Below, one piece after another: positions 1 to 64,000 of a DNA stretch of 64,000 nt. The notes under the pieces are model-generated. The model ran no database searches. It had not been told where the DNA came from and worked only from the letters and a program-made list of their open reading frames with translations. A program made the translations under genes and the position numbers. Every line of letters begins with the position of its first letter. The stretch's first letter is position 1. Source of the stretch: Cardiobacteriaceae bacterium (GTDB taxonomy: Bacteria; Pseudomonadota; Gammaproteobacteria; Cardiobacteriales; Cardiobacteriaceae); the NCBI GenBank assembly GCA_030529365.1, contig JAUMXB010000002.1, positions 1 through 64,000 on the forward strand, written 5' to 3'.

Positions 1-494
1 CCCGGTTGGTTGTTGGCTTTGGCAATGGCCTGGTAGAGCGCTTTGCGGTCGGCGTTTTCGGCGTTGACCAGCTGGTTCATGCGGCCGCGGTCAGCCATGG
101 GGGCAGCATTGGCATCGCGCACGGCAACGAGGCCGTCGGCAGTGAGCCCTACCGCACCGCTGTCGAGGAAGGCTTGCAGTTCGCCAAAGCGCTTGGCCAT
201 GCGCGCCTTGATTTGCTCGACTTCCGGGGAGCTTGCGTTGAAATCGACGTTTTGCGCGTGCGCGTCGGCAGTGAGCGCGGTCAGGATGCCGAGCAGCAGT
301 TGCCGTGCGGCGTTGCCTTCGACTTTGGCCTGCGGCTTGGCGGGCTTGGGCGGCGCGGCGTTCCAGATGTCTTCGATGATTTGGTCGGCGGCTTTTTCCG
401 CGGCAGCCGCCGGGAAGTAGATGTTGACGGTCACGCAGGAAAAGAGCGCGATGAGGGCAAGGAGCCAGGTGCTGCGTTTGAGGGTGAGGGTCAT
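1..494 (-). CDS. DUF1318/YdbL-like envelope protein (partial, C-terminus off the left edge)
   Basis: The frame is open to the window edge, leaving about 164 N-terminal residues. A basic-hydrophobic leader ends in LFSC, a plausible lipobox, and is followed by VNIYFPAAAAEKAAD, the signature of the DUF1318/YdbL family. YdbL-type proteins are small envelope proteins associated in Enterobacteria with the AsmA-like protein YdbH. The visible part is already longer than E. coli YdbL, and the end is missing. Two ATGs lie in tandem (495-497 and 492-494). The GGAGG at 502-506 is spaced about 7 nt from the second, so I chose that one. Function is known only by family. Confidence 0.75.
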   Translation of the reverse strand, partial: MTLTLKRSTWLLALIALFSCVTVNIYFPAAAAEKAADQIIEDIWNAAPPKPAKPQAKVEGNAARQLLLGILTALTADAHAQNVDFNASSPEVEQIKARMAKRFGELQAFLDSGAVGLTADGLVAVRDANAAPMADRGRMNQLVNAENADRKALYQAIAKANNQP

Positions 495-535
495 CATGGT
501 GCCTCCGGGGTGTAAGGGAAGATGCGGATTCCACT

Positions 536-628
536 AGTTCGACAAGCGCACTTCGACTTGTCAGTTCGACAAGCTCACTGCATTTCGACAAGCTCAATAA
601 CCGTCGGTCGAAGTGCGCTTGTCGAACT
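536..628. repeat. Inverted repeat built of TTCGACAAGC units
   Basis: Positions 536-557 and 607-628 are perfect 22-bp inverted copies (core TTCGACAAGCGCACTTCGAC). Between them lie two further degenerate TTCGACAAGCTCA units. The block fills most of the 175-bp gap between the DUF1318 gene and efp, both on the minus strand, and could fold into a long hairpin downstream of efp. Arrays of this 10-mer look like a dispersed bacterial repeat; no gene is visible in the block. Confidence 0.8.
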
Positions 629-671
629 GGCTGGTCGAATGACGCTTGCCAGTTCTGAACAGGGATTACTC

Positions 672-1241
672 TCAATCTTTGGCGCGGCCCAGGTATTCGG
701 CGCTGCGGGTATCGACCTTGATCACGTCGCCGATGTTCAAAAAGAGCGGCACGCGCACCACGGCGCCGGTTTCGAGCGTTGCCGGTTTGCCGCCGCCGCC
801 CGAAGTATCGCCGCGCAGGCCCGGATCGGTATCGACGATTTTCAGTTCGACGAAGTTGGGCGCGGTCACGCTGATGATATTGCCGTTCCACAGGACAACG
901 GTGCAAAGCGATTGTTCCAGCATCCATTTTTCCGCATCAGCCACGGCGTTTTTGTCGGCGGGCAGCTGCTCGAAGGTTTCCGGGTTCATGAAATACCAGC
1001 TGTCTTCGTCCTTGTAGAGGTATTGCATGTCGGTTTCGTGCACGTCGGCGGCTTCGACGCTGTCGCCGGATTTGAAGGTGCGCTCGATGACGCGGCCGGT
1101 TTTCAGGTTGCGCACTTTGGTGCGGTTGAACGCCTGGCCCTTGCCGGGTTTGACGAATTCGTTCTCGACGATGGTGTAGGGGTCGCCGTCGAGCATGATT
1201 TTCAGGCCGCCGCGAAATTCGTTGGTTGAGTAGTTTGCCAT
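672..1241 (-). CDS. efp: Elongation factor P
   Basis: EF-P (189 aa; E. coli 188 aa) binds ribosomes stalled at consecutive prolines, between the P and E sites, and stimulates peptide bond formation. The protein is collinear with E. coli EF-P from [19 protein letters not shown] to the C-terminal [11 protein letters not shown]. Lys34 lies in the loop KPGKGQAF, the site that EpmA/EpmB beta-lysylate in enterobacteria, so that modification is likely; neither modification gene is in the window. The KOW-like domain 1 is followed by two OB-fold domains. It lies downstream of ychF on the same strand, separated by 91 bp that hold a 9-bp-stem hairpin, so it may have its own transcript. Confidence 0.97.
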
Positions 1242-1298
1242 GGGTTGTCCTTGTGTTGGAAAAGCAATGTTTTAAGAAGCCATATTTTAACGGCTTGG

Positions 1299-1323
1299 CG
1301 CGGAAAGGGAGTTGCTTTCCGCG
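1299..1323. terminator. Hairpin between ychF and efp
   Basis: CGCGGAAAG (1299-1307) and CTTTCCGCG (1315-1323) form a perfect 9-bp stem with a 7-nt loop just after the ychF stop. There is no clear U-tract on either strand, so termination or attenuation is only a possibility. Confidence 0.45.
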
Positions 1324-1332
1324 TTACCGGCG

Positions 1333-2430
1333 TTAGACGTTGAAGCGGAAGTGGATGACATCCCCTTCCTGCACCCGGTATTCCTTGCCTTCGAGCCGCC
1401 ATTTGCCCGCGTCTTTCGCGCCCTGCTCGCCGTTGTGGGCGATGAAGTCGTCGTAGGCGATCACTTCGGCGCGGATGAAGCCGCGCTCGAAGTCGCTGTG
1501 GATGACGCCGGCGGCCTGCGGCGCGGTGGCGTTTTTCGGCATGGTCCAGGCGCGCACTTCCTTGACGCCGGCAGTGAAATAGGTGCCCAAATCCAGCAGT
1601 TCGTAGCCGGCGCGGATGACGCGGTTGAGCCCCGGCTCGCTGAGGCCGTATTCGCCGAGGAGTTCCGCCTGTTCGGCAGGCTCGAGCTGCGAGAGTTCGG
1701 CTTCGATGGCAGCGCACACGGTGACGACCACGGCGCCGGTTTCCGCCGCTTTCTGGCGCACGGCGGCCACATGCGGGTTGTTCGCGCCGTCGCCGTCTTC
1801 TTCGGCAACGTTGGCGACATACATCATCGGCTTCATGGTGAGCAGGAAAAATTCGCGCGCCGCCTTGCGTTCTTCTTCTTCGAGGGGCAGGGTGCGCGCC
1901 AGTTTGCCGTCTTCGAGGTGGGGCAGGAGACGGGCGATGATGTCGAGCTTGAGCTTGGCATCCTTGTCGCCGCCCTTGGCAATGCGGGTCAAGCGCTGCT
2001 GCGCTTTTTCCAGCGAGGCCATGTCGGCGAGGATCAGCTCGGATTCGATGACCATGATGTCGGCGAGCGGATCGACCTTGCCGGCGACGTGAATCACGTC
2101 GTCATCCTCAAAGCAGCGCACCACTTGCGCGATGGCGTCCGTTTCGCGGATGTTGGCGAGGAACTGGTTGCCCAGACCTTCGCCCTTGGAGGCGCCGGCG
2201 ACAAGCCCGGCAATATCGACGAATTCCATGGTGGCGGGCAGGACGCGCTCGGGCTTGACGATGGCGGCCAAGGCATCGAGGCGCGGATCGGGCACGTGCA
2301 CGATGCCGGTGTTGGGGTCGATGGTGCAGAAGGGGAAGTTTTTCGCATCAATGCCCGCGTTGGTCAGTGCATTGAAAAGGGTGGACTTTCCGACGTTGGG
2401 CAGTCCGACGATACCGCAGTTGAATCCCAT
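1333..2430 (-). CDS. ychF: Redox-regulated ATPase YchF (OLA1-type, Obg family)
   Basis: A cytosolic P-loop protein of 365 aa (E. coli 363). The G domain starts at once: [17 protein letters not shown] carries the Walker A motif at residues 9-16. DIAGLV follows as the switch II region and NVAEE as the altered G4 motif that shifts YchF from GTP to ATP. A coiled-coil insert lies near residues 130-200 and a C-terminal TGS domain ends in DVIHFRFNV. The frame could be extended upstream to 2511, but the conserved family start MGFNCG fixes the ATG at 2430. In many gammaproteobacteria ychF follows pth; here pth lies 22 kb away and ychF is next to efp. Confidence 0.96.
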
Positions 2431-2513
2431 GTAACAGCCTGTTTGATCTTGAAAATGGCGCGCATTATAGCGCAAAGCGCCTGTTGAAGCATATTTCATG
2501 ATTTGCTTCAAAA

Positions 2514-2595
2514 TAGTGATTTTTTACCACTATTAAGCGCTTTTCGCGATAAATTTTCTCACAATAAGCGCTTTGTGATGAGAAAATTTCTCATC
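2514..2595. repeat. E1: AAGCGCTT nested-palindrome element
   Basis: Cores at 2535-2542 and 2566-2573 (31 bp apart). TTTTTACC opens the left side. TTTTCTCA and TGAGAAAA flank the second core. It overlaps the benE stop codon and lies upstream of ychF. Confidence 0.9.
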
Positions 2596-3775
2596 GTTTG
2601 CGCAGGGTGTGCACGGCCACGCCGACCACGATTGCCCAGAATGCCGCGCCCACGCCCCAAAGGCTCACGCCGGAAGCGGCGACGAGAAAGGTGAGCGTGG
2701 CGGCTTCGCGGCTCTCGCCGTCATCGAGGGCGAGATGCAGGCTGGCGCTGATCACGGGAATCAGGGCAAGCCCTGCGAGCGTGAGCACAAAGAGCGGCGG
2801 CAGACGGCCGAACCAGGCGACGACCACGCCCGCGAACACGGCGGTGAGCAGGTAGAAAATGCCCGTCCAGATGCCGGCGATGTAGCGCTTGTGGCGATCG
2901 GGATGCACGTCTTCGCCCATGGCCATGGCGGCTGTGATGGCGGCGAGATTGACGGCAAACGCGCCAAACGGCGCGAGCGCCAGCGTGGCAAGGCCGGTAG
3001 CGGACAGCGCCGCAGAGGTGGGCGGGGGAAAACCGGCGGCGCGCATCACGGTGATGCCGGGCAGGTTTTGCGACGTCATGGTGACCACATAGAGCGGCAA
3101 TGCCACGCCGATCAGGGCGGCGAGGGAAAATTGCGGCCACACCGCTGCCGGCCACGTCCAGATATTGTCAGGAGCGGCAGGCAGCAGGGCATCCTGCATC
3201 CAGAGCCACAGCAGCCCGCCAATCAAGGCGGCGAGCACGGCATAGCGCGCGGCAAGATGACGCACGACCAGCCACAGCGCGAACATCAGCAACGGCAACC
3301 CGGCAAAGGCCAGCGGCTCGGCAAAGACGCCGAGGCCGAAGCGCAGGAGAATGCCGGCGAGCATGGCGGCGCTCACGGCAGGCGGAATCTTTTCCATGAG
3401 ACGCGCGAAGATGCCGGTCAGCCCGGAGAGCAGCAGCAGCGCACCGCATACCATGAAAGCGCCAATGGCTTCGGCAAGGGAAAAATCCGGCAGCGCGGTG
3501 ATGAGCAGCGCCGCGCCCGGCGTGGACCATGCGGTGATCACCGGCATCCGATAACGCGCGGAGAGCGCAATACCCGACAGCGCCGCGCCCAGACACAGGG
3601 CGGCAATCCAGCCTGCGGTTTGCGCGGGCGAAGCGCCTGCGGCCTGCGCGGCCTGAATGACCAGCGCCACGCTGGAGGCAAAGCCGACCAGCACGACGAG
3701 AAAGCCGGTGAGAATCAGGGAAAAGCGGCTTTTCCGCAGCCAGAAGGGGAAGAAGGATAAGGGTGTTTTCTGCAT
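2591..3775 (-). CDS. BenE-family benzoate/proton symporter-like inner membrane protein
   Basis: A very hydrophobic protein of about 394 aa with 11-12 predicted membrane segments. It aligns along its length with the BenE/YdcO family: LTGFLVVLVGFASSVAL near the start, ITAWSTPGAALL, RFGLGVF, VTMTSQNLPGI and PFGAFAVNLAAITAAM in the middle. BenE proteins are thought to import benzoate with protons, but the E. coli member YdcO has no proven substrate and no aromatic-degradation genes lie nearby, so the substrate here is open. The ATG at 3775 begins MQKTPLSFF; a TTG ten codons upstream (3805) is an alternative. Neither has a strong ribosome binding site. Confidence 0.85.
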   Translation of the reverse strand: MQKTPLSFFPFWLRKSRFSLILTGFLVVLVGFASSVALVIQAAQAAGASPAQTAGWIAALCLGAALSGIALSARYRMPVITAWSTPGAALLITALPDFSLAEAIGAFMVCGALLLLSGLTGIFARLMEKIPPAVSAAMLAGILLRFGLGVFAEPLAFAGLPLLMFALWLVVRHLAARYAVLAALIGGLLWLWMQDALLPAAPDNIWTWPAAVWPQFSLAALIGVALPLYVVTMTSQNLPGITVMRAAGFPPPTSAALSATGLATLALAPFGAFAVNLAAITAAMAMGEDVHPDRHKRYIAGIWTGIFYLLTAVFAGVVVAWFGRLPPLFVLTLAGLALIPVISASLHLALDDGESREAATLTFLVAASGVSLWGVGAAFWAIVVGVAVHTLRKR

Positions 3776-3880
3776 GGCGGTTGGGAATGGATGTGGATGG
3801 GGCAATTTCTTGGCAGCTTTCGCATGGCTGGCGCAGGCGGCAGAGGCAAAGAGCGCAGGATGTTGTCAGTGGCGGAAGGA

Positions 3881-4594
3881 TTACAGCCCCAGGATTTTCA
3901 GGGCTTTGCGCGCTTCTTCATGGCCGGCGCTGCCTGCCTGCTGCAACCACGAGATGGCGCGGTCGCGGTCGCCGCGTTGCATGTGCAGCATGCCGAGATC
4001 GAATTGCGCGGCGGTTTCGCCCTGAGTGGCGGCGAGTTCCAGCCAGTGGATGGCCTGGCTTTCATCGGCGGGCACGCCATGCCCTCTGAGATAGAGGCGG
4101 CCGAGCGCGTGTTGCGCGGCGGCGATATCCTGGGCGGCGGCCTGCGCGTACCAGTGCGCGGCTTGCGCGGCATCGCGGCGCGCTTCCAGCCAGACGCCGA
4201 GCTGGTATTGCGCGGGCGGGAATCCCTGTTGGGCGGCGCGTTCGTACCATTGGCGGGTTTGTCTGTCGTCCTGCGGGAGCATTTGCGCGAGCTGGTATTG
4301 CGCGGGGGCGTGGCCCTGGCGGGCGGCGCGTTCCAGCCAGTCGCGCGTGGCGGAAAGGTCGCGGGCAACGCCGTGGCCCTGGGCATAGAGATGGGCGAGG
4401 ACAAAGCTGGCGTGGGCATTGCCGCTTTCGGCGAGCGGCAGGAGTTGTGCGTAGGCAGTGTCGTAATCGGCCTGGGCGAGCGCGGCTTCCGCTTCCGCCA
4501 TTGCCGCTTGCTGGCGTGCGTCTTCTTCGGCATCGGGGACGGGAATGCCGGTGGCGCAGCCCGCGAGGGCAAGGAGTATCAGCCATTTGTGCAT
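3881..4594 (-). CDS. Sel1-repeat (SLR) lipoprotein
   Basis: Predicted lipoprotein of 237 aa. A short leader MHKWLILLALAGC ends in the lipobox LAGC, followed by a coiled stretch and five to six Sel1-like repeats of about 36 residues (AxxxLAxLYxxGxGVxxDxxxAxxWLxxAAxQG) over residues 50-235. Sel1 repeats form helical solenoids that mediate protein-protein contacts. An upstream in-frame ATG at 4618 exists but sits inside repeat element E2. The 4594 start has GGAAAA about 7 nt before it and gives the normal lipoprotein layout. It stands alone between benE and ntrX on the same strand. The partner is unknown. Confidence 0.82.
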   Translation of the reverse strand: MHKWLILLALAGCATGIPVPDAEEDARQQAAMAEAEAALAQADYDTAYAQLLPLAESGNAHASFVLAHLYAQGHGVARDLSATRDWLERAARQGHAPAQYQLAQMLPQDDRQTRQWYERAAQQGFPPAQYQLGVWLEARRDAAQAAHWYAQAAAQDIAAAQHALGRLYLRGHGVPADESQAIHWLELAATQGETAAQFDLGMLHMQRGDRDRAISWLQQAGSAGHEEARKALKILGL

Positions 4595-4606
4595 ACAGTT
4601 TTCCGA

Positions 4607-4689
4607 TGGTAAAAACATATTATCGTAAGCGCTTCTTGTGGTGGTTTTTTATCGCAAGAAGCGCTTATTTGTGGTAAAAAACGACCATT
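4607..4689. repeat. E2: AAGCGCTT nested-palindrome element
   Basis: Cores at 4627-4634 and 4659-4666 (32 bp apart). Outer arms GGTAAAAA at both ends and TTTTTTATC in the middle. It lies just upstream of the Sel1 lipoprotein. Confidence 0.88.
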
Positions 4690-4931
4690 TTTAGTTGTTT
4701 TGCGAATCATAAAGGTCAACAGTCATCATCCGGTGGCGGTACAGGTTGGTAGCGAGGTATTAGGGGTTGCTGACAATTCGCGACTAAAGTTTACAGGTCT
4801 CAGAAAAAACATTCTAAATATCAATAACTTCGTCGCTGCGCGATTTTCTCTATCCCCCTCTCCCCAACCCCTCCCCCTCGAGGGGGAGGGGCTTTCATTC
4901 GCTACTAATCTGCGCTGCGGCGTGCGGCGGG
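4690..4931. other. Gene-free stretch with dispersed-repeat remnants
   Basis: No credible gene. The stretch AAAAAACATTCTAAAT (about 4805-4820) and the block GAGGGGCTTT resemble the interior of the possible MITE at 54.4 kb. A perfect 24-bp palindrome of C-rich/G-rich arms around CTCGAG spans 4868-4891, preceded by CCCTCTCCCCAACC; it lies about 40 bp downstream of the ntrX stop and could act as a terminator hairpin. Confidence 0.6.
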
Positions 4932-6293
4932 TCAATCGGGTTTTTGCGTGGGGTCGATGCCGAGGCTTCGCAGTTTGCGGTAGAGGTTGGTGCGGTCCAT
5001 GCCGACGCGCTGCGCAAGTTGCGCGACGTTGCCGTCGCAGTGGCGGAACTGTTCGAGGAGGTACTGGCGCTCGAAGACTTCGCGCGCTTCGCGCAGCGAC
5101 AGGTCTTTGGGGATGATTTGCGACCACAGGCCGTCGTCGCGGTGGTTGCTCGCGGGCGACAGGGCTTGGCTGGCTTCCTGGGCGTCGATTTCCGCGGCGT
5201 CGGCGCTGATCAAGAGGCGTTGCACGAGGTTTTTCAGTTCGCGGATGTTGCCGGGCCAGGTGTGCTGGCGCAGGGTGTTTTGCGCGGCGAGGGTGAAATG
5301 GCGGTAGGGGAGCTGTTCGTGGTCGGCAAAATACTGGCTGAAGTAGTCGAGGAGTTCGGGGACGTCTTCGCTGTGCTGGACGAGCGGCGGGATGTCGATG
5401 CGCGCGACGGTGAGCTGGTCGTAGAGTTCGCCGGGCAGGCGCTCTTTGAGGAGATCGAGCGGCAGGCGGGTGGCGGCGATGAGGCGGATGTCGGCCTGGC
5501 GCTGGCCTTCGGCGCTGGTGTAGTGGCCGTGTTCGAGGAGGGTGATGAGGAGTTGCGCGCTGTCTTCGCGCAGCGCGGTGATTTCGTCGAGGTAGAGGGT
5601 GCCGCCGTCGGCGCGGGCGATGAGGCCTTTGCGCTTGTCGTTGCCGATGAGGGCGGGGTAGATGTCGGCAGCGTCCATGCCGGTGAGGTTGGCGGCAACA
5701 AAGGGGCCATCGGCACGCGGGCCGTGCTGGTGGATGTATTTGCCGAGGTGCTGTTTGCCGGTGCCGGCGTTGCCGTGGATGAGGAGCGGGGCCTGCTGCT
5801 GGGCGAGGCGGTCGGCCTGTTCGCGCAGGCGCTGCATGGGCTGGCTTTTGCCGATGAGGTCGGCCACCGGGTTGATTTGCGCTTTCAGGGCGGCGTTTTG
5901 CGTTTGCAGGCTCCAGGTTTGTAGCGCCCGCTCGATGGTGAGCAGCAGCTTGGCGGTGGAGAGGGGTTTTTCGAGGAAGTCGTAGGCGCCGAGGCGGGTG
6001 GCTTCGACGGCGGTTTCGATGGTGCCGTGGCCGCTCATCATGACGACGGGGCCTTGCAGGCGCTTTTCCTGCTGCCATTCGCGCAGGAGGGTGATGCCGT
6101 CGGCGTCGGGCATCCAGATGTCGAGGAGGATGAGGTCGGGCTGCAGGGCCTGGAATTGCGCGCGCGCTTCGCTGGCGCTGGCGGCGGTGTGCACGGTGTA
6201 GTGTTCGTCTTCGAGGATGTCGCGCAGGGATTCGCGGATCATGTCTTCGTCGTCAACGATGAGGATGGTGGCGCCGGGGGACGGGGTGTTCAT
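4932..6293 (-). CDS. ntrX: NtrX-like response regulator with degenerate sigma-54 ATPase domain
   Basis: Response regulator of 453 aa paired with NtrY. The receiver domain (1-125) has DDE near residue 16, phospho-acceptor Asp58 in LLDIWMP and the Lys in FLEKP. The AAA+ domain keeps Walker A (GNAGTGKQ, 174-181) and Walker B (LYLDEI). However, the GAFTGA loop that contacts sigma-54 is gone: the region reads IYPALIGNDKRKGLIARADGG. The Arg-finger segment, usually LYYRL-like, reads ELYDQL. A Fis-type helix-turn-helix ends the protein (NVAQLAQRVGMDRTNLYRKL). It therefore probably regulates without activating sigma-54 polymerase. Its ATG overlaps the ntrY stop by 4 nt (ATGA), so the two are co-translated. 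Confidence 0.93.
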   Translation of the reverse strand: MNTPSPGATILIVDDEDMIRESLRDILEDEHYTVHTAASASEARAQFQALQPDLILLDIWMPDADGITLLREWQQEKRLQGPVVMMSGHGTIETAVEATRLGAYDFLEKPLSTAKLLLTIERALQTWSLQTQNAALKAQINPVADLIGKSQPMQRLREQADRLAQQQAPLLIHGNAGTGKQHLGKYIHQHGPRADGPFVAANLTGMDAADIYPALIGNDKRKGLIARADGGTLYLDEITALREDSAQLLITLLEHGHYTSAEGQRQADIRLIAATRLPLDLLKERLPGELYDQLTVARIDIPPLVQHSEDVPELLDYFSQYFADHEQLPYRHFTLAAQNTLRQHTWPGNIRELKNLVQRLLISADAAEIDAQEASQALSPASNHRDDGLWSQIIPKDLSLREAREVFERQYLLEQFRHCDGNVAQLAQRVGMDRTNLYRKLRSLGIDPTQKPD

Positions 6294-8458
6294 GGTGTGG
6301 CATCCGGGTAATGAATGGGAAGGGTGAAACGGATGCAGGCGCCGCCGAGGGTGTCGCTGTGCCCGGCGCTGATGCTGCCGCCGTGTTCGGTGATGATTTT
6401 CTTGACGATGGCGAGGCCGAGGCCGCTGCCTTTGTTTTTGGTGGTGATGTAGGGTTCGAAGGGGTCTTTGGAGAGGTCGGCAAAGCCGGGGCCGTTGTCT
6501 TCGAGGCTGATGCTGACGAGGCTGTCGCCTTCGCGCCGCGTGCGCCAGAGGAGCTGGAGGTCGCTTGCGCGCGCCTCGAAGGCGTTTTTCACGAGGTTGA
6601 TGAAGACTTGCTGCATTTGTACGGGGTCGGCGGCGACCGGCGGGAGGTTTTCCGCGAGATCATACTGGAAGCGCTGGTCAACATACAGTTCGCTGGCTTT
6701 GCGGATGAGCGCGTTGATGTCGGCAGGGATGGTGCGCATGGCGAGCGGACGGGCGAAGATGCCGAATTCGCTGACCAGGGTGCGCATGGTTTCCACCTGG
6801 TCGATGATGGTATTGGTGGCCTTGGCGAGGAGGTCGCGGTCGGCGCTGTCTTCGAGTTTGCCGTCGAGTTTGCGTTGCAGGCGCTCGCTTTGCAGGCGGA
6901 TGGGGGTGAGCGGGTTTTTGATTTCGTGGGCGAGGCGTTTGGCGACTTCTTCCCAGGCGGCGTTGCGCTGGTTGTGGAGAAATTCGGTGATGTCGTCGAA
7001 GACGATGACTTGCCCGCCGCGCACGCGCTTGCCCGCTTCGATGAGATGGCTGCCGTGGCACATCAGCACTTTGCGCGGGCCGAAGCGCGACAGGGTGACT
7101 TCCTGCTGCCAGTTGGCAAGATGGGCGGAGAGCGGTTCGGAGAGCGCTTGCATGAGTTCTTCGTAGCCGTCGCGGATGTCTTCGTCGTCGGCGGGCAGGG
7201 GCTGGTTGAGGCGGGCGGCGAGCGGGGTGTTGAGGATGGCGCTGGCGCTCAGGTTGAAGGTTTGCAGTTCGCGGCGGTGATTGAAGGTGATGACGCCGGC
7301 GGTGAGGTTGTCCATGATGGTTTCAAGATAGGCCTTCTGCTCGGTGAGGGCGCGCTGCGCGGTGCTGGCGTTCTGCTCGGCATCGGCAAGCGCTGCGGTC
7401 ATGGCGTTGAAATGGTCGCCGAGTTTGCCGAGGTCGTTCTTGGGCATGCCGCTGATGCGGGCGGCGAAGTTGCCGTCGGCTACCTTGCGCGTGGCATAGA
7501 TGAGCTTGCGCAGCGGGCGCGTCATGTGCTCGCCGAACAGCACGCTCAGCCACAGAATGATGAGGATGGTGAGCGTGAGGATGAGCGCCAGCACGACCAG
7601 AATGGTGGTGGTGATGTGCGGTTGCAGGTATTCGTAAAAGCGGTGTTCCCTGTAATTGACGCGCACGGAATCGGCGAGCGAATTGAAGGAATCGGGCATG
7701 GCGTAGCTGGCGTGGAGGTAGTAGCGGTCGCTGCCAAGCTTGTCGATGTCGGCGAAGACGTCGATGGTGTATTCGTGGTCGGTTTCGGAAAATTCGAAGA
7801 ATTCCTGTTGTTCGTTGATGCGCAGCAGGGTGTCGTAAGCGAGGCTTTCCACGGCAAGCACGTCGGTATCGCGGTGGGCAAAGGCGACGACGATGCCGTA
7901 GCGGTCGAAAACGGCGAGTTCGATGGCGCCGGTCTGGCGGCGCATGGCTTCGATGTTGTTGACCAGCTCGCCGTAGCTTTGCCGGCTGATGAGATCGCTG
8001 ACATAGCGGGTCTGGTCGAGCGCCTGACTGGCGCGCAGGCTTGCGGAGGTGCGGGTGAGTTCGAGGGCGTCTTCCATGGCGGTGCTGACCCGGCTGTTGA
8101 AGGTTTTGCCGAGGTCGTAGGATAAAAACTGCCAGGAAAAGAAAGAAATAATGACTATCGGAATCAGGCTTGCGCCAATCATGCTGAAGGCAAAGGAGAG
8201 CGACAGGCGTGCACCGCTGCTGTCCTGGCGGCGCAGGCGGCGCAGCAGGGCAAATATTTGCCAGAAGACAATGCCGGTAAGCGTGAGCATGCTGACGGCA
8301 GCGAGCACAAGCAGGGTGAGGTAATGGCTGTTCGGCGTTTCCGGGCGCGCGGCGGAAGCGCTTAGCCAGTGCAGGCAGAGCAGGGTGAGTCCGATACTCA
8401 ATATGCCGGACAGCAGGGAAAAGACGACGCGGTTTGCGCCTAGCGGACGAGCTGACAT
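6290..8458 (-). CDS. ntrY: NtrY-like membrane sensor histidine kinase
   Basis: Sensor kinase of 722 aa. Three or four membrane segments lie in the first 110 residues and another around 290-310. They enclose an extracytoplasmic sensor region and are followed by a HAMP domain (TRPLRKLIYATRKVADGNF) and a PAS domain (ETIMDNLTAGVITF). The dimerisation box is AHEIKNPLTPIRLQSERL with the phosphorylated His near residue 500. The ATPase domain has the N box NLVKNAFEA, the G1 box DNGPGF and the G2 box GSGLGLAIV. NtrY/NtrX pairs are linked to nitrogen, redox or envelope control in other proteobacteria. I chose ATG 8458 (MSARPLGANR); it overlaps the upstream DUF4390 gene by 19 nt. Confidence 0.94.
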   Translation of the reverse strand: MSARPLGANRVVFSLLSGILSIGLTLLCLHWLSASAARPETPNSHYLTLLVLAAVSMLTLTGIVFWQIFALLRRLRRQDSSGARLSLSFAFSMIGASLIPIVIISFFSWQFLSYDLGKTFNSRVSTAMEDALELTRTSASLRASQALDQTRYVSDLISRQSYGELVNNIEAMRRQTGAIELAVFDRYGIVVAFAHRDTDVLAVESLAYDTLLRINEQQEFFEFSETDHEYTIDVFADIDKLGSDRYYLHASYAMPDSFNSLADSVRVNYREHRFYEYLQPHITTTILVVLALILTLTILIILWLSVLFGEHMTRPLRKLIYATRKVADGNFAARISGMPKNDLGKLGDHFNAMTAALADAEQNASTAQRALTEQKAYLETIMDNLTAGVITFNHRRELQTFNLSASAILNTPLAARLNQPLPADDEDIRDGYEELMQALSEPLSAHLANWQQEVTLSRFGPRKVLMCHGSHLIEAGKRVRGGQVIVFDDITEFLHNQRNAAWEEVAKRLAHEIKNPLTPIRLQSERLQRKLDGKLEDSADRDLLAKATNTIIDQVETMRTLVSEFGIFARPLAMRTIPADINALIRKASELYVDQRFQYDLAENLPPVAADPVQMQQVFINLVKNAFEARASDLQLLWRTRREGDSLVSISLEDNGPGFADLSKDPFEPYITTKNKGSGLGLAIVKKIITEHGGSISAGHSDTLGGACIRFTLPIHYPDATP

Positions 8459-8973
8459 GGAAACCACTCGCTTGCAATATCCCATTGGGGATTGAACAGC
8501 GCATCAAGACGCAGGGAAACCGGCAGCTGCGCGGTATCCAGCCGCAGACGGACGCTGATGTCGTAGTCATAGACCGGGGAAAGCGTGACCGCTTCGGTGA
8601 CAAACACCGGTTGAACGTGGGCGGCATGGCTCAGGGCATCGCCGAGATAGGCGAAAGACAGCCGTTTGCGCGCGGCCGGTATGTCGAGAATGTATTGCTG
8701 GGAAATGGGGTTGTAACTCAGGCGCTGGCGGTGCTGGACGATGGTGCGCGCCGGCCACCAGCGCCGCTGCCGCCGGATGTCGGCTTCCTGCACCAGCTCA
8801 AGCGTCAGCCCGCTTTTGATCGCCGTCGCCGGCGCATCGGGGAGCTGGATTGTCGCTTTCATCTCCGCAGTCAGCATATCGCCCCGAATATGGCAGATTG
8901 CGCTATCGATACGAACCTGTGCCCACAGGACGTTACTCAGACTCAACACCCCTATGGCAAGCAGGCATTTCAT
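8440..8973 (-). CDS. DUF4390 secreted protein
   Basis: A protein of 177 aa beginning MKCLLAIGVLSLSNVLWAQ, a signal peptide cleaved after the Ala, then a beta-rich domain (PVYDYDISVRLRLDTAQL, LRLDALFNPQWDI) matching the DUF4390 family. It lies between rsmB and ntrY, a gene order also seen in other beta- and gammaproteobacteria. The placement suggests an envelope protein linked to NtrY sensing, though no function is proven. The frame extends far upstream, but the ATG at 8973 overlaps the rsmB stop as ATGA and starts a clean signal peptide, so it is the likely start. Confidence 0.85.
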   Translation of the reverse strand: MKCLLAIGVLSLSNVLWAQVRIDSAICHIRGDMLTAEMKATIQLPDAPATAIKSGLTLELVQEADIRRQRRWWPARTIVQHRQRLSYNPISQQYILDIPAARKRLSFAYLGDALSHAAHVQPVFVTEAVTLSPVYDYDISVRLRLDTAQLPVSLRLDALFNPQWDIASEWFPCQLVR

Positions 8974-10229
8974 GATTTGCCCAGCAAGGCATAGAAAAAG
9001 CCGTCGCCGTTGGCATCCGGCAGATGCAAATGCCCGAAACCGGTATTCGACGCGAGGGCAGGTGCAATGGGCAACAGGCGGGCGTCGGCATGTCTGGCGA
9101 GGAATTTTTTCACGACCTGCTGGTTTTCGGCGGGCAGTATCGAGCAGGTGGTGTAAAGGAGGCGGCCGCCGGGCTTCAGGATATGCCAAAGCGCTTGCAG
9201 CAGGCGGGCTTGCGTTTGCGGCAGGCGCAGCAAGTCGCGTTCTTCGCGCAGAAAGGCAATGTCGGGATGGCGGCGCAATACGCCGCTGCCGGAACAGGGG
9301 GCATCGAGCAGAATGGCGTCAAACGGCTTGCCATCATGCCAGGCGGCAATATCGGCCGCATCGGCATGGCGGATGTGCGCTTGCTGGCCGAGGCGGGCGA
9401 GATTGTCGCGTACGCGGGCGAGGCGCGCGTCATCATGATCGAGGGCGACGACTTCGGCCTGCGGCGCCAGTTCGAGCAGGTGGCCGGTTTTGCCGCCAGG
9501 TGCGGCGCAGGCATCGAGAAGGCGTTCGCCGTTTTGCGGCGCAAGAAGCAGGGCGGCCTGCTGCGCGGCAGCATCCTGCACGGAAACCTGCCCTTCGGCA
9601 AAGCCGGGGATCTGCTGCACATTTAAAGTCTTGTGCAGGGTAACGGCCTGCGGTGCCAGCGGATTGGCGCTGGCGGATGCCATGCCGGCTATCCAGCTGT
9701 CGCGGTCAAGCGTGGGGTTGAGCCGCAGCGTCAGGGGCGGCGGATGGCTGGCAGCATGGGCAAGCGCTTCCGTGGCTTGCGGATGGGCTTGCGCCAGCCA
9801 GTCGGGCAGGTTGCGGACGAGGCTGGCATCAAGCGCTTGTTGCCAGTGCGCACGCTCACGCTGTGCACGGCGCAGCACGGCATTGATCAGGCCCTTGGTG
9901 CGCGCGCTGCCGTTCTTTTCGGCGAGCGCCACCGTTTCATGGATGACGCCGTGGTCACCAAGATTCATGCGCAGCAATTGCCACAGGCCGAGATTGAGGA
10001 GAATGGCGGGGACGCGGGCATTGGCGCGCAAGGGAGCGCTGAGCAATTGGTCGCGGATATGGCTGAGCGCGCGGTAATTGCGCAGGGTGTCATAGACCAG
10101 CGTGTGATAGAGCGCGCGGTCGGCTTCGTGGACGCGCATTTTCGTGGCATCGAAAATTTGGCTCAGGGAGCGCTTGTCGCCGATGACGCTTTGGATGGTG
10201 TTCAGGGCGGCTTGGCGGGCATTGATCAT
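8970..10229 (-). CDS. rsmB: 16S rRNA (cytosine-967-C5)-methyltransferase RsmB
   Basis: Cytosolic rRNA methyltransferase of 419 aa. The N-terminal NusB-like RNA-binding domain covers about residues 1-130 and a Rossmann methyltransferase domain follows. The SAM motif DACAAPGGKT, motif IV LLDAPCSGSG with the catalytic proline-cysteine, and motif VI YTTCSI with the second cysteine are intact. The protein transfers a methyl group from SAM to C5 of C967 in 16S rRNA. It is the third gene of def-fmt-rsmB; its ATG at 10229 overlaps the fmt stop by 4 nt, indicating translational coupling. Confidence 0.96.
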   Translation of the reverse strand: MINARQAALNTIQSVIGDKRSLSQIFDATKMRVHEADRALYHTLVYDTLRNYRALSHIRDQLLSAPLRANARVPAILLNLGLWQLLRMNLGDHGVIHETVALAEKNGSARTKGLINAVLRRAQRERAHWQQALDASLVRNLPDWLAQAHPQATEALAHAASHPPPLTLRLNPTLDRDSWIAGMASASANPLAPQAVTLHKTLNVQQIPGFAEGQVSVQDAAAQQAALLLAPQNGERLLDACAAPGGKTGHLLELAPQAEVVALDHDDARLARVRDNLARLGQQAHIRHADAADIAAWHDGKPFDAILLDAPCSGSGVLRRHPDIAFLREERDLLRLPQTQARLLQALWHILKPGGRLLYTTCSILPAENQQVVKKFLARHADARLLPIAPALASNTGFGHLHLPDANGDGFFYALLGKS

Positions 10230-11161
10230 GTGAAGCGCTTTCCGCTGAGGTTGCGGCTGTGACGCAGCGCCGCTGCATCAATGACGGGTTTGCCGGGGAG
10301 TTGCAGGCGGGTGATGCGCAGAATGGCGCCATCGAGTGCCACATCCAGTCCGGCATCGCTGTGCGCGAGAATGCTGCCGGCAGGCTGGTCGCTTTGCCCG
10401 GCAAGCAGCGTGGCGCGATGGATGCGCAGGGTTTCGTCGTCAAGAGAGGTCTGTGCGACAGGGAAGGGCGAAAAGGCGCGAATGCGGCGCACGATGGTTT
10501 GCAGATCGGCCTGCCAGTCGATGGCGGCTTCTTCTTTGCGCAATTTGTGGGCATAGGTGGCCTGGGCATCATCCTGCGGCGCAGGGCTGCCATGGCCGGC
10601 AAGCACGTCAGGCAGGGCGGCGAGCAGGGTTTGTGCGCCAAGCGGCATCAGTTGGTCGTGCAGTTCGCCGGCAGTGATGGCGTCGTCAATGGGAAGGGTA
10701 GCGCTCTGCCACACCGGGCCGGTATCCAGTCCGGCTTCCATTTGCATGATGCAGATGCCGGTTTGCGGATCACCGGCTTCAATGGCGCGCTGGATGGGCG
10801 CGGCACCGCGCCAGCGTGGCAGCAGCGATGCGTGGATATTGAGGCAGCCGTGGCGCGGCAAATCGAGAAACCATTGCGGCAACAAAAGACCATAGGCGGC
10901 GACAATGACAAGATCCGGCCGTGGCAGATGGGCAAAGGGCGGATGGCTGGCATCAAGTTTTTCTGGCTGCGCCACAGGGATATGGTGGGCAAGGGCCACG
11001 TTCTTGACAGGAGAAGCGCTTAATTTGCGCCCGCGTCCGGCAGGACGGTCCGGCTGGGTGAGGACGGCATCAATCTGGTAGCGCCCGTCGTCGATCAGGG
11101 CTTGCAGGCTGTAAGCGGCAAATTCGGGGGTGCCGGCGAACCACAGGCGAGGGCGGGTCAT
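10226..11161 (-). CDS. fmt: Methionyl-tRNA formyltransferase
   Basis: Transfers the formyl group of 10-formyl-tetrahydrofolate to initiator Met-tRNA. The protein has 311 aa (E. coli 315). The folate-binding catalytic core shows [16 protein letters not shown] with the conserved Asn and His, and ends with GLDTGPV. A C-terminal OB-like tRNA-binding domain follows. FAGTPEFA opens the Rossmann fold. Start and stop overlap def and rsmB by 4 nt each, so def, fmt and rsmB form one translationally coupled unit. Confidence 0.97.
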
Positions 11162-11700
11162 GCGTTTTTCAGGCTCTTGGCCAGTTTCTTTTCCAAACGC
11201 TCGCGTTTCAGGCGCGAGAGATGATCGATGAAGAGCACGCCGTTCAGGTGATCGATTTCGTGCTGGATGCAGACGCCCAGCAGACCGCTGGCATCGTCTT
11301 CGATCACGGCGCCGCCCAAATCCTGGTAGCGATAATGAATGCGCGCCGGGCGCTCGACATCGGCATACTGACCGGGCAGCGACAGGCAGCCTTCCTGGTA
11401 AACGGATTTTTCCGCACTGCCGGAGACGACTTCCGGGTTGATGAGCACCAGTTTGGTGGACGAGGCGATCTCGTCGGTTTCCACGCCGTTGTCGTCTATG
11501 TGGTAAGTCGGCACATCCAGGACCACGATGCGCTCGTGAATATCCACCTGGGTGGCGGCGAGGCCAATGCCGCGCGCTTCGTACATGGTGGCAAACATGC
11601 GCTCGGCAATGTCGGCGAGGCGGTTTGAAAAGTCGGTAACAGGTTTGGCTGTCAGACGCAAGTGGGGGTGGGGATGAATCAGAATCGGGTAATTTTCCAT
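11158..11700 (-). CDS. def: Peptide deformylase
   Basis: Removes the N-formyl group from nascent proteins. All three active-site motifs are present in 180 aa: GIGLAATQ (motif 1), EGCLSLPG with the metal-binding Cys (motif 2) and QHEIDHLNG with the two metal-binding His and catalytic Glu (motif 3). The 169-residue E. coli enzyme is slightly shorter; the extra residues are mainly an insert [13 protein letters not shown] before motif 2. It is the first gene of def-fmt-rsmB-DUF4390-ntrY-ntrX, and a promoter with TATAAT lies about 75 bp upstream of the start. Confidence 0.97.
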
Positions 11701-11774
11701 GAAACTCTCGTGCCTAAACCAGTGCCTGCAAATTAATCATGACACAATGGTATGAATTCGTACTGAAAGCCGTT

Positions 11775-11804
11775 ATTATACGGAAACATCCCTATGGGTT
11801 AAAC
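11775..11804 (-). promoter_or_regulatory. Candidate def promoter
   Basis: On the minus strand TATAAT (11775-11780) is a perfect -10 box. A weak -35 (TTTAAC) lies 17 nt upstream. It sits in the 140-bp divergent gap between def and the LysM lipoprotein gene. Confidence 0.45.
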
Positions 11805-11840
11805 ACAACGGAAACATATATCGGATAGGAGAAAGGCCGT

Positions 11841-13040
11841 ATGAAACGCCGGATTAATGGATTAGCAGTGGCGCTCGCCGTGATTTTGGTCGGTTGCACC
11901 AACCCCAAGGAACCTTTCCTCGACCGGGGTGAAAAACCGTCGGAAGTTTGTTTGCCCAATGGCCAGTTTGGCTCCCGCATTGATACGGATGCGGCATTCC
12001 AGCCCGATGCGCCCATGCGCTATGTGGTGCAGCGCGGCGATACCTTGTGGGGAATTTCCAAGCGCTTCCTGATCTTGCCGTGGTACTGGAAAGAAATCTG
12101 GTACGACAACCCGCAAGTGCGCAATCCGCATCTGATTTATCCGGGAGACGTGCTGACTGTCGTCAATCTCAACGGCAAGAAGCACATCATGATCGGCGAG
12201 GCCAATCCGCAATACCATGGCGCCAATACCGGACGCCGCACCAAGGGCGGTCTGCCCATCTACAAATATACGCCGCAGGCGGAAGACAACGATATTTTCA
12301 ACCAGCCGATTACCATCGCCGGCAGCTCAATTCATTCGCATGCGCTGAAAAACCGCATCATGAAGCCGCATGAAATCCAGGCATTGCCTTTCGTGTTTGG
12401 CAACGGCAGCGAATATCTGACCCTGACGCAGCAGCAGGAAATTTTTGCCCGTGGGGCGACCTTCAGCGATGCCGAGCATTTTGGCATCTACCGCGTGGGC
12501 GATCCGATTTTCGATTTGGACAAAGTGCGCAGCAAGTCGCGCAAAGACCGCTTCAGCAAAGACAAGGTCAAACCTTTGGCGTATGAAGTCCGCCATATCG
12601 GCGATGCCATGGTAACCGGCAAGGATTACCAGCGTGATTTGCTCAAGCTGAAGCCGCTTGAGCTGATCGAGCCTTTGCACGAGCAGGATGTGCTCTTGCC
12701 CATCAATGTGTACGAAGAGCCGAATTATTTCCCGAAACTGCCGTCGCCGCAGTGTGACCGCGGCTATATCGTGGACAAGATGAACAAGACCAGCCTGTCC
12801 ATCCGTGAGTTCGATACCTTGATCACCAGCTTTGGCCGCAACGATGGCGCGGAAGTGGGAGATATCTGGAAGATTGCCCGCATGGCGCCGATGCGCGTCA
12901 TTCAGGGGCAAACCATTGATGTTCCGCCGCGCGAAGTGGGCAGTCTCATGATTATCCGGGTCTATGATGATGTCAGTATCGGATTTGTACTGGATTCCAC
13001 CCAGAATATTCTGGAAACCGACGCGCTCGTACGGCCTTGA
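11841..13040 (+). CDS. LysM-domain lipoprotein
   Basis: Predicted lipoprotein of 399 aa. The leader ends at VILVGC, followed by a Pro/Gly-rich stretch and one LysM module at about residues 60-107 (YVVQRGDTLWGISKRF to LIYPGDVL), which binds peptidoglycan glycans. The remaining 290 residues, with repeated beta-rich segments (YRVGDPIF, GDAMVTGKDYQRDLL), match the long LysM proteins encoded next to dprA in many beta- and gammaproteobacteria. The precise role is unknown. Good ribosome binding site GGAG at 11828-11831. Its stop overlaps the dprA TTG start (TTGA), so dprA is translated in step with it. Confidence 0.9.
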   Translation: MKRRINGLAVALAVILVGCTNPKEPFLDRGEKPSEVCLPNGQFGSRIDTDAAFQPDAPMRYVVQRGDTLWGISKRFLILPWYWKEIWYDNPQVRNPHLIYPGDVLTVVNLNGKKHIMIGEANPQYHGANTGRRTKGGLPIYKYTPQAEDNDIFNQPITIAGSSIHSHALKNRIMKPHEIQALPFVFGNGSEYLTLTQQQEIFARGATFSDAEHFGIYRVGDPIFDLDKVRSKSRKDRFSKDKVKPLAYEVRHIGDAMVTGKDYQRDLLKLKPLELIEPLHEQDVLLPINVYEEPNYFPKLPSPQCDRGYIVDKMNKTSLSIREFDTLITSFGRNDGAEVGDIWKIARMAPMRVIQGQTIDVPPREVGSLMIIRVYDDVSIGFVLDSTQNILETDALVRP

Positions 13041-14155
13041 CGGATAACGCATTGCTCGCTTGGTGTTCGCTGTTGCGGGCGCCGGGAGTCGGCATAAAAA
13101 CCTATTGGAAACTTCTGGAGGCATTCGGGTCTCCAGAAGTTTTTTTCGCATTGGGCGAGCAGGAAGTGCGCAAGCGCTTGCCGGATGTCGCCGCAGACAA
13201 GCTTCGTTCCTGGCGCGAGGCAGAAGGCAGCGGAGAAGCGGATATGGCGTGGCTGGCCCAGGGAGCTGGACGGCATATTCTTACCGCGCATGATCCGCTC
13301 TATCCCGAGTTGCTGCGCCAGATCGATGATCCGCCGCCCGTGCTGTTTGTGCACGGGGAACCGGGGGTTCTGTCGGCCGCACAAATAGCCATCGTCGGCA
13401 GTCGCAATGCGACAATGCCGGCATTGCAAACGGCGCGCGGATTTGCCGGTGAACTGGCAAAGCACGGCTGGATTACTGTGAGCGGCATGGCGTTGGGGGT
13501 AGATGGAGCCGCGCATGAAGGAGCGCTGGATGCTGGCGGGTTGACCGTCGCCGTAGTGGGCACGGGTCTGGATCGCGTCTATCCCGCGCGCCACAAGGCT
13601 TTGGCGCACCGCATTGTCGAGCAGGGCGCGATGGTTTCCGAATTTCCCATCGGCACGGGCGTGCGTTCCAATCATTTTCCGCGCCGCAACCGGATGATCA
13701 GCGGCTTGGCCACGGGCGTGCTGGTGGTGGAGGCCTCGTTGCAAAGCGGTTCCCTGATTACGGCAAGAATGGCGCTCGAACAGGGGCGGGAAGTCTTTGC
13801 CATTCCCGGATCCATTCATCATCCGCTTGCCAAGGGTTGCCACCAGCTGATCAAGCAGGGCGCAAAGCTTACGGAAAGCATAACCGACATGCTGGAAGAA
13901 TTGCCCAGGCTGCAAAGCGTCAGCCCTGCGCAGACGGTGGAAACTGCGCCGGAAGCGCAGAAGCATGACGCGGCTTCGGCAATAGATGCGCCGACGCAGA
14001 GCGTGCTCGATGCCCTGGGATTTGCGCCATGTTCGCTGGATGATCTGGTGGCGCGTACGGATTTGACGGGCGCGGAAATTTCCGCCATCCTGTTAATGCT
14101 TGAGCTGGATGGACAGGTAGCTGTGCTGCCGGGTCAGCGCTTCCAGCGCATTTGA
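13037..14155 (+). CDS. dprA: DNA-processing protein DprA (Smf)
   Basis: Loads RecA onto incoming single-stranded DNA during natural transformation. The 372-aa protein has an N-terminal helical segment and a Rossmann core: IAIVGSRNAT, SGMALGVDGAAHEGAL, VVGTGLDRVYPARHKAL, SEFPIGTGVRSNHFPRRNRMISGL and VEASLQSGSLITA. A winged-helix (DML1-like) tail ends at the C-terminus. The start is TTG at 13037, overlapping the LysM gene stop; it matches the family N-terminus (DNALLAWCSLLRAPGVG). Its presence implies the organism can be, or was, naturally competent. Confidence 0.96.
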   Translation: MTDNALLAWCSLLRAPGVGIKTYWKLLEAFGSPEVFFALGEQEVRKRLPDVAADKLRSWREAEGSGEADMAWLAQGAGRHILTAHDPLYPELLRQIDDPPPVLFVHGEPGVLSAAQIAIVGSRNATMPALQTARGFAGELAKHGWITVSGMALGVDGAAHEGALDAGGLTVAVVGTGLDRVYPARHKALAHRIVEQGAMVSEFPIGTGVRSNHFPRRNRMISGLATGVLVVEASLQSGSLITARMALEQGREVFAIPGSIHHPLAKGCHQLIKQGAKLTESITDMLEELPRLQSVSPAQTVETAPEAQKHDAASAIDAPTQSVLDALGFAPCSLDDLVARTDLTGAEISAILLMLELDGQVAVLPGQRFQRI

Positions 14156-14173
14156 CCACAAGGAGGCGTCATC

Positions 14174-14659
14174 ATGCGTGAATCGGTGATAGATGTATTG
14201 TTTTACCTGTTTGATGATTTGTTGCCCGGCTATGACCGGCCGGAAACCGATTTGCATGAAATGGCCCGCTGGCTGGGCGAGGCGGGTTTTTCCGCAGAAG
14301 ATGTGGACCGGGCCATGCAGTGGTTTTATGAACTGAGCCTAATGGTCGGCTCGGCAGCGCAACCACTGGCGGCCAGCGAATCGGTGCGGGTGTTTTCGCC
14401 AGAAGAATGCCGTTTGCTGGATGAAGAGGCGCGCGACTATTTGCAGGGACTGTTGCGCTGCGGAGCGCTTGACCACGCCCTGCTTGAAAAAGTGGTGGAG
14501 CGGCTGATGGCGCTCGAGGAAAAACTGGACATGACAGCCGTGCGCTGGGTCACCGCGCTGGTCGTGCTGAATGTCTATGATGGCAATGTACCCGAGCGGG
14601 CGCTGATGGCGCTTCAGGAAGACTGGCTGTATCCGGCAGAGAACCGGGTCGTTCATTAA
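14174..14659 (+). CDS. smg: Smg family protein (DUF494)
   Basis: A cytosolic protein of 161 aa of the Smg/DUF494 family, which is almost always found between dprA and topA. The family signature lies at the N-terminus, VIDVLFYLFDDLL, and in the middle FSPEECRLLDEEARDYL. The biochemical role is not established. A perfect AGGAGG lies 8 nt before the ATG. It follows dprA after 18 bp and precedes topA by 29 bp, so it is part of the same transcript. Confidence 0.93.
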   Translation: MRESVIDVLFYLFDDLLPGYDRPETDLHEMARWLGEAGFSAEDVDRAMQWFYELSLMVGSAAQPLAASESVRVFSPEECRLLDEEARDYLQGLLRCGALDHALLEKVVERLMALEEKLDMTAVRWVTALVVLNVYDGNVPERALMALQEDWLYPAENRVVH

Positions 14660-14688
14660 TAAAGAGTCGATGATAAATAACGAATACC

Positions 14689-17091
14689 ATGAGCAAGCAC
14701 TTATTGATTGTTGAATCGCCCGCCAAAGCGAAAACCCTGAACAAATATCTCGGCAAGGACTATGAAGTCATGGCCTCTTATGGCCACGTGCGCGATTTGG
14801 TGCCGAAAAACGGCGCCGTCGATCCCGAGCGGGATTTTGCCATGGATTATGAAATCATCGAGCGCAACGCCAAGCATGTGGCCGGTATCACCAAGGCGCT
14901 CAAGGATGCCGATTCCCTCTTGCTCGCAACGGACCCCGATCGTGAAGGCGAGGCCATTTCCTGGCATTTGTACGAGCTTCTCAAGGACAAGGGCGCGCTG
15001 AAAAACAAGGCGGTGCGCCGCGTGGTTTTCCATGAAATCACCCAGCGCGCCATCCAGCATGCGGTAGAAAATCCGCGCGATATCGCCATGGATCTCGTCA
15101 ATGCACAGCAGGCGCGCCGTGCGCTCGATTATCTGGTCGGCTTCAACTTGTCGCCGCTCCTCTGGCGCAAGGTGCAGCCCGGTCTTTCCGCAGGCCGCGT
15201 GCAATCGCCGGCGTTGCGCATGATTGTCGAGCGCGAGCGCGAAATCGAAGCATTCAAAACCGAAGAATACTGGAAAATCACGGCAAGCGCCGAGCAGGGC
15301 GGTCAGCCGTTCAGTGCCCAGCTTTCCGTATATGACGGCGAAAAAGTCAAGCAGTTCACCTTCAACAACGAAACGGACAGCCAGGCCGCGATCGCCTTCC
15401 TGAAAGCGCGCGCCAACGGCGCCTTGCTGGTGGACGAAGTGGTGGCCAAGGATCGCCGTCGCCACCCGGCCGCGCCTTTCATCACCTCCACCTTGCAGCA
15501 GGAAGCGGCGCGCAAGCTGCGCTATTCGGCGCAGCGCACCATGCGCCTCGCCCAGCGCCTCTACGAAGAAGGCTTCATTACCTATATGCGAACCGACTCG
15601 GTCAATCTCGCCCAGGAAGCGATTGCCGACATTCGCCAGTGGATAACCGACCAATATGGCAAGGATTACCTGCCGGCCAAGCCGCGCACTTACACCACCA
15701 AATCGAAAAACGCCCAGGAAGCGCACGAAGCCATTCGCCCCACCGATATTCGCCTCACCGCGGAAAAGCTCGGCGCCATGGGTGTGGACGAACGCAAGCT
15801 GTACGACCTCATCCGCAAGCGTGCGCTCGCCTCGCAAATGGAATCCGCCGTGCTTGAGCAGGTCAGCATCGATTTGAATGCTGGCGAGGACAGCCGCTAC
15901 CAATTCCGCGCTACCGGCTCGACCATCAAATTCCCGGGCTTCATGAGCGTCTATCTGGAAGACCAGGATGACGCCATGGAAGAAGAAGGCGGTATTCTGC
16001 CTGCCATGAAAAAGGGCGAACGCGTCACCCTTGCCGACATCAGCGGCAGCCAGCATTTCACCGCGCCGCCGCCGCGCTACAGCGAAGCCAGCCTCATCAA
16101 GGCGCTGGAAGAAAAGGGCATCGGGCGGCCATCCACTTACGCCAGCATCATTTCCACCTTGCTGACCCGCGAATACGTCGAGCTCGACAACCGCCGTTTC
16201 GTGCCTACCATGATCGGCAAAGTGGTCAACGATTTCCTCACCAACCACTTCGAACGCTACGTCGATTACGACTTCACCGCGCGCCTTGAAGACGAGCTCG
16301 ATGCCGTCTCGCGCGGCGAGCAGGAATGGAAACCGCTTCTCGGCGAATTCTGGCAGGATTTTTCCGGCACCATCGATGCCAAGAAAGACATCTCGCGCGA
16401 AGAAGTCATGCAGGCGCGCGAACTCGGCAGCGACCCGAAGACAGGCAAGCCGGTGAGCGCCCGCTTTGGCCGCTACGGGCCATTCGTGCAGATCGGTACC
16501 AAGGATGACGAGGAAAAGCCGCGCTTTGCCAGTATTCCGGCGGATTGGGATGTGGAGAAGATCACGCTGGATCAGGCGCTGGAGCTGTTCAACCTGCCGC
16601 GCAGCCTGGGCAAGACCGACGAGGATGAAGAAATCGTCATCAATATCGGCCGCTTCGGCCCCTATGTGCGCTTTGGCAAGCGCTTCGTGTCGCTGCCGAA
16701 AGAGGAAGATCCGCTCACGGTCACGCGCACCCGCGCGCTGGAACTCATTGAAGAGAAGAAAGAAGCAGACCGCCAGAAATACATCAAAGAGATAAAATCT
16801 GGCGATGAGACATTACAAGTTTTAAATGGTCGCTTTGGCCCATATATAACAAATGGTATTATTAACGCATCTATACCAAAAACGATAGTACCTGACGACC
16901 TCACGCTGGAGCAGGCGCTGGAATTGCTGGAAAAAGCGAAAGAACGCAAGGCCAAGCGCGGTGGCAGCACTGCCAAGGCCAAACCGGCCAAAACCGGCAA
17001 GACCACGAAAGCGGCGAGCAAAACCGGCGCAACCAAGAAGCGGGCGTCAGCAGGTGCGAGCAAGGCCAAACCCAAGAAAGAGAAAGAGTAA
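14689..17091 (+). CDS. topA: DNA topoisomerase I
   Basis: Type IA topoisomerase of 800 aa that relaxes negative supercoils. The TOPRIM domain (LLIVESPAKAKT to ATDPDREGEAISWH) gives the Mg-binding acidic triad. The catalytic Tyr299 lies in GFITYMRTDS. The C-terminus lacks the four-cysteine zinc ribbons of E. coli TopA; instead three RFGRYGPFV/RFGPYVRFG/RFGPYITNG repeats (about residues 590-730) and a Lys/Ala-rich tail bind DNA. Codons for about residues 703-736 (16795-16896) are unusually AT-rich (TTA, ATA, ACA), unlike the rest of the gene; the frame is intact. Transcribed with smg upstream and marR 5 bp downstream. Confidence 0.97.
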   Translation: MSKHLLIVESPAKAKTLNKYLGKDYEVMASYGHVRDLVPKNGAVDPERDFAMDYEIIERNAKHVAGITKALKDADSLLLATDPDREGEAISWHLYELLKDKGALKNKAVRRVVFHEITQRAIQHAVENPRDIAMDLVNAQQARRALDYLVGFNLSPLLWRKVQPGLSAGRVQSPALRMIVEREREIEAFKTEEYWKITASAEQGGQPFSAQLSVYDGEKVKQFTFNNETDSQAAIAFLKARANGALLVDEVVAKDRRRHPAAPFITSTLQQEAARKLRYSAQRTMRLAQRLYEEGFITYMRTDSVNLAQEAIADIRQWITDQYGKDYLPAKPRTYTTKSKNAQEAHEAIRPTDIRLTAEKLGAMGVDERKLYDLIRKRALASQMESAVLEQVSIDLNAGEDSRYQFRATGSTIKFPGFMSVYLEDQDDAMEEEGGILPAMKKGERVTLADISGSQHFTAPPPRYSEASLIKALEEKGIGRPSTYASIISTLLTREYVELDNRRFVPTMIGKVVNDFLTNHFERYVDYDFTARLEDELDAVSRGEQEWKPLLGEFWQDFSGTIDAKKDISREEVMQARELGSDPKTGKPVSARFGRYGPFVQIGTKDDEEKPRFASIPADWDVEKITLDQALELFNLPRSLGKTDEDEEIVINIGRFGPYVRFGKRFVSLPKEEDPLTVTRTRALELIEEKKEADRQKYIKEIKSGDETLQVLNGRFGPYITNGIINASIPKTIVPDDLTLEQALELLEKAKERKAKRGGSTAKAKPAKTGKTTKAASKTGATKKRASAGASKAKPKKEKE

Positions 17092-17096
17092 AAGTC

Positions 17097-17543
17097 ATGA
17101 AGACGCACAACGAACTGGATGATCTCCGCCACGGATTCGGCTTCCTGATGCACGACGCCACCCGTTTGATGAACCGCTATTACGACCGCCGCGTCCGCGC
17201 CTACGGCATCACGCGCACGCAATGGACGCTGCTGACATATCTCTCGCGCTACGAAGGCGTGAGTCAGACCAAGCTCGCCGAATACATGGATCTGGCGCCG
17301 ATGACGCTGACCCGCCAGATCGACAAGCTCGAGGAAGACGGCCTGCTCGATCGTCGCCAGGATCCGCAGGACAGGCGCACCAACCTGATTTATCTCACGG
17401 AAAAAAGCCAGCCGCTGATGACCCACATGCACGATATTGCCGTGGAAGCCAAAGAGGCGGCGCTGAAAAACTTCAGCGAGGAAGAGCGCCGCTTGCTGCG
17501 CGATTATCTCTGGCGGGTACGCGAAAACATGGCGAGTGCCTGA
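17097..17543 (+). CDS. MarR-family transcriptional regulator
   Basis: A DNA-binding protein of 148 aa with the MarR winged helix: RTQWTLLTYLSRYEGVSQTKLAEYMDLAPMTLT carries the recognition helix and DPQDRRTNLIYLT the wing. MarR regulators act as dimers and usually lose DNA binding when a small ligand occupies the dimer cleft. It starts 5 bp after topA, so it shares that transcript. The following hydrolase lies 21 bp away and is a possible target. The ligand cannot be told from sequence. Confidence 0.9.
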   Translation: MKTHNELDDLRHGFGFLMHDATRLMNRYYDRRVRAYGITRTQWTLLTYLSRYEGVSQTKLAEYMDLAPMTLTRQIDKLEEDGLLDRRQDPQDRRTNLIYLTEKSQPLMTHMHDIAVEAKEAALKNFSEEERRLLRDYLWRVRENMASA

Positions 17544-17564
17544 CATCGCGGCCTGCCTGCCGTC

Positions 17565-18227
17565 ATGAACGCTCCGCGCAAACTGGTGCTGGTGCATGGC
17601 CTCTTCGTCAATCGCCACATCATGACCGCACTGGCGCGTTATTTCCGCCAGCGCGGATGGCAAGTGCTGGTGCTCAATTATCCCACGACCCGGCAAACCC
17701 TCGCGCAAACGGCGGCTGACTGGTTGCCGCGCATTCAGGCCTTTGCCGACGGGGAAAAGCTCGATTTTGTCGGCCACAGCCTGGGCGGCCTGCTTCTCCG
17801 CCATTTGTGCCAGCAATGGCCGCAAGGATTTCATCGCGCCGTCACGCTGGGCACGCCGCACATATGCAGCGCGGCCGGTGAATATTTTCATCGCTTCCGC
17901 CAGGGCAAGCTGCTCGGCCTTTCCTGGCCGGAGGCTCTCGATGGCAACGCACCGCCCTGGGATGCGCGCATACCGCTGCTCAGCCTTGCCGGCACGAAAT
18001 CGAGCGGACTGGGCACATGGTTCGGCCTTTTCCGTGATGAAGCCAGCGACGGCACCGTCGCCGTTGCAGAAACGCGTCTGCCGCAAGCCAGCGCCTGCTG
18101 CGAACTGCCGTACAGCCACACGCAGATGCTCTTTTCCCGGAAAGTTTGCGAAGTGGTCGAAGCCTGGCTGGAAGGGCGGACGCATCCTGATATTCATCCC
18201 AATCCTTCCCTATTTTTTGCAGGATAG
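17565..18227 (+). CDS. Alpha/beta hydrolase (lipase/esterase-like)
   Basis: A 220-aa cytosolic alpha/beta hydrolase with no signal peptide. LVLVHGLFVNRH forms the oxyanion region, VGHSLGGLL the nucleophile elbow (Ser), SDGTVAV carries the likely acid and YSHTQML the catalytic His. This pattern fits the DUF676/PGAP1-like esterases, which act on acyl esters. The natural substrate is unknown. It follows marR after 21 bp, and its stop codon lies at the left edge of repeat E3, apparently the end of the LysM-dprA-topA transcript. Confidence 0.85.
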   Translation: MNAPRKLVLVHGLFVNRHIMTALARYFRQRGWQVLVLNYPTTRQTLAQTAADWLPRIQAFADGEKLDFVGHSLGGLLLRHLCQQWPQGFHRAVTLGTPHICSAAGEYFHRFRQGKLLGLSWPEALDGNAPPWDARIPLLSLAGTKSSGLGTWFGLFRDEASDGTVAVAETRLPQASACCELPYSHTQMLFSRKVCEVVEAWLEGRTHPDIHPNPSLFFAG

Positions 18228-18303
18228 TGATTTTTTCTCACCGTGAAGCGCTTATTGTGAGAAAATTTATCGCAATAAGCGCTTATGAATGGTAAAAATC
18301 ATT
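18224..18303. repeat. E3: AAGCGCTT nested-palindrome element
   Basis: Cores at 18246-18253 and 18277-18284 (31 bp apart). Right outer arm GGTAAAAATCA; inner arm GTGAGAAAA. It overlaps the hydrolase stop and lies before the SLC13 permease gene. Confidence 0.92.
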
Positions 18304-18422
18304 CATAAAATATGTTTTTATGAAAATTTACCGGAATTTTCCTGTCCGCTTGCCACATCGTTACCATTGTTCGCCGGAATTTTCGCACTGCGGCACGGCA
18401 TGGCCGCGCAGTTCATGTCGCC

Positions 18423-18452
18423 TTGTTCATCCTGTCAGCGCGCTGTTAAGAT
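18423..18452 (+). promoter_or_regulatory. Candidate promoter of the SLC13 permease gene
   Basis: TTGTTC (18423-18428) and TAAGAT (18447-18452) are spaced 18 nt, about 30 bp before the start codon. Two CCGGAATTTTC copies further upstream (near 18332 and 18374) could be regulator sites. Confidence 0.4.
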
Positions 18453-18481
18453 AGCCGCTCGATAACCAAAGGAAATACTGG

Positions 18482-20206
18482 ATGGATTGGTTTGCCCTGC
18501 TTTGCATTCCCGTTCTGCTGGCCGTGCTGGTCAGCGGCAAAGTGTCGCCAGTGCATGCGTTTTTTTCGTTGGCATCCCTCTTTCTCTTTGGCGGCATCAT
18601 CGATACGCAAACGTTTCTCACCAGCTTCAGCAATCCGGCGCTGGTCACGCTGATTCTGCTCCTGCTGGCCTCGGCGGCAGTGGAAAAGTCGCCGCTGCTC
18701 AATTACCTGTCCGACAAAATCATCGTCAACAACGAGCGCACGTCCTTTATCCGCCTGACCGGCATCAGCACGGTGCTCTCCGCTTTCATGAACAACACGG
18801 CCGTCGTCTCCGCCTTTCTCGCCACGCTGACGCGGCAGCAGAAAATTGCGCCATCGCGCCTGCTCATACCGCTTTCCTATGCGTCCATTTTCGGCGGCGT
18901 GACCACGCTGATTGGCACGTCCACCAATCTCGTCGTCAACTCCTTCGTGGTTGACGCCGGCCTGCCGCCGCTCAGCATGTTCGGCTTTGCCTGGGTGGGC
19001 GTGCCGGCCGCGCTTGCCTGCCTGATCGTGCTCTATCTGAGCAGCCGCCGCCTGCCGCAAACGTTTTTCGGCAATATCGACATCAAAAATTCCTATTTCC
19101 TGACCGTGGAAGTGCTGGCGGAAGCCGATGTGGCGGGCAAAAGCATTGCCGACAGCGGCTTTCTCCGCCTCGATGACCTCTATCTCATCGAAATCCAGCG
19201 CGACAACCACCTCATCTCGCCGGTGAGCCCGCATGAGCGCATCCTGCCGGGCGACCAGCTGATTTTCACCGGCTCCATCCAGAACGTCAGCGCCTTGCAA
19301 AGCTTCAAGGGATTGAAAATCCTAGGGGAAAATGCCGCCGATATTCTCGCCAGCAATCTGGTGGAAGTCGTCATCGCCTACGAATCCGACCTGGTTTACA
19401 AGACCTTGCAGGAAATCAATTTCCGCCACCAGTTCGATGCCGGCGTGGTGGGGCTGCGTCGTGGCAACAAGCGCCTGACCGGCCGACTCGGCCATATCCC
19501 GCTCAAAGTGGGCGACAGCCTTCTTCTCGCCGTCGGCAGCGATTTCACCACCCAGCCCGGCCTCGACGAATATTTCCACGTCCTCTCCAAGCGCTACCAG
19601 CCCGCCGGGCTCAACAACCGCCAGGGCATGTTTGCCATCGGCGGATTCCTCGTCGCCATCCTGCTCGCCACCTTCAATATCCTGCCCCTGCTGCACGGCC
19701 TGATTCTTCTGCTCGGTTTTTATCTCGTCGCCGGTTATCTCGACATGACCGAACTGAAGCGCCGCTTTCCCTTCGAGCTTCTCATCATCATCGGCTCGGC
19801 GCTCGCCGTCTCCAAAGGCATCGAAAGCTCGGGCGCCGCCCTGCTGATCGGCCGCTTCATGCAATATGCCTTTGCCGACGTCAGCGTTTACGTCGCCTTT
19901 GTCGGCATTTTCCTCATGACCGTCATCACCACAGAAATCATCACCAACAACGCCGCCGCCGCCCTCTCTGTGCCCATCGCGCTCTCCACCGCAAGCGCGC
20001 TCGGCGTCAGCCCCGAACCGTTCATCATGGCCGTCGCCTATGGCGCCAGCGCCTGCTTCATCATGCCTTTCGGCTATCAGACCCATCTCATGGTCTATTC
20101 GCCCGGGCGTTATGTGGTGCGCGATTACATGCGCGTCGGCATCCCGGTTGCCCTTTGCTACGCGGCTGTCGTCCTCGTGCTCGTGCCCATGTTTTTCCCC
20201 TTTTGA
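18482..20206 (+). CDS. SLC13-family permease with two RCK_C (TrkA-C) domains
   Basis: Inner-membrane transporter of 574 aa. Membrane segments fill residues 1-190 and about 380-574. Between them lie two RCK_C/TrkA-C domains (about 195-280, ending GDQLIFTGS; and about 285-365, ending VGDSLLLAVGS). The motifs NNTAVVSAF and TLIGTSTNLVVN in the first half and ITNNAAAALSVPIA in the second are the paired SNT-like signatures of the SLC13/DASS family. Relatives with internal RCK_C domains transport sulfate or other anions with sodium; the substrate here is unproven. AAAGGAAA serves as the ribosome binding site. It stands alone between elements E3 and E4. Confidence 0.88.
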   Translation: MDWFALLCIPVLLAVLVSGKVSPVHAFFSLASLFLFGGIIDTQTFLTSFSNPALVTLILLLLASAAVEKSPLLNYLSDKIIVNNERTSFIRLTGISTVLSAFMNNTAVVSAFLATLTRQQKIAPSRLLIPLSYASIFGGVTTLIGTSTNLVVNSFVVDAGLPPLSMFGFAWVGVPAALACLIVLYLSSRRLPQTFFGNIDIKNSYFLTVEVLAEADVAGKSIADSGFLRLDDLYLIEIQRDNHLISPVSPHERILPGDQLIFTGSIQNVSALQSFKGLKILGENAADILASNLVEVVIAYESDLVYKTLQEINFRHQFDAGVVGLRRGNKRLTGRLGHIPLKVGDSLLLAVGSDFTTQPGLDEYFHVLSKRYQPAGLNNRQGMFAIGGFLVAILLATFNILPLLHGLILLLGFYLVAGYLDMTELKRRFPFELLIIIGSALAVSKGIESSGAALLIGRFMQYAFADVSVYVAFVGIFLMTVITTEIITNNAAAALSVPIALSTASALGVSPEPFIMAVAYGASACFIMPFGYQTHLMVYSPGRYVVRDYMRVGIPVALCYAAVVLVLVPMFFPF

Positions 20207-20276
20207 GGGCGGGCAATGCCTCTCGCGAGAGCTTGTTCCGATGATGGCTGTGTGTTGTTGATATTTTGGCAGGAAA

Positions 20277-20330
20277 AATAGCGATTTTTTACCATCAAGA
20301 AGCGCTTGTTGCGGTAAATAATATCTATTT
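20277..20330. repeat. E4: AAGCGCTT single-core palindrome
   Basis: One core at 20300-20307 between TTTTTTACC and GGTAAATAA. It lies downstream of the permease gene and upstream of gdhA. Confidence 0.85.
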
Positions 20331-20348
20331 TAAAGAAAAACATGATGA

Positions 20349-21818
<1,470 letters not shown>

Positions 21819-21828
21819 GAAACGCTTA

Positions 21829-21914
21829 AAAATAGCATATTTTTATCATGATAAAGCGCTTGTGATGAGAAAAATTCTCACCATAAGCGCTTATTGATGG
21901 GAAATTTTCTCACG
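21829..21914. repeat. E5: AAGCGCTT nested-palindrome element
   Basis: Cores at 21854-21861 and 21885-21892 (31 bp apart), 11 bp after the gdhA stop. With about 35 bp on its right it is closely similar to E6, 313 bp away in the same orientation. Confidence 0.92.
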
Positions 21915-22140
21915 CTTTCTTTTTGCCAAGACAGGATAAAGATAGCGGACGCAAGTTGGGGTGAGGCTTTGCCGAACCCCAATATTTTTGTCATACGCGC
22001 TGGAGTGCGCCTTTAGCGCACTACCAGTGCCCATGAACAACAGCTGTTGTTCATGGAAATCTGCCAGCCTACTTTCGTGCTGCCTGTTTTTGCAGAGTGG
22101 TTACAGATTTTGTGAGTTGAGTGGCGTCAAAGTGACGCCA
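21915..22140. other. Gene-free segment between twin elements E5 and E6
   Basis: No convincing gene; a 67-codon frame at 21961-22164 has no ribosome binding site and runs into E6. The segment contains small hairpins (TTGGGG with CCCCAA at 21956-21988, GAACAACAGCTGTTGTTC near 22035, TGGCGTC with GACGCCA at 22122-22140). It may be a fragment captured by element duplication, or a small RNA. Confidence 0.4.
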
Positions 22141-22226
22141 AAAAATAGCGTATTTTTATCATGATAAAGCGCTTATGGTGAGAAAAATTCTCATCATAAG
22201 CGCTTATTGATGGAAAATTTTCTCAC
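22141..22226. repeat. E6: AAGCGCTT nested-palindrome element
   Basis: Cores at 22167-22174 and 22198-22205 (31 bp apart). Nearly the same as E5, including the flanking ACGCCTTCTTGTCTGCCAAA. It lies downstream of the minus-strand XRE gene. Confidence 0.92.
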
Positions 22227-22337
22227 GCCTTCTTGTCTGCCAAAATCGGATAAATATCAAAACATATCCGGGATATTGACTGCTTGCGCGGCATCTCGGA
22301 ATTCGGTTTCTAAATTATCAACAACCGCCTCGGGACA

Positions 22338-22733
22338 TTATTTTTGCTGTTGTGGTTGCAGCAGCGCTGCCAAAGTACGCAAAGTTTCGATTTCGCGTGC
22401 CTGTTGCGCCAGCAGCTCGTCCTTGTGCGCAATCATCAGGCGCAAACGCTCCACTTCCGCTGAAAGTTCCTGCGAAGCACCATAAAAATTGCTGCTGTGT
22501 TGGCTGTTCTCGCTAATCAGACAAATCACGCTGCGCTCATTCACGGCCAGCAAATCGCTTAAATCAATATCGAAAACCTCGGCAATCTGCTCCAGTTTGG
22601 GGATATTCAGCCGCGTCTCGCCGCGCTCCAGCTTGGCATAACCATTGGTGGACATTCCCAAGCGGTGCGCCATCTCCTCCTGCGACCAACTGCGCAACTC
22701 GCGCATCATGCGTACTTTGTCATTGACTTTCAT
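22338..22733 (-). CDS. XRE-family helix-turn-helix regulator
   Basis: A regulator of 131 aa. The N-terminal Cro/C1-type HTH covers residues 5-60: MMRELRSWSQEEMAHRLG and STNGYAKLERGET show the two helices, followed by IPKLEQIAEVFDIDLSDLL. The C-terminal half is a predicted coiled coil (ELSAEVERLRLMIAHKDELL to REIETLRTLAALL), probably for oligomerisation. A GTG/ATG further upstream is possible, but ATG 22733 gives the usual family start. It is divergent from the EcsC-family gene over a 123-bp gap that holds a candidate operator, so it likely controls itself and that gene. Confidence 0.88.
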   Translation of the reverse strand: MKVNDKVRMMRELRSWSQEEMAHRLGMSTNGYAKLERGETRLNIPKLEQIAEVFDIDLSDLLAVNERSVICLISENSQHSSNFYGASQELSAEVERLRLMIAHKDELLAQQAREIETLRTLAALLQPQQQK

Positions 22734-22788
22734 GAGATACCTACAAATTAGGAAGTATATAAACACTCAAAAGATGTGGAGAATCGTA

Positions 22789-22809
22789 GCAGAACTACTA
22801 GAATTCTGC
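22789..22809. promoter_or_regulatory. Candidate operator between XRE and EcsC genes
   Basis: GCAGAA (22789-22794) and TTCTGC (22804-22809) form an inverted repeat with a 9-nt spacer in the divergent gap. A second half TTCTG follows at 22811. Binding by the XRE protein is inference from position. Confidence 0.4.
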
Positions 22810-22856
22810 ATTCTGTAAAAATAGTAATCCTTTCTTCATAATTTCAAAAAGGTAAA

Positions 22857-23660
22857 ATGATGGAAGAAAATTCTTCGAATACTGCATTAAGCATTGTTGC
22901 TCAGGCACTGAAGCTTCCTGGCGTCAAAGTTAACAGGGATGCTTTTCTACTTGAAACGTTTAAGGTAAATAATGAGGCCAGCTTGTTGCTTTTGGAAAAA
23001 GGTCCTATTGCATCTGGGCTTATTTCTCAACAAGAAGTAAAAAATCAAGCAAAAAAACTCTGTAGTAAGAGAATGTTAACTAGCTCGGCTGCATCCTTTG
23101 CCGCTGGGGTTCCGGGAGGTTTTGCCATGGCAGCAACCATACCGGCAGATACGTTGCAATTCTTGGGATTCAATCTGCGTATAGCGCAGGAAATTGCATA
23201 TCTTTATGGGTACAAAGATTTCTGGAATGATGATGAGCTTGATCTAGAGGCAGTACAAACCGAGTTGATGCTGTTTATGGCTACTATGTTAGGAGTGAGC
23301 GGTGCAGCAAGCGCCACCCGTTATATTTCTCTAGCAGTTGCCCGCAATATCGCTACCAGATTGCCCAACCAGGCATTAACCAAAACAGTTTGGTATCCCA
23401 TAATGAAAACATTGGCATCCTATATTGGCATAAAGCTCACCAAAGATACGGCAGCAAAAAGTATTGCCAAAGTAGTTCCTGTCTTAGGCGGGATCGCATC
23501 TGGGACAATTACTTATGTGACTATGAATAAAATGACTACAAGACTTTACGAGGCGTTTGATACTGCTGTGAAATATACTCCCAAAGAGCAGCATGAAGAT
23601 CTTGAGGCAATCAAAAGGGAAATGCCCGAAGTATATGACGCTATATTTAAAGAAATATAA
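22857..23660 (+). CDS. EcsC-family protein
   Basis: A 267-aa protein whose core SFAAGVPGGFAMAATIPADT followed by QFLGFNLRIAQEIAYLYGYKDFW is the hallmark of the EcsC family. EcsC is named after a Bacillus subtilis ABC-transporter operon and has no established activity. Two glycine/alanine-rich segments (about 75-100 and 135-165), plus VVPVLGGIASGTITYV near residue 210, may associate with the membrane. Codon use is visibly AT-richer than in the neighbours (many AAA, TTA, ATA, GCA), which suggests recent acquisition together with the divergent XRE gene. Start could be ATG 22857 or the adjacent ATG 22860. Confidence 0.85.
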   Translation: MMEENSSNTALSIVAQALKLPGVKVNRDAFLLETFKVNNEASLLLLEKGPIASGLISQQEVKNQAKKLCSKRMLTSSAASFAAGVPGGFAMAATIPADTLQFLGFNLRIAQEIAYLYGYKDFWNDDELDLEAVQTELMLFMATMLGVSGAASATRYISLAVARNIATRLPNQALTKTVWYPIMKTLASYIGIKLTKDTAAKSIAKVVPVLGGIASGTITYVTMNKMTTRLYEAFDTAVKYTPKEQHEDLEAIKREMPEVYDAIFKEI

Positions 23661-23754
23661 AAATGCTCTTGTAACAGACGTAAAAATTAAGAGGCACACT
23701 TTATAGCTAAATATGTTGTCATGTATTAATTAACTCGCCCGAACGATAGTGATT

Positions 23755-23814
23755 GTAGGTCGGCCATTTATGGCCGACATTAACAAAACGTCGGGCACAA
23801 AGTGCCCGACCTAC
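23755..23814. repeat. Dispersed hairpin repeat of the GTAGGTCGG type
   Basis: Two hairpins, TCGGCCATTTATGGCCGA and GTCGGGCACAAAGTGCCCGA, are bounded by GTAGGT at the left and its reverse, ACCTAC, at the right. Near-copies lie at 44487-44510 and 51544-51603. Non-coding, downstream of the EcsC gene. Confidence 0.8.
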
Positions 23815-23858
23815 TCTTAAAACAAAGAAATCGCTTTGTGATCGCAAAATCAAATGCA

Positions 23859-23921
23859 GGGTGGGCTTCAGCCCACCGTTTACAATTGCTGCGCGATGGT
23901 GGGCTAAAGCCTACCCCACCC
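23859..23921. repeat. Dispersed hairpin repeat of the GGGTGGG type
   Basis: GGGTGGGCTTCAGCCCACC and GGTGGGCTAAAGCCTACCC make two hairpins, outer ends GGGTGGG/CCCACCC. Related copies occur at 44365-44474 and 51672-51772. Non-coding. Confidence 0.75.
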
Positions 23922-23940
23922 TTCTTTTATGAAATTATCA

Positions 23941-24025
23941 AAAATAGTGATTTTTCATCAAGCAGAAGCGCTTATGTCGAGAAAAATTCTCACTATAAGC
24001 GCTTTTTAGTGGGAAATTTTATCAT
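23941..24025. repeat. E7: AAGCGCTT nested-palindrome element
   Basis: Cores at 23966-23973 and 23997-24004 (31 bp apart) between convergent EcsC and pth genes, ending 10 bp from the pth stop. Confidence 0.9.
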
Positions 24026-24034
24026 CCAGCGAAA

Positions 24035-24604
24035 TCAGGCGCTGTGCAATTGATGCATGGCTTTTTCCGCGCCGTCCTTGAAGAGGACGGGCAGGATATT
24101 TTCGCCCTTGCGGATGGCATCTTCGATTTTGCCGAGCCCTTCCTTGTCGGGCGGATGCAGTACGTAATCCACCACCTGGTTTTTGTCGCCGGGATGGTCA
24201 ATGCCGATGCGCAGGCGATAGAAATCGCGGCTGTCGAGCGCCTTGATGATGTCGCGCAGGCCGTTGTGGCCGCCATGACCGCCGCTCTGCTTGAGTTTGA
24301 CAGCGCCTTCGGGCAAATCCAGCTCATCGTGGGCAACGAGGATTTCTTCCGGCGCGAGGTTGTAGAATTTGGCAAGCGCGGCGACGGCGCGGCCGCTGGC
24401 GTTCATGAAAGTCTGCGGCTTTAAGAGATGCACCGGCGTATGGGCTATGCTCACACGGGCATAATCGCCGAAGAATTTTTTCTCTTCATGAAAACGCTCG
24501 CCCGCATGGCGTACCAGCTCGTCCAATAACCAAAAACCCGCGTTGTGGCGGGTTTTTTGGTAGCGTTCGCCGGGATTGCCGAGGCCGACAATCAGCTTGA
24601 TCAT
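24035..24604 (-). CDS. pth: Peptidyl-tRNA hydrolase
   Basis: Recycles peptidyl-tRNAs released from stalled ribosomes. The 189-aa protein opens with IVGLGNPGERYQKTRHNAGF, including the catalytic His near residue 20. It continues with KPQTFMNASG and HDELDLPEGAVKLKQSGGHGGHNGLRDI, which hold the conserved Asn and Asp of the active site. Length fits E. coli Pth (194). Its ATG shares one base with the rplY stop (TAATG), so the two are translationally coupled. Confidence 0.97.
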   Translation of the reverse strand: MIKLIVGLGNPGERYQKTRHNAGFWLLDELVRHAGERFHEEKKFFGDYARVSIAHTPVHLLKPQTFMNASGRAVAALAKFYNLAPEEILVAHDELDLPEGAVKLKQSGGHGGHNGLRDIIKALDSRDFYRLRIGIDHPGDKNQVVDYVLHPPDKEGLGKIEDAIRKGENILPVLFKDGAEKAMHQLHSA

Positions 24605-25248
24605 TATTCGGCAGCGTCGTCAGCAGCAGCCGCTTCGCCGTCTTCGTCTTCGATATCAACGGCGCGCTTCGGCATGATGATCTGCGCGGCGGCTTCTTTT
24701 TCGATGGTTTCCACATCGCCAGCCAAACGCACGCCTTCAGGCAGCTTGATGTCGCCGATGTGGATTACATCGCCCACTTCCGCCTGGCCCATGTCGACTT
24801 CGATGTATTCCGGCAGGTGGCGCGGACGGCAGACGATGTCGAGCGAGTTGATGTGGTGGTTGATCATGCCGCCAGCCTTGACGCCCGGTGCAGTGTCTTC
24901 ATTGATGAAGTGCAGGGTGACGGTGGCGTGGATTTCCTGGCCGCGCACGATGCGCTGGAAGTCCATGTGCTGGTAAAGCGGCTTGTAGAGGTGGCGCTGA
25001 ACATCGCGCACGAGCACTTCGGCATCTTCCATGCCTTCTACTTGCAGGTTGATGATCTGTGAGTAGAAAGAGTCGATTTTGCCGTATTTGACCAGATCGT
25101 CCTGCTTGACGGAAATGGCGAGCGGCTCTTCATTGCCGCCGTAAACGATGGCCGGTACCCAGCCTTCGCGACGCAGGCGGCGGCTCGCACCTTTGCCCTG
25201 ATCGTCACGACGCTTGGCAATCAGCGTGTACAAATAGTCTTGCGACAT
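24604..25248 (-). CDS. rplY: Large ribosomal subunit protein bL25 (CTC-type)
   Basis: The 214-aa protein has the 5S rRNA-binding L25 domain at residues 1-95 (GKGASRRLRREGWVPAIVYG) followed by the TL5/CTC domain (VTLHFINEDTAPGVKAGGMI to LPEGVRLAG). It is longer than the 94-aa E. coli L25 and belongs to the general-stress CTC form. The tail is Asp/Glu/Ala-rich (EDEDGEAAAADDAAE). It lies 66 bp after prs and overlaps pth, in the common prs-rplY-pth order. Confidence 0.96.
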   Translation of the reverse strand: MSQDYLYTLIAKRRDDQGKGASRRLRREGWVPAIVYGGNEEPLAISVKQDDLVKYGKIDSFYSQIINLQVEGMEDAEVLVRDVQRHLYKPLYQHMDFQRIVRGQEIHATVTLHFINEDTAPGVKAGGMINHHINSLDIVCRPRHLPEYIEVDMGQAEVGDVIHIGDIKLPEGVRLAGDVETIEKEAAAQIIMPKRAVDIEDEDGEAAAADDAAE

Positions 25249-25314
25249 GTGTTTCTCCAGTTAAAAAAGGACGCTTGCGACCAGCGTCCGTACAAAGTCC
25301 TGCCGGGGATTGTG

Positions 25315-26253
25315 TCAATCCACGAACAGGGATGAAATGGATTCTTCGACGTGAATGCGGCGAATGCTTTCGGCGACGAGGCCAGCAATGGACAGCACGC
25401 GGATCTTGCCGCAGTTTTTCGCTTCTTCACGCAAGGGAATGGAATCGGTGACCACCAGTTCGTCCAGGCCGGGTTTTTGCAGGTTCTCTACCGCTTTGCC
25501 GGAAAGCACGGGGTGGGTGCAGTAGGCCGTGACGCTGCGCGCGCCACGTTCCTTGAGGGCAGCGGCAGCATTGGTCAAGGTGCCGGCGGTATCGACCATG
25601 TCGTCAACGAGAATGCAGTCGCAGCCTTCCACGCTGTCGCCGATGATGCTCATGATTTCGGATTCGTTGGCTTTCGGGCGGCGCTTGTCGATGATGGCGA
25701 GTTTGGCGCCGATGCGCTTGGCGACTGCGCGCGCGCGGATGACGCCGCCGATGTCGGGAGAGACCACCACGGTATTGATGAAATCGCGCGACAGGATATC
25801 GTTCAGCACGATGGGGGTGGAATAGATGTTGTCCACCGGGAAATCAAAGAAGCCCTGAATCTGGTCGGCGTGCAGGTCAAGCGTCATCACGCGGTCAATG
25901 CCGACGCTGGTGATCATGTTGGCGATGACTTTCGCGGAAATGGGCACGCGCGCCGAGCGCGGGCGGCGATCCTGGCGCGAATAGCCATAATAAGGTATCA
26001 CGGCAGTGATGCGGTTTGCCGAGGAGCGGCGCAATGCATCGCTCATCACCAGCAGTTCCATGATGGAATCATTCGTCGGTTGGCAGGTGGGCTGGATGAT
26101 AAAGACGTCTTTGCCGCGAACGTTTTCGCGAATCTCGATCTGGATTTCACCATCGGAGAATTTGCCGACCATGGCATTGCCGAGTGGCAGACCGAGGTGT
26201 TGAACGATTTGGCGGGCGAGTTGCGGGTTTGCGTTACCGGTGAACACGGTCAT
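25315..26253 (-). CDS. prs: Ribose-phosphate pyrophosphokinase
   Basis: Makes PRPP from ribose 5-phosphate and ATP for nucleotide, His and Trp synthesis. The 312-aa enzyme shows [26 protein letters not shown] (ATP loop), the metal-binding [11 protein letters not shown], the catalytic KRRPKANES flexible loop and the PRPP motif [14 protein letters not shown]. An in-frame GTG at 26268 could add five residues. ATG 26253 has AGAGG 4 nt before it and matches the E. coli N-terminus. It lies 56 bp behind tRNA-Gln and may share its promoter. Confidence 0.97.
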
Positions 26254-26309
26254 GCTGCCTCTGGACACGATTTACCTGCCTTTGGTTTTTGCCTGCACGA
26301 AAAGAAGAA

Positions 26310-26385
26310 TGGCTGGGGTGGAAGGATTCGAACCTACGAATGCCGGGATCAAAACCCGGTGCCTTAACCACTTGGCGACACCCCA
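26310..26385 (-). tRNA. tRNA-Gln (anticodon TTG)
   Basis: A 76-nt cloverleaf ending in encoded CCA. The acceptor stem TGGGGTG pairs at the 3' end with the strand before GCCA. The D arm reads GCCAAGTGGTTAAGGC, the anticodon loop is TTTTGAT with anticodon TTG, and the T loop is GTTCGAATC. Strongly similar to E. coli tRNA-Gln(UUG). It sits directly upstream of prs, as in many gammaproteobacteria. Confidence 0.97.
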
Positions 26386-26428
26386 TTTGAGAGATGCTGG
26401 CAGTCGAGCTGCCTTGCGAGAAGCGCAC

Positions 26429-26456
26429 ATTATACGAATCAAAAAGGCGATGGCAA
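26429..26456 (-). promoter_or_regulatory. Promoter of tRNA-Gln (and perhaps prs-rplY-pth)
   Basis: On the minus strand the -35 box TTGCCA (26451-26456) and the perfect -10 box TATAAT (26429-26434) are separated by 16 nt. The start site should fall near 26421, about 35 nt upstream of the tRNA. The rest of the 330-bp gap to efeO (26457-26715) shows no gene; no clear Fur box was recognised. Confidence 0.75.
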
Positions 26457-26715
26457 GTTTTTTTTCTGCGGATGTGGAGCGGATAGTTGCGAAGGTGTTT
26501 GTTGCGCGGATGCACGGATGCTGTTCGGGGAATTTTTTTCAGTGCAAACAGGATGGCAAATCTCTTTTTATAAAAAGATTGAGGATGGTGGCAAAAGGGT
26601 TTACGCTTTGCTCTGGAACCAATCCTGTTCTGATTCGCGCCATTGTTTGATGGAAGGGGCGCTTGTTGTGACAGGGATGTTTCCGCAGAACAGTTTTTGA
26701 TTTGAAGGAGTGGAT

Positions 26716-27612
26716 ATGAATCTGAAATCTCTGGCACTTGCCATTTCTGCCGGCGTATGTGGTTTTGCGGCACATGCGGCTGCCGATCTTTCCAAGGAGA
26801 CGGCGGAATACAAGCAGTTTGTGGTCGAGCAAATTGATCTTCTGCTGGCGGATACGGAAAAGTTCGCCGATTACCTGCAAAAGGGCGATGTGGAAAATGC
26901 CAAGAAGATGTATCCGCTGGCGCGCATGTATTTCGAGCGCTCCGAGCCGATTGCCGAGAGCTTTGGCGATCTCGATCCGCGCATTGATGCGCGCCTGGTG
27001 GATATTCTCGCCGAGGAGAATTTCGTTCAGCTGCCGGAAGAGGCATCTGCCGAAGTGTTGCAGAAAGCGATGGAAAGTGTGCCTGGTGATCAGCTGAAAG
27101 TGGCGCTGGATAAATGGAGCGGCTTCCACAAGATCGAAAAAGTGCTGTGGGAAGAAAACACGACCAAGGGCACGGAAGCGACGGCCGAGCAGCTGGTGAA
27201 AGACGTGAAAGAGCTGCGCGCGAAAATTCCAACGGCTGACGTGACGCCCGAGCTGATGATTACCGGCGCGGTGGATTTGCTGAACGAAGTGTCCACCACC
27301 AAGATCACTGGCGAAGAGGATATTTTCTCGAAAACCGACCTGTTCGACTTCAAGGCCAACATTGAGGGTGCCGAGAAGATTTTCGAGCTTTTCCGCCCGC
27401 ATGTGGAAGCGAAGGACGCCAAGCTGGCAGAGACGATTGCCGCGCAGTTCAAGGCGGTTGACGATCTGCTCGCCAAGCACAATCGCGCCAAAGACGGTGG
27501 TTATGATTACGTCGGTTACGACACGCTTTCCAAGGAAGACATCAAGGCCCTTGCCGAAGCCGTCAACAAGCTTGGCGAGCCGCTGGCCCAGATGGGCATC
27601 ATCCTCGAATAA
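26716..27612 (+). CDS. efeO: EfeO-type periplasmic iron-binding protein (M75 imelysin-like)
   Basis: Part of the EfeUOB ferrous iron uptake system. The 298-aa protein has a signal peptide (MNLKSLALAISAGVCGFAAHA) and a single imelysin-like M75 domain. The putative metal motif HxxE is in GFHKIEKVLWE, near residue 140, and PLARMYFERSEPIAESFGDLD is typical of the family. The N-terminal cupredoxin domain of E. coli EfeO is missing, as in the shorter EfeM form. AAGGAG lies 5 nt before ATG 26716. efeB follows after 14 bp. Confidence 0.93.
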   Translation: MNLKSLALAISAGVCGFAAHAAADLSKETAEYKQFVVEQIDLLLADTEKFADYLQKGDVENAKKMYPLARMYFERSEPIAESFGDLDPRIDARLVDILAEENFVQLPEEASAEVLQKAMESVPGDQLKVALDKWSGFHKIEKVLWEENTTKGTEATAEQLVKDVKELRAKIPTADVTPELMITGAVDLLNEVSTTKITGEEDIFSKTDLFDFKANIEGAEKIFELFRPHVEAKDAKLAETIAAQFKAVDDLLAKHNRAKDGGYDYVGYDTLSKEDIKALAEAVNKLGEPLAQMGIILE

Positions 27613-27626
27613 AGCCGGAGCATGCC

Positions 27627-28841
27627 ATGAAATCAGCAGCCCCCGGGCGTCGCGATTTTCTGAAGCAGCTTGGATTTGCCAGTGCCGGCCTTGTTGCCGG
27701 CACTGCCGCCTATGCGCAAGCTGCGCCGACGCCTTCCACCGATGCCGGTTCCGCCGCCAATACCGTGCCTTTCTTCGGCGCGCATCAGGCGGGCATCACC
27801 ACACCGGCACAAAAGCACATTTATTTTCTCGTGGCCGACCTGCACAGCACGGATATTGCCGCCATTCGCGAAGTTTTCCAGCTGTGGACGGCCTATGCCG
27901 CCAATCTCACCCGCGGCGAGCACGTCAAGCCCTACGGCAGCAACGTCTGGCTGCCCCCCACCGATACCGGCGAAGCCGACAGCCTCAATCCGCACAATCT
28001 CACCCTCACTTTCGGCGTCAGCCCGTCGTTTTTCGACAAGCTCGGCATTGCCCATTTGCGCCCTGCCGCGCTGCGCGATCTGCCGCATTTCCCGCGCGAC
28101 CAGCTGAAGGCGCATTACAGCGGCGGCGATCTCTGCATCCAGGCCTGCGCCGACGATCCGCAAGTCGCCTTCCATGCCGTGCGCAATCTGGTACGCGCCG
28201 CACGTTTGCACATCACCATGCGCTGGAGCCAGTCCGGCTTCAACTCTTTTGACCACCGCGCCGATACCCCGCGCAACCTCTTTGCCTTCAAGGACGGCAC
28301 GGCGAACCTGAGCGGCGACGCATTGGATGAAGTCGTGTGGAGCAACGGCGACGACTGGCTCAAGGGCGGCACCTATCTTATCGCGCGCCGCATCCAGATG
28401 TTCCTGGAAACCTGGGATCGCACCAGCCTCGCCGAGCAGCACAACACCTTTGGCCGCCTGCGCGACAGCGGTGCGCCGATGGGACAGGAAAAGGAATTCG
28501 ACACCATCGACTTGAGCCTCAAGGATGAAAAAGGCGAGCCGGCGATGCCGGAAGATTCGCACGTGCACCTTGCGCACAAGACTGGCCGCAACATCCTGCG
28601 CCGTTCCTTCTCCTACGCGAGCGGCATTGATGACAAGGGCCAGTTCGATGCCGGGCTGCTCTTCATCTCCTTCCAGAAAGATCCGGCGAGCTTTATTGAA
28701 ATCCAGAACGCTTTCGGCAACATCGACAAAATGAACGAATACATCACCCACATCGGCAGCGGCCTTTTTGCCTGCTTCCCCGGCGTGCGCGATGAAAGCG
28801 ATTATCTGGGCAAGGCATTGTTTGAACAAATAAAATCATAA
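27627..28841 (+). CDS. efeB: EfeB DyP-type haem peroxidase (Tat-exported)
   Basis: A 404-aa periplasmic peroxidase. The leader GRRDFLKQLGFASAGL is a classic twin-arginine signal. The DyP hallmark FKDGTAN (GxxDG) is near residue 220 with the catalytic Asp, and the proximal haem His lies in EDSHVHLAHKTGRNILRR. In EfeUOB, EfeB is proposed to oxidise Fe2+, or act on haem, while EfeU imports iron. It is co-transcribed with efeO. Element E8 separates its stop from efeU. Confidence 0.95.
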   Translation: MKSAAPGRRDFLKQLGFASAGLVAGTAAYAQAAPTPSTDAGSAANTVPFFGAHQAGITTPAQKHIYFLVADLHSTDIAAIREVFQLWTAYAANLTRGEHVKPYGSNVWLPPTDTGEADSLNPHNLTLTFGVSPSFFDKLGIAHLRPAALRDLPHFPRDQLKAHYSGGDLCIQACADDPQVAFHAVRNLVRAARLHITMRWSQSGFNSFDHRADTPRNLFAFKDGTANLSGDALDEVVWSNGDDWLKGGTYLIARRIQMFLETWDRTSLAEQHNTFGRLRDSGAPMGQEKEFDTIDLSLKDEKGEPAMPEDSHVHLAHKTGRNILRRSFSYASGIDDKGQFDAGLLFISFQKDPASFIEIQNAFGNIDKMNEYITHIGSGLFACFPGVRDESDYLGKALFEQIKS

Positions 28842-28848
28842 AATCATC

Positions 28849-28931
28849 AAAAATGGTGATTTTTTACCAAACAGAAGCGCTTCTCGTGAGAAAATATCTC
28901 GCAAGAAGCGCTTGTTAATGAGAAAAATTCC
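28849..28931. repeat. E8: AAGCGCTT nested-palindrome element
   Basis: Cores at 28875-28882 and 28906-28913 (31 bp apart), starting 8 bp after the efeB stop and running into the efeU start region. Confidence 0.92.
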
Positions 28932-28932
28932 C

Positions 28933-30600
28933 ATGCGACGTTTTCTTCTGACCGTATGCTTTCTCCTGGGTTTCCCCCTGTACGCGGCCGTCAATGTCAG
29001 CCCGCTTTTCGTGCATCTGTCCGATGCGATGAGCGAAGTGAAAAAAGGCGAGGCGACGCAGGCCGAACCGCATCTCGCCGCCCTGCACGACGCCTTTGCC
29101 GCGCTGGACAATCCCGGCAGCGCCGCCGGCAAAAACGTGCAGCAAGCGCTGGCCGACGCCCGTGCGCAACCGGACGACCATCGCCTTGAAGCGCTGGCGC
29201 GTGCCCTCTATGCCTTTGAAAAAGAGCAGAATCCGGTGGATCACGCGCAACAGCGCCAGCAATTTGCGAAACGCGTGCTGCCCGTCTATCGCGCCCTGCA
29301 TGAGGCCGTGCTTGCCCGTGATCAGGAGGCCTTGCCCGCGCGCTACAAGCGCTTCAACAGCAGCTGGACGGCGAACGAAAAAACCGTGCGCGATGCAAGC
29401 CTTGGCCACTACGGGCAAATCGAAACCGCGATGAACTTTTTGCGCATCGCCATGCTCGCCGATCCGCCCGATCCCGCCGCCATGCAACAGCAATCGGAAG
29501 CGCTGGGCGCCGCCCTGCAAGACTTTATCGCCGGCAACACCAGCGCCGCACCCGCAGCCGGCGACGGCCCGCAAACGCTTGGCGAAGGCGTTGCCCTGCT
29601 GCAAGCCGCCAGCGCCGCGCTGGACAACGGCGATCAAGCCCGGGCCGCAGAACAGTTGCGTCTGTTCATTCAGCAATGGCCGGTCTTTGAAGGCGACGTG
29701 CGCACCCGCGACGGCGCACTCTACGCCCAGACCGAAAGCGACTTGCCGCTGATTCTCGGCACGCTGGGCAAGGCAGACAGCGCCGCCAAACTGCAAACGC
29801 TCACTGCCGCGCTCGCGGCCATCGATCCCGAAGCGAGCTACGGCATTCTTGACGCCATGCTCATTCTCCTGCGCGAAGGCACGGAAGCGCTGCTCATCGT
29901 CATGGCCTTGCTTACTGCCCTCACTGCTGCCGGACAAACACGCGGCAAGCGCTGGATTTATGGCGGTGCGGCGCTCGGCATTGCCGCGAGCATCGCTGCC
30001 GCGCTCGCCTTGCAGCGCCTCTTTCCGGCGCTCGCCGCTGGCACCAACCGCGAAATTCTCGAAGGCGCGGTTGGTATCGTCGCTGTATTGATGATGCTCA
30101 TTGTTGGCGGCTGGCTGCACGGCAAAGCCTCGCTCGCCGGCTGGCAACGCTTTATCGACCGGCAAATCGGCCAGGCGCTTGCGACTGGCAGCCTGCTGTC
30201 GCTGGCGTTATTGAGCTTTTTGGCCGTCTTTCGCGAAGGTGCGGAAACGCTCCTTTTCTACGCCGGTATGTTGCCGCGCATGACGCTGGGAGACTTTTTC
30301 GCCGGCATTGCGCTGGCGCTTGCCTTGCTCGTGGTCATCGCCATCGCCATCCATGTCGGCGGCAAGCGTCTGCCCATGCATCGCCTTTTCCGCGTGATGA
30401 CCTGGCTCATCTATGCGCTCGGCTTCAAGATACTGGGCGTCAGTATCCATGCACTGCAACTGACGAAAATCCTGCCCATTCATGTGGTTGATGGTCTGCC
30501 TGCCGTGTCCGTCCTCGGTTTTTACGCTACCTGGGAAGGCATTGCCGCGCAGGCGCTGTATCTGGCGCTGATACCGCTCACGGCGAAATGGTTCAAATGA
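28933..30600 (+). CDS. efeU: EfeU/FTR1-family iron permease with long periplasmic N-domain
   Basis: Iron permease of about 555 aa. A signal peptide (MRRFLLTVCFLLGFPLYA) precedes a helical extracytoplasmic domain of about 300 residues rich in Ala/Gln. Seven membrane segments follow. Two of them carry the iron-path motifs REGTEALLI and FREGAETLLF (REXXE/REGAE) of the FTR1 family. E. coli EfeU lacks such a long N-terminal part, but similar fusions occur in other proteobacteria. The start is uncertain: ATG 28933 or ATG 28918. Both lie in or beside element E8 and lack a strong ribosome binding site. Gene order O-B-U differs from E. coli U-O-B. Confidence 0.92.
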   Translation: MRRFLLTVCFLLGFPLYAAVNVSPLFVHLSDAMSEVKKGEATQAEPHLAALHDAFAALDNPGSAAGKNVQQALADARAQPDDHRLEALARALYAFEKEQNPVDHAQQRQQFAKRVLPVYRALHEAVLARDQEALPARYKRFNSSWTANEKTVRDASLGHYGQIETAMNFLRIAMLADPPDPAAMQQQSEALGAALQDFIAGNTSAAPAAGDGPQTLGEGVALLQAASAALDNGDQARAAEQLRLFIQQWPVFEGDVRTRDGALYAQTESDLPLILGTLGKADSAAKLQTLTAALAAIDPEASYGILDAMLILLREGTEALLIVMALLTALTAAGQTRGKRWIYGGAALGIAASIAAALALQRLFPALAAGTNREILEGAVGIVAVLMMLIVGGWLHGKASLAGWQRFIDRQIGQALATGSLLSLALLSFLAVFREGAETLLFYAGMLPRMTLGDFFAGIALALALLVVIAIAIHVGGKRLPMHRLFRVMTWLIYALGFKILGVSIHALQLTKILPIHVVDGLPAVSVLGFYATWEGIAAQALYLALIPLTAKWFK

Positions 30601-30740
30601 AGAAGGGAGGGAGCATAGGAAAATAACCATAGTCCGCATACGGCAAATGGCGCGCCGCCCGGGAGCAAAGGCGTCAGCCTGAATTGCCATGCCGGGTTTG
30701 CTGCGTTGCGTAACGGCGGGTTGATACCATCATGCGGAGA

Positions 30741-30825
30741 ATGGGAAAATTTCTCATCTTTAAGCGCTTGTATCGATAAAATTTATCACGATAAGCGCTT
30801 ATAGGCGGTAAAAAATAACTATTTT
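30741..30825. repeat. E9: AAGCGCTT nested-palindrome element
   Basis: Cores at 30762-30769 and 30793-30800 (31 bp apart), between efeU and the ferritin gene. The 140 bp before it hold no gene. Confidence 0.92.
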
Positions 30826-30926
30826 CTGTATTTTTATGAAATTTACCAACCTGCACCGTGGCAGCAGGTTGCACTTTCCGCCCGCGTGCCACACGGGCAA
30901 ATGTCGTTAATCCACAAGGAGCTTTC

Positions 30927-31424
30927 ATGTTATCCGCCAATATCGTCAAACTGCTGAACGAGCAGATGAATGCCGAGTTTTATTCATCCAACGTGTACCT
31001 GCAAATGTCCGCCTGGGCCGATGCCGAGGGCTTTCCCGGCGCGGCGCAGTTCCTGAAGGTGCATGCCGACGAGGAAATGCAGCATATGCACCGCCTTTTC
31101 ACTTATCTCTGCGAAACGGGCGCGATGCCGGAAATCGGCACCATCGAAGCGCCGAAAACGCATTACGGCAGCCTCAAGGAGCTTTTCGAGGAAGTGTATG
31201 AACACGAGAAGTTCATCACCGCGAAAATCAATGCGCTGGTGGAGCAAACCTTTGCCGAGAAGGACTATTCTTCCTTCAATTTCCTGCAATGGTATGTGGC
31301 CGAGCAGCACGAGGAAGAGCATTTGTTCAAATCCATTCTCGACAAGTTCAACCTCGTCGGCTCGGCGGGCATCAGCCTCTACCATGTGGACAAGGATCTC
31401 GCCACGCTGGGACAGGGCAAGTGA
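30927..31424 (+). CDS. ftnA: Non-haem ferritin
   Basis: Iron-storage protein of 165 aa. The four-helix bundle carries the ferroxidase ligands: [19 protein letters not shown] with Glu near position 17, [12 protein letters not shown] with the conserved Glu and His, and [10 protein letters not shown] in helix D. The protein oxidises Fe2+ and stores it as a mineral in a 24-mer shell. The frame is open upstream to 30858, but AAGGA stands 8 nt before ATG 30927, which matches the family start. Next to the efe genes it forms an uptake-storage module. Confidence 0.95.
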
Positions 31425-31448
31425 TACCGCGCCCTTGCGGCAGATAGC

Positions 31449-31475
31449 AAAAAAGCGGCTTGCGCCGCTTTTTTT
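31449..31475. terminator. Bidirectional intrinsic terminator after ferritin
   Basis: Stem AGCGGC/GCCGCT with loop TTGC, preceded by six A and followed by seven T. It lies in the 69-bp convergent gap between the ferritin gene and the liv-type gene and works on both strands. Confidence 0.88.
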
Positions 31476-31493
31476 CATGGATGGCCAAAGGCG

Positions 31494-32606
31494 TCAGTTC
31501 TTGGGATAGACCTGGGTCTTGCTGCCGTCCTTGCCCATGCTGTAAATCACGAAGCGGAAGGCTTTCAGGTCGCCCTTGTCGTCGAAGGCGATATCGCCGA
31601 TCGGCGTTTTGTAGCTGTCGCCCTTGTGCAGCTCGGCGGCAATCGCTTCCGGATCTTCGCTGCCGATTTTCGCTGCCGCGTCGGCAATGACCTGCACGGC
31701 GGCATAGGCCGGCATCACGAACGGGCCGCTCGGGTCTTCTTTCTTGTCGGCAAAGGCTTTCACCAGCTCGGCGTTTTCCGCCACCTTGGAGAAATCCACC
31801 GGCGCGGTGATCAACACGCCTTCCGCCGCTTCGCCGGCAATGGCGACGAGATCCTGGTTATCGAGGCCGTCCGCGCCCATGAAGGCCGGCTTGAAGCCCT
31901 GTGCGGCGCTCTGGCGCAGAATGAGACCCGCTTCCGGGTGATAACCGCCCCAGTACACGAAATCGACATTGGCCTTTTTCATTTTGGTGATGAGCGCCGA
32001 GAAATCGGTTTGCCCCTTGTTCACGCCTTCAAAGATGGCGATTTCCATGCCGGCATCGCCGAGGATTTTCTTCACGGCATCGGCAAGGCCCTGGCCGTAT
32101 TGCTGCTTGTCATGCAGGATGGCGATGCTCTTGGGCTTGAGTTCGTTTTGCACGTATTCCGCGGAAATCGGCGCGGTTTGCGTATCAAGGCCGATGGTGC
32201 GGAAGATGGTGGTATAGCCTTTCCCGGTGAGTTCCGGCGCGGTGGAGGCCGCGGAAATCATGAGAATGCCTTCGTCGTTGTAGATTTTTGCCGCTGGCAG
32301 GGTGGCGGTGGAGCAGAGGTGGCCGATGACGAGTTTCACGCCGTCGTTGACGATCTGGTTGGCCACGGTCACGGCTTGCTTGGGTTCGCAGGCGTCGTCG
32401 TAGATTTTCGCGACGATTTGCTTGCCGTTGATGCCGCCCTTGGCGTTGATTTGCTCAATCGCCATGTTGGCGCCGATGTTTTGCATGGTGCCGTATTGCG
32501 TGACCGGGCCGGTGGTGGGGCCAGCCAGGGCGATGGTGATGGTGTCGGCAGCATGGGCGGCAACAGCAAAGGCGCCAAATGCGGCAGCGAGCAGGGTTTT
32601 CTTCAT
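31494..32606 (-). CDS. LivJ/LivK-type amino-acid ABC substrate-binding protein
   Basis: Periplasmic binding protein of about 370 aa. The signal peptide MKKTLLAAAFGAFAVAAHA is followed by a type I periplasmic fold: IALAGPTTGPVTQYGT, AIEQINAKGGINGKQIV, DDACEPKQAVTVANQIV, VIGHLCSTATLPAA and ISAASTAPELTGKGY line the branched-chain amino-acid pocket. Closely resembles E. coli LivJ/LivK. GGAGG lies before ATG 32606. No livHMGF permease or ATPase genes are in the window, so the partner genes must lie elsewhere. Confidence 0.9.
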   Translation of the reverse strand: MKKTLLAAAFGAFAVAAHAADTITIALAGPTTGPVTQYGTMQNIGANMAIEQINAKGGINGKQIVAKIYDDACEPKQAVTVANQIVNDGVKLVIGHLCSTATLPAAKIYNDEGILMISAASTAPELTGKGYTTIFRTIGLDTQTAPISAEYVQNELKPKSIAILHDKQQYGQGLADAVKKILGDAGMEIAIFEGVNKGQTDFSALITKMKKANVDFVYWGGYHPEAGLILRQSAAQGFKPAFMGADGLDNQDLVAIAGEAAEGVLITAPVDFSKVAENAELVKAFADKKEDPSGPFVMPAYAAVQVIADAAAKIGSEDPEAIAAELHKGDSYKTPIGDIAFDDKGDLKAFRFVIYSMGKDGSKTQVYPKN

Positions 32607-32712
32607 GATTCCTCCAAAATGATTGATCGGGATGCGAGTCATCCGCCGGCAAAATATGGGCAGAAACCGGCAACGTGTCAAGCGGCTTGTGGTTGCCGGA
32701 ATCTTGTGGATG

Positions 32713-32794
32713 GTATTTTTTCTCATCATGAAGCGCTTTTCGTGATAAATATTCTCAATATAAGCGCTTAATAATGGTAAAAGTACGCTATTAT
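32713..32794. repeat. E10: AAGCGCTT nested-palindrome element
   Basis: Cores at 32731-32738 and 32762-32769 (31 bp apart). It touches the eda stop codon and lies upstream of the liv-type gene. Confidence 0.92.
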
Positions 32795-33429
32795 TGGGAG
32801 TTCAATGATAAAACCGCTTCGCGGGCAAGGCGGGAGACTTCCGCCCAGTTTTGCCCGTCCAGCAGCGATTTCTCCACCATCCACGATCCGCCGCAGGCGA
32901 TCACCTGCGGAATGGCGAGGTAATCGCGGATGTTCGCGGCGTTGATGCCGCCGGTGGGCATCACGTTGAGCATGGCGTAGGGCGCGAGCAGCGCTTTCAG
33001 CATCTTGATGCCGCCCGAGGCTTCGGCGGGGAAGAATTTGACTGTGCTGATGCCCATTTCCAGCGCCGCTTCGATGGCGGTGGGATTGTTGATGCCGGGG
33101 ATGATGGCAATGCCAGCGTCTGCGCAGGCGCGCACGGTATTGGGGTTGAAACCGGGGCTGACGATGAAATCCGCGCCTGCTTCTTGCGCGGCTTTGACCT
33201 GTGCGGCATTGAGCACGGTACCTGCGCCAATGAGCATGTCGGGGAAGGCGTCGCGCAGGCGGCGGATGGCATCTTCGGCAGCAGGCGAACGGAAAGTGAT
33301 TTCCGCGGCAGGGATGCCGCCATCGGTCAGCGCTTGGCCGAGCGGCACGGCATCTTCAGCACGCTGCAAAGCGATGACGGGGATGATTTTCAGGTCGCGC
33401 AAGCGGGTGAGGAGGGTATCAGGATTCAT
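32791..33429 (-). CDS. eda: KDPG aldolase (2-keto-3-deoxy-6-phosphogluconate aldolase)
   Basis: Cleaves KDPG to pyruvate and glyceraldehyde 3-phosphate, the last step of the glucuronate route. The 212-aa TIM barrel has the catalytic Glu in AAEITFRSP, IGAGTVLN, FIVSPGFNP and the Schiff-base Lys in STVKFFPAE, with MPTGGIN binding phosphate. Length matches E. coli Eda (213). No edd gene is present, so here it serves uronate catabolism. Elements E10 and E11 bound it on both sides, suggesting a single-gene transcript. Confidence 0.96.
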   Translation of the reverse strand: MNPDTLLTRLRDLKIIPVIALQRAEDAVPLGQALTDGGIPAAEITFRSPAAEDAIRRLRDAFPDMLIGAGTVLNAAQVKAAQEAGADFIVSPGFNPNTVRACADAGIAIIPGINNPTAIEAALEMGISTVKFFPAEASGGIKMLKALLAPYAMLNVMPTGGINAANIRDYLAIPQVIACGGSWMVEKSLLDGQNWAEVSRLAREAVLSLNSQ

Positions 33430-33440
33430 AATGTGTGCCT

Positions 33441-33525
33441 GTGGTAAGTTTTCTCATAGTGAAGCGCTTATGATAAGAAAATTTCTCAAGATAAGCGCTT
33501 TATCGTGGTAAAAAATGAAGATTTT
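33441..33525. repeat. E11: AAGCGCTT nested-palindrome element
   Basis: Cores at 33462-33469 and 33493-33500 (31 bp apart), 4 bp from the DUF1176 gene stop and 11 bp upstream of eda. Confidence 0.92.
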
Positions 33526-33528
33526 TGG

Positions 33529-34590
33529 TTAATTGATGATTTCCTTGACCAGAGTCGGCATTTCCCACGCGCCGCCGGGGAAGCCGCGGCACATGCCATG
33601 CTCGGCGGCAAAGCTTTGCACGAAGCGCTCGCCATCATAGCGCCAGCGCTCTTCATGCCAGCAATCGCCGAGGCCGCGCCCTTTGAAATATCCCATGAGT
33701 TCGCCGCTTGCCGGGTTGTAGTCGTTGAGGTTGAAATCGTCCTCCACGCTGCCGCGCACTTTGGCGATGACGGTTGTGAGGTCGTCGCTGACGATGGCGT
33801 AATGGCCTGCGGCATTGTAGGCAGCGAGCCAGCAGAAGCTTTCCGTGAGCAGACGGCCATTGCCAAGGGGATAGAGGGTGAAATCCTGGCCTTCCTCGCG
33901 CAGTTCGCAGCTGGCGCTTTTGCCCTCGAAATCCTCGCGAAAAAGCGTCAGCAGCACGGCATGTTCGCTGCTGTCGGGGGTAATGTCGCGCGGCGCATCT
34001 TGCGGCGGGATCACGGCTTTGATTTGCGGTGCGGGCACGGGCGCGAGTACGGCATGTTTGCTGTTGCCTTTTTTGATAAGCGCAGAGGGCGTGTCGAGGC
34101 GCTTTTGGAATTCGTCCATTTTCAAAAGCACCGCAGCCGCGCCTTTGTCGGAGAGGGTCATTTGCCGTGTGCCTGCCTTGACCACTACGTGCGCTTTTTT
34201 GCCGGGCAGGGCAGCAAGCAGCGCCTGGGTTTGCTTGGCGTTCAGCGTTTGCACCGGATTGTCGGCCGGGAAGGTGAACGTGCCCAGCGTTTTGCCGTTC
34301 AGGATGAGGGTGGCTTTGGTGTCCACATAGTTGCTGTCGCGCTCGTCGGGAATGATCTGCAATTGCGCCTTGATCGCGGCATTCTCGCCAGCTTCGCGGG
34401 TCAGCAGCAGGGAGACGGGTTCGGCATAGCCTTCGGCGTTTGTCGGCGCGTCTTCATTCTGGTAACCGGCGGCACGGCAGGTGCCGGTATTGTCGCAGGC
34501 AATTTCCCAGTCTTCATGCTGGAACTGAAGTCCTTCCAGTGCAAAGGCGGCAGGCGCGGCGAGGATAAGGGAAAGGAGGGTTTTTTTCAT
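33529..34590 (-). CDS. DUF1176 secreted protein
   Basis: A 353-aa protein with signal peptide MKKTLLSLILAAPAAFA. The mature start EGLQFQHEDWEIACDNTGTCRAAGYQ is the DUF1176 signature, and the C-terminal part has GDCWHEERWRYDGERFVQSF and MCRGFPGGAW. Several paired cysteines suggest disulfides in the periplasm. DUF1176 proteins have no known function. It lies 48 bp after kdgK on the same strand and may be co-transcribed, but a role in uronate use is only a guess. Confidence 0.85.
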   Translation of the reverse strand: MKKTLLSLILAAPAAFALEGLQFQHEDWEIACDNTGTCRAAGYQNEDAPTNAEGYAEPVSLLLTREAGENAAIKAQLQIIPDERDSNYVDTKATLILNGKTLGTFTFPADNPVQTLNAKQTQALLAALPGKKAHVVVKAGTRQMTLSDKGAAAVLLKMDEFQKRLDTPSALIKKGNSKHAVLAPVPAPQIKAVIPPQDAPRDITPDSSEHAVLLTLFREDFEGKSASCELREEGQDFTLYPLGNGRLLTESFCWLAAYNAAGHYAIVSDDLTTVIAKVRGSVEDDFNLNDYNPASGELMGYFKGRGLGDCWHEERWRYDGERFVQSFAAEHGMCRGFPGGAWEMPTLVKEIIN

Positions 34591-34638
34591 CGTTTTTCCT
34601 TGTGTTGCGTTGGGATCGCCTGACGGCTCACCATCAAC

Positions 34639-35565
34639 CTACGGGCAGCAATATTCTTTGGGGATGATTGCGCCCTTGTGCTGGATGACGATGCCTGCCA
34701 AGCGGTTGCCCATCGCGCAGCACTCGCGCGCATCCTTGCCTTCGGCATAGCCGGCGAGAAAACCAGCATTGAAGGCATCGCCGGCCGAGGTGGTATCGAC
34801 GACATTGGCCACGGGCACAGTGGGCACCGCTTCGCGCGCTTCACCGCGCGCATAAAGCGCGCCTTCGGCGCCGAGCTTGATCACGCATTCATTCACACCT
34901 GCCGCTTGCAGGCGCGCAATGCTGGCTTCCGGCGAAACGTCGCCCCACAGCGCCTGTTCGTCGTCAAAAGTCATCAGGGCCAGATCGACATGCGGCAGCA
35001 AGGCCTGATAGCAGGCGCGCGTTTCATCCGCGCTTTGCCACAGTTTGGGGCGGTAATTGCCGTCAAACACCAGCATGGCGCCGCCTTGTTGCACACAGCG
35101 GGCAAGCAGCGCAATCAGGCGCGCGCGATCTTCCGGCGGCAGAATGGCGAGGCTGATGCCGCTCACATAGATGGCGTCGAATTGCGGCAAGCTCGCCTCG
35201 ATGCGCGGCCAGTCCGGGTGTTGCAGCATATAGCGCGCCGCGGACTGGTTGCGCCAGTAGAGAAAGGTGCGCTCGCCGCGCGCGTCCACCTGAATCAAAT
35301 AGAGACCGGGCTGGCGCACGGGATCTCGCAGTACATAATCGGTCTGGATGCCGTCCGCTTGCCAGCGTGCGATCATGCCGCGGCTCAGGGGATCATCACC
35401 CAGCGCGGTGATGTAATGCACTTGCGTGCGTGCAAGCGGCGCCATGGCGCGTGCAAGATACGTGGCGGTATTTAGGGAATCGCCGCCGTAGGTTTGCTGC
35501 ATGGCGCCGAACGGCGCGCCGTTCAGCTCGATCATGCATTCGCCGATAAGGGCTATGGATAGCAT
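34639..35565 (-). CDS. kdgK: 2-keto-3-deoxygluconate kinase
   Basis: A PfkB-family sugar kinase of 308 aa that phosphorylates KDG to KDPG. The N-terminal substrate region reads IALIGECMIELNG and QTYGGDSLNTATYLAR. The C-terminal catalytic motif DTTSAGDAFNAGFLAGY holds the base Asp and anion hole. YWRNQSAARYML resembles the KdgK sugar-binding region. It lies 67 bp after uxuB and before the DUF1176 gene, linking UxuA to Eda. Confidence 0.93.
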   Translation of the reverse strand: MLSIALIGECMIELNGAPFGAMQQTYGGDSLNTATYLARAMAPLARTQVHYITALGDDPLSRGMIARWQADGIQTDYVLRDPVRQPGLYLIQVDARGERTFLYWRNQSAARYMLQHPDWPRIEASLPQFDAIYVSGISLAILPPEDRARLIALLARCVQQGGAMLVFDGNYRPKLWQSADETRACYQALLPHVDLALMTFDDEQALWGDVSPEASIARLQAAGVNECVIKLGAEGALYARGEAREAVPTVPVANVVDTTSAGDAFNAGFLAGYAEGKDARECCAMGNRLAGIVIQHKGAIIPKEYCCP

Positions 35566-35632
35566 ATTATGATCCCGGTTGAAATGGTGCGAACAGGTTC
35601 GCAGTTTTCATAAGAAACGGTATTGGCAGACG

Positions 35633-37213
35633 TTATCCCAAGTATTTCTTCAGCGTCGCGCGCACTGCGCCAACGCCCGCGAGCATTTCCCTGAAATAGC
35701 CTTCCGCTTTCTCGCCGAGGCCGACGTCGTAAAGATTGACGCCGAAGATATTGGCATCGCTGAACAGGGCGCGCACGTTGCCGATGTTGTCGCTGCCGAG
35801 CTGCACGCCCGCGAGTTTTTCCTGCGCGCTTTCAAGCAGCGGGTCGGGGCTGCAAGTGAAGGCCTTGCCTGCGTCATCGATGCCGAGCAAATAGCGCGCC
35901 CAGCCGGCGAACACCAGCGGGATGGCGACGAGTTCGTGCGCTTTTTCACCATAGGCTTTCACCGTTTCGCCGAAGCGGATGGCAAGCTTTTGCGAGGTAT
36001 CGGTGGCGATGCGCTGCGGCGCGTCGGGGATAAAGGGATTGGGCAGGCGCACGTTGACCACTTCGTCAATAAACTGTTTCGGATCAAGAATGCCGGGATT
36101 GACCACCACCGGCAGCCCTTCTTTGTACCCCACGGCATTTGCCAGCGCCGCGAGTTCGGCGTCCCGCATTTCTTCATAAATGCGGGTGTGGCCGAGCAGG
36201 CAGCCGAACACGGCGAGCGCGGTGTGGATGGGATTCAAGCAAGTGGTGACTTTCATGGTTTCCACCTTGTTCACCGTGGCGCGGTCGGCAAACATCACGC
36301 CCGCTTTTTCCAGCGCCGGACGGCCGTTGGGGAAATCGTCCTCGATTACCAGATATTCCAGCTCTTCGGCGTTCACGAAGGGCGCGACGTAAGTGTTTTT
36401 CGCGGTCACTACCGCGTCCATGCTTTCCAGCCCGTCTTCGCGCAAGACAGCAGCCACCGCTTCATCGGGGCGCGGCGTGATCTTGTCGATCATTGACCAC
36501 GGAAACGCCACTTTGCCGCTCGCGAGCCAATCAACAAAGGCGCTTTCCACATGGCCGTTTTCCTGCCAGTTGCGCGCGAATTTGAGGATGACGTGGCGCA
36601 GCTTCTCGCCGTTGTGCGACATATTGTCCATGCTCACCACGGCGACGGGATGGCCGCCAGCGCGGTAGCGCGCGAGCAGAAGTGCCACGATTTTGCCCAT
36701 ATAGCTTCTGGGAAAATCGGTGCCGCGATGGAAATCTTCCGCCACATCGGGGAAATAGTTGCGATCTTTATCCTTGATTTGATAGCCCTTTTCCGTAATC
36801 GTCAGCGACATCATCTGCAAGGCCGGGTGGCTTGCCACTGCTTGCAGGCGGGCAAAATCCGCATCGTTCATGGTAAGCGCTTGCGAGACGCTCGCGATCA
36901 CCACCTTGTCCATCTCGCCGCTTTTCTTGAGGCGCGCGAAAACGCTCATGTTGTCAAACGGATGATAGGCGCGGGTGATGATGTCCTCGTCAAAGCCCTC
37001 GGCGACGATGATGCCGCGATTGGCATCGCCCCGGTTCAAAAGCACTTGCTGCGCGTGCGCCAAAAAGGCGCGGAAAATATTGCCCGCGCCCAGGTGCAAC
37101 CAGCGTGGATCGCTTTGCGTTTGCGCGGCGACGGTAGCGGCATCGTATTGCGGCAGCTGGTAGCCGTGTGTTTGCCAGAAGCTGTCATGCAATGTTGCGT
37201 ACTGAAGTTTCAT
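35633..37213 (-). CDS. uxuB: D-mannonate oxidoreductase (fructuronate reductase)
   Basis: Reduces D-fructuronate to D-mannonate with NADH. The 526-aa protein is in the long-chain mannitol dehydrogenase family: LHLGAGNIFRAFLAHAQQ forms the nucleotide-binding Rossmann start, and SMDNMSHNGEKLR with TTCLNPIHTALAVFG contains the catalytic Lys/Asn/His region. The slightly longer length than E. coli UxuB (486) is in keeping with other members. AAGGAG 7 nt before the ATG is a strong ribosome binding site. First gene of uxuB-kdgK-DUF1176; E12 stands upstream. Confidence 0.92.
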   Translation of the reverse strand: MKLQYATLHDSFWQTHGYQLPQYDAATVAAQTQSDPRWLHLGAGNIFRAFLAHAQQVLLNRGDANRGIIVAEGFDEDIITRAYHPFDNMSVFARLKKSGEMDKVVIASVSQALTMNDADFARLQAVASHPALQMMSLTITEKGYQIKDKDRNYFPDVAEDFHRGTDFPRSYMGKIVALLLARYRAGGHPVAVVSMDNMSHNGEKLRHVILKFARNWQENGHVESAFVDWLASGKVAFPWSMIDKITPRPDEAVAAVLREDGLESMDAVVTAKNTYVAPFVNAEELEYLVIEDDFPNGRPALEKAGVMFADRATVNKVETMKVTTCLNPIHTALAVFGCLLGHTRIYEEMRDAELAALANAVGYKEGLPVVVNPGILDPKQFIDEVVNVRLPNPFIPDAPQRIATDTSQKLAIRFGETVKAYGEKAHELVAIPLVFAGWARYLLGIDDAGKAFTCSPDPLLESAQEKLAGVQLGSDNIGNVRALFSDANIFGVNLYDVGLGEKAEGYFREMLAGVGAVRATLKKYLG

Positions 37214-37226
37214 AATTTCTCCTTAA

Positions 37227-37275
37227 ATAGTATTTTTTTACCATCATGAAGCGCTTGTTTCGGTAAATTTTCTCA
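37227..37275. repeat. E12: AAGCGCTT single-core palindrome
   Basis: Core at 37249-37256 between TTTTTTTACC and CGGTAAATTTTCTCA. It starts 14 bp upstream of uxuB and ends 3 bp from the HipA-like gene stop. Confidence 0.85.
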
Positions 37276-37277
37276 TA

Positions 37278-38612
37278 TCAGACATCCAATCGTGCCAATT
37301 GTGCGGCGGCATTCTGCAAATGCCCGCGCAAAGCTGCCATGCACGGGGCAAAACGCAGGCTGAAACGCGCGTCGCTTTCCACGCGGGCAAGCCATGCTTG
37401 CGCCAGCCCATGGGCCTGTCGCCATTGCGCAGGCGCGATATCGGCGCGCAAATCGGGGGCGGCGAGGCTTTCGGGCAATCCGCCGCCGGTGCGTGGCGCA
37501 AAGGTCATCGGCGTCATGTCGTAAACCGGAGCGAGGGGGTACGGACGGCCGCTGTCGTTGAGGAAGGAAAGGTTGCCGCCGTGCATGTCGCTATTGCCGA
37601 TCAGCGTGCCGAATGCCCAGAGTAGCGCCGCCGTTTGCGCGGCTTGGGAGGTGATGATTTTGTGATGCGCCAGTTCGCGGCAAATGGTCGGCCAGCCTTG
37701 CGGCGCTTTGCCGACGAATTGCAGATCGAGCGCTGCGAGCGAATGCAGGCCGAGGCGGCCGCGTTCGCCGACGCGATCAAAGCGCTCGACCTCCAGAAAG
37801 CGCTGCGTGTTCGTGTCGAGAATGGCGCTGCGCGCGGCGGCGATGCCGTGTTCGTTCAGGGTTTGCAGGGCGAGATGTTCGGCAAGGAGCAAGTCGCGCC
37901 AGCGTTCGCTCACCGGGCTGTCTTCCGCTTCGCTGAATTTCACGAGCACATGGCCGTTTTCGGCATAGGCAGTGAATTTCGGCTGTTCGCCGCCTGCTGA
38001 TGAGCCGGGAATGTCGCCCGCAGCTGCCTGTGCCGCCAGTTGCGGATAGATCACGGCTTTTTCGGACTGGCGAATGGGAGACGGGGCAGAGAGGCCGAGA
38101 AAGCGGGCGCGGTTGGCTTCGCCCAGGAGCATATTGCCGCTGGCGTCCATGCCTTCGGCCAGCAGGGCGCGCAGCACCTGATGATCGGACCAGAGATGCG
38201 GCTCTGCGGATAGCCCCAAAGATGCGGCATGTTGCCGCGCCCACGCGCGCCCCAAATACCCTTGCGGGCGCATGTCGTAGAGCCACCACGGCAGGCCGTC
38301 GCTGTGCAACGTGCGCCCGCCTGTTTCCTGCATCACGAAGCCTTCAGGGCGCACAGGCACGAGTTCGCCCAGGTGCTGCAATCTGCCCTCGCCATCTACG
38401 TGGTACACCGCAATAGCGGGCAAGCCGCGCATGGCATCACGCAGTGCATAGTGAATGGATTTTCCCGCGCCGATGCGCACCACATCATTGCCCATCGCTT
38501 TCAGGGCGCGCGACAGGGTGGGCTGGCTAATGCCTGCAATTTCCATGAGTTGTGCGGCATTGGCAATGCCGCTGTTCAGGCGTTGGCGGATGTGTTCAGC
38601 GTGCTCTGGCAT
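37278..38612 (-). CDS. HipA-family Ser/Thr kinase with N-terminal HTH (YjjJ/HipH-like)
   Basis: A 444-aa single protein that fuses an N-terminal winged helix (LMEIAGISQPTLSRALKAMG, residues 20-45) to a HipA-type kinase. Kinase motifs: the Gly-rich loop SSAGGEQPKF, the ATP-Lys in VLVKFSE, and the catalytic loop GNSDMHGGNLSFLN with YPLAPVYDMTPM as the metal-binding region. The arrangement and length match E. coli YjjJ (HipH), a HipA-like toxin that does not need a separate HipB. No hipB or antitoxin gene is next to it. It lies in the uronate locus behind a secreted SH3-like gene, 48 bp away. Confidence 0.88.
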   Translation of the reverse strand: MPEHAEHIRQRLNSGIANAAQLMEIAGISQPTLSRALKAMGNDVVRIGAGKSIHYALRDAMRGLPAIAVYHVDGEGRLQHLGELVPVRPEGFVMQETGGRTLHSDGLPWWLYDMRPQGYLGRAWARQHAASLGLSAEPHLWSDHQVLRALLAEGMDASGNMLLGEANRARFLGLSAPSPIRQSEKAVIYPQLAAQAAAGDIPGSSAGGEQPKFTAYAENGHVLVKFSEAEDSPVSERWRDLLLAEHLALQTLNEHGIAAARSAILDTNTQRFLEVERFDRVGERGRLGLHSLAALDLQFVGKAPQGWPTICRELAHHKIITSQAAQTAALLWAFGTLIGNSDMHGGNLSFLNDSGRPYPLAPVYDMTPMTFAPRTGGGLPESLAAPDLRADIAPAQWRQAHGLAQAWLARVESDARFSLRFAPCMAALRGHLQNAAAQLARLDV

Positions 38613-38660
38613 AGGGCGTGAATAGAAAGATGAATGGCAAATTGAATAGAAAAATGCAGC

Positions 38661-39296
38661 TTACGGCATTTGATCCACATCCGGCATGTCGCAGGTGGTT
38701 TCCAGATTGCCGCAGACACCGCGTGCCCACACGCTCTCGAGCGTTTGCTGTTCGCTGTCGGGAATTTGCGCAATGCTGCCGTCGGGATTGCGGCGTTCGC
38801 GCTGGCGGTAGTCGATTTGCACCCATTCGTTTTGGCAGTCGCGAAGGATCACGTCGCCCCGTTCGCCGAGCCAGTCGCTGAGAGCCAGCTTGATGGCGCT
38901 TTTCGCATCGGGTGCGGCATAGAGGCGGCGGCTTTGCAGGGTGAAACCGATGTGCTTGGCATCAAGCCAGCCGGAGACGCGCGGGACATTATCCGGAGAG
39001 CCGTAAGCTTCGATTTTCACGGGGAAGCGGCCATCGCTCGCGTAGCCGGAGAGGGACACGCGCAAGTAATCCCATGTGGTGCCTTGCATGGCATCGGGCA
39101 GGGTATCGGAGATGTCGCGGCTTGTGGATGCAGGATAAAGATGGATTTTTTCCGGCCAGTCGGGATTGCCGTAGCTGTCGCCTGCGGCATTGGGCACGGG
39201 GCGTATTTTCAGCCAGCCGTCTATCAGGCAGGGGTGCACTTCATCGGCATGGGCGAGGGCGGTTGCGAGCAGTAGTGGCAGGAGGAGGATTTTCAT
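38661..39296 (-). CDS. Secreted protein of unknown function with SH3-like C-terminal half
   Basis: A 211-aa protein. Signal peptide MKILLLPLLLATALAHA is followed by DEVHPCLIDGWLKIRP, and a C-terminal region RRLYAAPDAKS, GDVILRDCQNEWVQIDY, WARGVCGNLETTCDMP that has the spacing of a bacterial SH3 fold with cysteines. AAAGGTG precedes the ATG. I do not recognise a named family. It may be co-transcribed with the HipA-like gene and resembles the nearby DUF4189/DUF1176 genes only in being a small Cys-containing envelope protein. Confidence 0.72.
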   Translation of the reverse strand: MKILLLPLLLATALAHADEVHPCLIDGWLKIRPVPNAAGDSYGNPDWPEKIHLYPASTSRDISDTLPDAMQGTTWDYLRVSLSGYASDGRFPVKIEAYGSPDNVPRVSGWLDAKHIGFTLQSRRLYAAPDAKSAIKLALSDWLGERGDVILRDCQNEWVQIDYRQRERRNPDGSIAQIPDSEQQTLESVWARGVCGNLETTCDMPDVDQMP

Positions 39297-39316
39297 GTTT
39301 CACCTTTCCGTGTTTT

Positions 39317-39362
39317 ATGGTGATTTTTTATCACGATAAGCGCTTATAAATGGTAAAAATAA
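39317..39362. repeat. E13: AAGCGCTT single-core palindrome
   Basis: Core at 39338-39345 between TTTTTTATCACG and GGTAAAAAT. It separates the SH3-like gene from the small lipoprotein gene. Confidence 0.85.
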
Positions 39363-39397
39363 ATGATTAAAATGGATTTTATGATGAATTTTGTCTT

Positions 39398-39577
39398 CTA
39401 TGGCGATACGGGATGGCAGCCCCGCCCATAGAGACATTCGATCACGGTGGCGGAATATTGTGCGCTGCTGCTGGTGCTGCTGCCGGCATCGGGATAGGTC
39501 TGCGCGGGGTGGTATGACGCGGGCGCGGCGCAGCCGCCAAGGAGCAGGGCGAGGCAGATGAGGATGTTCGGTTTCAT
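39398..39577 (-). CDS. Small lipoprotein with IECxYxxGC motif (copy 1)
   Basis: A 59-aa gene. It starts at ATG 39577, with a ribosome binding site only weakly visible, 9 bp after the DUF4189 gene. The leader MKPNILICLALLLGGC ends in a perfect lipobox (LGGC). A Ser/Ala-rich linker follows, and the end is VIECLYGRGCHPVSP. The C-terminal motif V-I-E-C-x-Y-x-x-G-C recurs in a second small lipoprotein at 41095-41277, so these are paralogues. Function unknown; the two cysteines may form a disulfide in the periplasm. Confidence 0.75.
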   Translation of the reverse strand: MKPNILICLALLLGGCAAPASYHPAQTYPDAGSSTSSSAQYSATVIECLYGRGCHPVSP

Positions 39578-39586
39578 GGGCTGCCC

Positions 39587-40201
39587 TTATCGCAGGGTTT
39601 TGCCGGGGTTGCTGCATCCGCTGGCGGAGAGGGTGCAGCTTGCCGGCTGGATGGCACTGTCGGCGCGGCAATGGGCAAGCGCCTGTTCTTCGGCTTGCGC
39701 CTTGTCGTGCGCGGGAATGCCGGCGGAGGGGTAGAAGCGCACGCCATGGCCATCGCGCAGTCGGCCGTAAGCCGCCGCGCCGCACATGTTGCGGAAGGAT
39801 ACGAGGATCTGGCACTGGTCAGGATGCGTGGCGCCGCTGTCGAAACAGGCGTAGCGCGCGCGTTCTTCGGCGACGTGCAGATCCGGGTGTTCATGAAAGG
39901 CGGCGACGCCGGGCGGGTTTTCGGGATAGTTGGGCGAGGCGTTGGGATTGAAGCCGACGGCAATGGCGCCGTGGTTGTCGGCGGGGTGCCATTGCGGGCG
40001 CAGGTGGTGCGGGACGGTTTCCGGCATCTGGCCGGACTGGCGTTGCGCGGCGGCTTCTGCGGCGATGCGCTGGTTCATTTCCTGCATCATTTGCGCGCCC
40101 ATGGCGTTGTATTCATGCCATTGTTGTGATCCTGCCTGGTAGGGGTTGGCGTGGGCGGCGAGGACAAGGCAGAGGGAAAGGAGTAGCAATGGATTTTTCA
40201 T
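39587..40201 (-). CDS. DUF4189-type secreted protein (copy 1)
   Basis: A 204-aa protein with signal peptide MKNPLLLLSLCLVLAAHA. The domain AIAVGFNPNASPN to ILVSFRNMCGAAAYG and AQAEEQALAHCRADSAIQ carries the DUF4189 pattern (AIAV..., V.FRN.CGA, A...AL..C). The cysteines are regularly spaced. DUF4189 proteins are often found with secretion or envelope genes; their function is unknown. GGAG precedes the ATG 40201. Part of a duplicated pair with the gene at 40297-41085. Confidence 0.78.
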   Translation of the reverse strand: MKNPLLLLSLCLVLAAHANPYQAGSQQWHEYNAMGAQMMQEMNQRIAAEAAAQRQSGQMPETVPHHLRPQWHPADNHGAIAVGFNPNASPNYPENPPGVAAFHEHPDLHVAEERARYACFDSGATHPDQCQILVSFRNMCGAAAYGRLRDGHGVRFYPSAGIPAHDKAQAEEQALAHCRADSAIQPASCTLSASGCSNPGKTLR

Positions 40202-40212
40202 TTTAATCTCCA

Positions 40213-40305
40213 AAATAATAGTTTTTTATCATGATAAGCGCTTCTGTTTGGTAAAAACACATCATAATAAGCGCTTTATATGGTAATTTTTTACCATTAT
40301 TGCCA
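40213..40305. repeat. E14: AAGCGCTT nested-palindrome element
   Basis: Cores at 40236-40243 and 40269-40276 (33 bp apart). Right part is a full TGGTAA/TTACCA hairpin that overlaps the DUF4189 copy 2 stop. It separates the two DUF4189 genes. Confidence 0.88.
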
Positions 40306-41085
40306 TTCAAGATGCTGGCTGGGCAGGGCGCAGTAGTAGGCCTGTTTTTTATGGTCGGGCGCTGTGCAGCTCGCCGCGTGCACGGCGGGATCGCCCTGGC
40401 AGCGGCGAAGCGCGTCTTCGATGGCGGGTTGCACGATGGCGTAGGCGAGATTCCAGTCGTTGACGTCGCCCTGGCGGTAGCCGTCGGCAAAATGGGCACG
40501 GCTTGCGGTGTAGAGGCGCACGCCACTATAGTCTTTCAGCCAGCCGGCGGCGATGGCGTTGCAGGTGTTGGCATAGACGGCGGCAATTTCGCAATTGGCG
40601 CTGCCGCAGCGTTCGCGTGCGGCGGCTTCGGCCTGTTGCGCGCTTTCCGGCTGGTTGCGGAATTCGCCGGCGGCGTGGATGCGGAAGGGCTGATAGGGGC
40701 CGAAGGGCGAGAGGTTTTCGAGGCGCTGGCCGTCGATCTCGCTGGTCATGTTGCGGTAGCGTTGCCAGCTGAAGGGCAGGGGTTTGCTGTAGTTATCGAG
40801 GAGGATGTCGTCGCGGTAACTCACGGCGAGTGCGCCGTATTGGCTGCTGAGCCCGGCAAGACGCGATTCGACGGGACGGCCGCGCGGCGCTTGCATTTGC
40901 TGCTGCGCCTGTTGCGCGCGTTCCGCCATGATGCGGTCGTGCTGGATTTGCCCGAGCATTTGCTGCTGTTGCTGCCATTGTTGCTGCTGGTAGGCGGCCT
41001 GCGCGCTTTGCTGCATGTGCGCGGGCATTTGCGCGAGTGCCGCGTTGGCCGCCGTGACCATGATCAAAAGAGCGGTGCGTGCCAT
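40297..41085 (-). CDS. DUF4189-type secreted protein with Gln-rich N-terminus (copy 2)
   Basis: A 262-aa protein with signal peptide MARTALLIMVTAANAALA. A Gln-rich low-complexity segment (YQQQQWQQQQQML, residues 32-66) lies before a DUF4189-like domain with EAAARERCGSANCEIAAVYANTCNAIAAG. AAGGAGG stands before ATG 41085 and overlaps the stop of the small lipoprotein gene upstream, so the pair is coupled. The Gln-rich stretch (CAG/CAA codons) is absent in copy 1. Confidence 0.75.
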   Translation of the reverse strand: MARTALLIMVTAANAALAQMPAHMQQSAQAAYQQQQWQQQQQMLGQIQHDRIMAERAQQAQQQMQAPRGRPVESRLAGLSSQYGALAVSYRDDILLDNYSKPLPFSWQRYRNMTSEIDGQRLENLSPFGPYQPFRIHAAGEFRNQPESAQQAEAAARERCGSANCEIAAVYANTCNAIAAGWLKDYSGVRLYTASRAHFADGYRQGDVNDWNLAYAIVQPAIEDALRRCQGDPAVHAASCTAPDHKKQAYYCALPSQHLEWQ

Positions 41086-41094
41086 GTTGCCTCC

Positions 41095-41277
41095 TTACTG
41101 GCGGATGCTGCGGCAGCCGTGGTTGTAGCGGCACTCGATGACCACGTCCTGCCCGTAGAGGATTTCGCCGGGCGCGCTGTGCGTGGCGGATGGGGATGGC
41201 ACGCTGCCGTGATGCGCGGTGGCAACGCAGCCGCCCAGCAGCAGGGCGGACAGGAGTAACGCAAGTGTGTGTTTCAT
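41095..41277 (-). CDS. Small lipoprotein with IECxYxxGC motif (copy 2)
   Basis: A 60-aa lipoprotein. MKHTLALLLSALLLGGC gives a perfect lipobox, and the tail GQDVVIECRYNHGCRSIRQ shares the V-I-E-C-x-Y-x-x-G-C motif with copy 1 at 39398-39577. Upstream in-frame extension to 41343 would run into element E15, so ATG 41277 with AGGTGA is chosen. It overlaps the ribosome binding site of DUF4189 copy 2. Function unknown. Confidence 0.75.
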   Translation of the reverse strand: MKHTLALLLSALLLGGCVATAHHGSVPSPSATHSAPGEILYGQDVVIECRYNHGCRSIRQ

Positions 41278-41326
41278 GGCATCACCTGTAAAAGCAAATG
41301 ACGGGATTACCATAGCAGAATACGGG

Positions 41327-41426
41327 ATTTTTCTTGTAACCAAGCGCTTGTGTGAATAGAAAATCTCAAAAAATAGAGTATTTTTATCACGACAAGCGCT
41401 TCATGATGGTAAAAAACGACTATTTT
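41327..41426. repeat. E15: two single AAGCGCTT palindromes
   Basis: Cores at 41342-41349 and 41394-41401 (52 bp apart), each with its own arms. The right one has TTTTTATC and GGTAAAAAA and overlaps the uxuA stop. Confidence 0.85.
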
Positions 41427-42487
41427 TTTACTTTTTCGCACATGTCCCATACGCCCTGGATATACATGATGCCGAGCGCGCGGTCATAGAGGCCGTAGCC
41501 GGGGCGGCACTGTTCGCCCCAGATGTGGCGGCCGTGGTCGGGGCGGTAATAGCCTTCATAACCGACGTCATGATAGGCGCGCACCACTTCGGCAATATCC
41601 ACCGAGCCGTCGGACGAGAGGTGCGAGGTTTCGATGAAGTCGCCGTTGGCAAAGCGCTTGATGTTGCGGATGTGGGCAAAAGGAATGCGGTCGTGGAAAT
41701 CGCGGATCATTTGCGGGATGTTGTTGTCGGGATTGGGGCCGAGCGCGCCGCTGCACAGGGTGAGTCCGTTGGCAGGGCTGTCCACCATTTCGATGATAGC
41801 TTTGAGATCGCTATAGTTTTTTACGATGCGCGGCAGGCCGAAGATGGAAAACGGCGGATCATCGGGGTGGATGGCCATTTTGATGCCAGCGGCTTCGGCG
41901 GTGGGGATGATGGCTTCGAGGAAGTATTTGAGGTTGCGGCGCAAATCCTCTTCGGAAACGTTTTTGTAGGCATCAAAGAGCTTGTCGAGATGCGCCAGGC
42001 GCTCGGGTTCCCAACCGGGGAGCGTGAGGCCGTTCGAGCCTTCTTCCACGCTTTTCACCAGCGCTTTGGGATCCAGCCCTTCCATCGCCGAGGCGTCATA
42101 AAAAAGGGCGGTCGCGCCGTCGTCCATGGGGTGGAACAAATCGGTACGCATCCAGTCGAAGACGGGCATGAAGTTGTAGCACACGACTTTGACGCCGTGC
42201 TTGCCGAGGTTTACGAGGCTTTGCTTGTAGTTTTCGATGTACTGCTCGCGTTCGGGGAGCCCCAGCTTGATGGCTTCATGGACGTTGACGCTTTCCACCA
42301 CGTCGATGTTGAGGCCGTACCTGTCGGCTTGCGCTTTCACGTCGGCGATGCGCGCTTCCGGCCAGACTTCGCCGGCGGCGAGATCATGCAAGGCCCAGAC
42401 GATGCCGCTCATGGACGGGATTTGCCGGATTTGTTCGAGAGTGACGGTGTCGTTGCCTTCGCCGTACCAGCGGAATGTGGTTTTCAT
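41420..42487 (-). CDS. uxuA: Mannonate dehydratase
   Basis: Dehydrates D-mannonate to KDG. The 355-aa TIM-barrel protein starts MKTTFRWYGEGNDTVTLEQIRQIP, and CYNFMPVFDWMRTDL, MAIHPDDPPFSIFGLPRI, SHLSSDGSVDIAEVV and YRPDHGRHIWGE carry the Mn-binding and catalytic Cys/His/Asp residues of UxuA. AGGAG lies before ATG 42487. Length is a little below E. coli UxuA (394), as in Gram-positive and Pasteurellaceae members. It probably follows the PPM-phosphatase-like gene on a shared transcript; a GC-rich hairpin lies in the 70-bp gap. Confidence 0.95.
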   Translation of the reverse strand: MKTTFRWYGEGNDTVTLEQIRQIPSMSGIVWALHDLAAGEVWPEARIADVKAQADRYGLNIDVVESVNVHEAIKLGLPEREQYIENYKQSLVNLGKHGVKVVCYNFMPVFDWMRTDLFHPMDDGATALFYDASAMEGLDPKALVKSVEEGSNGLTLPGWEPERLAHLDKLFDAYKNVSEEDLRRNLKYFLEAIIPTAEAAGIKMAIHPDDPPFSIFGLPRIVKNYSDLKAIIEMVDSPANGLTLCSGALGPNPDNNIPQMIRDFHDRIPFAHIRNIKRFANGDFIETSHLSSDGSVDIAEVVRAYHDVGYEGYYRPDHGRHIWGEQCRPGYGLYDRALGIMYIQGVWDMCEKVKK

Positions 42488-42506
42488 GGATGCTCCTGTG
42501 GGTAAT

Positions 42507-42540
42507 CTGCCCGGTCTTCGCGTTGCGCAAAGCCGGGCAG
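42507..42540. terminator. GC-rich hairpin between the PPM-like gene and uxuA
   Basis: CTGCCCGG (42507-42514) pairs with CCGGGCAG (42533-42540). There is no U-tract on the minus strand, so it may stabilise or attenuate mRNA rather than stop it. Confidence 0.4.
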
Positions 42541-42557
42541 GAACGGGTTTGTGACGC

Positions 42558-43496
42558 TTAATGGCGCCGGTAAATCAGCACGGCGCGGTCGTCGAAGGTG
42601 TAGTTGTCCTTGCTGACGCCCTTGGTGGACGGGGTTTTGATGCGCATCGGATCTTCGGCGAGCTCTTTCTTGAGCGCTTCTTCGTAAGATTCGATGGTGG
42701 CTTCCGCCGGATAGGTTTCATAGCCGTCCGAGCTGAGTTCGATGAGTTTCGGCGTTTCCTTGAATTGCCAGACGCGCAGTTTTTCCGGCGGGATGGGGAA
42801 GCCGTCTATCGCCCAGAACTGGAAGGCTTCCGGCGCTTCCGGGTTGTTCTGGAATTCGGACTGGCGTTGCAGGAGCGGCAGGATGTAGAAGCGGCCGAGG
42901 TCGTTGTCGCGGATTTGTTCGTCGGTGAGCCCCAGCGTTTCGATGACTTTGACGCGCAGCGCGCTGTTCAGGGTATCGACGAGCTTGCCTTCGTCGTTGT
43001 AGTTCACGCCATCGATGCGCGCCTTGGAGTCGCCGATGCCGACGAGTTCGTTGCTCGCGAAGTTGTACCAGACGAGAGTGGCAGTCGGGCGGAAGAGCGG
43101 TTCCTTGGCGAAATCGATATCAGGGTTGGCGGCGTAGAATTTCTGGTATTCGTCGTTGATGCGCTTCAGCACTTCTTCCTTGCTGCTCGCGGGCGGCAGG
43201 TTTTCAAAGACGCTGAGGATGATGTCGCGGCTGACGCGGCCGCCTTTCTTGCCGTCGTACTTTTTGCCGGATTTGTCGGTGGCGCCATCGAAAACGGCGA
43301 GGTAGTGGTCATTGAAAAAGAGGCCGTCCTCGCAGATGCGGTTGCTTTCTTCGCCCGCGCCTTTTTTGCCTTCGATGAAATATTCGAGATCGCCGCCTTT
43401 CAGGCTGGCCTTGACCGTTTGGCTGTAGGTGAGCGGATCATCGCCAGCGATGGCCTGGCCTGCAAGCAGGGCTATGAAAAGCATAGTCTTTTTCAT
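42558..43496 (-). CDS. Exported PPM/PP2C-like phosphatase domain protein
   Basis: A 312-aa protein with signal peptide MKKTMLFIALLAGQAIA. The mature part shows PP2C-type motifs in order: RICEDGLFFNDHYLAVFDGATDKSG (motifs 1-2), GGRVSRDIILSVFENLP, VGIGDSKARIDG (motif 8, GDS) and DDRAVLIYRR at the end (in place of DN.T). These supply the metal-binding Asp residues of the PPM phosphatase fold, but it lies behind a signal peptide, which is unusual. The start is 3 bp after the uxuR stop, so translation is coupled to the repressor. A regulatory or signalling role in the uronate locus is inference. Confidence 0.7.
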   Translation of the reverse strand: MKKTMLFIALLAGQAIAGDDPLTYSQTVKASLKGGDLEYFIEGKKGAGEESNRICEDGLFFNDHYLAVFDGATDKSGKKYDGKKGGRVSRDIILSVFENLPPASSKEEVLKRINDEYQKFYAANPDIDFAKEPLFRPTATLVWYNFASNELVGIGDSKARIDGVNYNDEGKLVDTLNSALRVKVIETLGLTDEQIRDNDLGRFYILPLLQRQSEFQNNPEAPEAFQFWAIDGFPIPPEKLRVWQFKETPKLIELSSDGYETYPAEATIESYEEALKKELAEDPMRIKTPSTKGVSKDNYTFDDRAVLIYRRH

Positions 43497-43499
43497 GTT

Positions 43500-44249
43500 T
43501 CACCTCTGTGAGTAGCTGGAAGGAATGGGTAGGCTCTGGAACAGGTAGCCGTCAAATTCCGGCGCTTCGACGTCGGAGAGGGCAAATACGGTGTCGCGCA
43601 CGTTTTCGAGATGCTGCCACATGGCGTGTTTGGCGGCGACGGGGTCTTTGCGCTTGAGCGCGTTCAGGATGGTGCGGTGGTCTTCGAGCCAGCGCTGCCA
43701 GTAGGTTTGGTCAACGATGTGGCGGTGCAGCTGTTCCCACATCGGGCTTCTTCTGCGTTGCAGCCACAGGTTGCGCACACTGTCGGCCAACACGCTGTTT
43801 TGCGTGGCTTCGGCAATGCGCAGGTGGAACTGTTCGTCGCTGCCGTAGTCGGTGATGCCGTTTTGTACTTCTTTTTCCTGCTGGTTCAGGAGGTTTTGCA
43901 GGGCGTCGATATCGCTTTTGGTGACGGTGAGCGCGGCCATTTCCGCCACCGCGCTTTCCAGCACCTGCCGCGCCTGCAAGAGTTCGAAAGGGCCGATGTC
44001 GTCTTCGGCGGCGCTTTCCGCGCCCGGCAGTTGCACGATATAGACGCCGGAGCCTTGCCGCACTTCCACAAGCCCCTGGATTTCCAGCATGATCAGCGCT
44101 TCGCGCAACAGCGCGCGGCTCACCTCGAAACGCTCGGCCAAATGGCGCTCGGCAGGCAGTTTGTCGCCCACGGCCAGCCCTTCGCGCACGATATAGGTGC
44201 GCAGCTCGGCGGCGACTTCGGGATAGCGGCGGGAAGTGGCGATGTTCAT
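43500..44249 (-). CDS. uxuR: GntR/FadR-family hexuronate regulator, UxuR-like
   Basis: A 249-aa regulator. The winged HTH (residues 10-75) reads LPAERHLAERFEVSRALLREALIMLEIQGLVEVRQGSGVYIV. The FCD effector domain has GPFELLQARQVLES, DEQFHLRIAEATQNSVL and MWQHLENVRD, with FDGYLFQSLP at the end. Every stretch lines up with E. coli UxuR/ExuR, repressors released by fructuronate or glucuronate. I chose ATG 44249 (MNIATSRRYPEVAAELR) over an upstream frame that enters element E16. It heads uxuR-PPM-like-uxuA. Confidence 0.92.
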   Translation of the reverse strand: MNIATSRRYPEVAAELRTYIVREGLAVGDKLPAERHLAERFEVSRALLREALIMLEIQGLVEVRQGSGVYIVQLPGAESAAEDDIGPFELLQARQVLESAVAEMAALTVTKSDIDALQNLLNQQEKEVQNGITDYGSDEQFHLRIAEATQNSVLADSVRNLWLQRRRSPMWEQLHRHIVDQTYWQRWLEDHRTILNALKRKDPVAAKHAMWQHLENVRDTVFALSDVEAPEFDGYLFQSLPIPSSYSQR

Positions 44250-44260
44250 GTTTGGATAAA

Positions 44261-44345
44261 TGGTAAATTTTCCCATGATGAAGCGCTTATTGTGAGAAAA
44301 ATTATCGTTATAAGCGCTTTATGATGGTAAAAAATGATTATTTTT
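44261..44345. repeat. E16: AAGCGCTT nested-palindrome element
   Basis: Cores at 44281-44288 and 44312-44319 (31 bp apart); one of the best-preserved copies, GGTAAATTTTC at the left and GGTAAAAAATGATTATTTTTT at the right. Upstream of uxuR. Confidence 0.93.
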
Positions 44346-44364
44346 TGCTATTTTATGGATTTCC

Positions 44365-44510
44365 GTAGGGTGGGTGTCAACCCACCATAAAAACACAATC
44401 GTTTCGCGACGGTGGGTTTACACCCACCCTACGGTTTACCCTGCGGGTAAATGGTGGGCTGAAGCCCACCCTACGATGCTTTTGATGTCGGGCATAAATG
44501 CCCGACCTAC
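44365..44510. repeat. Cluster of dispersed GTAGGGTGGG and GTCGGGCA hairpins
   Basis: GTAGGGTGGGTGTCAACCCACC is followed by its inverted partner ending CCACCCTAC (44432). GGTGGGCTGAAGCCCACC (44453-44470) and GTCGGGCATAAATGCCCGAC (44487-44506) follow. Copies lie near 23.8 and 51.6 kb. It fills the gap downstream of dctP; no gene is visible. Confidence 0.75.
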
Positions 44511-44532
44511 GGTTTGCCCTACGATTTGCGGA

Positions 44533-45513
44533 TTATTTCGCGGCAGCCTTGATGCGCTGGATGAGTTCCGCGGCTTTTTCCGAAGCTTTCGCCGCTTCTT
44601 CGTGCATGGGCAGCACTTTGTCGGCAAAGGCAGCGGTATCCACGTCTTCCACGAAGGTTACGCCCAGCTTGTCCTTGGCTTCCGCAATGACTTTGTTGGT
44701 GTTTTCCACCCACAGGTCTTTTTGCACCATGGTGGATTCGCGCGCGGCCTTCTTGATGGCCTCTTGCTGTTCAGGGGTGAGTTTTTCCCAGTCTTTCAGG
44801 CTCATGACGAGCACGTCGGGAATCATGGTGTGGCGGTCGTAGCTGTAGAACTTGCTGACTTCGCCGTGGCGGTTATCGACGAGAGCGGATTCGTTGTTTT
44901 CCGCACCATCGACCACGCCCTGCTGCAAGGCGGTATAGAGTTCACCGAAGGCAATCGGCGTCGGGCTTGCGCCGAGGAGTTCAATCATTTTCACTGCGGT
45001 CGGGCTGGGCTGGACGCGGATTTTCATGCCTTTCAGGTCATCCGGGTGCTTGATGGCCTTGCCGGCATAGAAGGAGCGGGCGCCGGCGTCGTAATAGGCG
45101 ATGCCGATGAAGCCCTTGTCTTTGGAGGCATTGAGGATTTCTTCGCCGATGTCGCCGGTGATCACGTTGTAGTAGTGGTCAACGTCCTGGAAGATGTAGG
45201 GCAGGTTGAAGACGCCGTAGAGCGGTTCGAAGGCTTCCAGTTCGGCAGCGTTGGTCTTGGCGAGCGCCAGTCCGCCGGATTGCACGAGTTCCACCGATTC
45301 GCGCTGGGTGCCGAGCTGGGCGTTGGGATAGATGCGGATTTTGATCTCGCCGCCGGTGTATTCGGCCACTTTGTCGGCAAAGGATTGCATGGCCTTGTGC
45401 ACGGGAATCTCTTTGCTCTGGTTGTGCGAGAGTTTCAGGGTGGTGGCGGCTTGCGCGGCCATCGACAAGCCGGCGATTACTGCAACGGCAAGGGCTTTTT
45501 TCAACGCGGTCAT
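44533..45513 (-). CDS. TRAP transporter solute-binding protein (DctP type)
   Basis: A periplasmic DctP-type solute receptor of 326 aa. Signal peptide MTALKKALAVAVIAGLSMAAQA precedes KLSHNQSKEIPVHKAMQSFADKV. The substrate-binding Arg lies in GMKIRVQPSPTAVKMIELLGA, and PIAFGELYTALQQGVVDGAENN is the family motif. Divergent from dctQM, from which it is separated by 132 bp with a UxuR-type site, and within the glucuronate locus, it most likely binds hexuronates. Confidence 0.92.
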   Translation of the reverse strand: MTALKKALAVAVIAGLSMAAQAATTLKLSHNQSKEIPVHKAMQSFADKVAEYTGGEIKIRIYPNAQLGTQRESVELVQSGGLALAKTNAAELEAFEPLYGVFNLPYIFQDVDHYYNVITGDIGEEILNASKDKGFIGIAYYDAGARSFYAGKAIKHPDDLKGMKIRVQPSPTAVKMIELLGASPTPIAFGELYTALQQGVVDGAENNESALVDNRHGEVSKFYSYDRHTMIPDVLVMSLKDWEKLTPEQQEAIKKAARESTMVQKDLWVENTNKVIAEAKDKLGVTFVEDVDTAAFADKVLPMHEEAAKASEKAAELIQRIKAAAK

Positions 45514-45575
45514 GGTGTTCTCCTGTTGGATTGGGACGGCGCTATCTTGCCGCGCTGTTCGACCAATGTCAATAA

Positions 45576-45591
45576 CTGGTTGACCAATTGT
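45576..45591. promoter_or_regulatory. Candidate UxuR operator in the dctP/dctQ divergent gap
   Basis: AACTGGTTGACCAATT is a near-perfect inverted repeat with the TGGT-NN-ACCA pattern used by FadR-type hexuronate regulators such as UxuR/ExuR. It lies between the divergent binding-protein and permease genes. Confidence 0.5.
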
Positions 45592-45645
45592 TCGTGAATG
45601 GTTAATCTGTGCCACGTGTCCAAATCCGCCACGGGAGTGATTGCC

Positions 45646-46170
45646 ATGAATGAATCCGATGTGAAGTTGTCTGCCTTGCCGTGGCCGGAGCGGCTTGCCG
45701 CCGTGGTGCGGCGGGTGAATGGTTATGTGCTGACGGTACTGGCGTTTTTGCTGGTAGCCTGCGTGGTATGGCAGGTGATTTCCCGCTATGTGAGCGCAAA
45801 GCCCAGCACGGTGACGGATGAACTCGCGCGCTTTACCTTTATGTGGATAGGGCTTCTGGGTGCGGCGCAGGCGTCCGCGCACAAGCAGCATCTTGCGATT
45901 GATCTGCTCGCAATGAAGCTCAGGGGTGGTGCGAAAAAAGCGCTCAATCTCCTGATCGAATGCGCGATTATTGCTTTCGCCAGTCTGGTGATGATCTGGG
46001 GTGGCTGGTCGCTCGCGGCGAAAACTTTTGCCAACCAGCAGGTCACGCCCGCGCTGCAATGGCCGATGGGTTATGTGTACATGGTGGTGCCGGTGGCGGG
46101 CGTGCTGATGGTGTTTTTCGCCCTCGTTGCCATTCACGATACTTTGCGTCATGAGGAGAGCGCGTCATGA
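45646..46170 (+). CDS. TRAP transporter small permease (DctQ type)
   Basis: A 174-aa inner-membrane protein with four membrane segments: VNGYVLTVLAFLLVACVVWQ near residue 40, MWIGLLGAAQASAHKQHLAIDLL (the typical DctQ motif), IIAFASLVMIWGGWSL and GYVYMVVPVAGVLMVFF. GGGAGTG stands upstream of ATG 45646. The stop overlaps dctM by 4 nt (ATGA). Together with DctM it makes the hexuronate TRAP permease. Confidence 0.92.
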   Translation: MNESDVKLSALPWPERLAAVVRRVNGYVLTVLAFLLVACVVWQVISRYVSAKPSTVTDELARFTFMWIGLLGAAQASAHKQHLAIDLLAMKLRGGAKKALNLLIECAIIAFASLVMIWGGWSLAAKTFANQQVTPALQWPMGYVYMVVPVAGVLMVFFALVAIHDTLRHEESAS

Positions 46171-47480
46171 GTACGGAGTTGCTGAGTGTGCTGGTATTGT
46201 TCGGCACGTTCTTTTTGCTGATGTTTTTGAGTGTACCGGTGTCGTTTTCCATCGGCATTGCCACGGTAGCGACGATTCTGCTCGCCATGCCGTTCGACAA
46301 CACCATGTTCGTCACCGCGCAGAAGATGATTACCGCGCTCGACAGCTTTGCGCTCTTGGCGCTGCCGTTTTTCATTCTCGCCGGCAACATCATGAACCGC
46401 GGCGGTATCGCCATGCGCCTCATCAATCTTGCCCTGGTGATGGCCGGGCGGCTGCCCGGGGCGCTTGCGCACTGCAACGTGATTGCCAACATGCTGTTCG
46501 GCTCGATTTCCGGTTCTGCCGTGGCATCTGCGGCAGCGGTCGGCGGCATCATGAACGACATGCAGCACAAGGCGGGCTACGATCCGGGCTATTCCGCAGC
46601 GGTGAATATCGCTTCCTGCCCCACCGGGCTGCTCATTCCGCCGAGCAACACCTTTATCGTCTATTCCACCATTTCCGGGGGTACGTCGGTCGCGGCGCTT
46701 TTCCTGGCGGGCTATGTGCCGGGCATTCTCATGGGGCTGGGCATCATGGTGGTGGCCGGATTCATCGCCTGGCGGCGCCGTTATCCGGTGAACGAGCGTG
46801 TGCCCATGAATGCGGTGGCTGGCGCCGTGATTCAGGCGATTCTGCCGCTGTCCTTGATCGTGATCGTGATTGGCGGCATCGTCAAAGGCAAATTCACGGC
46901 CACCGAAGGCTCGGCCATTGCCGTGGTCTATTCGCTTTTCCTTGCCGTCGTCGTCTATCGCGAACTGAAAATCCGCGATTTGCCCAAGCTCTTTCTCGAT
47001 TCGATGGTGACCAACGCCATCGTCCTGCTGCTGATCGGCTGCTCCTCCGGCATGAGCTGGGCGATGGCGAACGCCGATATTCCCTTCATCATCGAAGAAG
47101 CAATTTTGGCCGTTTCCGAAAACAAGATCGTGATTCTGCTCACCATCAACCTGATTTTGCTGGTGGTCGGTTTCTTCATGGACATGACGCCCGCCATTTT
47201 GATCTTCACGCCCATCTTTCTGCCCATTGCCGAATCGCTGGGCATGGATCCGGTGCATTTCGGGGTGATGATGACGTTCAACCTGTGCATGGGCATCGTC
47301 ACGCCGCCGGTCGGCAGTTGCCTGTTCGTCGGTTGCTCGGTGGGCAAGGTCAGGCTGGCGCAGGTCATTCCCTACATGCTGCCGATGTATGTAGCGCTTA
47401 TCCTCACGCTGCTCCTCGTCACCTTCATCCCGCAGATTTCCCTGTGGCTGCCGCAACTGCTCATGAATTACGGAGGCTAG
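46167..47480 (+). CDS. TRAP transporter large permease (DctM type)
   Basis: A 437-aa inner-membrane protein with about 12 membrane segments. It shows LLALPFFILAGNIMNRGGIAMRLI, FGSISGSAVASAAAVGGIM, SCPTGLLIPPSNTFIVYST and PVGSCLFVGCSVG, all typical of DctM. These helices form the sodium-coupled transport core. It begins inside the dctQ stop and is followed after 3 bp by a GH31 enzyme gene, so the three genes form one operon. Confidence 0.94.
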   Translation: MSTELLSVLVLFGTFFLLMFLSVPVSFSIGIATVATILLAMPFDNTMFVTAQKMITALDSFALLALPFFILAGNIMNRGGIAMRLINLALVMAGRLPGALAHCNVIANMLFGSISGSAVASAAAVGGIMNDMQHKAGYDPGYSAAVNIASCPTGLLIPPSNTFIVYSTISGGTSVAALFLAGYVPGILMGLGIMVVAGFIAWRRRYPVNERVPMNAVAGAVIQAILPLSLIVIVIGGIVKGKFTATEGSAIAVVYSLFLAVVVYRELKIRDLPKLFLDSMVTNAIVLLLIGCSSGMSWAMANADIPFIIEEAILAVSENKIVILLTINLILLVVGFFMDMTPAILIFTPIFLPIAESLGMDPVHFGVMMTFNLCMGIVTPPVGSCLFVGCSVGKVRLAQVIPYMLPMYVALILTLLLVTFIPQISLWLPQLLMNYGG

Positions 47481-47483
47481 GCG

Positions 47484-49823
47484 ATGAAAACCCTGAAAAA
47501 CTGGGCTGTGCAAAGCGAAAATGCCGATGGCGTCACTTTGCAAGTGGACGGCAAACATGTGCTGCACGTCATCGTGCTCGAAGACTGGCTGTGGCGCGTG
47601 TGGATACAGCCCTTTGGCGAAACGCGGCTTGACCGCAGCTGGATGATTGCCGGTTCGCCCATGGAAGGGCGCGAGCGCGCGAGCCGCGAAGGATTCGCCT
47701 GCCCGCCCGTCAGCATGGAACACGGCGAAGCGCTCACCATCAGCGGTAAAGCGCTGCGTCTTGTCATCCATCAGCCGCTTGCGCTGGAATGGCAGGAAAA
47801 AACGGCGGACGGCTGGCGCACCATCGCCTGCGACCGCAAAACCGGTGCTTACCAGATCGGCCACACCCGCCCTGACATCGCGCACTACATGGCGCTCGAT
47901 AACGCCGACTTCATTACCGGCCTGGGCGAAAAAGCGGGCACGGTCAACCGCATCGGCAAGTCATACGAAATGCGCAGCCTTGATGCCATGGGCTACAACG
48001 CGGAAAGCACCGATCCGCTCTACAAGCACTGGCCGTTCTACCAGGTGCGCACGAAAGAAGGCGCGCACTATGGCCTTTTCTACGACAACCTCGCCACTTC
48101 GCGCTTCAACATGGGGCAGGAACTCGACAACTACCACCCGCGCTACCGCAGCTATCGCGCTGAAGACGGCGACATCGATCTTTACTTCATCCACGGGCAA
48201 AACATCGCCGGCATCACCAAGCGCTTTTTGCAGCTGACCGGCAAAACCCTCTTTCCGCCGAAATGGAGCCTTGGCTATTCAGGCTCGACCATGAGCTACA
48301 CTGACGCGCCCGACGCGCAAGCGCAACTCATGAATTTCATCCGCTTGTGCCAAGAACACGCCATCCCCTGCGACAGCTTCCAGCTCTCCTCCGGCTACAC
48401 CTCCATCGGCCACAAGCGCTACGTCTTCCACTGGAACCGCGACAAATTCCCCGATGCCAAAGCCTGCTTTGCTGCCTTCCGCGAGGCGGGCATCCGTTTG
48501 GCCGCCAACATCAAGCCCTGTCTGCTGCACGACCACCCGCGCTATCAGGAAGCCGCCGCAGCCGGATTATTCGTCAGAGACAGCGAAACGGACGCGCCCG
48601 AAACCTCCATGTTCTGGGACGCCGAAGGCTCGCATCTCGACTTCACCAACCCCGCAACCGGCGCATGGTGGCGCGACAACGTCAAACGCCAATTGCTGGA
48701 TTACGGCATCGGCTCCACCTGGAACGACAACAACGAATACGAAATCTGGGACGGCGCCGCGCGCTGCCACGGCTTCGGCAACCCCGTCGCCATCCGCCAC
48801 ATCCGCCCGCTCATGCCGCTCCTCATGATGCGCAACTCGCACCAGGCGCAAACCGAACATTCCCCCGAGCGTCCCTACCTCATCTCGCGCTCCGGCTGCC
48901 CCGGCATGCAGCGCTACGTGCAAACCTGGAGCGGCGACAACCGCACCTCGTGGCACACCCTCAAATGGAACATCCGCATGGGCATCGGCATGAGCCTCTC
49001 CGGCATGTACCACACCGGCCACGACATCGGCGGCTTCGCCGGCGGCAAACCCGACGCCGAACTCTTTCTGCGCTGGATACAAAGCGCGCTGCTCCTGCCG
49101 CGCTTCACCATCCACTCGTGGAACGACGACGGCAGCGTCAACGAACCGTGGATGCACCCGAGCGTCACCCCCGCCGTCAGAGACGCCATCACCCTGCGCT
49201 ACCGCCTCATCCCCCATCTCTACACCCTGCTCTGGCAAGCCACGCAAGACGACGAAGCCATCATCCGCCCCACTTTCCTTGACCACGAACACGATCCGCG
49301 CACCTTTGCCGACAGCGACGATTACCTGATCGGCCGCGACCTCCTCGTCTGCCCCGTCGTTGCGCCGGACGTGCGCGAACGCGACTGTTATCTCCCGGAT
49401 AACCACGACGGCTGGTACGACTATTACAGCGGCGAGTACCACAGCGGCGGCCAAACCCTGCGCGTGCCAGCGCCTCTGGAGCGCCTGCCGCTATTCGTGC
49501 GCGCCGGCAGCCTCATTGCCGAAGGCGAGCTGCTCCATGCCGCAAGCCCCGCGCAAGATACCTCGCGCCTGTTCAAACTCTATCCGCCGAAAGGCGCGGG
49601 CGAATGCACAGGCGTCATCTACGACGACGATGGCGTAGCCAGCGACGGCACGCACCACCGCATCGACTGGCGCATGCAAAGCGATGCCACCCGCATCACC
49701 TTGACCCTGAACGCCAGCGGCAGCTATCAGCCCGCATGGCTCGCCAACATCCGCGTGCAACTGCCGCCGCAGGAACAGCGCAAACTGGTCATAGAAAGCA
49801 ATATATCTATAAATAGCCAATAA
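47484..49823 (+). CDS. Glycoside hydrolase family 31 enzyme
   Basis: A cytosolic GH31 hydrolase of 779 aa without a signal peptide. An N-terminal beta domain (1-230) precedes the TIM barrel. The likely nucleophile Asp lies in GSTWNDNNEYEIWDG and the acid/base Asp in QTWSGDNRTSWHTL; SLSGMYHTGHDIGGF follows. Beta-rich domains (about 580-779) end the protein. GH31 acts on alpha-linked sugars with retention. Only 3 bp after dctM, it probably processes a small alpha-linked, acid-containing sugar taken up by the TRAP system. The exact specificity cannot be given. Confidence 0.88.
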   Translation: MKTLKNWAVQSENADGVTLQVDGKHVLHVIVLEDWLWRVWIQPFGETRLDRSWMIAGSPMEGRERASREGFACPPVSMEHGEALTISGKALRLVIHQPLALEWQEKTADGWRTIACDRKTGAYQIGHTRPDIAHYMALDNADFITGLGEKAGTVNRIGKSYEMRSLDAMGYNAESTDPLYKHWPFYQVRTKEGAHYGLFYDNLATSRFNMGQELDNYHPRYRSYRAEDGDIDLYFIHGQNIAGITKRFLQLTGKTLFPPKWSLGYSGSTMSYTDAPDAQAQLMNFIRLCQEHAIPCDSFQLSSGYTSIGHKRYVFHWNRDKFPDAKACFAAFREAGIRLAANIKPCLLHDHPRYQEAAAAGLFVRDSETDAPETSMFWDAEGSHLDFTNPATGAWWRDNVKRQLLDYGIGSTWNDNNEYEIWDGAARCHGFGNPVAIRHIRPLMPLLMMRNSHQAQTEHSPERPYLISRSGCPGMQRYVQTWSGDNRTSWHTLKWNIRMGIGMSLSGMYHTGHDIGGFAGGKPDAELFLRWIQSALLLPRFTIHSWNDDGSVNEPWMHPSVTPAVRDAITLRYRLIPHLYTLLWQATQDDEAIIRPTFLDHEHDPRTFADSDDYLIGRDLLVCPVVAPDVRERDCYLPDNHDGWYDYYSGEYHSGGQTLRVPAPLERLPLFVRAGSLIAEGELLHAASPAQDTSRLFKLYPPKGAGECTGVIYDDDGVASDGTHHRIDWRMQSDATRITLTLNASGSYQPAWLANIRVQLPPQEQRKLVIESNISINSQ

Positions 49824-49905
49824 ATAGTCATTATTTACCATCAATAAGCGCTTATAGTGATAAAAATTCTCATCATAAGCGCTTCAAGGTGAGAAAATTT
49901 CTCAT
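49823..49905. repeat. E17: AAGCGCTT nested-palindrome element
   Basis: Cores at 49846-49853 and 49877-49884 (31 bp apart). It begins at the GH31 stop and ends 30 bp before uxaC. Confidence 0.92.
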
Positions 49906-49935
49906 GAGAATTCTCTTTGCCGAACGGAGCCAACC

Positions 49936-51336
49936 ATGACCTTCCTTACCGACGATTTCCTCCTCCATAGCGACACCGCGCGCGAGCTTTATCACGAGCA
50001 CGCGCGGCACCAGCCGATCTACGATTACCACTGCCACTTGCCGCCTGCTGATATTGCGGCCAACACCCAATTCCGCGATTTGGCTGATATTTGGCTTGCT
50101 GGCGACCACTACAAATGGCGCGGTATGCGTACCTTGGGCATTGCCGAGCGCCTGATTACCGGCGACGCCTCCCCGCGCGAAAAATTCCAGGCCTATGCCG
50201 AGGCCGTGCCGCATTTTATCGGCAACCCGCTCTATCACTGGACGCATCTCGAACTCAAGCGCCCCTTCGGCATCACCACCTTGTTGAACGGCAAAACGGC
50301 AGAGCGCGTGTGGCACGCGGCGAATGAAAAACTGGCGCAACCCGAATTCCGCGCGCGCGGCATTCTCGAGCAAATGAACGTGAAAATGGTCGGCACTACG
50401 GACGACCCGATTGACAGCCTTGAACACCATGCCGCCATTGCCGCCGACAAAACCTTTGCCATCAAAATCCGCCCCAGCTTCCGCCCCGACAAAGCGCTCA
50501 AGCTTGAGCATCCCGATTATCCGGACTATCTCGGCAAACTCGAAGCGGCAAGCGATACCAACATCGCGCGCTTTGCCGATCTGCAACAAGCGCTGCTCAA
50601 GCGGCTTGACCATTTCGCCGCGCACGGCTGCGTCGCCTCCGATCACGGCATTGAAATCCTGCGTTATGCGCCGGTGCCGGATGACAGTACGCTGGACGCC
50701 ATTCTTGCCAAGCGCCTGTCCGGCAAGGTATTGGAAGAAACCGAAATTGCCCGGTTCCAGACCGCGCTGCTCGTCTGGCTTGGTCAGGAATATCACCGTC
50801 GCGGCTGGGTAATGCAGCTGCACATCGGCCCGATCCGCAACAACAACAGCCGCATGTTCAAGCAGTTGGGCGCAGACAGCGGTTTCGATTCCATTGGCGA
50901 CCGCCTGCTGGCCGACAACCTCGCTTCCCTCCTGAACGCGATGGACACCAACGACCAGTTGCCGAAAACCATCCTCTACACCATCAACCCGCGCGACAAC
51001 GCCATCCTTGCCACCATGTGCGGCAATTTCCAGCAGGAAGGCGTGCGCGGCAAGGTGCAGTTCGGCTCGGGCTGGTGGTTCAACGACCAGAAAGACGGCA
51101 TGATCGAGCAGCTCAAAACCCACGCGCAAATGGGAATTTTGTCCGTCTTCGTCGGCATGCTCACCGATAGCCGCAGTTTTCTTTCCTACACGCGGCACGA
51201 ATATTTCCGCCGCATCCTCTGCAACCTCATCGGCGACTGGGTGGAAAACGGCGAAGCGCCGCGCGACATGGCGCTGCTCGGCGAAATGGTCGCGAATATC
51301 TGCTACGGCAACGCCGCGCGCTTTTTTGCGGCGTAG
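49936..51336 (+). CDS. uxaC: Glucuronate isomerase (uronate isomerase)
   Basis: Isomerises D-glucuronate to D-fructuronate (also galacturonate to tagaturonate). The 466-aa amidohydrolase-fold enzyme has the metal-binding YDYHCHLPP near residue 30, [30 protein letters not shown] with the metal His, and [12 protein letters not shown]. Length equals E. coli UxaC (470). CGGAGCC is upstream of ATG 49936. It is separated from the GH31 gene by E17. The lack of uxaA/uxaB in the locus favours glucuronate as substrate. Confidence 0.96.
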
Positions 51337-51366
51337 GGTGCGTGTCAAGCCACCATCGCCAAGCAT
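51337..51366. repeat. Short GTAGGGTGCG hairpin remnant after uxaC
   Basis: GTAGGGTGCGTGTCAAGCCACC starts directly at the uxaC stop and is a degenerate copy of the GTAGGGTGGG repeat. The whole stretch from here to 51928 is gene-free and consists of repeats. Confidence 0.6.
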
Positions 51367-51498
51367 GTAGGTTGGCGAGTTTCCCATAAAAATGCAGCCG
51401 CATTTTTATGGGAGCCCGGTGGTGAGCGAAGCAAGCCCCAACACAAAGCCAGCATCGCATGTTGGGGTTCGCGTGTTTCACGCTCACCACCAACCTAC
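51367..51498. repeat. R130 dispersed repeat, copy A
   Basis: About 132 bp. Outer arms GTAGGTTGG/CCAACCTAC, then a perfect hairpin (CCATAAAAATGC with GCATTTTTATGG), GGTGGTGAGCG/CGCTCACCACC and CCCCAACA/TGTTGGGG. The reverse complement of 61354-61484 follows the same order with scattered changes. Non-coding. Confidence 0.8.
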
Positions 51499-51543
51499 GG
51501 ATCGCTCTGTGACGGCAAGTTGACAGGCATTCGCGCAGCCATG

Positions 51544-51772
51544 GTAGGTCGGCCATTCATGGCCGACGTTGAATACACGTCGGGCACAAAGTGCCCGATC
51601 GACGGTATTCCTCCAAGGGTATTGGGCTTGTCAAAATACGCTTGCGGCAACGTGGGGTGGGTTTCAGCCAGGTAGGGTGGGTGTCAACCCACCGTCGCGA
51701 CACGATTTATTCTTCCCCCAATCTCACTGCGGAGCAGAGAGGCGTTTTTTGGTGGGTTGACATCCATCCTAC
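51544..51772. repeat. Dispersed GTAGGTCGG and GTAGGGTGGG hairpins
   Basis: 51544-51603 is a near-copy of 23755-23814 (TCGGCCATTCATGGCCGA, CGTCGGGCACAAAGTGCCCGA). 51672-51693 is GTAGGGTGGGTGTCAACCCACC, and 51751-51772 GGTGGGTTGACATCCATCCTAC is its inverted partner, so a cassette of about 60 bp lies between. No gene. Confidence 0.75.
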
Positions 51773-51780
51773 GGCATGGC

Positions 51781-51862
51781 GAGAAATTTTCTCATCATAA
51801 AGCGCTTATCGTGAGAAAAATTACCACAATAAGCGCTTGATGGTGATAAAAAACGATTATTT
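51781..51862. repeat. E18: AAGCGCTT nested-palindrome element
   Basis: Cores at 51800-51807 and 51831-51838 (31 bp apart), between convergent uxaC and ulaF. Confidence 0.92.
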
Positions 51863-51928
51863 CTAGCGATAGTATATAGTGGGTGCGGTTGGCGCCAACG
51901 GCGCGTAACCGTACCTACAGGTTGTGTT

Positions 51929-52624
51929 TTACTGCCCGTAATAGGCATTTTTGCCGTGCTTGCGCAGGTAATGCTTGTCGAGCAGGGTTTGCTGCATGGA
52001 CGGCAGTTGCGGGTTGAGTTGCAGGGCAAAGAGGTTCATGTAGGCCACTTCTTCGAGAACGACGGCGTTGTGCACGGCGTTGTCGGCGTCCTTGCCCCAG
52101 GCAAACGGGCCGTGCGAGGCAACGAGGACGCCCGGCACCATGTCGGGATCGATGCCGCGCTCGCGGAAGGTTTCGACGATGACCTTGCCGGTTTCCAGTT
52201 CGTATTCGCCCTGGATTTCCGCGTCATGCATGAGGCGGGTGCAGGGCACGGTGCCGTAGAAGTAATCGGCGTGGGTAGTGCCGAGGGCGGGCAGGTCGCG
52301 GCAGGCTTGCGCCCAGGTGGTGGCATGGCGCGAGTGGGTATGCACGATGCCGCCGATGTTGGGGAACTGGCGGTAAAGTTCGAGATGGGTCGGGGTGTCG
52401 GATGAAGGCTTTTTGCTGCCTTCGACGACTTTGCCGCTTGCGAGATCGACCACGACCATATCATCGGCCTGCATCACGTCATATTCCACGCCCGAGGGCT
52501 TGATGACGATGACGCCGCGCTCGCGATCCACGGCGCTGACGTTGCCCCAGGTGAAGGTGACAAGCCCGTATTTGGGCAGGGCGAGGTTGGCTTTCAGTAC
52601 GTCTTCTTTGAGTTGCGCCAGCAT
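51929..52624 (-). CDS. ulaF: L-ribulose-5-phosphate 4-epimerase
   Basis: Converts L-ribulose 5-phosphate to D-xylulose 5-phosphate, linking ascorbate breakdown to the pentose phosphate pathway. The 231-aa class II aldolase-fold protein has [44 protein letters not shown], the zinc-binding [11 protein letters not shown] and [28 protein letters not shown] and the ending HGKNAYYGQ, matching UlaF/SgbE/AraD. The ATG shares one base with the ulaE stop (TGATG). Final gene of ulaR-ulaE-ulaF. Confidence 0.95.
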
Positions 52625-53478
52625 CAGAGGCCTCCTTGTTGCATTTTGTCTTCGATCCAGCGCCGTGCGTGGATGATTTCGGCGATGGGTTCTTCGGCTT
52701 TTTCCGTCCACATTTCAATGAGGAAGGCGCCGCGATAGTTCAGCTCGGCCAAGGTTTTGAAGGCGGCAACGAAATCGACGCAGCCGTCGCCGAAGGGCAC
52801 ATCGCGGAACTGGCCGGGGTGGGTATCGGTGACTTTATAAGTATCTTTGAGGTGAATGGCGGAGATTTTGTCGATACCAAGGCGCAGTTCGTCGGCGACG
52901 TTGTCGTTCCAGGCGGAGAGGTTGCCGATGTCGGGATAGACGGTAAACCACGGCGAGCGGATTTTTTCATCCCAGGCTTTCCAGCGCGTGATGCTGCTCA
53001 TGAATTTGGTGTCCATGATTTCCACGGCAAGGGTCACTTGCCGCGCGGCAGCGCGCTCGACCGCCCATTTGAGGCCTTCTTCAAAACGGGCGATGGTGCC
53101 TTCGTCCTGGTCTTCGTAATAAACGTCGTAGCCGGCGAGCTGGATGGTGCGGATGCCGCAATCGACGGCAAGTTGCAGGGCTTTGTCCATCACTTCGTAA
53201 GCCTTTTTGCGGGTATCGGCGTCATGGCTGCCAAAGGGAAAGCGGCGATGGCCGGACAGGCACATGGAGGGCACGGTGATGCCGGTGTTGACGATGGCTT
53301 TCACGAGCGCGAGGCGCTCTTTCTTGCTCCAATCCAGGCGGGAGAGGCGCTCGTCGCTTTCATCGACGGAGATTTCCACGAAATCGTAGCCGCAGGCTTT
53401 GGCAATGGAGAGGCGGTCTTGCCAGTCGAGGTTTTTCGGCAGGGCTTTTTCATAGATGCCGAGGAGATGTTTGCGCAT
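52624..53478 (-). CDS. ulaE: L-xylulose-5-phosphate 3-epimerase
   Basis: Converts L-xylulose 5-phosphate to L-ribulose 5-phosphate. The 284-aa TIM barrel of the AP-endonuclease 2 family has [72 protein letters not shown] and LIEMWTE, with metal-binding Glu/Asp/His/Glu. ATG 53478 begins [11 protein letters not shown]. Matches E. coli UlaE/SgbU (284 and 286 aa). Coupled to ulaF. Confidence 0.96.
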
Positions 53479-53510
53479 GATGTTTCCTTGCGATGGGAAT
53501 GGGTTACGGT

Positions 53511-54269
53511 TCAGGCGAGCAGGATGTCGAGGCCCTGGTCGCGCAATTGCGCGATGATGGCGGGATCGGCTTCCTCGCCGGTGATCAGCAGGCTGATGGC
53601 GGCGAGCGGGGCAAAGAGCATGCCCACTTCCTTGCCGAGTTTGCTGCTGTCCACCAGCGTGACCAGGCGCTCGGCCTTGTGCAGCAGTTTCTGTTCGGAA
53701 TGTGCGATGAGCATGTCGTTCTTGAACAGCCCTTCGCCGGAAAAGCCTTTGCCGCTGGTAAAGAGGATATCGGCGGCGTAGAGCGATTCGTGGCTGTCGA
53801 GCGAGAGCGTTACCCCTTTGTTTTTGTTGTACTGCCCGCCGAGGATGACGACATCGTGATGGTTGCCGGCAATGAGCCTGTTGGCGAGCGGCAGGTAATT
53901 GGTGACGATTTGCACGTCGCGTCCGCACAGCGCTTCGCCGAGCAGCATCATGGTCGAACCGCAGGTGAGCACTACGCTGCTGACATCGCGGCACAATCTG
54001 GCGGCGGCTTCGGCTATGCGCCGCTTTTCTTCGTAGCGGTTGATATGCGCGGGTGCCTTGTTGCCGGCAAGATGCGGCGTGTGGCCGATACCCAGCGCTT
54101 CCACGCCGTTGCGCACTTTTTTCAGTTTGCCGAGGGCGTGCAGCTTGCTGATGTCGCGGCGCGCGGTGGCGGGCGAGACGGCAAGCAGGTCCACCAGTTC
54201 GTGCGTGGAGAGCGCTTTGTGCGTATCAAGCAGGGCGAGGAGCTTTTGCTGGCGGTGTTGTTCGTTCAT
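53511..54269 (-). CDS. ulaR: DeoR-family ascorbate repressor UlaR
   Basis: A 252-aa repressor. The DeoR HTH (ALSTHELVDLLAVSPATARRDI with ALGKLKKVRNGVEA) and the sugar-phosphate sensing domain (VVLTCGSTMMLLGEALCG, IVTNYLPLANRL, VILGGQYNK, FTSGKGFSGEGL) align throughout with E. coli UlaR, which binds L-ascorbate 6-phosphate. It lies 32 bp upstream of ulaE in a ulaR-ulaE-ulaF operon, unlike E. coli where ulaR is separate. Confidence 0.94.
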   Translation of the reverse strand: MNEQHRQQKLLALLDTHKALSTHELVDLLAVSPATARRDISKLHALGKLKKVRNGVEALGIGHTPHLAGNKAPAHINRYEEKRRIAEAAARLCRDVSSVVLTCGSTMMLLGEALCGRDVQIVTNYLPLANRLIAGNHHDVVILGGQYNKNKGVTLSLDSHESLYAADILFTSGKGFSGEGLFKNDMLIAHSEQKLLHKAERLVTLVDSSKLGKEVGMLFAPLAAISLLITGEEADPAIIAQLRDQGLDILLA

Positions 54270-54280
54270 GGATATGGATG

Positions 54281-54362
54281 GGAAAATTTCTCGCGGTAAA
54301 GCGATTTTACGGTATTTTTTCTCATCATTAAGCGCTTATATTGAGAAAAAATAACTATATTT
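54281..54362. repeat. E19: AAGCGCTT nested-palindrome element (one core degenerate)
   Basis: Full core at 54330-54337 and a degenerate core AAGCGATT at 54299-54306, again 31 bp apart. It lies upstream of ulaR. Confidence 0.88.
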
Positions 54363-54405
54363 AAGGAGTTTGTGGATTTTTAGTGAAACGCAGGGCGTAG
54401 ATTCC

Positions 54406-54541
54406 GTGCGCGATCTCAGTACACGACAAATTTCAAAAAAACATTCGCTAAATCAATCCTTTCCTCGCAGGGGGGGGGAGGGGCTTTTGCTCTGTGCTTT
54501 TAATGAGTTGAAAAGTTTTGTCGTGTACCAAGGTGCGCGAT
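54406..54541. mobile_element. Possible MITE-like insertion
   Basis: Perfect 12-bp terminal inverted repeats GTACACGACAAA (54419-54430) and TTTGTCGTGTAC (54517-54528), with 4 bp outside each, are flanked by direct repeats GTGCGCGAT (54406-54414 and 54533-54541) that look like a 9-bp target duplication. The interior has a run of nine G (54470-54478), and AAAACATTCGCTAAATCAAT resembles a stretch near 4807. No transposase gene is nearby. It occupies the ulaR-ulaG gap together with E19. Confidence 0.5.
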
Positions 54542-54587
54542 AAAAACCCATCGCCCCTTGCGGGGCGACGGTTATTCTACAACAGGT

Positions 54588-55679
54588 TTACAGCATGGAT
54601 TTGAACGGCACGTTGGGTTCCTGCTCGAAGCAGTCGTCAAAGCCGCGCGGATGATGGTATTCGGTGAGGTCCTTGTCGCGCGGATAGACGTATTTGCCGC
54701 CCACTTCCCAGATGAAGGGCTTGAATTTGTACTGCAATCTGTCTTTGCGCATGCGGTAGAGCTCGAGGATTTCCTGGGTGCTGGCCATGAAGTTGGTCCA
54801 GATATCGTGGTGCACCGGAATGATGACTTTGGTACGCAGCGCTTCCGCCATGCGCAGCAAATCAATCGACGTCATCTTGTCGGCAATGCCGACAGGGTTT
54901 TCGCCGTAGTTGTTGAGCGCGACATCGATGTCGAAATCCTTGCCGTGCTTGGCGAAATAGATGGAATAGTGTGAATCCGCGCCGTGATAAATGGTGCCGC
55001 CCGGCGTTTTGAACACGTAGTTCACGGCCTTGCGTCCCATTTCTTCGTCACTGGGGCAAAGTCCTTTCAGTTCGCCGCCTTGCGCGTCTGCGCCTTCCAC
55101 CGGCAATGTCACCAGACAGGTGCGGTCGAAGGAATCCAGCGCGTGAATTTCCACGTCCTTGATTTTCACCACATCGCCGGGCTTGACGGTAATCAGGCGG
55201 TCTTCCGGCACGCCCCATTTTTTCCACAATTCCGTGCAATGCCAGGGGCCCACGAATTTCACATGATCGAGTTTGGGATTGTTGACAATGGCGGCGGCGA
55301 CGTTCACATCGATATGGTCGCTGTGATAATGCGAGGCGAGGATGAAGTCCACCTCATTGATGGCAAAGGGATCAAGCACCATGGGCTGGGCGCGCAAATT
55401 GGGCTGCAACTTGCGCACGCCGGACATGTTCGCCATCTGGTGGCCGCGCACCATGTCTTTCACTTTCTTCGTGCTTTTTCCGCGTCCGCACCACAAATCC
55501 ATGCAGATATTGGCATTGCCCGGGGTTTTCAGCCAAATGCCGACGCAACCCAGCCACCACATGGCAAAGTTTCCTTCCGGCACCACTTCTTCTTCGATTT
55601 CCTCGTTCAGCCAGGTGCCCCATTCGGGAAAGGTGGAAAGAATCCAGCTTTCGCGGCTGATTTCACTGATTTTGCTCAT
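54588..55679 (-). CDS. ulaG: L-ascorbate-6-phosphate lactonase
   Basis: Opens the lactone of L-ascorbate 6-phosphate to 3-keto-L-gulonate 6-phosphate. The 363-aa metallo-beta-lactamase-fold enzyme has the metal motif SHYHSDHID near residues 116-124, further His in GPWHCTELW and YHGADSHYS, and the last ligands in IPVHHDIW. Strongly similar to E. coli UlaG (354 aa). Divergent from ulaA over 835 bp. A GC-rich hairpin lies near its 3' end. Confidence 0.96.
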
Positions 55680-55824
55680 GTTGCGCTCCAGATTGCGATA
55701 AGAATTTCAAAAGCAATCATAAACAATCATTTTCGGGTAAACAAGCGCAGGGTGCCGCGTGTAAAAATATCCGCATTGGAGAGATGGCGGCCAAAAAATA
55801 CGACTAAAGTCATAAAATCAATTG

Positions 55825-55910
55825 GAATAGAAGTTATTTATTATTAATTGCGCTTTTTGAAAGAAAAATTACCGCAATAAGCGCTTCGAGACGAGAAAAT
55901 TTATCATCGG
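55825..55910. repeat. E20: AAGCGCTT nested-palindrome element (one core degenerate)
   Basis: Full core at 55879-55886 and a degenerate core TTGCGCTT at 55848-55855, 31 bp apart. The only copy between divergent genes (ulaG and ulaA). Confidence 0.85.
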
Positions 55911-56209
55911 GCAAGAGGGGGTTGGGGCATGCGGGTTAGGTGATCGGCATGATCAGCCATGCGCTGCCCGGGCGGGACTTGCCGGGCAGTGATGGGGAAA
56001 AAATTATGGTGCTTCTGCCCCCCCCGGGGGCTGCTGGCAATTTGTATCCTGAATGCCATGAACGCCGGGAAAGACGATGGATCAGAATATTTTTCAACAG
56101 GGCGGGTGACGGCCATGCCGATACGCGCGCGGAAAACAGCATCGCAAACCGCGTGCATGAACCACGTCCATACACCCTGCGCCACTCCAGGGCATATCGT
56201 GTCCGGATA

Positions 56210-56229
56210 TTTTCCGGAATTCCGGAAAA
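56210..56229. promoter_or_regulatory. 20-bp perfect palindrome TTTTCCGGAATTCCGGAAAA
   Basis: A perfect 20-bp palindrome; CCGG just to its left (56203-56206) pairs with the same half again. It lies 286 bp before ulaA. It could be a regulator site, but no member of a known motif was recognised. Confidence 0.4.
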
Positions 56230-56481
56230 CGTCTGTCACGGGTTGTTACCTGCCTGATTGGCAATTCCGCCTGGATACGGATGGCATGCCAATGGCCGGG
56301 CGGGCAAGCGGAATGCTTGCCGAAAAGGTGTCGGCCTGGAATTTATCAAACTGTTTTCAATAGAATAAAAAATTATTTTTTCCACGAGACACCAGAAATA
56401 ATCTTTTGCAATCTTTTTGCTGTTATGATTGCGCGCGGAGCAGCGTTTTCCACTTGGCTGAAAGTGCTGTGTTTTTTTACC

Positions 56482-56496
56482 ATGAGCTGCGCTCAT
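56482..56496. promoter_or_regulatory. Palindrome upstream of ulaA, candidate operator
   Basis: ATGAGC and GCTCAT flank TGC, 18 bp before the ulaA start codon. A perfect inverted repeat at this place would suit a repressor such as UlaR, but the UlaR motif itself was not recognised. Confidence 0.35.
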
Positions 56497-56514
56497 TGAA
56501 CAAATGGTATCGAT

Positions 56515-58293
56515 ATGGAGACCTTATACAATATTTTTCTCTGGATAAACGAACAGATACTCAGCAAGGCGCCATTGCTGCTGGGTCTTGTTGCCTGTTT
56601 GGGCTACATCCTGCTGCGCAAGGACAAAACCACCATCATCAAGGGCACAATCAAGACCATCGTCGGTTTCATGATGTTGCAGGTAGGCTCCAGCACGCTG
56701 GTGTCGAACTTCAAGCCGGTGATCGAAAAGCTTTCGCAAGTGCATGGACTTACCGGTGCGGTCATTGATCCTTACACGAGCATGCAATCCACCATCCAGA
56801 CCATGGGCGACAATTACGCCTGGGTAGGGTATGCGGTGATTCTCGCGCTCTTCCTCAATATCCTGCTGGTAGTGATGCGCCGCGTAACCGGTATCCGCAC
56901 CATCATGCTTACCGGCCACATCATGTTCCAGCAGGCAGGTCTCGTCGCCGTCTTTTACATGATCATTGGCGCGAGCATGTGGGAAACCATTATTTACACC
57001 GCCGTGCTGATGGCGCTCTATTGGGGCATTTCGTCCAATATCATGTACAAGGCCACGCAGGCCGTGACCGGCGGGGCAGGCTTTTCCATTGGCCACCAGC
57101 AGCAGTTCGCGTCATGGATTGCGGTGAAACTCGCGCCAAAGCTGGGTGATCAAAACGACAGCGTCGATCACATGAATCTGCCGAAATGGCTGCATATTTT
57201 CCACGACAGCATTTCCGCGACCGCCATTGTGATGACCTTCTTCTTCGGCATCATTCTCCTTTCCTTTGGGCTGACCGAGTTGCAGACCATGGCCGGCAAA
57301 ACGCACTGGTCGATTTATATTCTGGAAATGGGTCTGAAATTCGCCGTGGCCATTCAGGTGATCGTTGTCGGCGTGCGCATGTTCGTGGCCGAACTCTCCG
57401 AAGCCTTCAAGGGCATTTCCGAGCGCCTGATTCCCAATGCCGTGCTCGCCATCGACTGCGCGGCGATTTATGCCTATTCGCCCAATGCCATGGTGTTCGG
57501 CTTCATCTGGGGCGCGCTGGGGCAATTCGTGGCCGTCGGCTTGCTGCTCGCTTTCGGCGCACCGGTCCTGATCATTCCCGGCTTCATCCCGATGTTCTTC
57601 TCCAACGCGACCATCGGCGTCTTTGCCAACCAGTTTGGCGGCTGGAAAGCGGTGATGAAAATCTGTTTTGTGATGGGCATCATCGAAGTGCTGGGTTCGG
57701 CCTGGGTCATCCAGTTGCTCGCCTCGCAGGGCGCAACCTTCAACGGCTGGATGGGCATGGCCGACTGGGCGCTCTTCTTCCCGCCGGTCTTGCAAGGTAT
57801 CGTCAGCATTCCGTTCTTCTTCTTCGTGATTTTGGCGCTTGCCTTCCTTTATATGGCCTATGCCGGCAAGAAACTGCGCGCAGAGGAAGCCGCGGCTGCT
57901 GCTGCCGGTTTGACGCTTGAGCAAATGGACGGCTACGGCCTGGAGGACAATGCGCAAGAGACCGTCGTGGCAGAAGAAAGCAGTGTCACCGGTGACAAGA
58001 TCGTACGCATTCTCGCCGTCTGCGGCAGCGGACAGGGCTCATCCATGATGATGAAGATGAACATCAAAAAATATCTGGACCAGCGCAACATTCCGCACCA
58101 GCTCGATTCCTGCGCGGTCACCGATTACAAGGGCAAACTCGCGGAAACCGATATCATCGTCTGCTCAAGGCACTTGGCGCCCGAAGTGCAGGTCGGTGAC
58201 GACAAATCGGTACTCGGTGTGCAGAATATGCTGAATGCCCATTCCTTTGGCGCGGAACTCATCGACCTGATCCAGCGCCACAGCAAAAGTTGA
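56515..58293 (+). CDS. ulaA: Ascorbate-specific PTS enzyme IIC-IIB fusion (UlaA-UlaB)
   Basis: One 592-aa protein joins two usually separate PTS subunits. Residues 1-465 are Ula[51 protein letters not shown] and [15 protein letters not shown], with about 11 membrane segments. An Ala/Glu linker (about 465-495) follows. Residues about 498-592 are Ula[21 protein letters not shown] bears the phosphorylated Cys. The fusion imports ascorbate as ascorbate 6-phosphate. ulaC follows after 18 bp. The ATG at 56515 matches the E. coli start, but its ribosome binding site is weak. Confidence 0.95.
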
Positions 58294-58311
58294 TCCAAGA
58301 CGGAGAGCAAT

Positions 58312-58785
58312 ATGAGTTTTAAACAGTCCCTTATTGACAACCAGTCTGTCAGGCTCGGTGCCCATGCCACGAGCTGGCAGGAAGCGATCAAAATCGGCAC
58401 CGATTTGCTGGTTGCCTCCGGTGCGGTAGAGCCGCGTTACTACGACACCATCATCCGTTGCGTGGAAGAGCTCGGCTCCTACATCATCATCGCGCCAGGG
58501 CTTGCCCTGCCGCACGCACGTCCGGAAGACGGCGTCAAGCGCACTGCCTTTGCCCTGGTGACGCTGGCAGAACCCGTCACCTTCCCGGGTGAGGAGACGC
58601 CGGTTGCCGTCTTCGTTACGCTTGCGGGCAGCAATGCCGACGAGCACATGCAGGGGCTCATGGAAGTCACTACCATTCTCGAAGATCCGGACAACGAAGA
58701 AACCGGCGTCGATCTCGACAAAATCCTGCGCTGCCGCAGTGCGGAAGAGATTTATGCCGTGATCGATGCGGCGCTGAACGGTTAA
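58312..58785 (+). CDS. ulaC: Ascorbate-specific PTS enzyme IIA
   Basis: Cytosolic phosphotransfer protein of 157 aa. The phosphorylated His is in APGLALPHARPEDGV, near residue 65, and VTFPGEETPVAVFVTLAGSNADEHM is typical of the mannitol/fructose-type IIA fold. It passes phosphate from HPr to UlaB. CGGAG is a good ribosome binding site. It lies 18 bp after ulaA-ulaB and before ulaD, in the order of E. coli ulaABCD. Confidence 0.94.
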   Translation: MSFKQSLIDNQSVRLGAHATSWQEAIKIGTDLLVASGAVEPRYYDTIIRCVEELGSYIIIAPGLALPHARPEDGVKRTAFALVTLAEPVTFPGEETPVAVFVTLAGSNADEHMQGLMEVTTILEDPDNEETGVDLDKILRCRSAEEIYAVIDAALNG

Positions 58786-58796
58786 TGTCATCCGGC

Positions 58797-58822
58797 GGCC
58801 TTCCCTGCCTGCGGGGAAGGCC
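58797..58822. terminator. GC-rich hairpin between ulaC and ulaD
   Basis: GGCCTTCCC pairs with GGGAAGGCC around TGCCTGCG. No T-run follows, so it may be a processing or attenuation hairpin within the ula transcript. Confidence 0.45.
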
Positions 58823-58879
58823 AAATCCGGCTGCGCCTTCAATGGTTCCCTCCTGACCTATCCAACCCAAGGAATTCCC

Positions 58880-59530
58880 ATGAGCAAACCCCTGTTGCAA
58901 ATCGCGCTCGACCAGACCGACCTCAAAAGCGGCATTGAAGTGGCGCAAAGCGCGGCCGACGCGGTGGACATCATCGAAGTCGGCACCATTCTCGCCTTTG
59001 CCGCCGGCATGGAAGCGGTGCGCACCATGCGCGAGAATCACCCCAATCACACCATCGTCTGCGACCTGAAAACCACTGACGGCGGCGCCATTCTCGCCAA
59101 AATGGCCTTTGATGCCGGTGCGGACTGGCTCACCGTCTCCGCCGCTGCCCATATCGCCACCATTGCCGCGTGCAAGAAAGTGGCGGATGAATACGAAAAG
59201 CCGCGCGAAATCCAGATTGAAATCTATGGTAACTGGACGCTTGACGACGCCCGCGAATGGGTGAAACTCGGCATCAAACAGGCCATTTACCACCGCTCGC
59301 GCGATGCCGAACTCGCCGGCAAAGGCTGGACGGAAGACGATCTCGAGAAAATGCGCGCCCTTTCCGCGCTCGGCCTCGAACTCTCGATTACCGGCGGCAT
59401 CGTCCCCGAAGACATTCATCTTTTCAAAGGCATCAATGCCAAATGCTTTATCGCCGGTCGTGCGCTGGTTGGTGAAAAAGGCCAGGCCAATGCCAGGGCG
59501 CTGCGCGCAGAAATCGACAAATATTGGTAA
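58880..59530 (+). CDS. ulaD: 3-keto-L-gulonate-6-phosphate decarboxylase
   Basis: Decarboxylates 3-keto-L-gulonate 6-phosphate to L-xylulose 5-phosphate. The 216-aa TIM barrel of the OMP-decarboxylase suprafamily has QIALDQTDL, IIEVGTILAF, CDLKTTDGG with the catalytic Asp/Lys, TVSAAAHIATI, YHRSRDAELAGKGW and SITGGIVPEDI, FIAGRALV. Strongly similar to UlaD/SgbH. AAGGAA lies before the ATG. The stop codon overlaps a core AAGCGCTT of E21. Confidence 0.96.
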   Translation: MSKPLLQIALDQTDLKSGIEVAQSAADAVDIIEVGTILAFAAGMEAVRTMRENHPNHTIVCDLKTTDGGAILAKMAFDAGADWLTVSAAAHIATIAACKKVADEYEKPREIQIEIYGNWTLDDAREWVKLGIKQAIYHRSRDAELAGKGWTEDDLEKMRALSALGLELSITGGIVPEDIHLFKGINAKCFIAGRALVGEKGQANARALRAEIDKYW

Positions 59531-59620
59531 GCGCTTTTGTTGGCCAGTTAAAAATATCATTTTTTATCAAAAAATAGCATATTTTTACCGCCAATAAGCG
59601 CTTGTCGCGGTAAAAATAAT
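59526..59620. repeat. E21: AAGCGCTT palindromes after ulaD
   Basis: Cores at 59529-59536 (in the ulaD stop) and 59596-59603. The second has TTTTTACC and GGTAAAAATAA arms. A further core-like site, AAAGCGCTTT, sits at 59752-59761. Confidence 0.85.
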
Positions 59621-59625
59621 CTATA

Positions 59626-59664
59626 AAACCGCCATTCATGATATGGATGGCGGTTTCTTTCTTG
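59626..59664 (+). terminator. Intrinsic terminator after ulaD
   Basis: AAACCGCCAT (59626-59635) pairs with ATGGCGGTTT (59647-59656), followed by CTTTCTT. It ends the ulaAB-C-D transcript. The rest of the gap to 59852 shows no gene and should hold the yiaK promoter. Confidence 0.75.
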
Positions 59665-59852
59665 CCGTTTTTCCCTGTGCCTTTCCGGATCGCAACCCTG
59701 TTTGCGGCAGCATCTTTTTTGCTTCACGCAATGTTTTATTTTTTGAACAAAAAAGCGCTTTTTACACGTGAAAAAAAACATTGCTTTCCCCCTGAACCCC
59801 GCTTATTATCCCGCGCGCACTTAACCTGATTTTGATCTTTGCGAGGTTTGCC

Positions 59853-60854
59853 ATGAAAGTTTCCTATGCCGAACTCAAGGCCGAGTTCAAGCGCGTGCTG
59901 CTCGCGCGCCAGTTCCCCGAAGACAAGGCGGAGGCCTGCGCCACCATGTTTGCCGATACCACCAATTCCGGCATTTATTCGCACGGCGTCAATCGCTTCC
60001 CGCGCTTTATCGAACAGCTGGAAAACGGCGACATCAAGCCTGAAGCCGAAGCCGAGCGCGTGCTCTCGCTGGGCGCGATCGAGCAATGGGACGGCAAGCT
60101 CTCCATCGGCAACCTGACCGCCAAGAAAATGATGGATCGCGCCATGGAACTTGCCGATACGCATGGCATCGGCGTGGTCGCGCTGAAAAACGCCAACCAC
60201 TGGATGCGCGGCGGCAGCTATGGCGAGCAGGCCGCGAAGAAAGGCTACGTTGGCATCTGCTGGACCAACTCCATTGCCGCCATGCCGCCGTGGGGCGGCA
60301 AGGAACCGCGCATCGGCACCAACCCCATCATCATCGCCGTGCCGAGCGATCCCGTTACCTATGTGGACATGGCCTGTTCGATGTTTTCCTACGGCAAACT
60401 GGAAGTCACGCGCCTCGCCGGCGAGCAGACGCCCATCGATGCCGGTTTTGATGACGACGGCAACCCCACCCGCGATCCGGGCACGGTCGAGCGCAACCGC
60501 CGCCTGATGCCCGCCGGCTACTGGAAAGGCTCGGGGCTTTCCATCGTGCTCGATATGGTCGGCGTATTGCTGACCGGCGGCGGCCTTTCCGTGCCGGACA
60601 TCACCGAAGACCAGGGCGGCGAATTCGGCGTGACCGAAATCTTCATCGCCATCGATGTGAACCGCCTGATTGACGGCAAGACCAAGGAAGAAAAACTCGC
60701 GCGCATCATGGATTACGTGCGCTCCTCGGCGCCTGCCACCGAAGGCGTTGCCGTGCGCTTGCCCGGTCACGAAACGCCGAAAATCATGGCAATGCACGCC
60801 AAAGACGGCATCCCCGTGGACGAGCGCGTCTGGGCGAAAATCCGGTCCCTGTAA
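59853..60854 (+). CDS. yiaK: 2,3-diketo-L-gulonate reductase
   Basis: Reduces 2,3-diketo-L-gulonate to 3-keto-L-gulonate with NADH. The 333-aa MDH2/YlbC-family protein begins [16 protein letters not shown] and has [68 protein letters not shown] and SFYGKLE-like MFSYGKLEV. It aligns throughout with E. coli YiaK/DlgD (332 aa). Ribosome binding site GCGAGG. Heads a second operon with yiaL and yiaMNO. Confidence 0.95.
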
Positions 60855-60874
60855 TTTCCATCCGGAGAATCCTC

Positions 60875-61339
60875 ATGTTTTTGGATACCTTGGCAACAGC
60901 CGAACTGGCCCATTACCCGAAGCGCATCGCGGAAGCGCTTTGCTGGCTGCGCGCGCAGGACTTTGCCACGCTGCCTGCGGGTGTGCATGAAATTGATGGC
61001 CGCGCCATGTTCGCGCAGGTCATCGATGTGGAAACGCAAGGCAAGCACGCGCTCAAGCCCGAGCGCCACCGCGCCTATCTCGATGTGCAATATCTCTATC
61101 GCGGCACGGAAATCATGGGCATTGCTATCGAAACCGGCAACAACCCGATCGCCATGCCCTATGACGAAGCGCGTGATCTCCTTTTCTACGAAACGGCGGA
61201 AAACGAGAACTTCTTTACCCTGCAAGCGGGGCAATTTACCGTCTTCTTCCCCACTGATATCCACCGCTCCACGATGACGGAAGGCGAACCCGCCATGATC
61301 CGCAAGATCGTGGTGAAAGTGGCGATGGATAGTCTGTAG
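60875..61339 (+). CDS. yiaL: YhcH/YjgK/YiaL-family protein
   Basis: A 154-aa cupin-like protein of the YhcH/YiaL family: HEIDGRAMFAQVIDVETQ, HRAYLDVQYLYRGTEIMGI, FFTLQAGQFTVFFPTDIHR and RKIVVKVAM carry the metal-binding and structural residues. Members occur in sugar-acid catabolic operons and may act as anomerase or isomerase. In E. coli yiaL also follows yiaK. It starts 20 bp after yiaK with CGGAG as ribosome binding site. Confidence 0.9.
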   Translation: MFLDTLATAELAHYPKRIAEALCWLRAQDFATLPAGVHEIDGRAMFAQVIDVETQGKHALKPERHRAYLDVQYLYRGTEIMGIAIETGNNPIAMPYDEARDLLFYETAENENFFTLQAGQFTVFFPTDIHRSTMTEGEPAMIRKIVVKVAMDSL

Positions 61340-61353
61340 CGGGCAGGTGGAAT

Positions 61354-61484
61354 GCGGGCAGGTGGTGAGCCGTCAGGCGAACTCCAATATGAGGAATCTG
61401 AAAATGTTGGATTTCTTGCTGCGCACTCACTGCCAGGCTCCATGAAAATGCAGTGGCATTTTCACGGGAATCCGCCGACCTGCG
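61354..61484. repeat. R130 dispersed repeat, copy B (inverted)
   Basis: The reverse complement follows the order of copy A (51367-51498): CGCAGGTCGGCG, hairpin of CGTGAAAATGC/GCATTTTCATGG, TGGCAGTGAG, ATCCAACA/TGTTGGA-like, GGCTCACCACC. It fills the 203-bp gap between yiaL and yiaM. Confidence 0.75.
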
Positions 61485-61542
61485 AACGGCCTGCCCCAAA
61501 CCCGCCCGAAAAAAGGAACAAACAAGCGCAACTGGAGTAGCT

Positions 61543-62025
61543 GTGAACAAAACGCTCGGAAAAATCAACAAACTGCTGGAAATCCTCGTGATGGCGAATC
61601 TCGCCACCATGACGTTTCTGGTCTTTTTGAATGTCGTCCTGCGCTATGCCATGAATTCGGGGATTACCCTTTCCGAAGAACTCTCGCGCATCCTCTTCGT
61701 CTGGCTTACGTTTATGGGCGCGGTGCTGGCGCTTGGCGGCAACGATCATGTGGCGATGAACCTTTTCGTGGAGAAACTGCCCGCGCGTTTGCGCGCCTAT
61801 TGGCCGCTCATGATCGATGCCGTGCTTCTCGTCTTGAGCGTGCTGCTGGTCATCGGCTGCGGGCAGCTCATGATGCAGAACATGAGCAATAAAATGCCGA
61901 TCAGCGGCATTCCCACCGGCATCAACTATCTGGCCGCCTTTTTGATGGCGTTGCTTTTTTGTCTGACCTTGGTTAGCCGCATGGTGGTGCGCTTCTTCGC
62001 CTTGAACCGGGGAGATGCCGCATGA
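61543..62025 (+). CDS. yiaM: TRAP transporter small permease YiaM
   Basis: A 160-aa protein with four membrane segments (LVMANLATMTFLVFLNVVLR, EELSRILFVWLTFMGAVLALG, MIDAVLLVLSVLLVIGCGQL, YLAAFLMALLFCLTLV), the DctQ type. The GTG at 61543 with GGAG upstream gives the E. coli-like start NKTLGKINKLLEI; upstream extension is in repeat DNA. The stop overlaps the yiaN ATG by 4 nt. Part of the 2,3-diketo-L-gulonate importer YiaMNO. Confidence 0.92.
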   Translation: MNKTLGKINKLLEILVMANLATMTFLVFLNVVLRYAMNSGITLSEELSRILFVWLTFMGAVLALGGNDHVAMNLFVEKLPARLRAYWPLMIDAVLLVLSVLLVIGCGQLMMQNMSNKMPISGIPTGINYLAAFLMALLFCLTLVSRMVVRFFALNRGDAA

Positions 62026-63302
62026 TCATCGCCACCTTTTTGATCGTACTGCTGGCCGCCATTCTTGCCGGCGTGCCGGTCGCCTTTGCGCTGCTGCTCT
62101 GCGGCGTGGCGATGATGATCCATCTCGACATGTTCTCCACCCTGATTCTCTCCGAGAACCTCGTGGGCGGCGCGGACAATTTCTCGCTGATGGCCATTCC
62201 CTTCTTCATTCTCGCCGGCGAAATCATGAACGCGGGCGGACTCTCGCGGCGCATCGTTGAATTGCCGATGAAGCTCGTCGGCCACAAGCAGGGCGGGCTG
62301 GGCTATGTGGCGATTATCGCCGCGATGATCATGGCAAGCCTGTCCGGTTCGGCAGTGGCGGATACGGCAGCAGTGGCCGCCATGCTGGTGCCGATGATGA
62401 AAGCGGCGGGCTACCCTGAGCACCGCTCCGCCGGTCTGATTGGCGCGGCAGGCATTATCGCGCCCATCATTCCGCCCTCCATCCCCTTCATCATCTTTGG
62501 CGTGACCAGCGGCGTTTCCATCACGCGGCTTTTCATGGCGGGCATCGTGCCCGGCATTCTGATGGGGGTTGCGCTTGCCGTGCTCTGGTCATTCCAGGCG
62601 CGGAAAATGTCGCTGGTTTCTTATGACAAAGCCACGCGCGCCGAAGTGTGGCAGGCGACGAAAAACGGCTTCTGGGCGCTGCTCCTGCCCGTCATCATCA
62701 TCGGCGGTTTCCGCGCGCGCATTTTCACGCCCACCGAAGCGGGTGCGGTCGCCGCCGTTTACGCGCTGTTCGTTGCCATGGTGATTTACCGCGAAATGAA
62801 ATGGCGCGATCTCTATCCGGTGTTTCTGGCGTCCGCGAAAACGACAGCCGTGGTCATGCTGCTGGTTGCCGCGGCCGGTGTATCCGGCTGGCTGATTACC
62901 GTGGCGCAATTGCCGCAAATGCTCACCGAGCTCCTCTCGCCGCTTCTCGATTCGCCGAAATTGCTGCTTGCTGTGATTATGATTGCGGTGTTCGTGATCG
63001 GCATGGTGATGGATCTGACGCCTACGGTGCTGATTCTCACCCCCGTGCTCATGCCGCTGGTGAAAAGCGCCGGTATCGATCCCGTGTATTTCGGCGTGCT
63101 CTTCATCCTCAACTGCTCGATTGGCCTGATTACGCCGCCGGTCGGCAACGTGCTGAACGTGATTACCGGCATCACCAAACTGCCGTTTGATCGCGCTGCG
63201 CGCGGCATGCTGCCCTATGTAGCGCTGCTGGTCGGCCTGCTCGTTGTTTTCATTCTCTTTGAAGATCTCATTATCGTGCCCTACAAGTTCCTGATGGGCT
63301 AA
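62022..63302 (+). CDS. yiaN: TRAP transporter large permease YiaN
   Basis: A 426-aa DctM-type permease with about 12 segments: LMAIPFFILAGEIMNAGGLSRRI, MASLSGSAVADTAAVAAM, IIAPIIPPSIPFIIFGV and LIVGLITPPVGNVLNV-like SIGLITPPVGNVLNV. It forms the transport channel of the diketogulonate importer, coupled to sodium. It overlaps yiaM by ATGA and precedes yiaO by 28 bp. Confidence 0.95.
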   Translation: MIIATFLIVLLAAILAGVPVAFALLLCGVAMMIHLDMFSTLILSENLVGGADNFSLMAIPFFILAGEIMNAGGLSRRIVELPMKLVGHKQGGLGYVAIIAAMIMASLSGSAVADTAAVAAMLVPMMKAAGYPEHRSAGLIGAAGIIAPIIPPSIPFIIFGVTSGVSITRLFMAGIVPGILMGVALAVLWSFQARKMSLVSYDKATRAEVWQATKNGFWALLLPVIIIGGFRARIFTPTEAGAVAAVYALFVAMVIYREMKWRDLYPVFLASAKTTAVVMLLVAAAGVSGWLITVAQLPQMLTELLSPLLDSPKLLLAVIMIAVFVIGMVMDLTPTVLILTPVLMPLVKSAGIDPVYFGVLFILNCSIGLITPPVGNVLNVITGITKLPFDRAARGMLPYVALLVGLLVVFILFEDLIIVPYKFLMG

Positions 63303-63330
63303 ATTTTTTCCACACCACAGAGGTAATGCC

Positions 63331-64000
63331 ATGAAACGCAAACTGCTCTCCACCCTTGCTGCCGCCGTCGCGCTCGCCGTCCTGCCCGCGCAGGCCGCGA
63401 CCCAGCTCAAATTCGGCTATGAAGCGCCGAGAACGGATACCCAGCACATTGCCGCGGAAAAATTCCAGGAACTGCTGAAAGAAAAAAGCGGCGGCGAACT
63501 GGATCTTGCGCTTTTCCCGGACAGCTCGCTCGGCAACGCCCAGGCCATGATCAGCAGCGTGCGCTCCGGTACGCTGGATATTGAAATGTCCGGCTCGCCC
63601 AACTTCACCGGCCTCGCCTCGCGCCTGAACGTGATCGACATCCCCTTCATGTTCCGCAACCGCGAGCATGCCTACCGCGTGCTCGATGGCGAGATTGGCG
63701 CCGATCTGGCCGACGATCTGGAAAGCCAGGGTTTGAAAGTGCTGGCGTGGTGGGAAGTGGGCTTCCGTGCCATTTCCAACTCCAAGCATCCGGTCAACAA
63801 GCCGGAAGACGTGAAAGGCATCAAAATCCGTACCAACCAGAACCCGATGTATATCAAGGCATTCGAGATTCTCGGTGCGAACCCTGTGCCGATGCCGCTC
63901 TCCGAACTCTATACCGCGCTGGAAACCAAAACCGTGGACGCGCAGGAGCACCCCGTCGGCATTCTCTATTCCGTGAAGCTCTATGAAGTGCAGAAATATC
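63331..64000 (+). CDS. yiaO: TRAP transporter solute-binding protein YiaO (partial, cut by right edge)
   Basis: About 223 residues of a DctP-type periplasmic receptor are present; the frame is open to the window end. Signal peptide MKRKLLSTLAAAVALAVLPAQA is followed by KFGYEAPRTDTQHIAAEKFQ, SSLGNAQAMISSVRSGTLDIEM, VLAWWEVGFRAISN and IKIRTNQNPMYIKAFEILGA with the substrate Arg, then PLSELYTALETKTVDAQEHP. AGAGG precedes the ATG. Binds 2,3-diketo-L-gulonate in E. coli. lyxK-type kinase genes may follow outside. Confidence 0.93.
   Translation, partial: MKRKLLSTLAAAVALAVLPAQAATQLKFGYEAPRTDTQHIAAEKFQELLKEKSGGELDLALFPDSSLGNAQAMISSVRSGTLDIEMSGSPNFTGLASRLNVIDIPFMFRNREHAYRVLDGEIGADLADDLESQGLKVLAWWEVGFRAISNSKHPVNKPEDVKGIKIRTNQNPMYIKAFEILGANPVPMPLSELYTALETKTVDAQEHPVGILYSVKLYEVQKY

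Follow-up and report, generated by a model that had tools for sequence, protein, structure and literature searches.

Gene organization of the ntrX locus

Within the window (the whole 64,000-nucleotide stretch of Cardiobacteriaceae DNA that we analysed), ntrX occupies positions 4932–6293 of the minus strand, running from an ATG at 6293 to a stop at 4932 and encoding a response regulator of 453 amino acids. Pfam finds in the product, in this order, a receiver, Sigma54_activat, an AAA lid and HTH_8, which is the REC, AAA+ and Fis-type HTH layout of the NtrX family: the receiver spans residues 9–124 (5922–6269), the AAA+ core residues 146–304, the lid residues 305–385, and the HTH about residues 400–447 (4953–5096; these and all further features of the gene lie on the minus strand). 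The Sigma54_activat score is 90.5 bits, compared with 238.4 bits for the organism's own PilR-like protein in a Pfam search of the genome. The top NCBIfam model is NtrX, at 369.7 bits; this score misses the equivalog cut-off of NF051870 (600 bits), which weakens only the name 'equivalog', since orthology is derived from synteny and the tree (see below). AlphaFold models the protein with confidence (mean pLDDT 87.7); the structures that best match the model are those of Brucella NtrX, ATP- and ADP-bound crystals included.

The gene directly follows that of an NtrY-type kinase, another feature of the NtrX family. This ntrY/plrS-type sensor kinase gene (6290–8485, minus strand; HAMP, HisKA with the motif AHEIKNP, and HATPase, by Pfam) overlaps ntrX by 4 bases. 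Upstream of it are a plrP-type gene for a DUF4390 protein (8440–8973, minus strand), whose start we take from the sequence to be at MKCLLAIG, a signal-like N-terminus, and, with a 4-base overlap, rsmB (8970–10229, minus strand), an rRNA methyltransferase gene named from sequence and conserved order rather than by family search. The operon begins with def and fmt (10226–11700, minus strand; a 4-base overlap per pair), likewise named from sequence and conserved order. Thus, def-fmt-rsmB-plrP-ntrY-ntrX is a single minus-strand run of overlapping genes in which ntrX comes last; the placement of rsmB and a DUF4390 gene upstream of kinase and regulator is a PlrSR-type feature, and we found the same gene order in many gamma- and betaproteobacterial loci. 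Upstream of def there is a weak sigma-70-like promoter match, TTAACC-16-TATAAT (11775–11802, minus strand), although such sites are no commoner than chance. At the other end, two strong inverted repeats (4628–4667 and 4868–4891) separate ntrX from a Sel1-repeat gene; the first, read from the sequence as GCGCTTCTTG...CAAGAAGCGC, is probably a terminator region, and the arms of the second are C-rich and G-rich (CCCCTCCCCCTCGAGGGGGAGGGG).

NtrX lacks GAFTGA and both arginine fingers

Alignment shows that the NtrX receiver retains D14, D58, S87 and K109, the two aspartates and the lysine being invariant across all 211 aligned sequences. The AAA+ domain keeps the Walker A lysine K180 (HGNAGTGKQ, residues 173–181; 5751–5777), Walker B D236 and E237 (YLDEI, residues 234–238; 5580–5594), the asparagine-switch residue N202 and sensor II R351. 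A first, sequence-only reading of this DNA, which gave no strand for the gene, had described the receiver, Walker A, Walker B and Fis-type HTH as intact, a description borne out by the alignment and by Pfam. The sensor I residue, R276, is atypical, but we gave this no weight because the organism's own PilR is also atypical at sensor I.

GAFTGA is the loop by which activators of this type contact sigma-54. It is missing here: the loop 1 region (residues 204–226; 5616–5684) contains the segment ANLTGMDAADIYPALIGNDKRKGLIARADGGTLYLDEI, which is some 10 residues shorter than its counterpart in the PilR-like protein of the same genome. Furthermore, the former arginine-finger segment (residues 286–294; 5412–5438) reads LPGELYDQL where PilR has FREDLFYRL, so that the first finger (R1) is replaced by P287 and the second (R2) by Q293. 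Both the replacement of the loop and the presence of LPGELYDQL in place of the usual FREDLYYRL had been noted in the sequence-only reading, and our alignment with PilR confirms them. Hence, among the features of a sigma-54 activator, Walker A and Walker B are present while GAFTGA and the arginine fingers are absent. The loop and LPGELYDQL recur unchanged in another genome of the genus (L003/L032; 95% identity), and the remaining members of the Cardiobacteriaceae are also without GAFTGA; the motif loss is therefore not a sequencing slip.

Distribution of the losses among NtrX relatives

Our comparison of NtrX covered the Cardiobacteriaceae, their order and a sample from across the class, together with 80 named loci; the closest named relative is a Cardiobacteriaceae genome (95% identical), and Dichelobacter nodosus is 65% identical. 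GAFTGA was found in no gamma- or betaproteobacterial NtrX that we sampled. Its wide loss in the clade, which had been suggested as a check, is thus observed throughout the sampled gamma/beta NtrX, and any notion that the loss is peculiar to this protein falls away: it is a family property that is already published for Brucella and Caulobacter NtrX, and the window NtrX is unexceptional within a known, if unusual, family. A relaxed GAFTGA pattern was matched by 24 homologues, nearly all of them deltaproteobacterial records (the exceptions are one from Magnetococcales, with GAFPGA, and one Eisenbacteria record), and most of these also follow an ntrY. All 24 keep the Walker lysine, aspartate and glutamate, both arginine fingers and sensor II; as the group is defined by the motif, independent information comes only from the completeness of their other catalytic residues. 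Three sequences from alphaproteobacteria are without GAFTGA but keep both arginine fingers.

The other catalytic residues have been lost to differing extents. All 11 Cardiobacteriaceae have lost the second finger, as have 14 of the 15 other Cardiobacteriales, 82 of the 105 sequences in the class sample and 8 of the 9 betaproteobacteria; the corresponding figures for loss of both fingers are 9/11, 14/15, 14/105 and 8/9. The Walker A lysine is missing from 6 of the 15 other Cardiobacteriales and from all nine betaproteobacteria, and Walker A and B are intact in the window NtrX and in 9/11 members of its family. We also observed that the NtrX of a Geobacter record (L111) is without GAFTGA and both arginine fingers; it groups with deltaproteobacteria on the tree, and its motif loss is apparently independent of the gamma/beta clade. 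In one Cardiobacteriaceae genome (G007, contig C7, 46245–47452), a break near residue 261 leaves ntrX in two frames, through either a frameshift or an assembly error.

When the AAA+ core columns are left out of the tree, gamma- and betaproteobacterial NtrX form one clade with a support of 98 by a quick method. GAFTGA needs 3 changes on this tree, the first finger 12, the second finger 10 and the loss of both 14; these are unrooted counts, in which loss and gain are not told apart. The simplest reading is that the loop was lost early and the fingers repeatedly later; we prefer repeated loss of the fingers to gain because many regains of arginine fingers are implausible. The gene is under purifying selection, with an overall dN/dS of 0.089 when the two genus members are compared; by domain, the ratio is lowest in the HTH (0.042) and receiver (0.05), higher in the AAA+ core (0.085) and highest in the lid (0.124). 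Outside the Cardiobacteriaceae, identity falls to about 30% in the AAA+ core and is about 60% in the receiver. The AAA+ core is under weaker constraint than the receiver and HTH, yet it is clearly kept.

rpoN and sigma-54

The sequence-only reading had looked to an absence of rpoN for support, but the gene is present and complete in the window genome, with a readable N-terminal activator-interaction region and RpoN box. We found rpoN in 229/276 genomes of the class and, when the two lists were compared by hand, in 174 of the 178 that have an NtrX match (the four without are G069, G109, G194 and G304); we therefore reject rpoN loss as the cause of GAFTGA loss. Apart from NtrX, the genome encodes a single enhancer-binding protein, the PilR-like one, whose gene lies beside that of a kinase and which has GSFTGA and both fingers. 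Its presence accounts for the retention of rpoN here, and rpoN and this partner serve as an internal control. The exact -24/-12 sigma-54 consensus has two matches in the genome, one beside a peptide-synthetase-like ORF and the other after a transporter-ATPase-like ORF. A peptide-synthetase-like ORF on contig C2 of this genome (L216, 71–1975) has, by eye, adenylation, carrier and thioesterase-like parts.

With GAFTGA absent, both arginine fingers gone and the whole sampled gamma/beta clade without GAFTGA, the earlier claim of sigma-54 independence is well supported, as is the conclusion, from sequence, that the window NtrX is not a sigma-54 activator. The label 'sigma-54-dependent regulator NtrX' is a misnomer in gamma- and betaproteobacterial genomes.

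Discussion

We propose, with a probability of roughly 0.8, that NtrX is a phosphorylation-switched dimeric regulator that represses or activates sigma-70 promoters and in which the AAA+ domain is a non-hydrolysing scaffold. We infer a process in which NtrY would phosphorylate D58, and the phosphorylated dimer would bind DNA through its C-terminal Fis-type HTH, raising or lowering transcription from ordinary sigma-70 promoters. Without the GAFTGA loop, sigma-54 could not be engaged; without both arginine fingers, neighbouring subunits would be unable to hydrolyse each other's ATP. The AAA+ fold would be kept as a structural, and probably nucleotide-binding, link between receiver and HTH. The earlier suggestion of a repressor or sigma-70 regulator fits what is described among relatives for the NtrX of Brucella and Rhodobacter sphaeroides and for the NtrC of R. 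capsulatus and Caulobacter; the window NtrX may act with either sign. As to targets, the GCAn9TGC box proposed as the NtrX box of the R. sphaeroides regulon was found in none of 11 regions upstream of mraZ from 10 genomes (about 0.4 are expected by shuffling; mraZ was located by the ORF finder in 11 of the 30 loci, and the window's own genome supplied two of these). A regulon that operates via this box upstream of mraZ is thus not seen in these 11 regions, which counts against our proposal; the absence of the box bears on the regulon, not on NtrX family membership.

The competing reading that deserves most thought, albeit an unlikely one, is that ATP binding or slow hydrolysis at Walker A/B is still needed, such that NtrX would be an ATP-dependent sigma-70 regulator like the NtrC of R. 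capsulatus or Caulobacter. The window NtrX and most other Cardiobacteriaceae members have kept Walker A and B, a degree of conservation beyond the needs of a dead nucleotide site; a part for ATP binding or slow hydrolysis is therefore still conceivable. Moreover, Brucella NtrX in ATP- and ADP-bound form is among the best fold matches, and Caulobacter NtrC appears to need its ATP-hydrolysis residues despite having no GAFTGA (PMC10274813). Against these points must be set the loss of both arginine fingers in 9/11 family members, and of the Walker A lysine in 6/15 other Cardiobacteriales whose architecture is the same.

We regard it as very improbable that NtrX is still a sigma-54 activator that contacts sigma-54 by a different loop: the co-occurrence of rpoN and NtrX, here and in 174/178 class genomes, might be read that way, but the shortened loop and the loss of both arginine fingers speak against it, and the PilR-like activator with GSFTGA explains why rpoN is retained. 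We find it equally hard to credit that the gene is decaying or misassembled. The concentration of many changes within one domain, and the relative with ntrX in two frames (G007), would be in keeping with this, and yet the frame is open, overall dN/dS is 0.089, receiver and HTH are conserved and an independent genome has the identical motif state; the low dN/dS and the second genus genome lead us to reject a pseudogene or artefact.

Returning to NtrX as a sigma-70 regulator with a non-hydrolysing scaffold, we lean, a little beyond even odds, towards a wider interpretation: gamma- and betaproteobacterial NtrX, once uncoupled from sigma-54, would have lost AAA+ catalytic residues repeatedly with the fold kept. 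NtrX would then be a family made up largely of pseudo-ATPases, with the one-time motor turned into a fixed connector or a sensor of nucleotides, and its betaproteobacterial members would keep a reduced AAA+ domain. This rests on the count of at least 10 changes per arginine finger on the tree, on the loss of the Walker A lysine in some other Cardiobacteriales and in betaproteobacteria, and on purifying selection on the fold where measured. Such graded natural losses (loop, then fingers, then Walker A) are material on the role of an AAA+ domain after ATP hydrolysis stops.

Comparison with known systems

In work by Fernandez from 2017 (cited in PMC7264223), Brucella NtrX reportedly is without GAFTGA, represses its own promoter and, although it binds ATP, shows no ATPase activity. 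Among solved structures, the Brucella abortus protein (PDB: 5m7n, 5m7o, 5m7p) is the top match to the window NtrX by both sequence and fold; it shares the REC-AAA+-Fis HTH architecture, the ntrY partner and the absence of GAFTGA (its sequence there is ELFGTEMDGGERKVGALEEA). On the other hand, Brucella NtrX keeps both fingers (FREDLFHRL), whereas the window NtrX has lost both and has a shorter loop.

The Bordetella plrSR locus also has the arrangement rsmB, DUF4390 gene, kinase, regulator, with PlrP, the product of the DUF4390 gene, as a third component in signalling (PMC13001219). Our locus resembles it in the order rsmB-DUF4390 (plrP)-kinase-regulator, the overlapping genes and the HEIKN kinase motif (PMC13001219). 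It differs in that the gene after ntrX encodes a Sel1-repeat protein here and TrkA there, and the sampled betaproteobacterial NtrX are about 30 residues shorter than the window NtrX and are without the Walker A lysine. Betaproteobacterial NtrX have been said to be without an AAA+ domain (PMC13001219, citing Bonato 2016). Nevertheless, the three that we scanned (L100, L101 and L107) match Pfam PF14532 over 137–138 of its 138 positions, with E-values of about 1e-38 or better, as well as an AAA+ lid, and in all three the Walker A lysine is absent; correcting the literature, their AAA+ domain is, judged by its residues, reduced and probably catalytically dead rather than absent.

Caulobacter NtrX is also without GAFTGA, and NtrC proteins that are without GAFTGA act at sigma-70 promoters (PMC10274813), as do GAFTGA-deleted relatives such as TyrR, DhaR and HupR, which are sigma-70 dependent (PMC3162934). 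The NtrC proteins of R. capsulatus and Caulobacter share with the window NtrX the receiver-AAA+-HTH architecture, a loop 1 deletion and sigma-70 promoters; they differ in being NtrC rather than NtrX, with separate losses and an ATP dependence that is not the same in the two (PMC10274813). Within the NtrX family itself, Sinorhizobium NtrX binds promoters when phosphorylated, and NtrX in this genus acts as activator as well as repressor (PMC9223101); R. sphaeroides NtrX directly activates some of its targets and perhaps represses others (PMC7240162).
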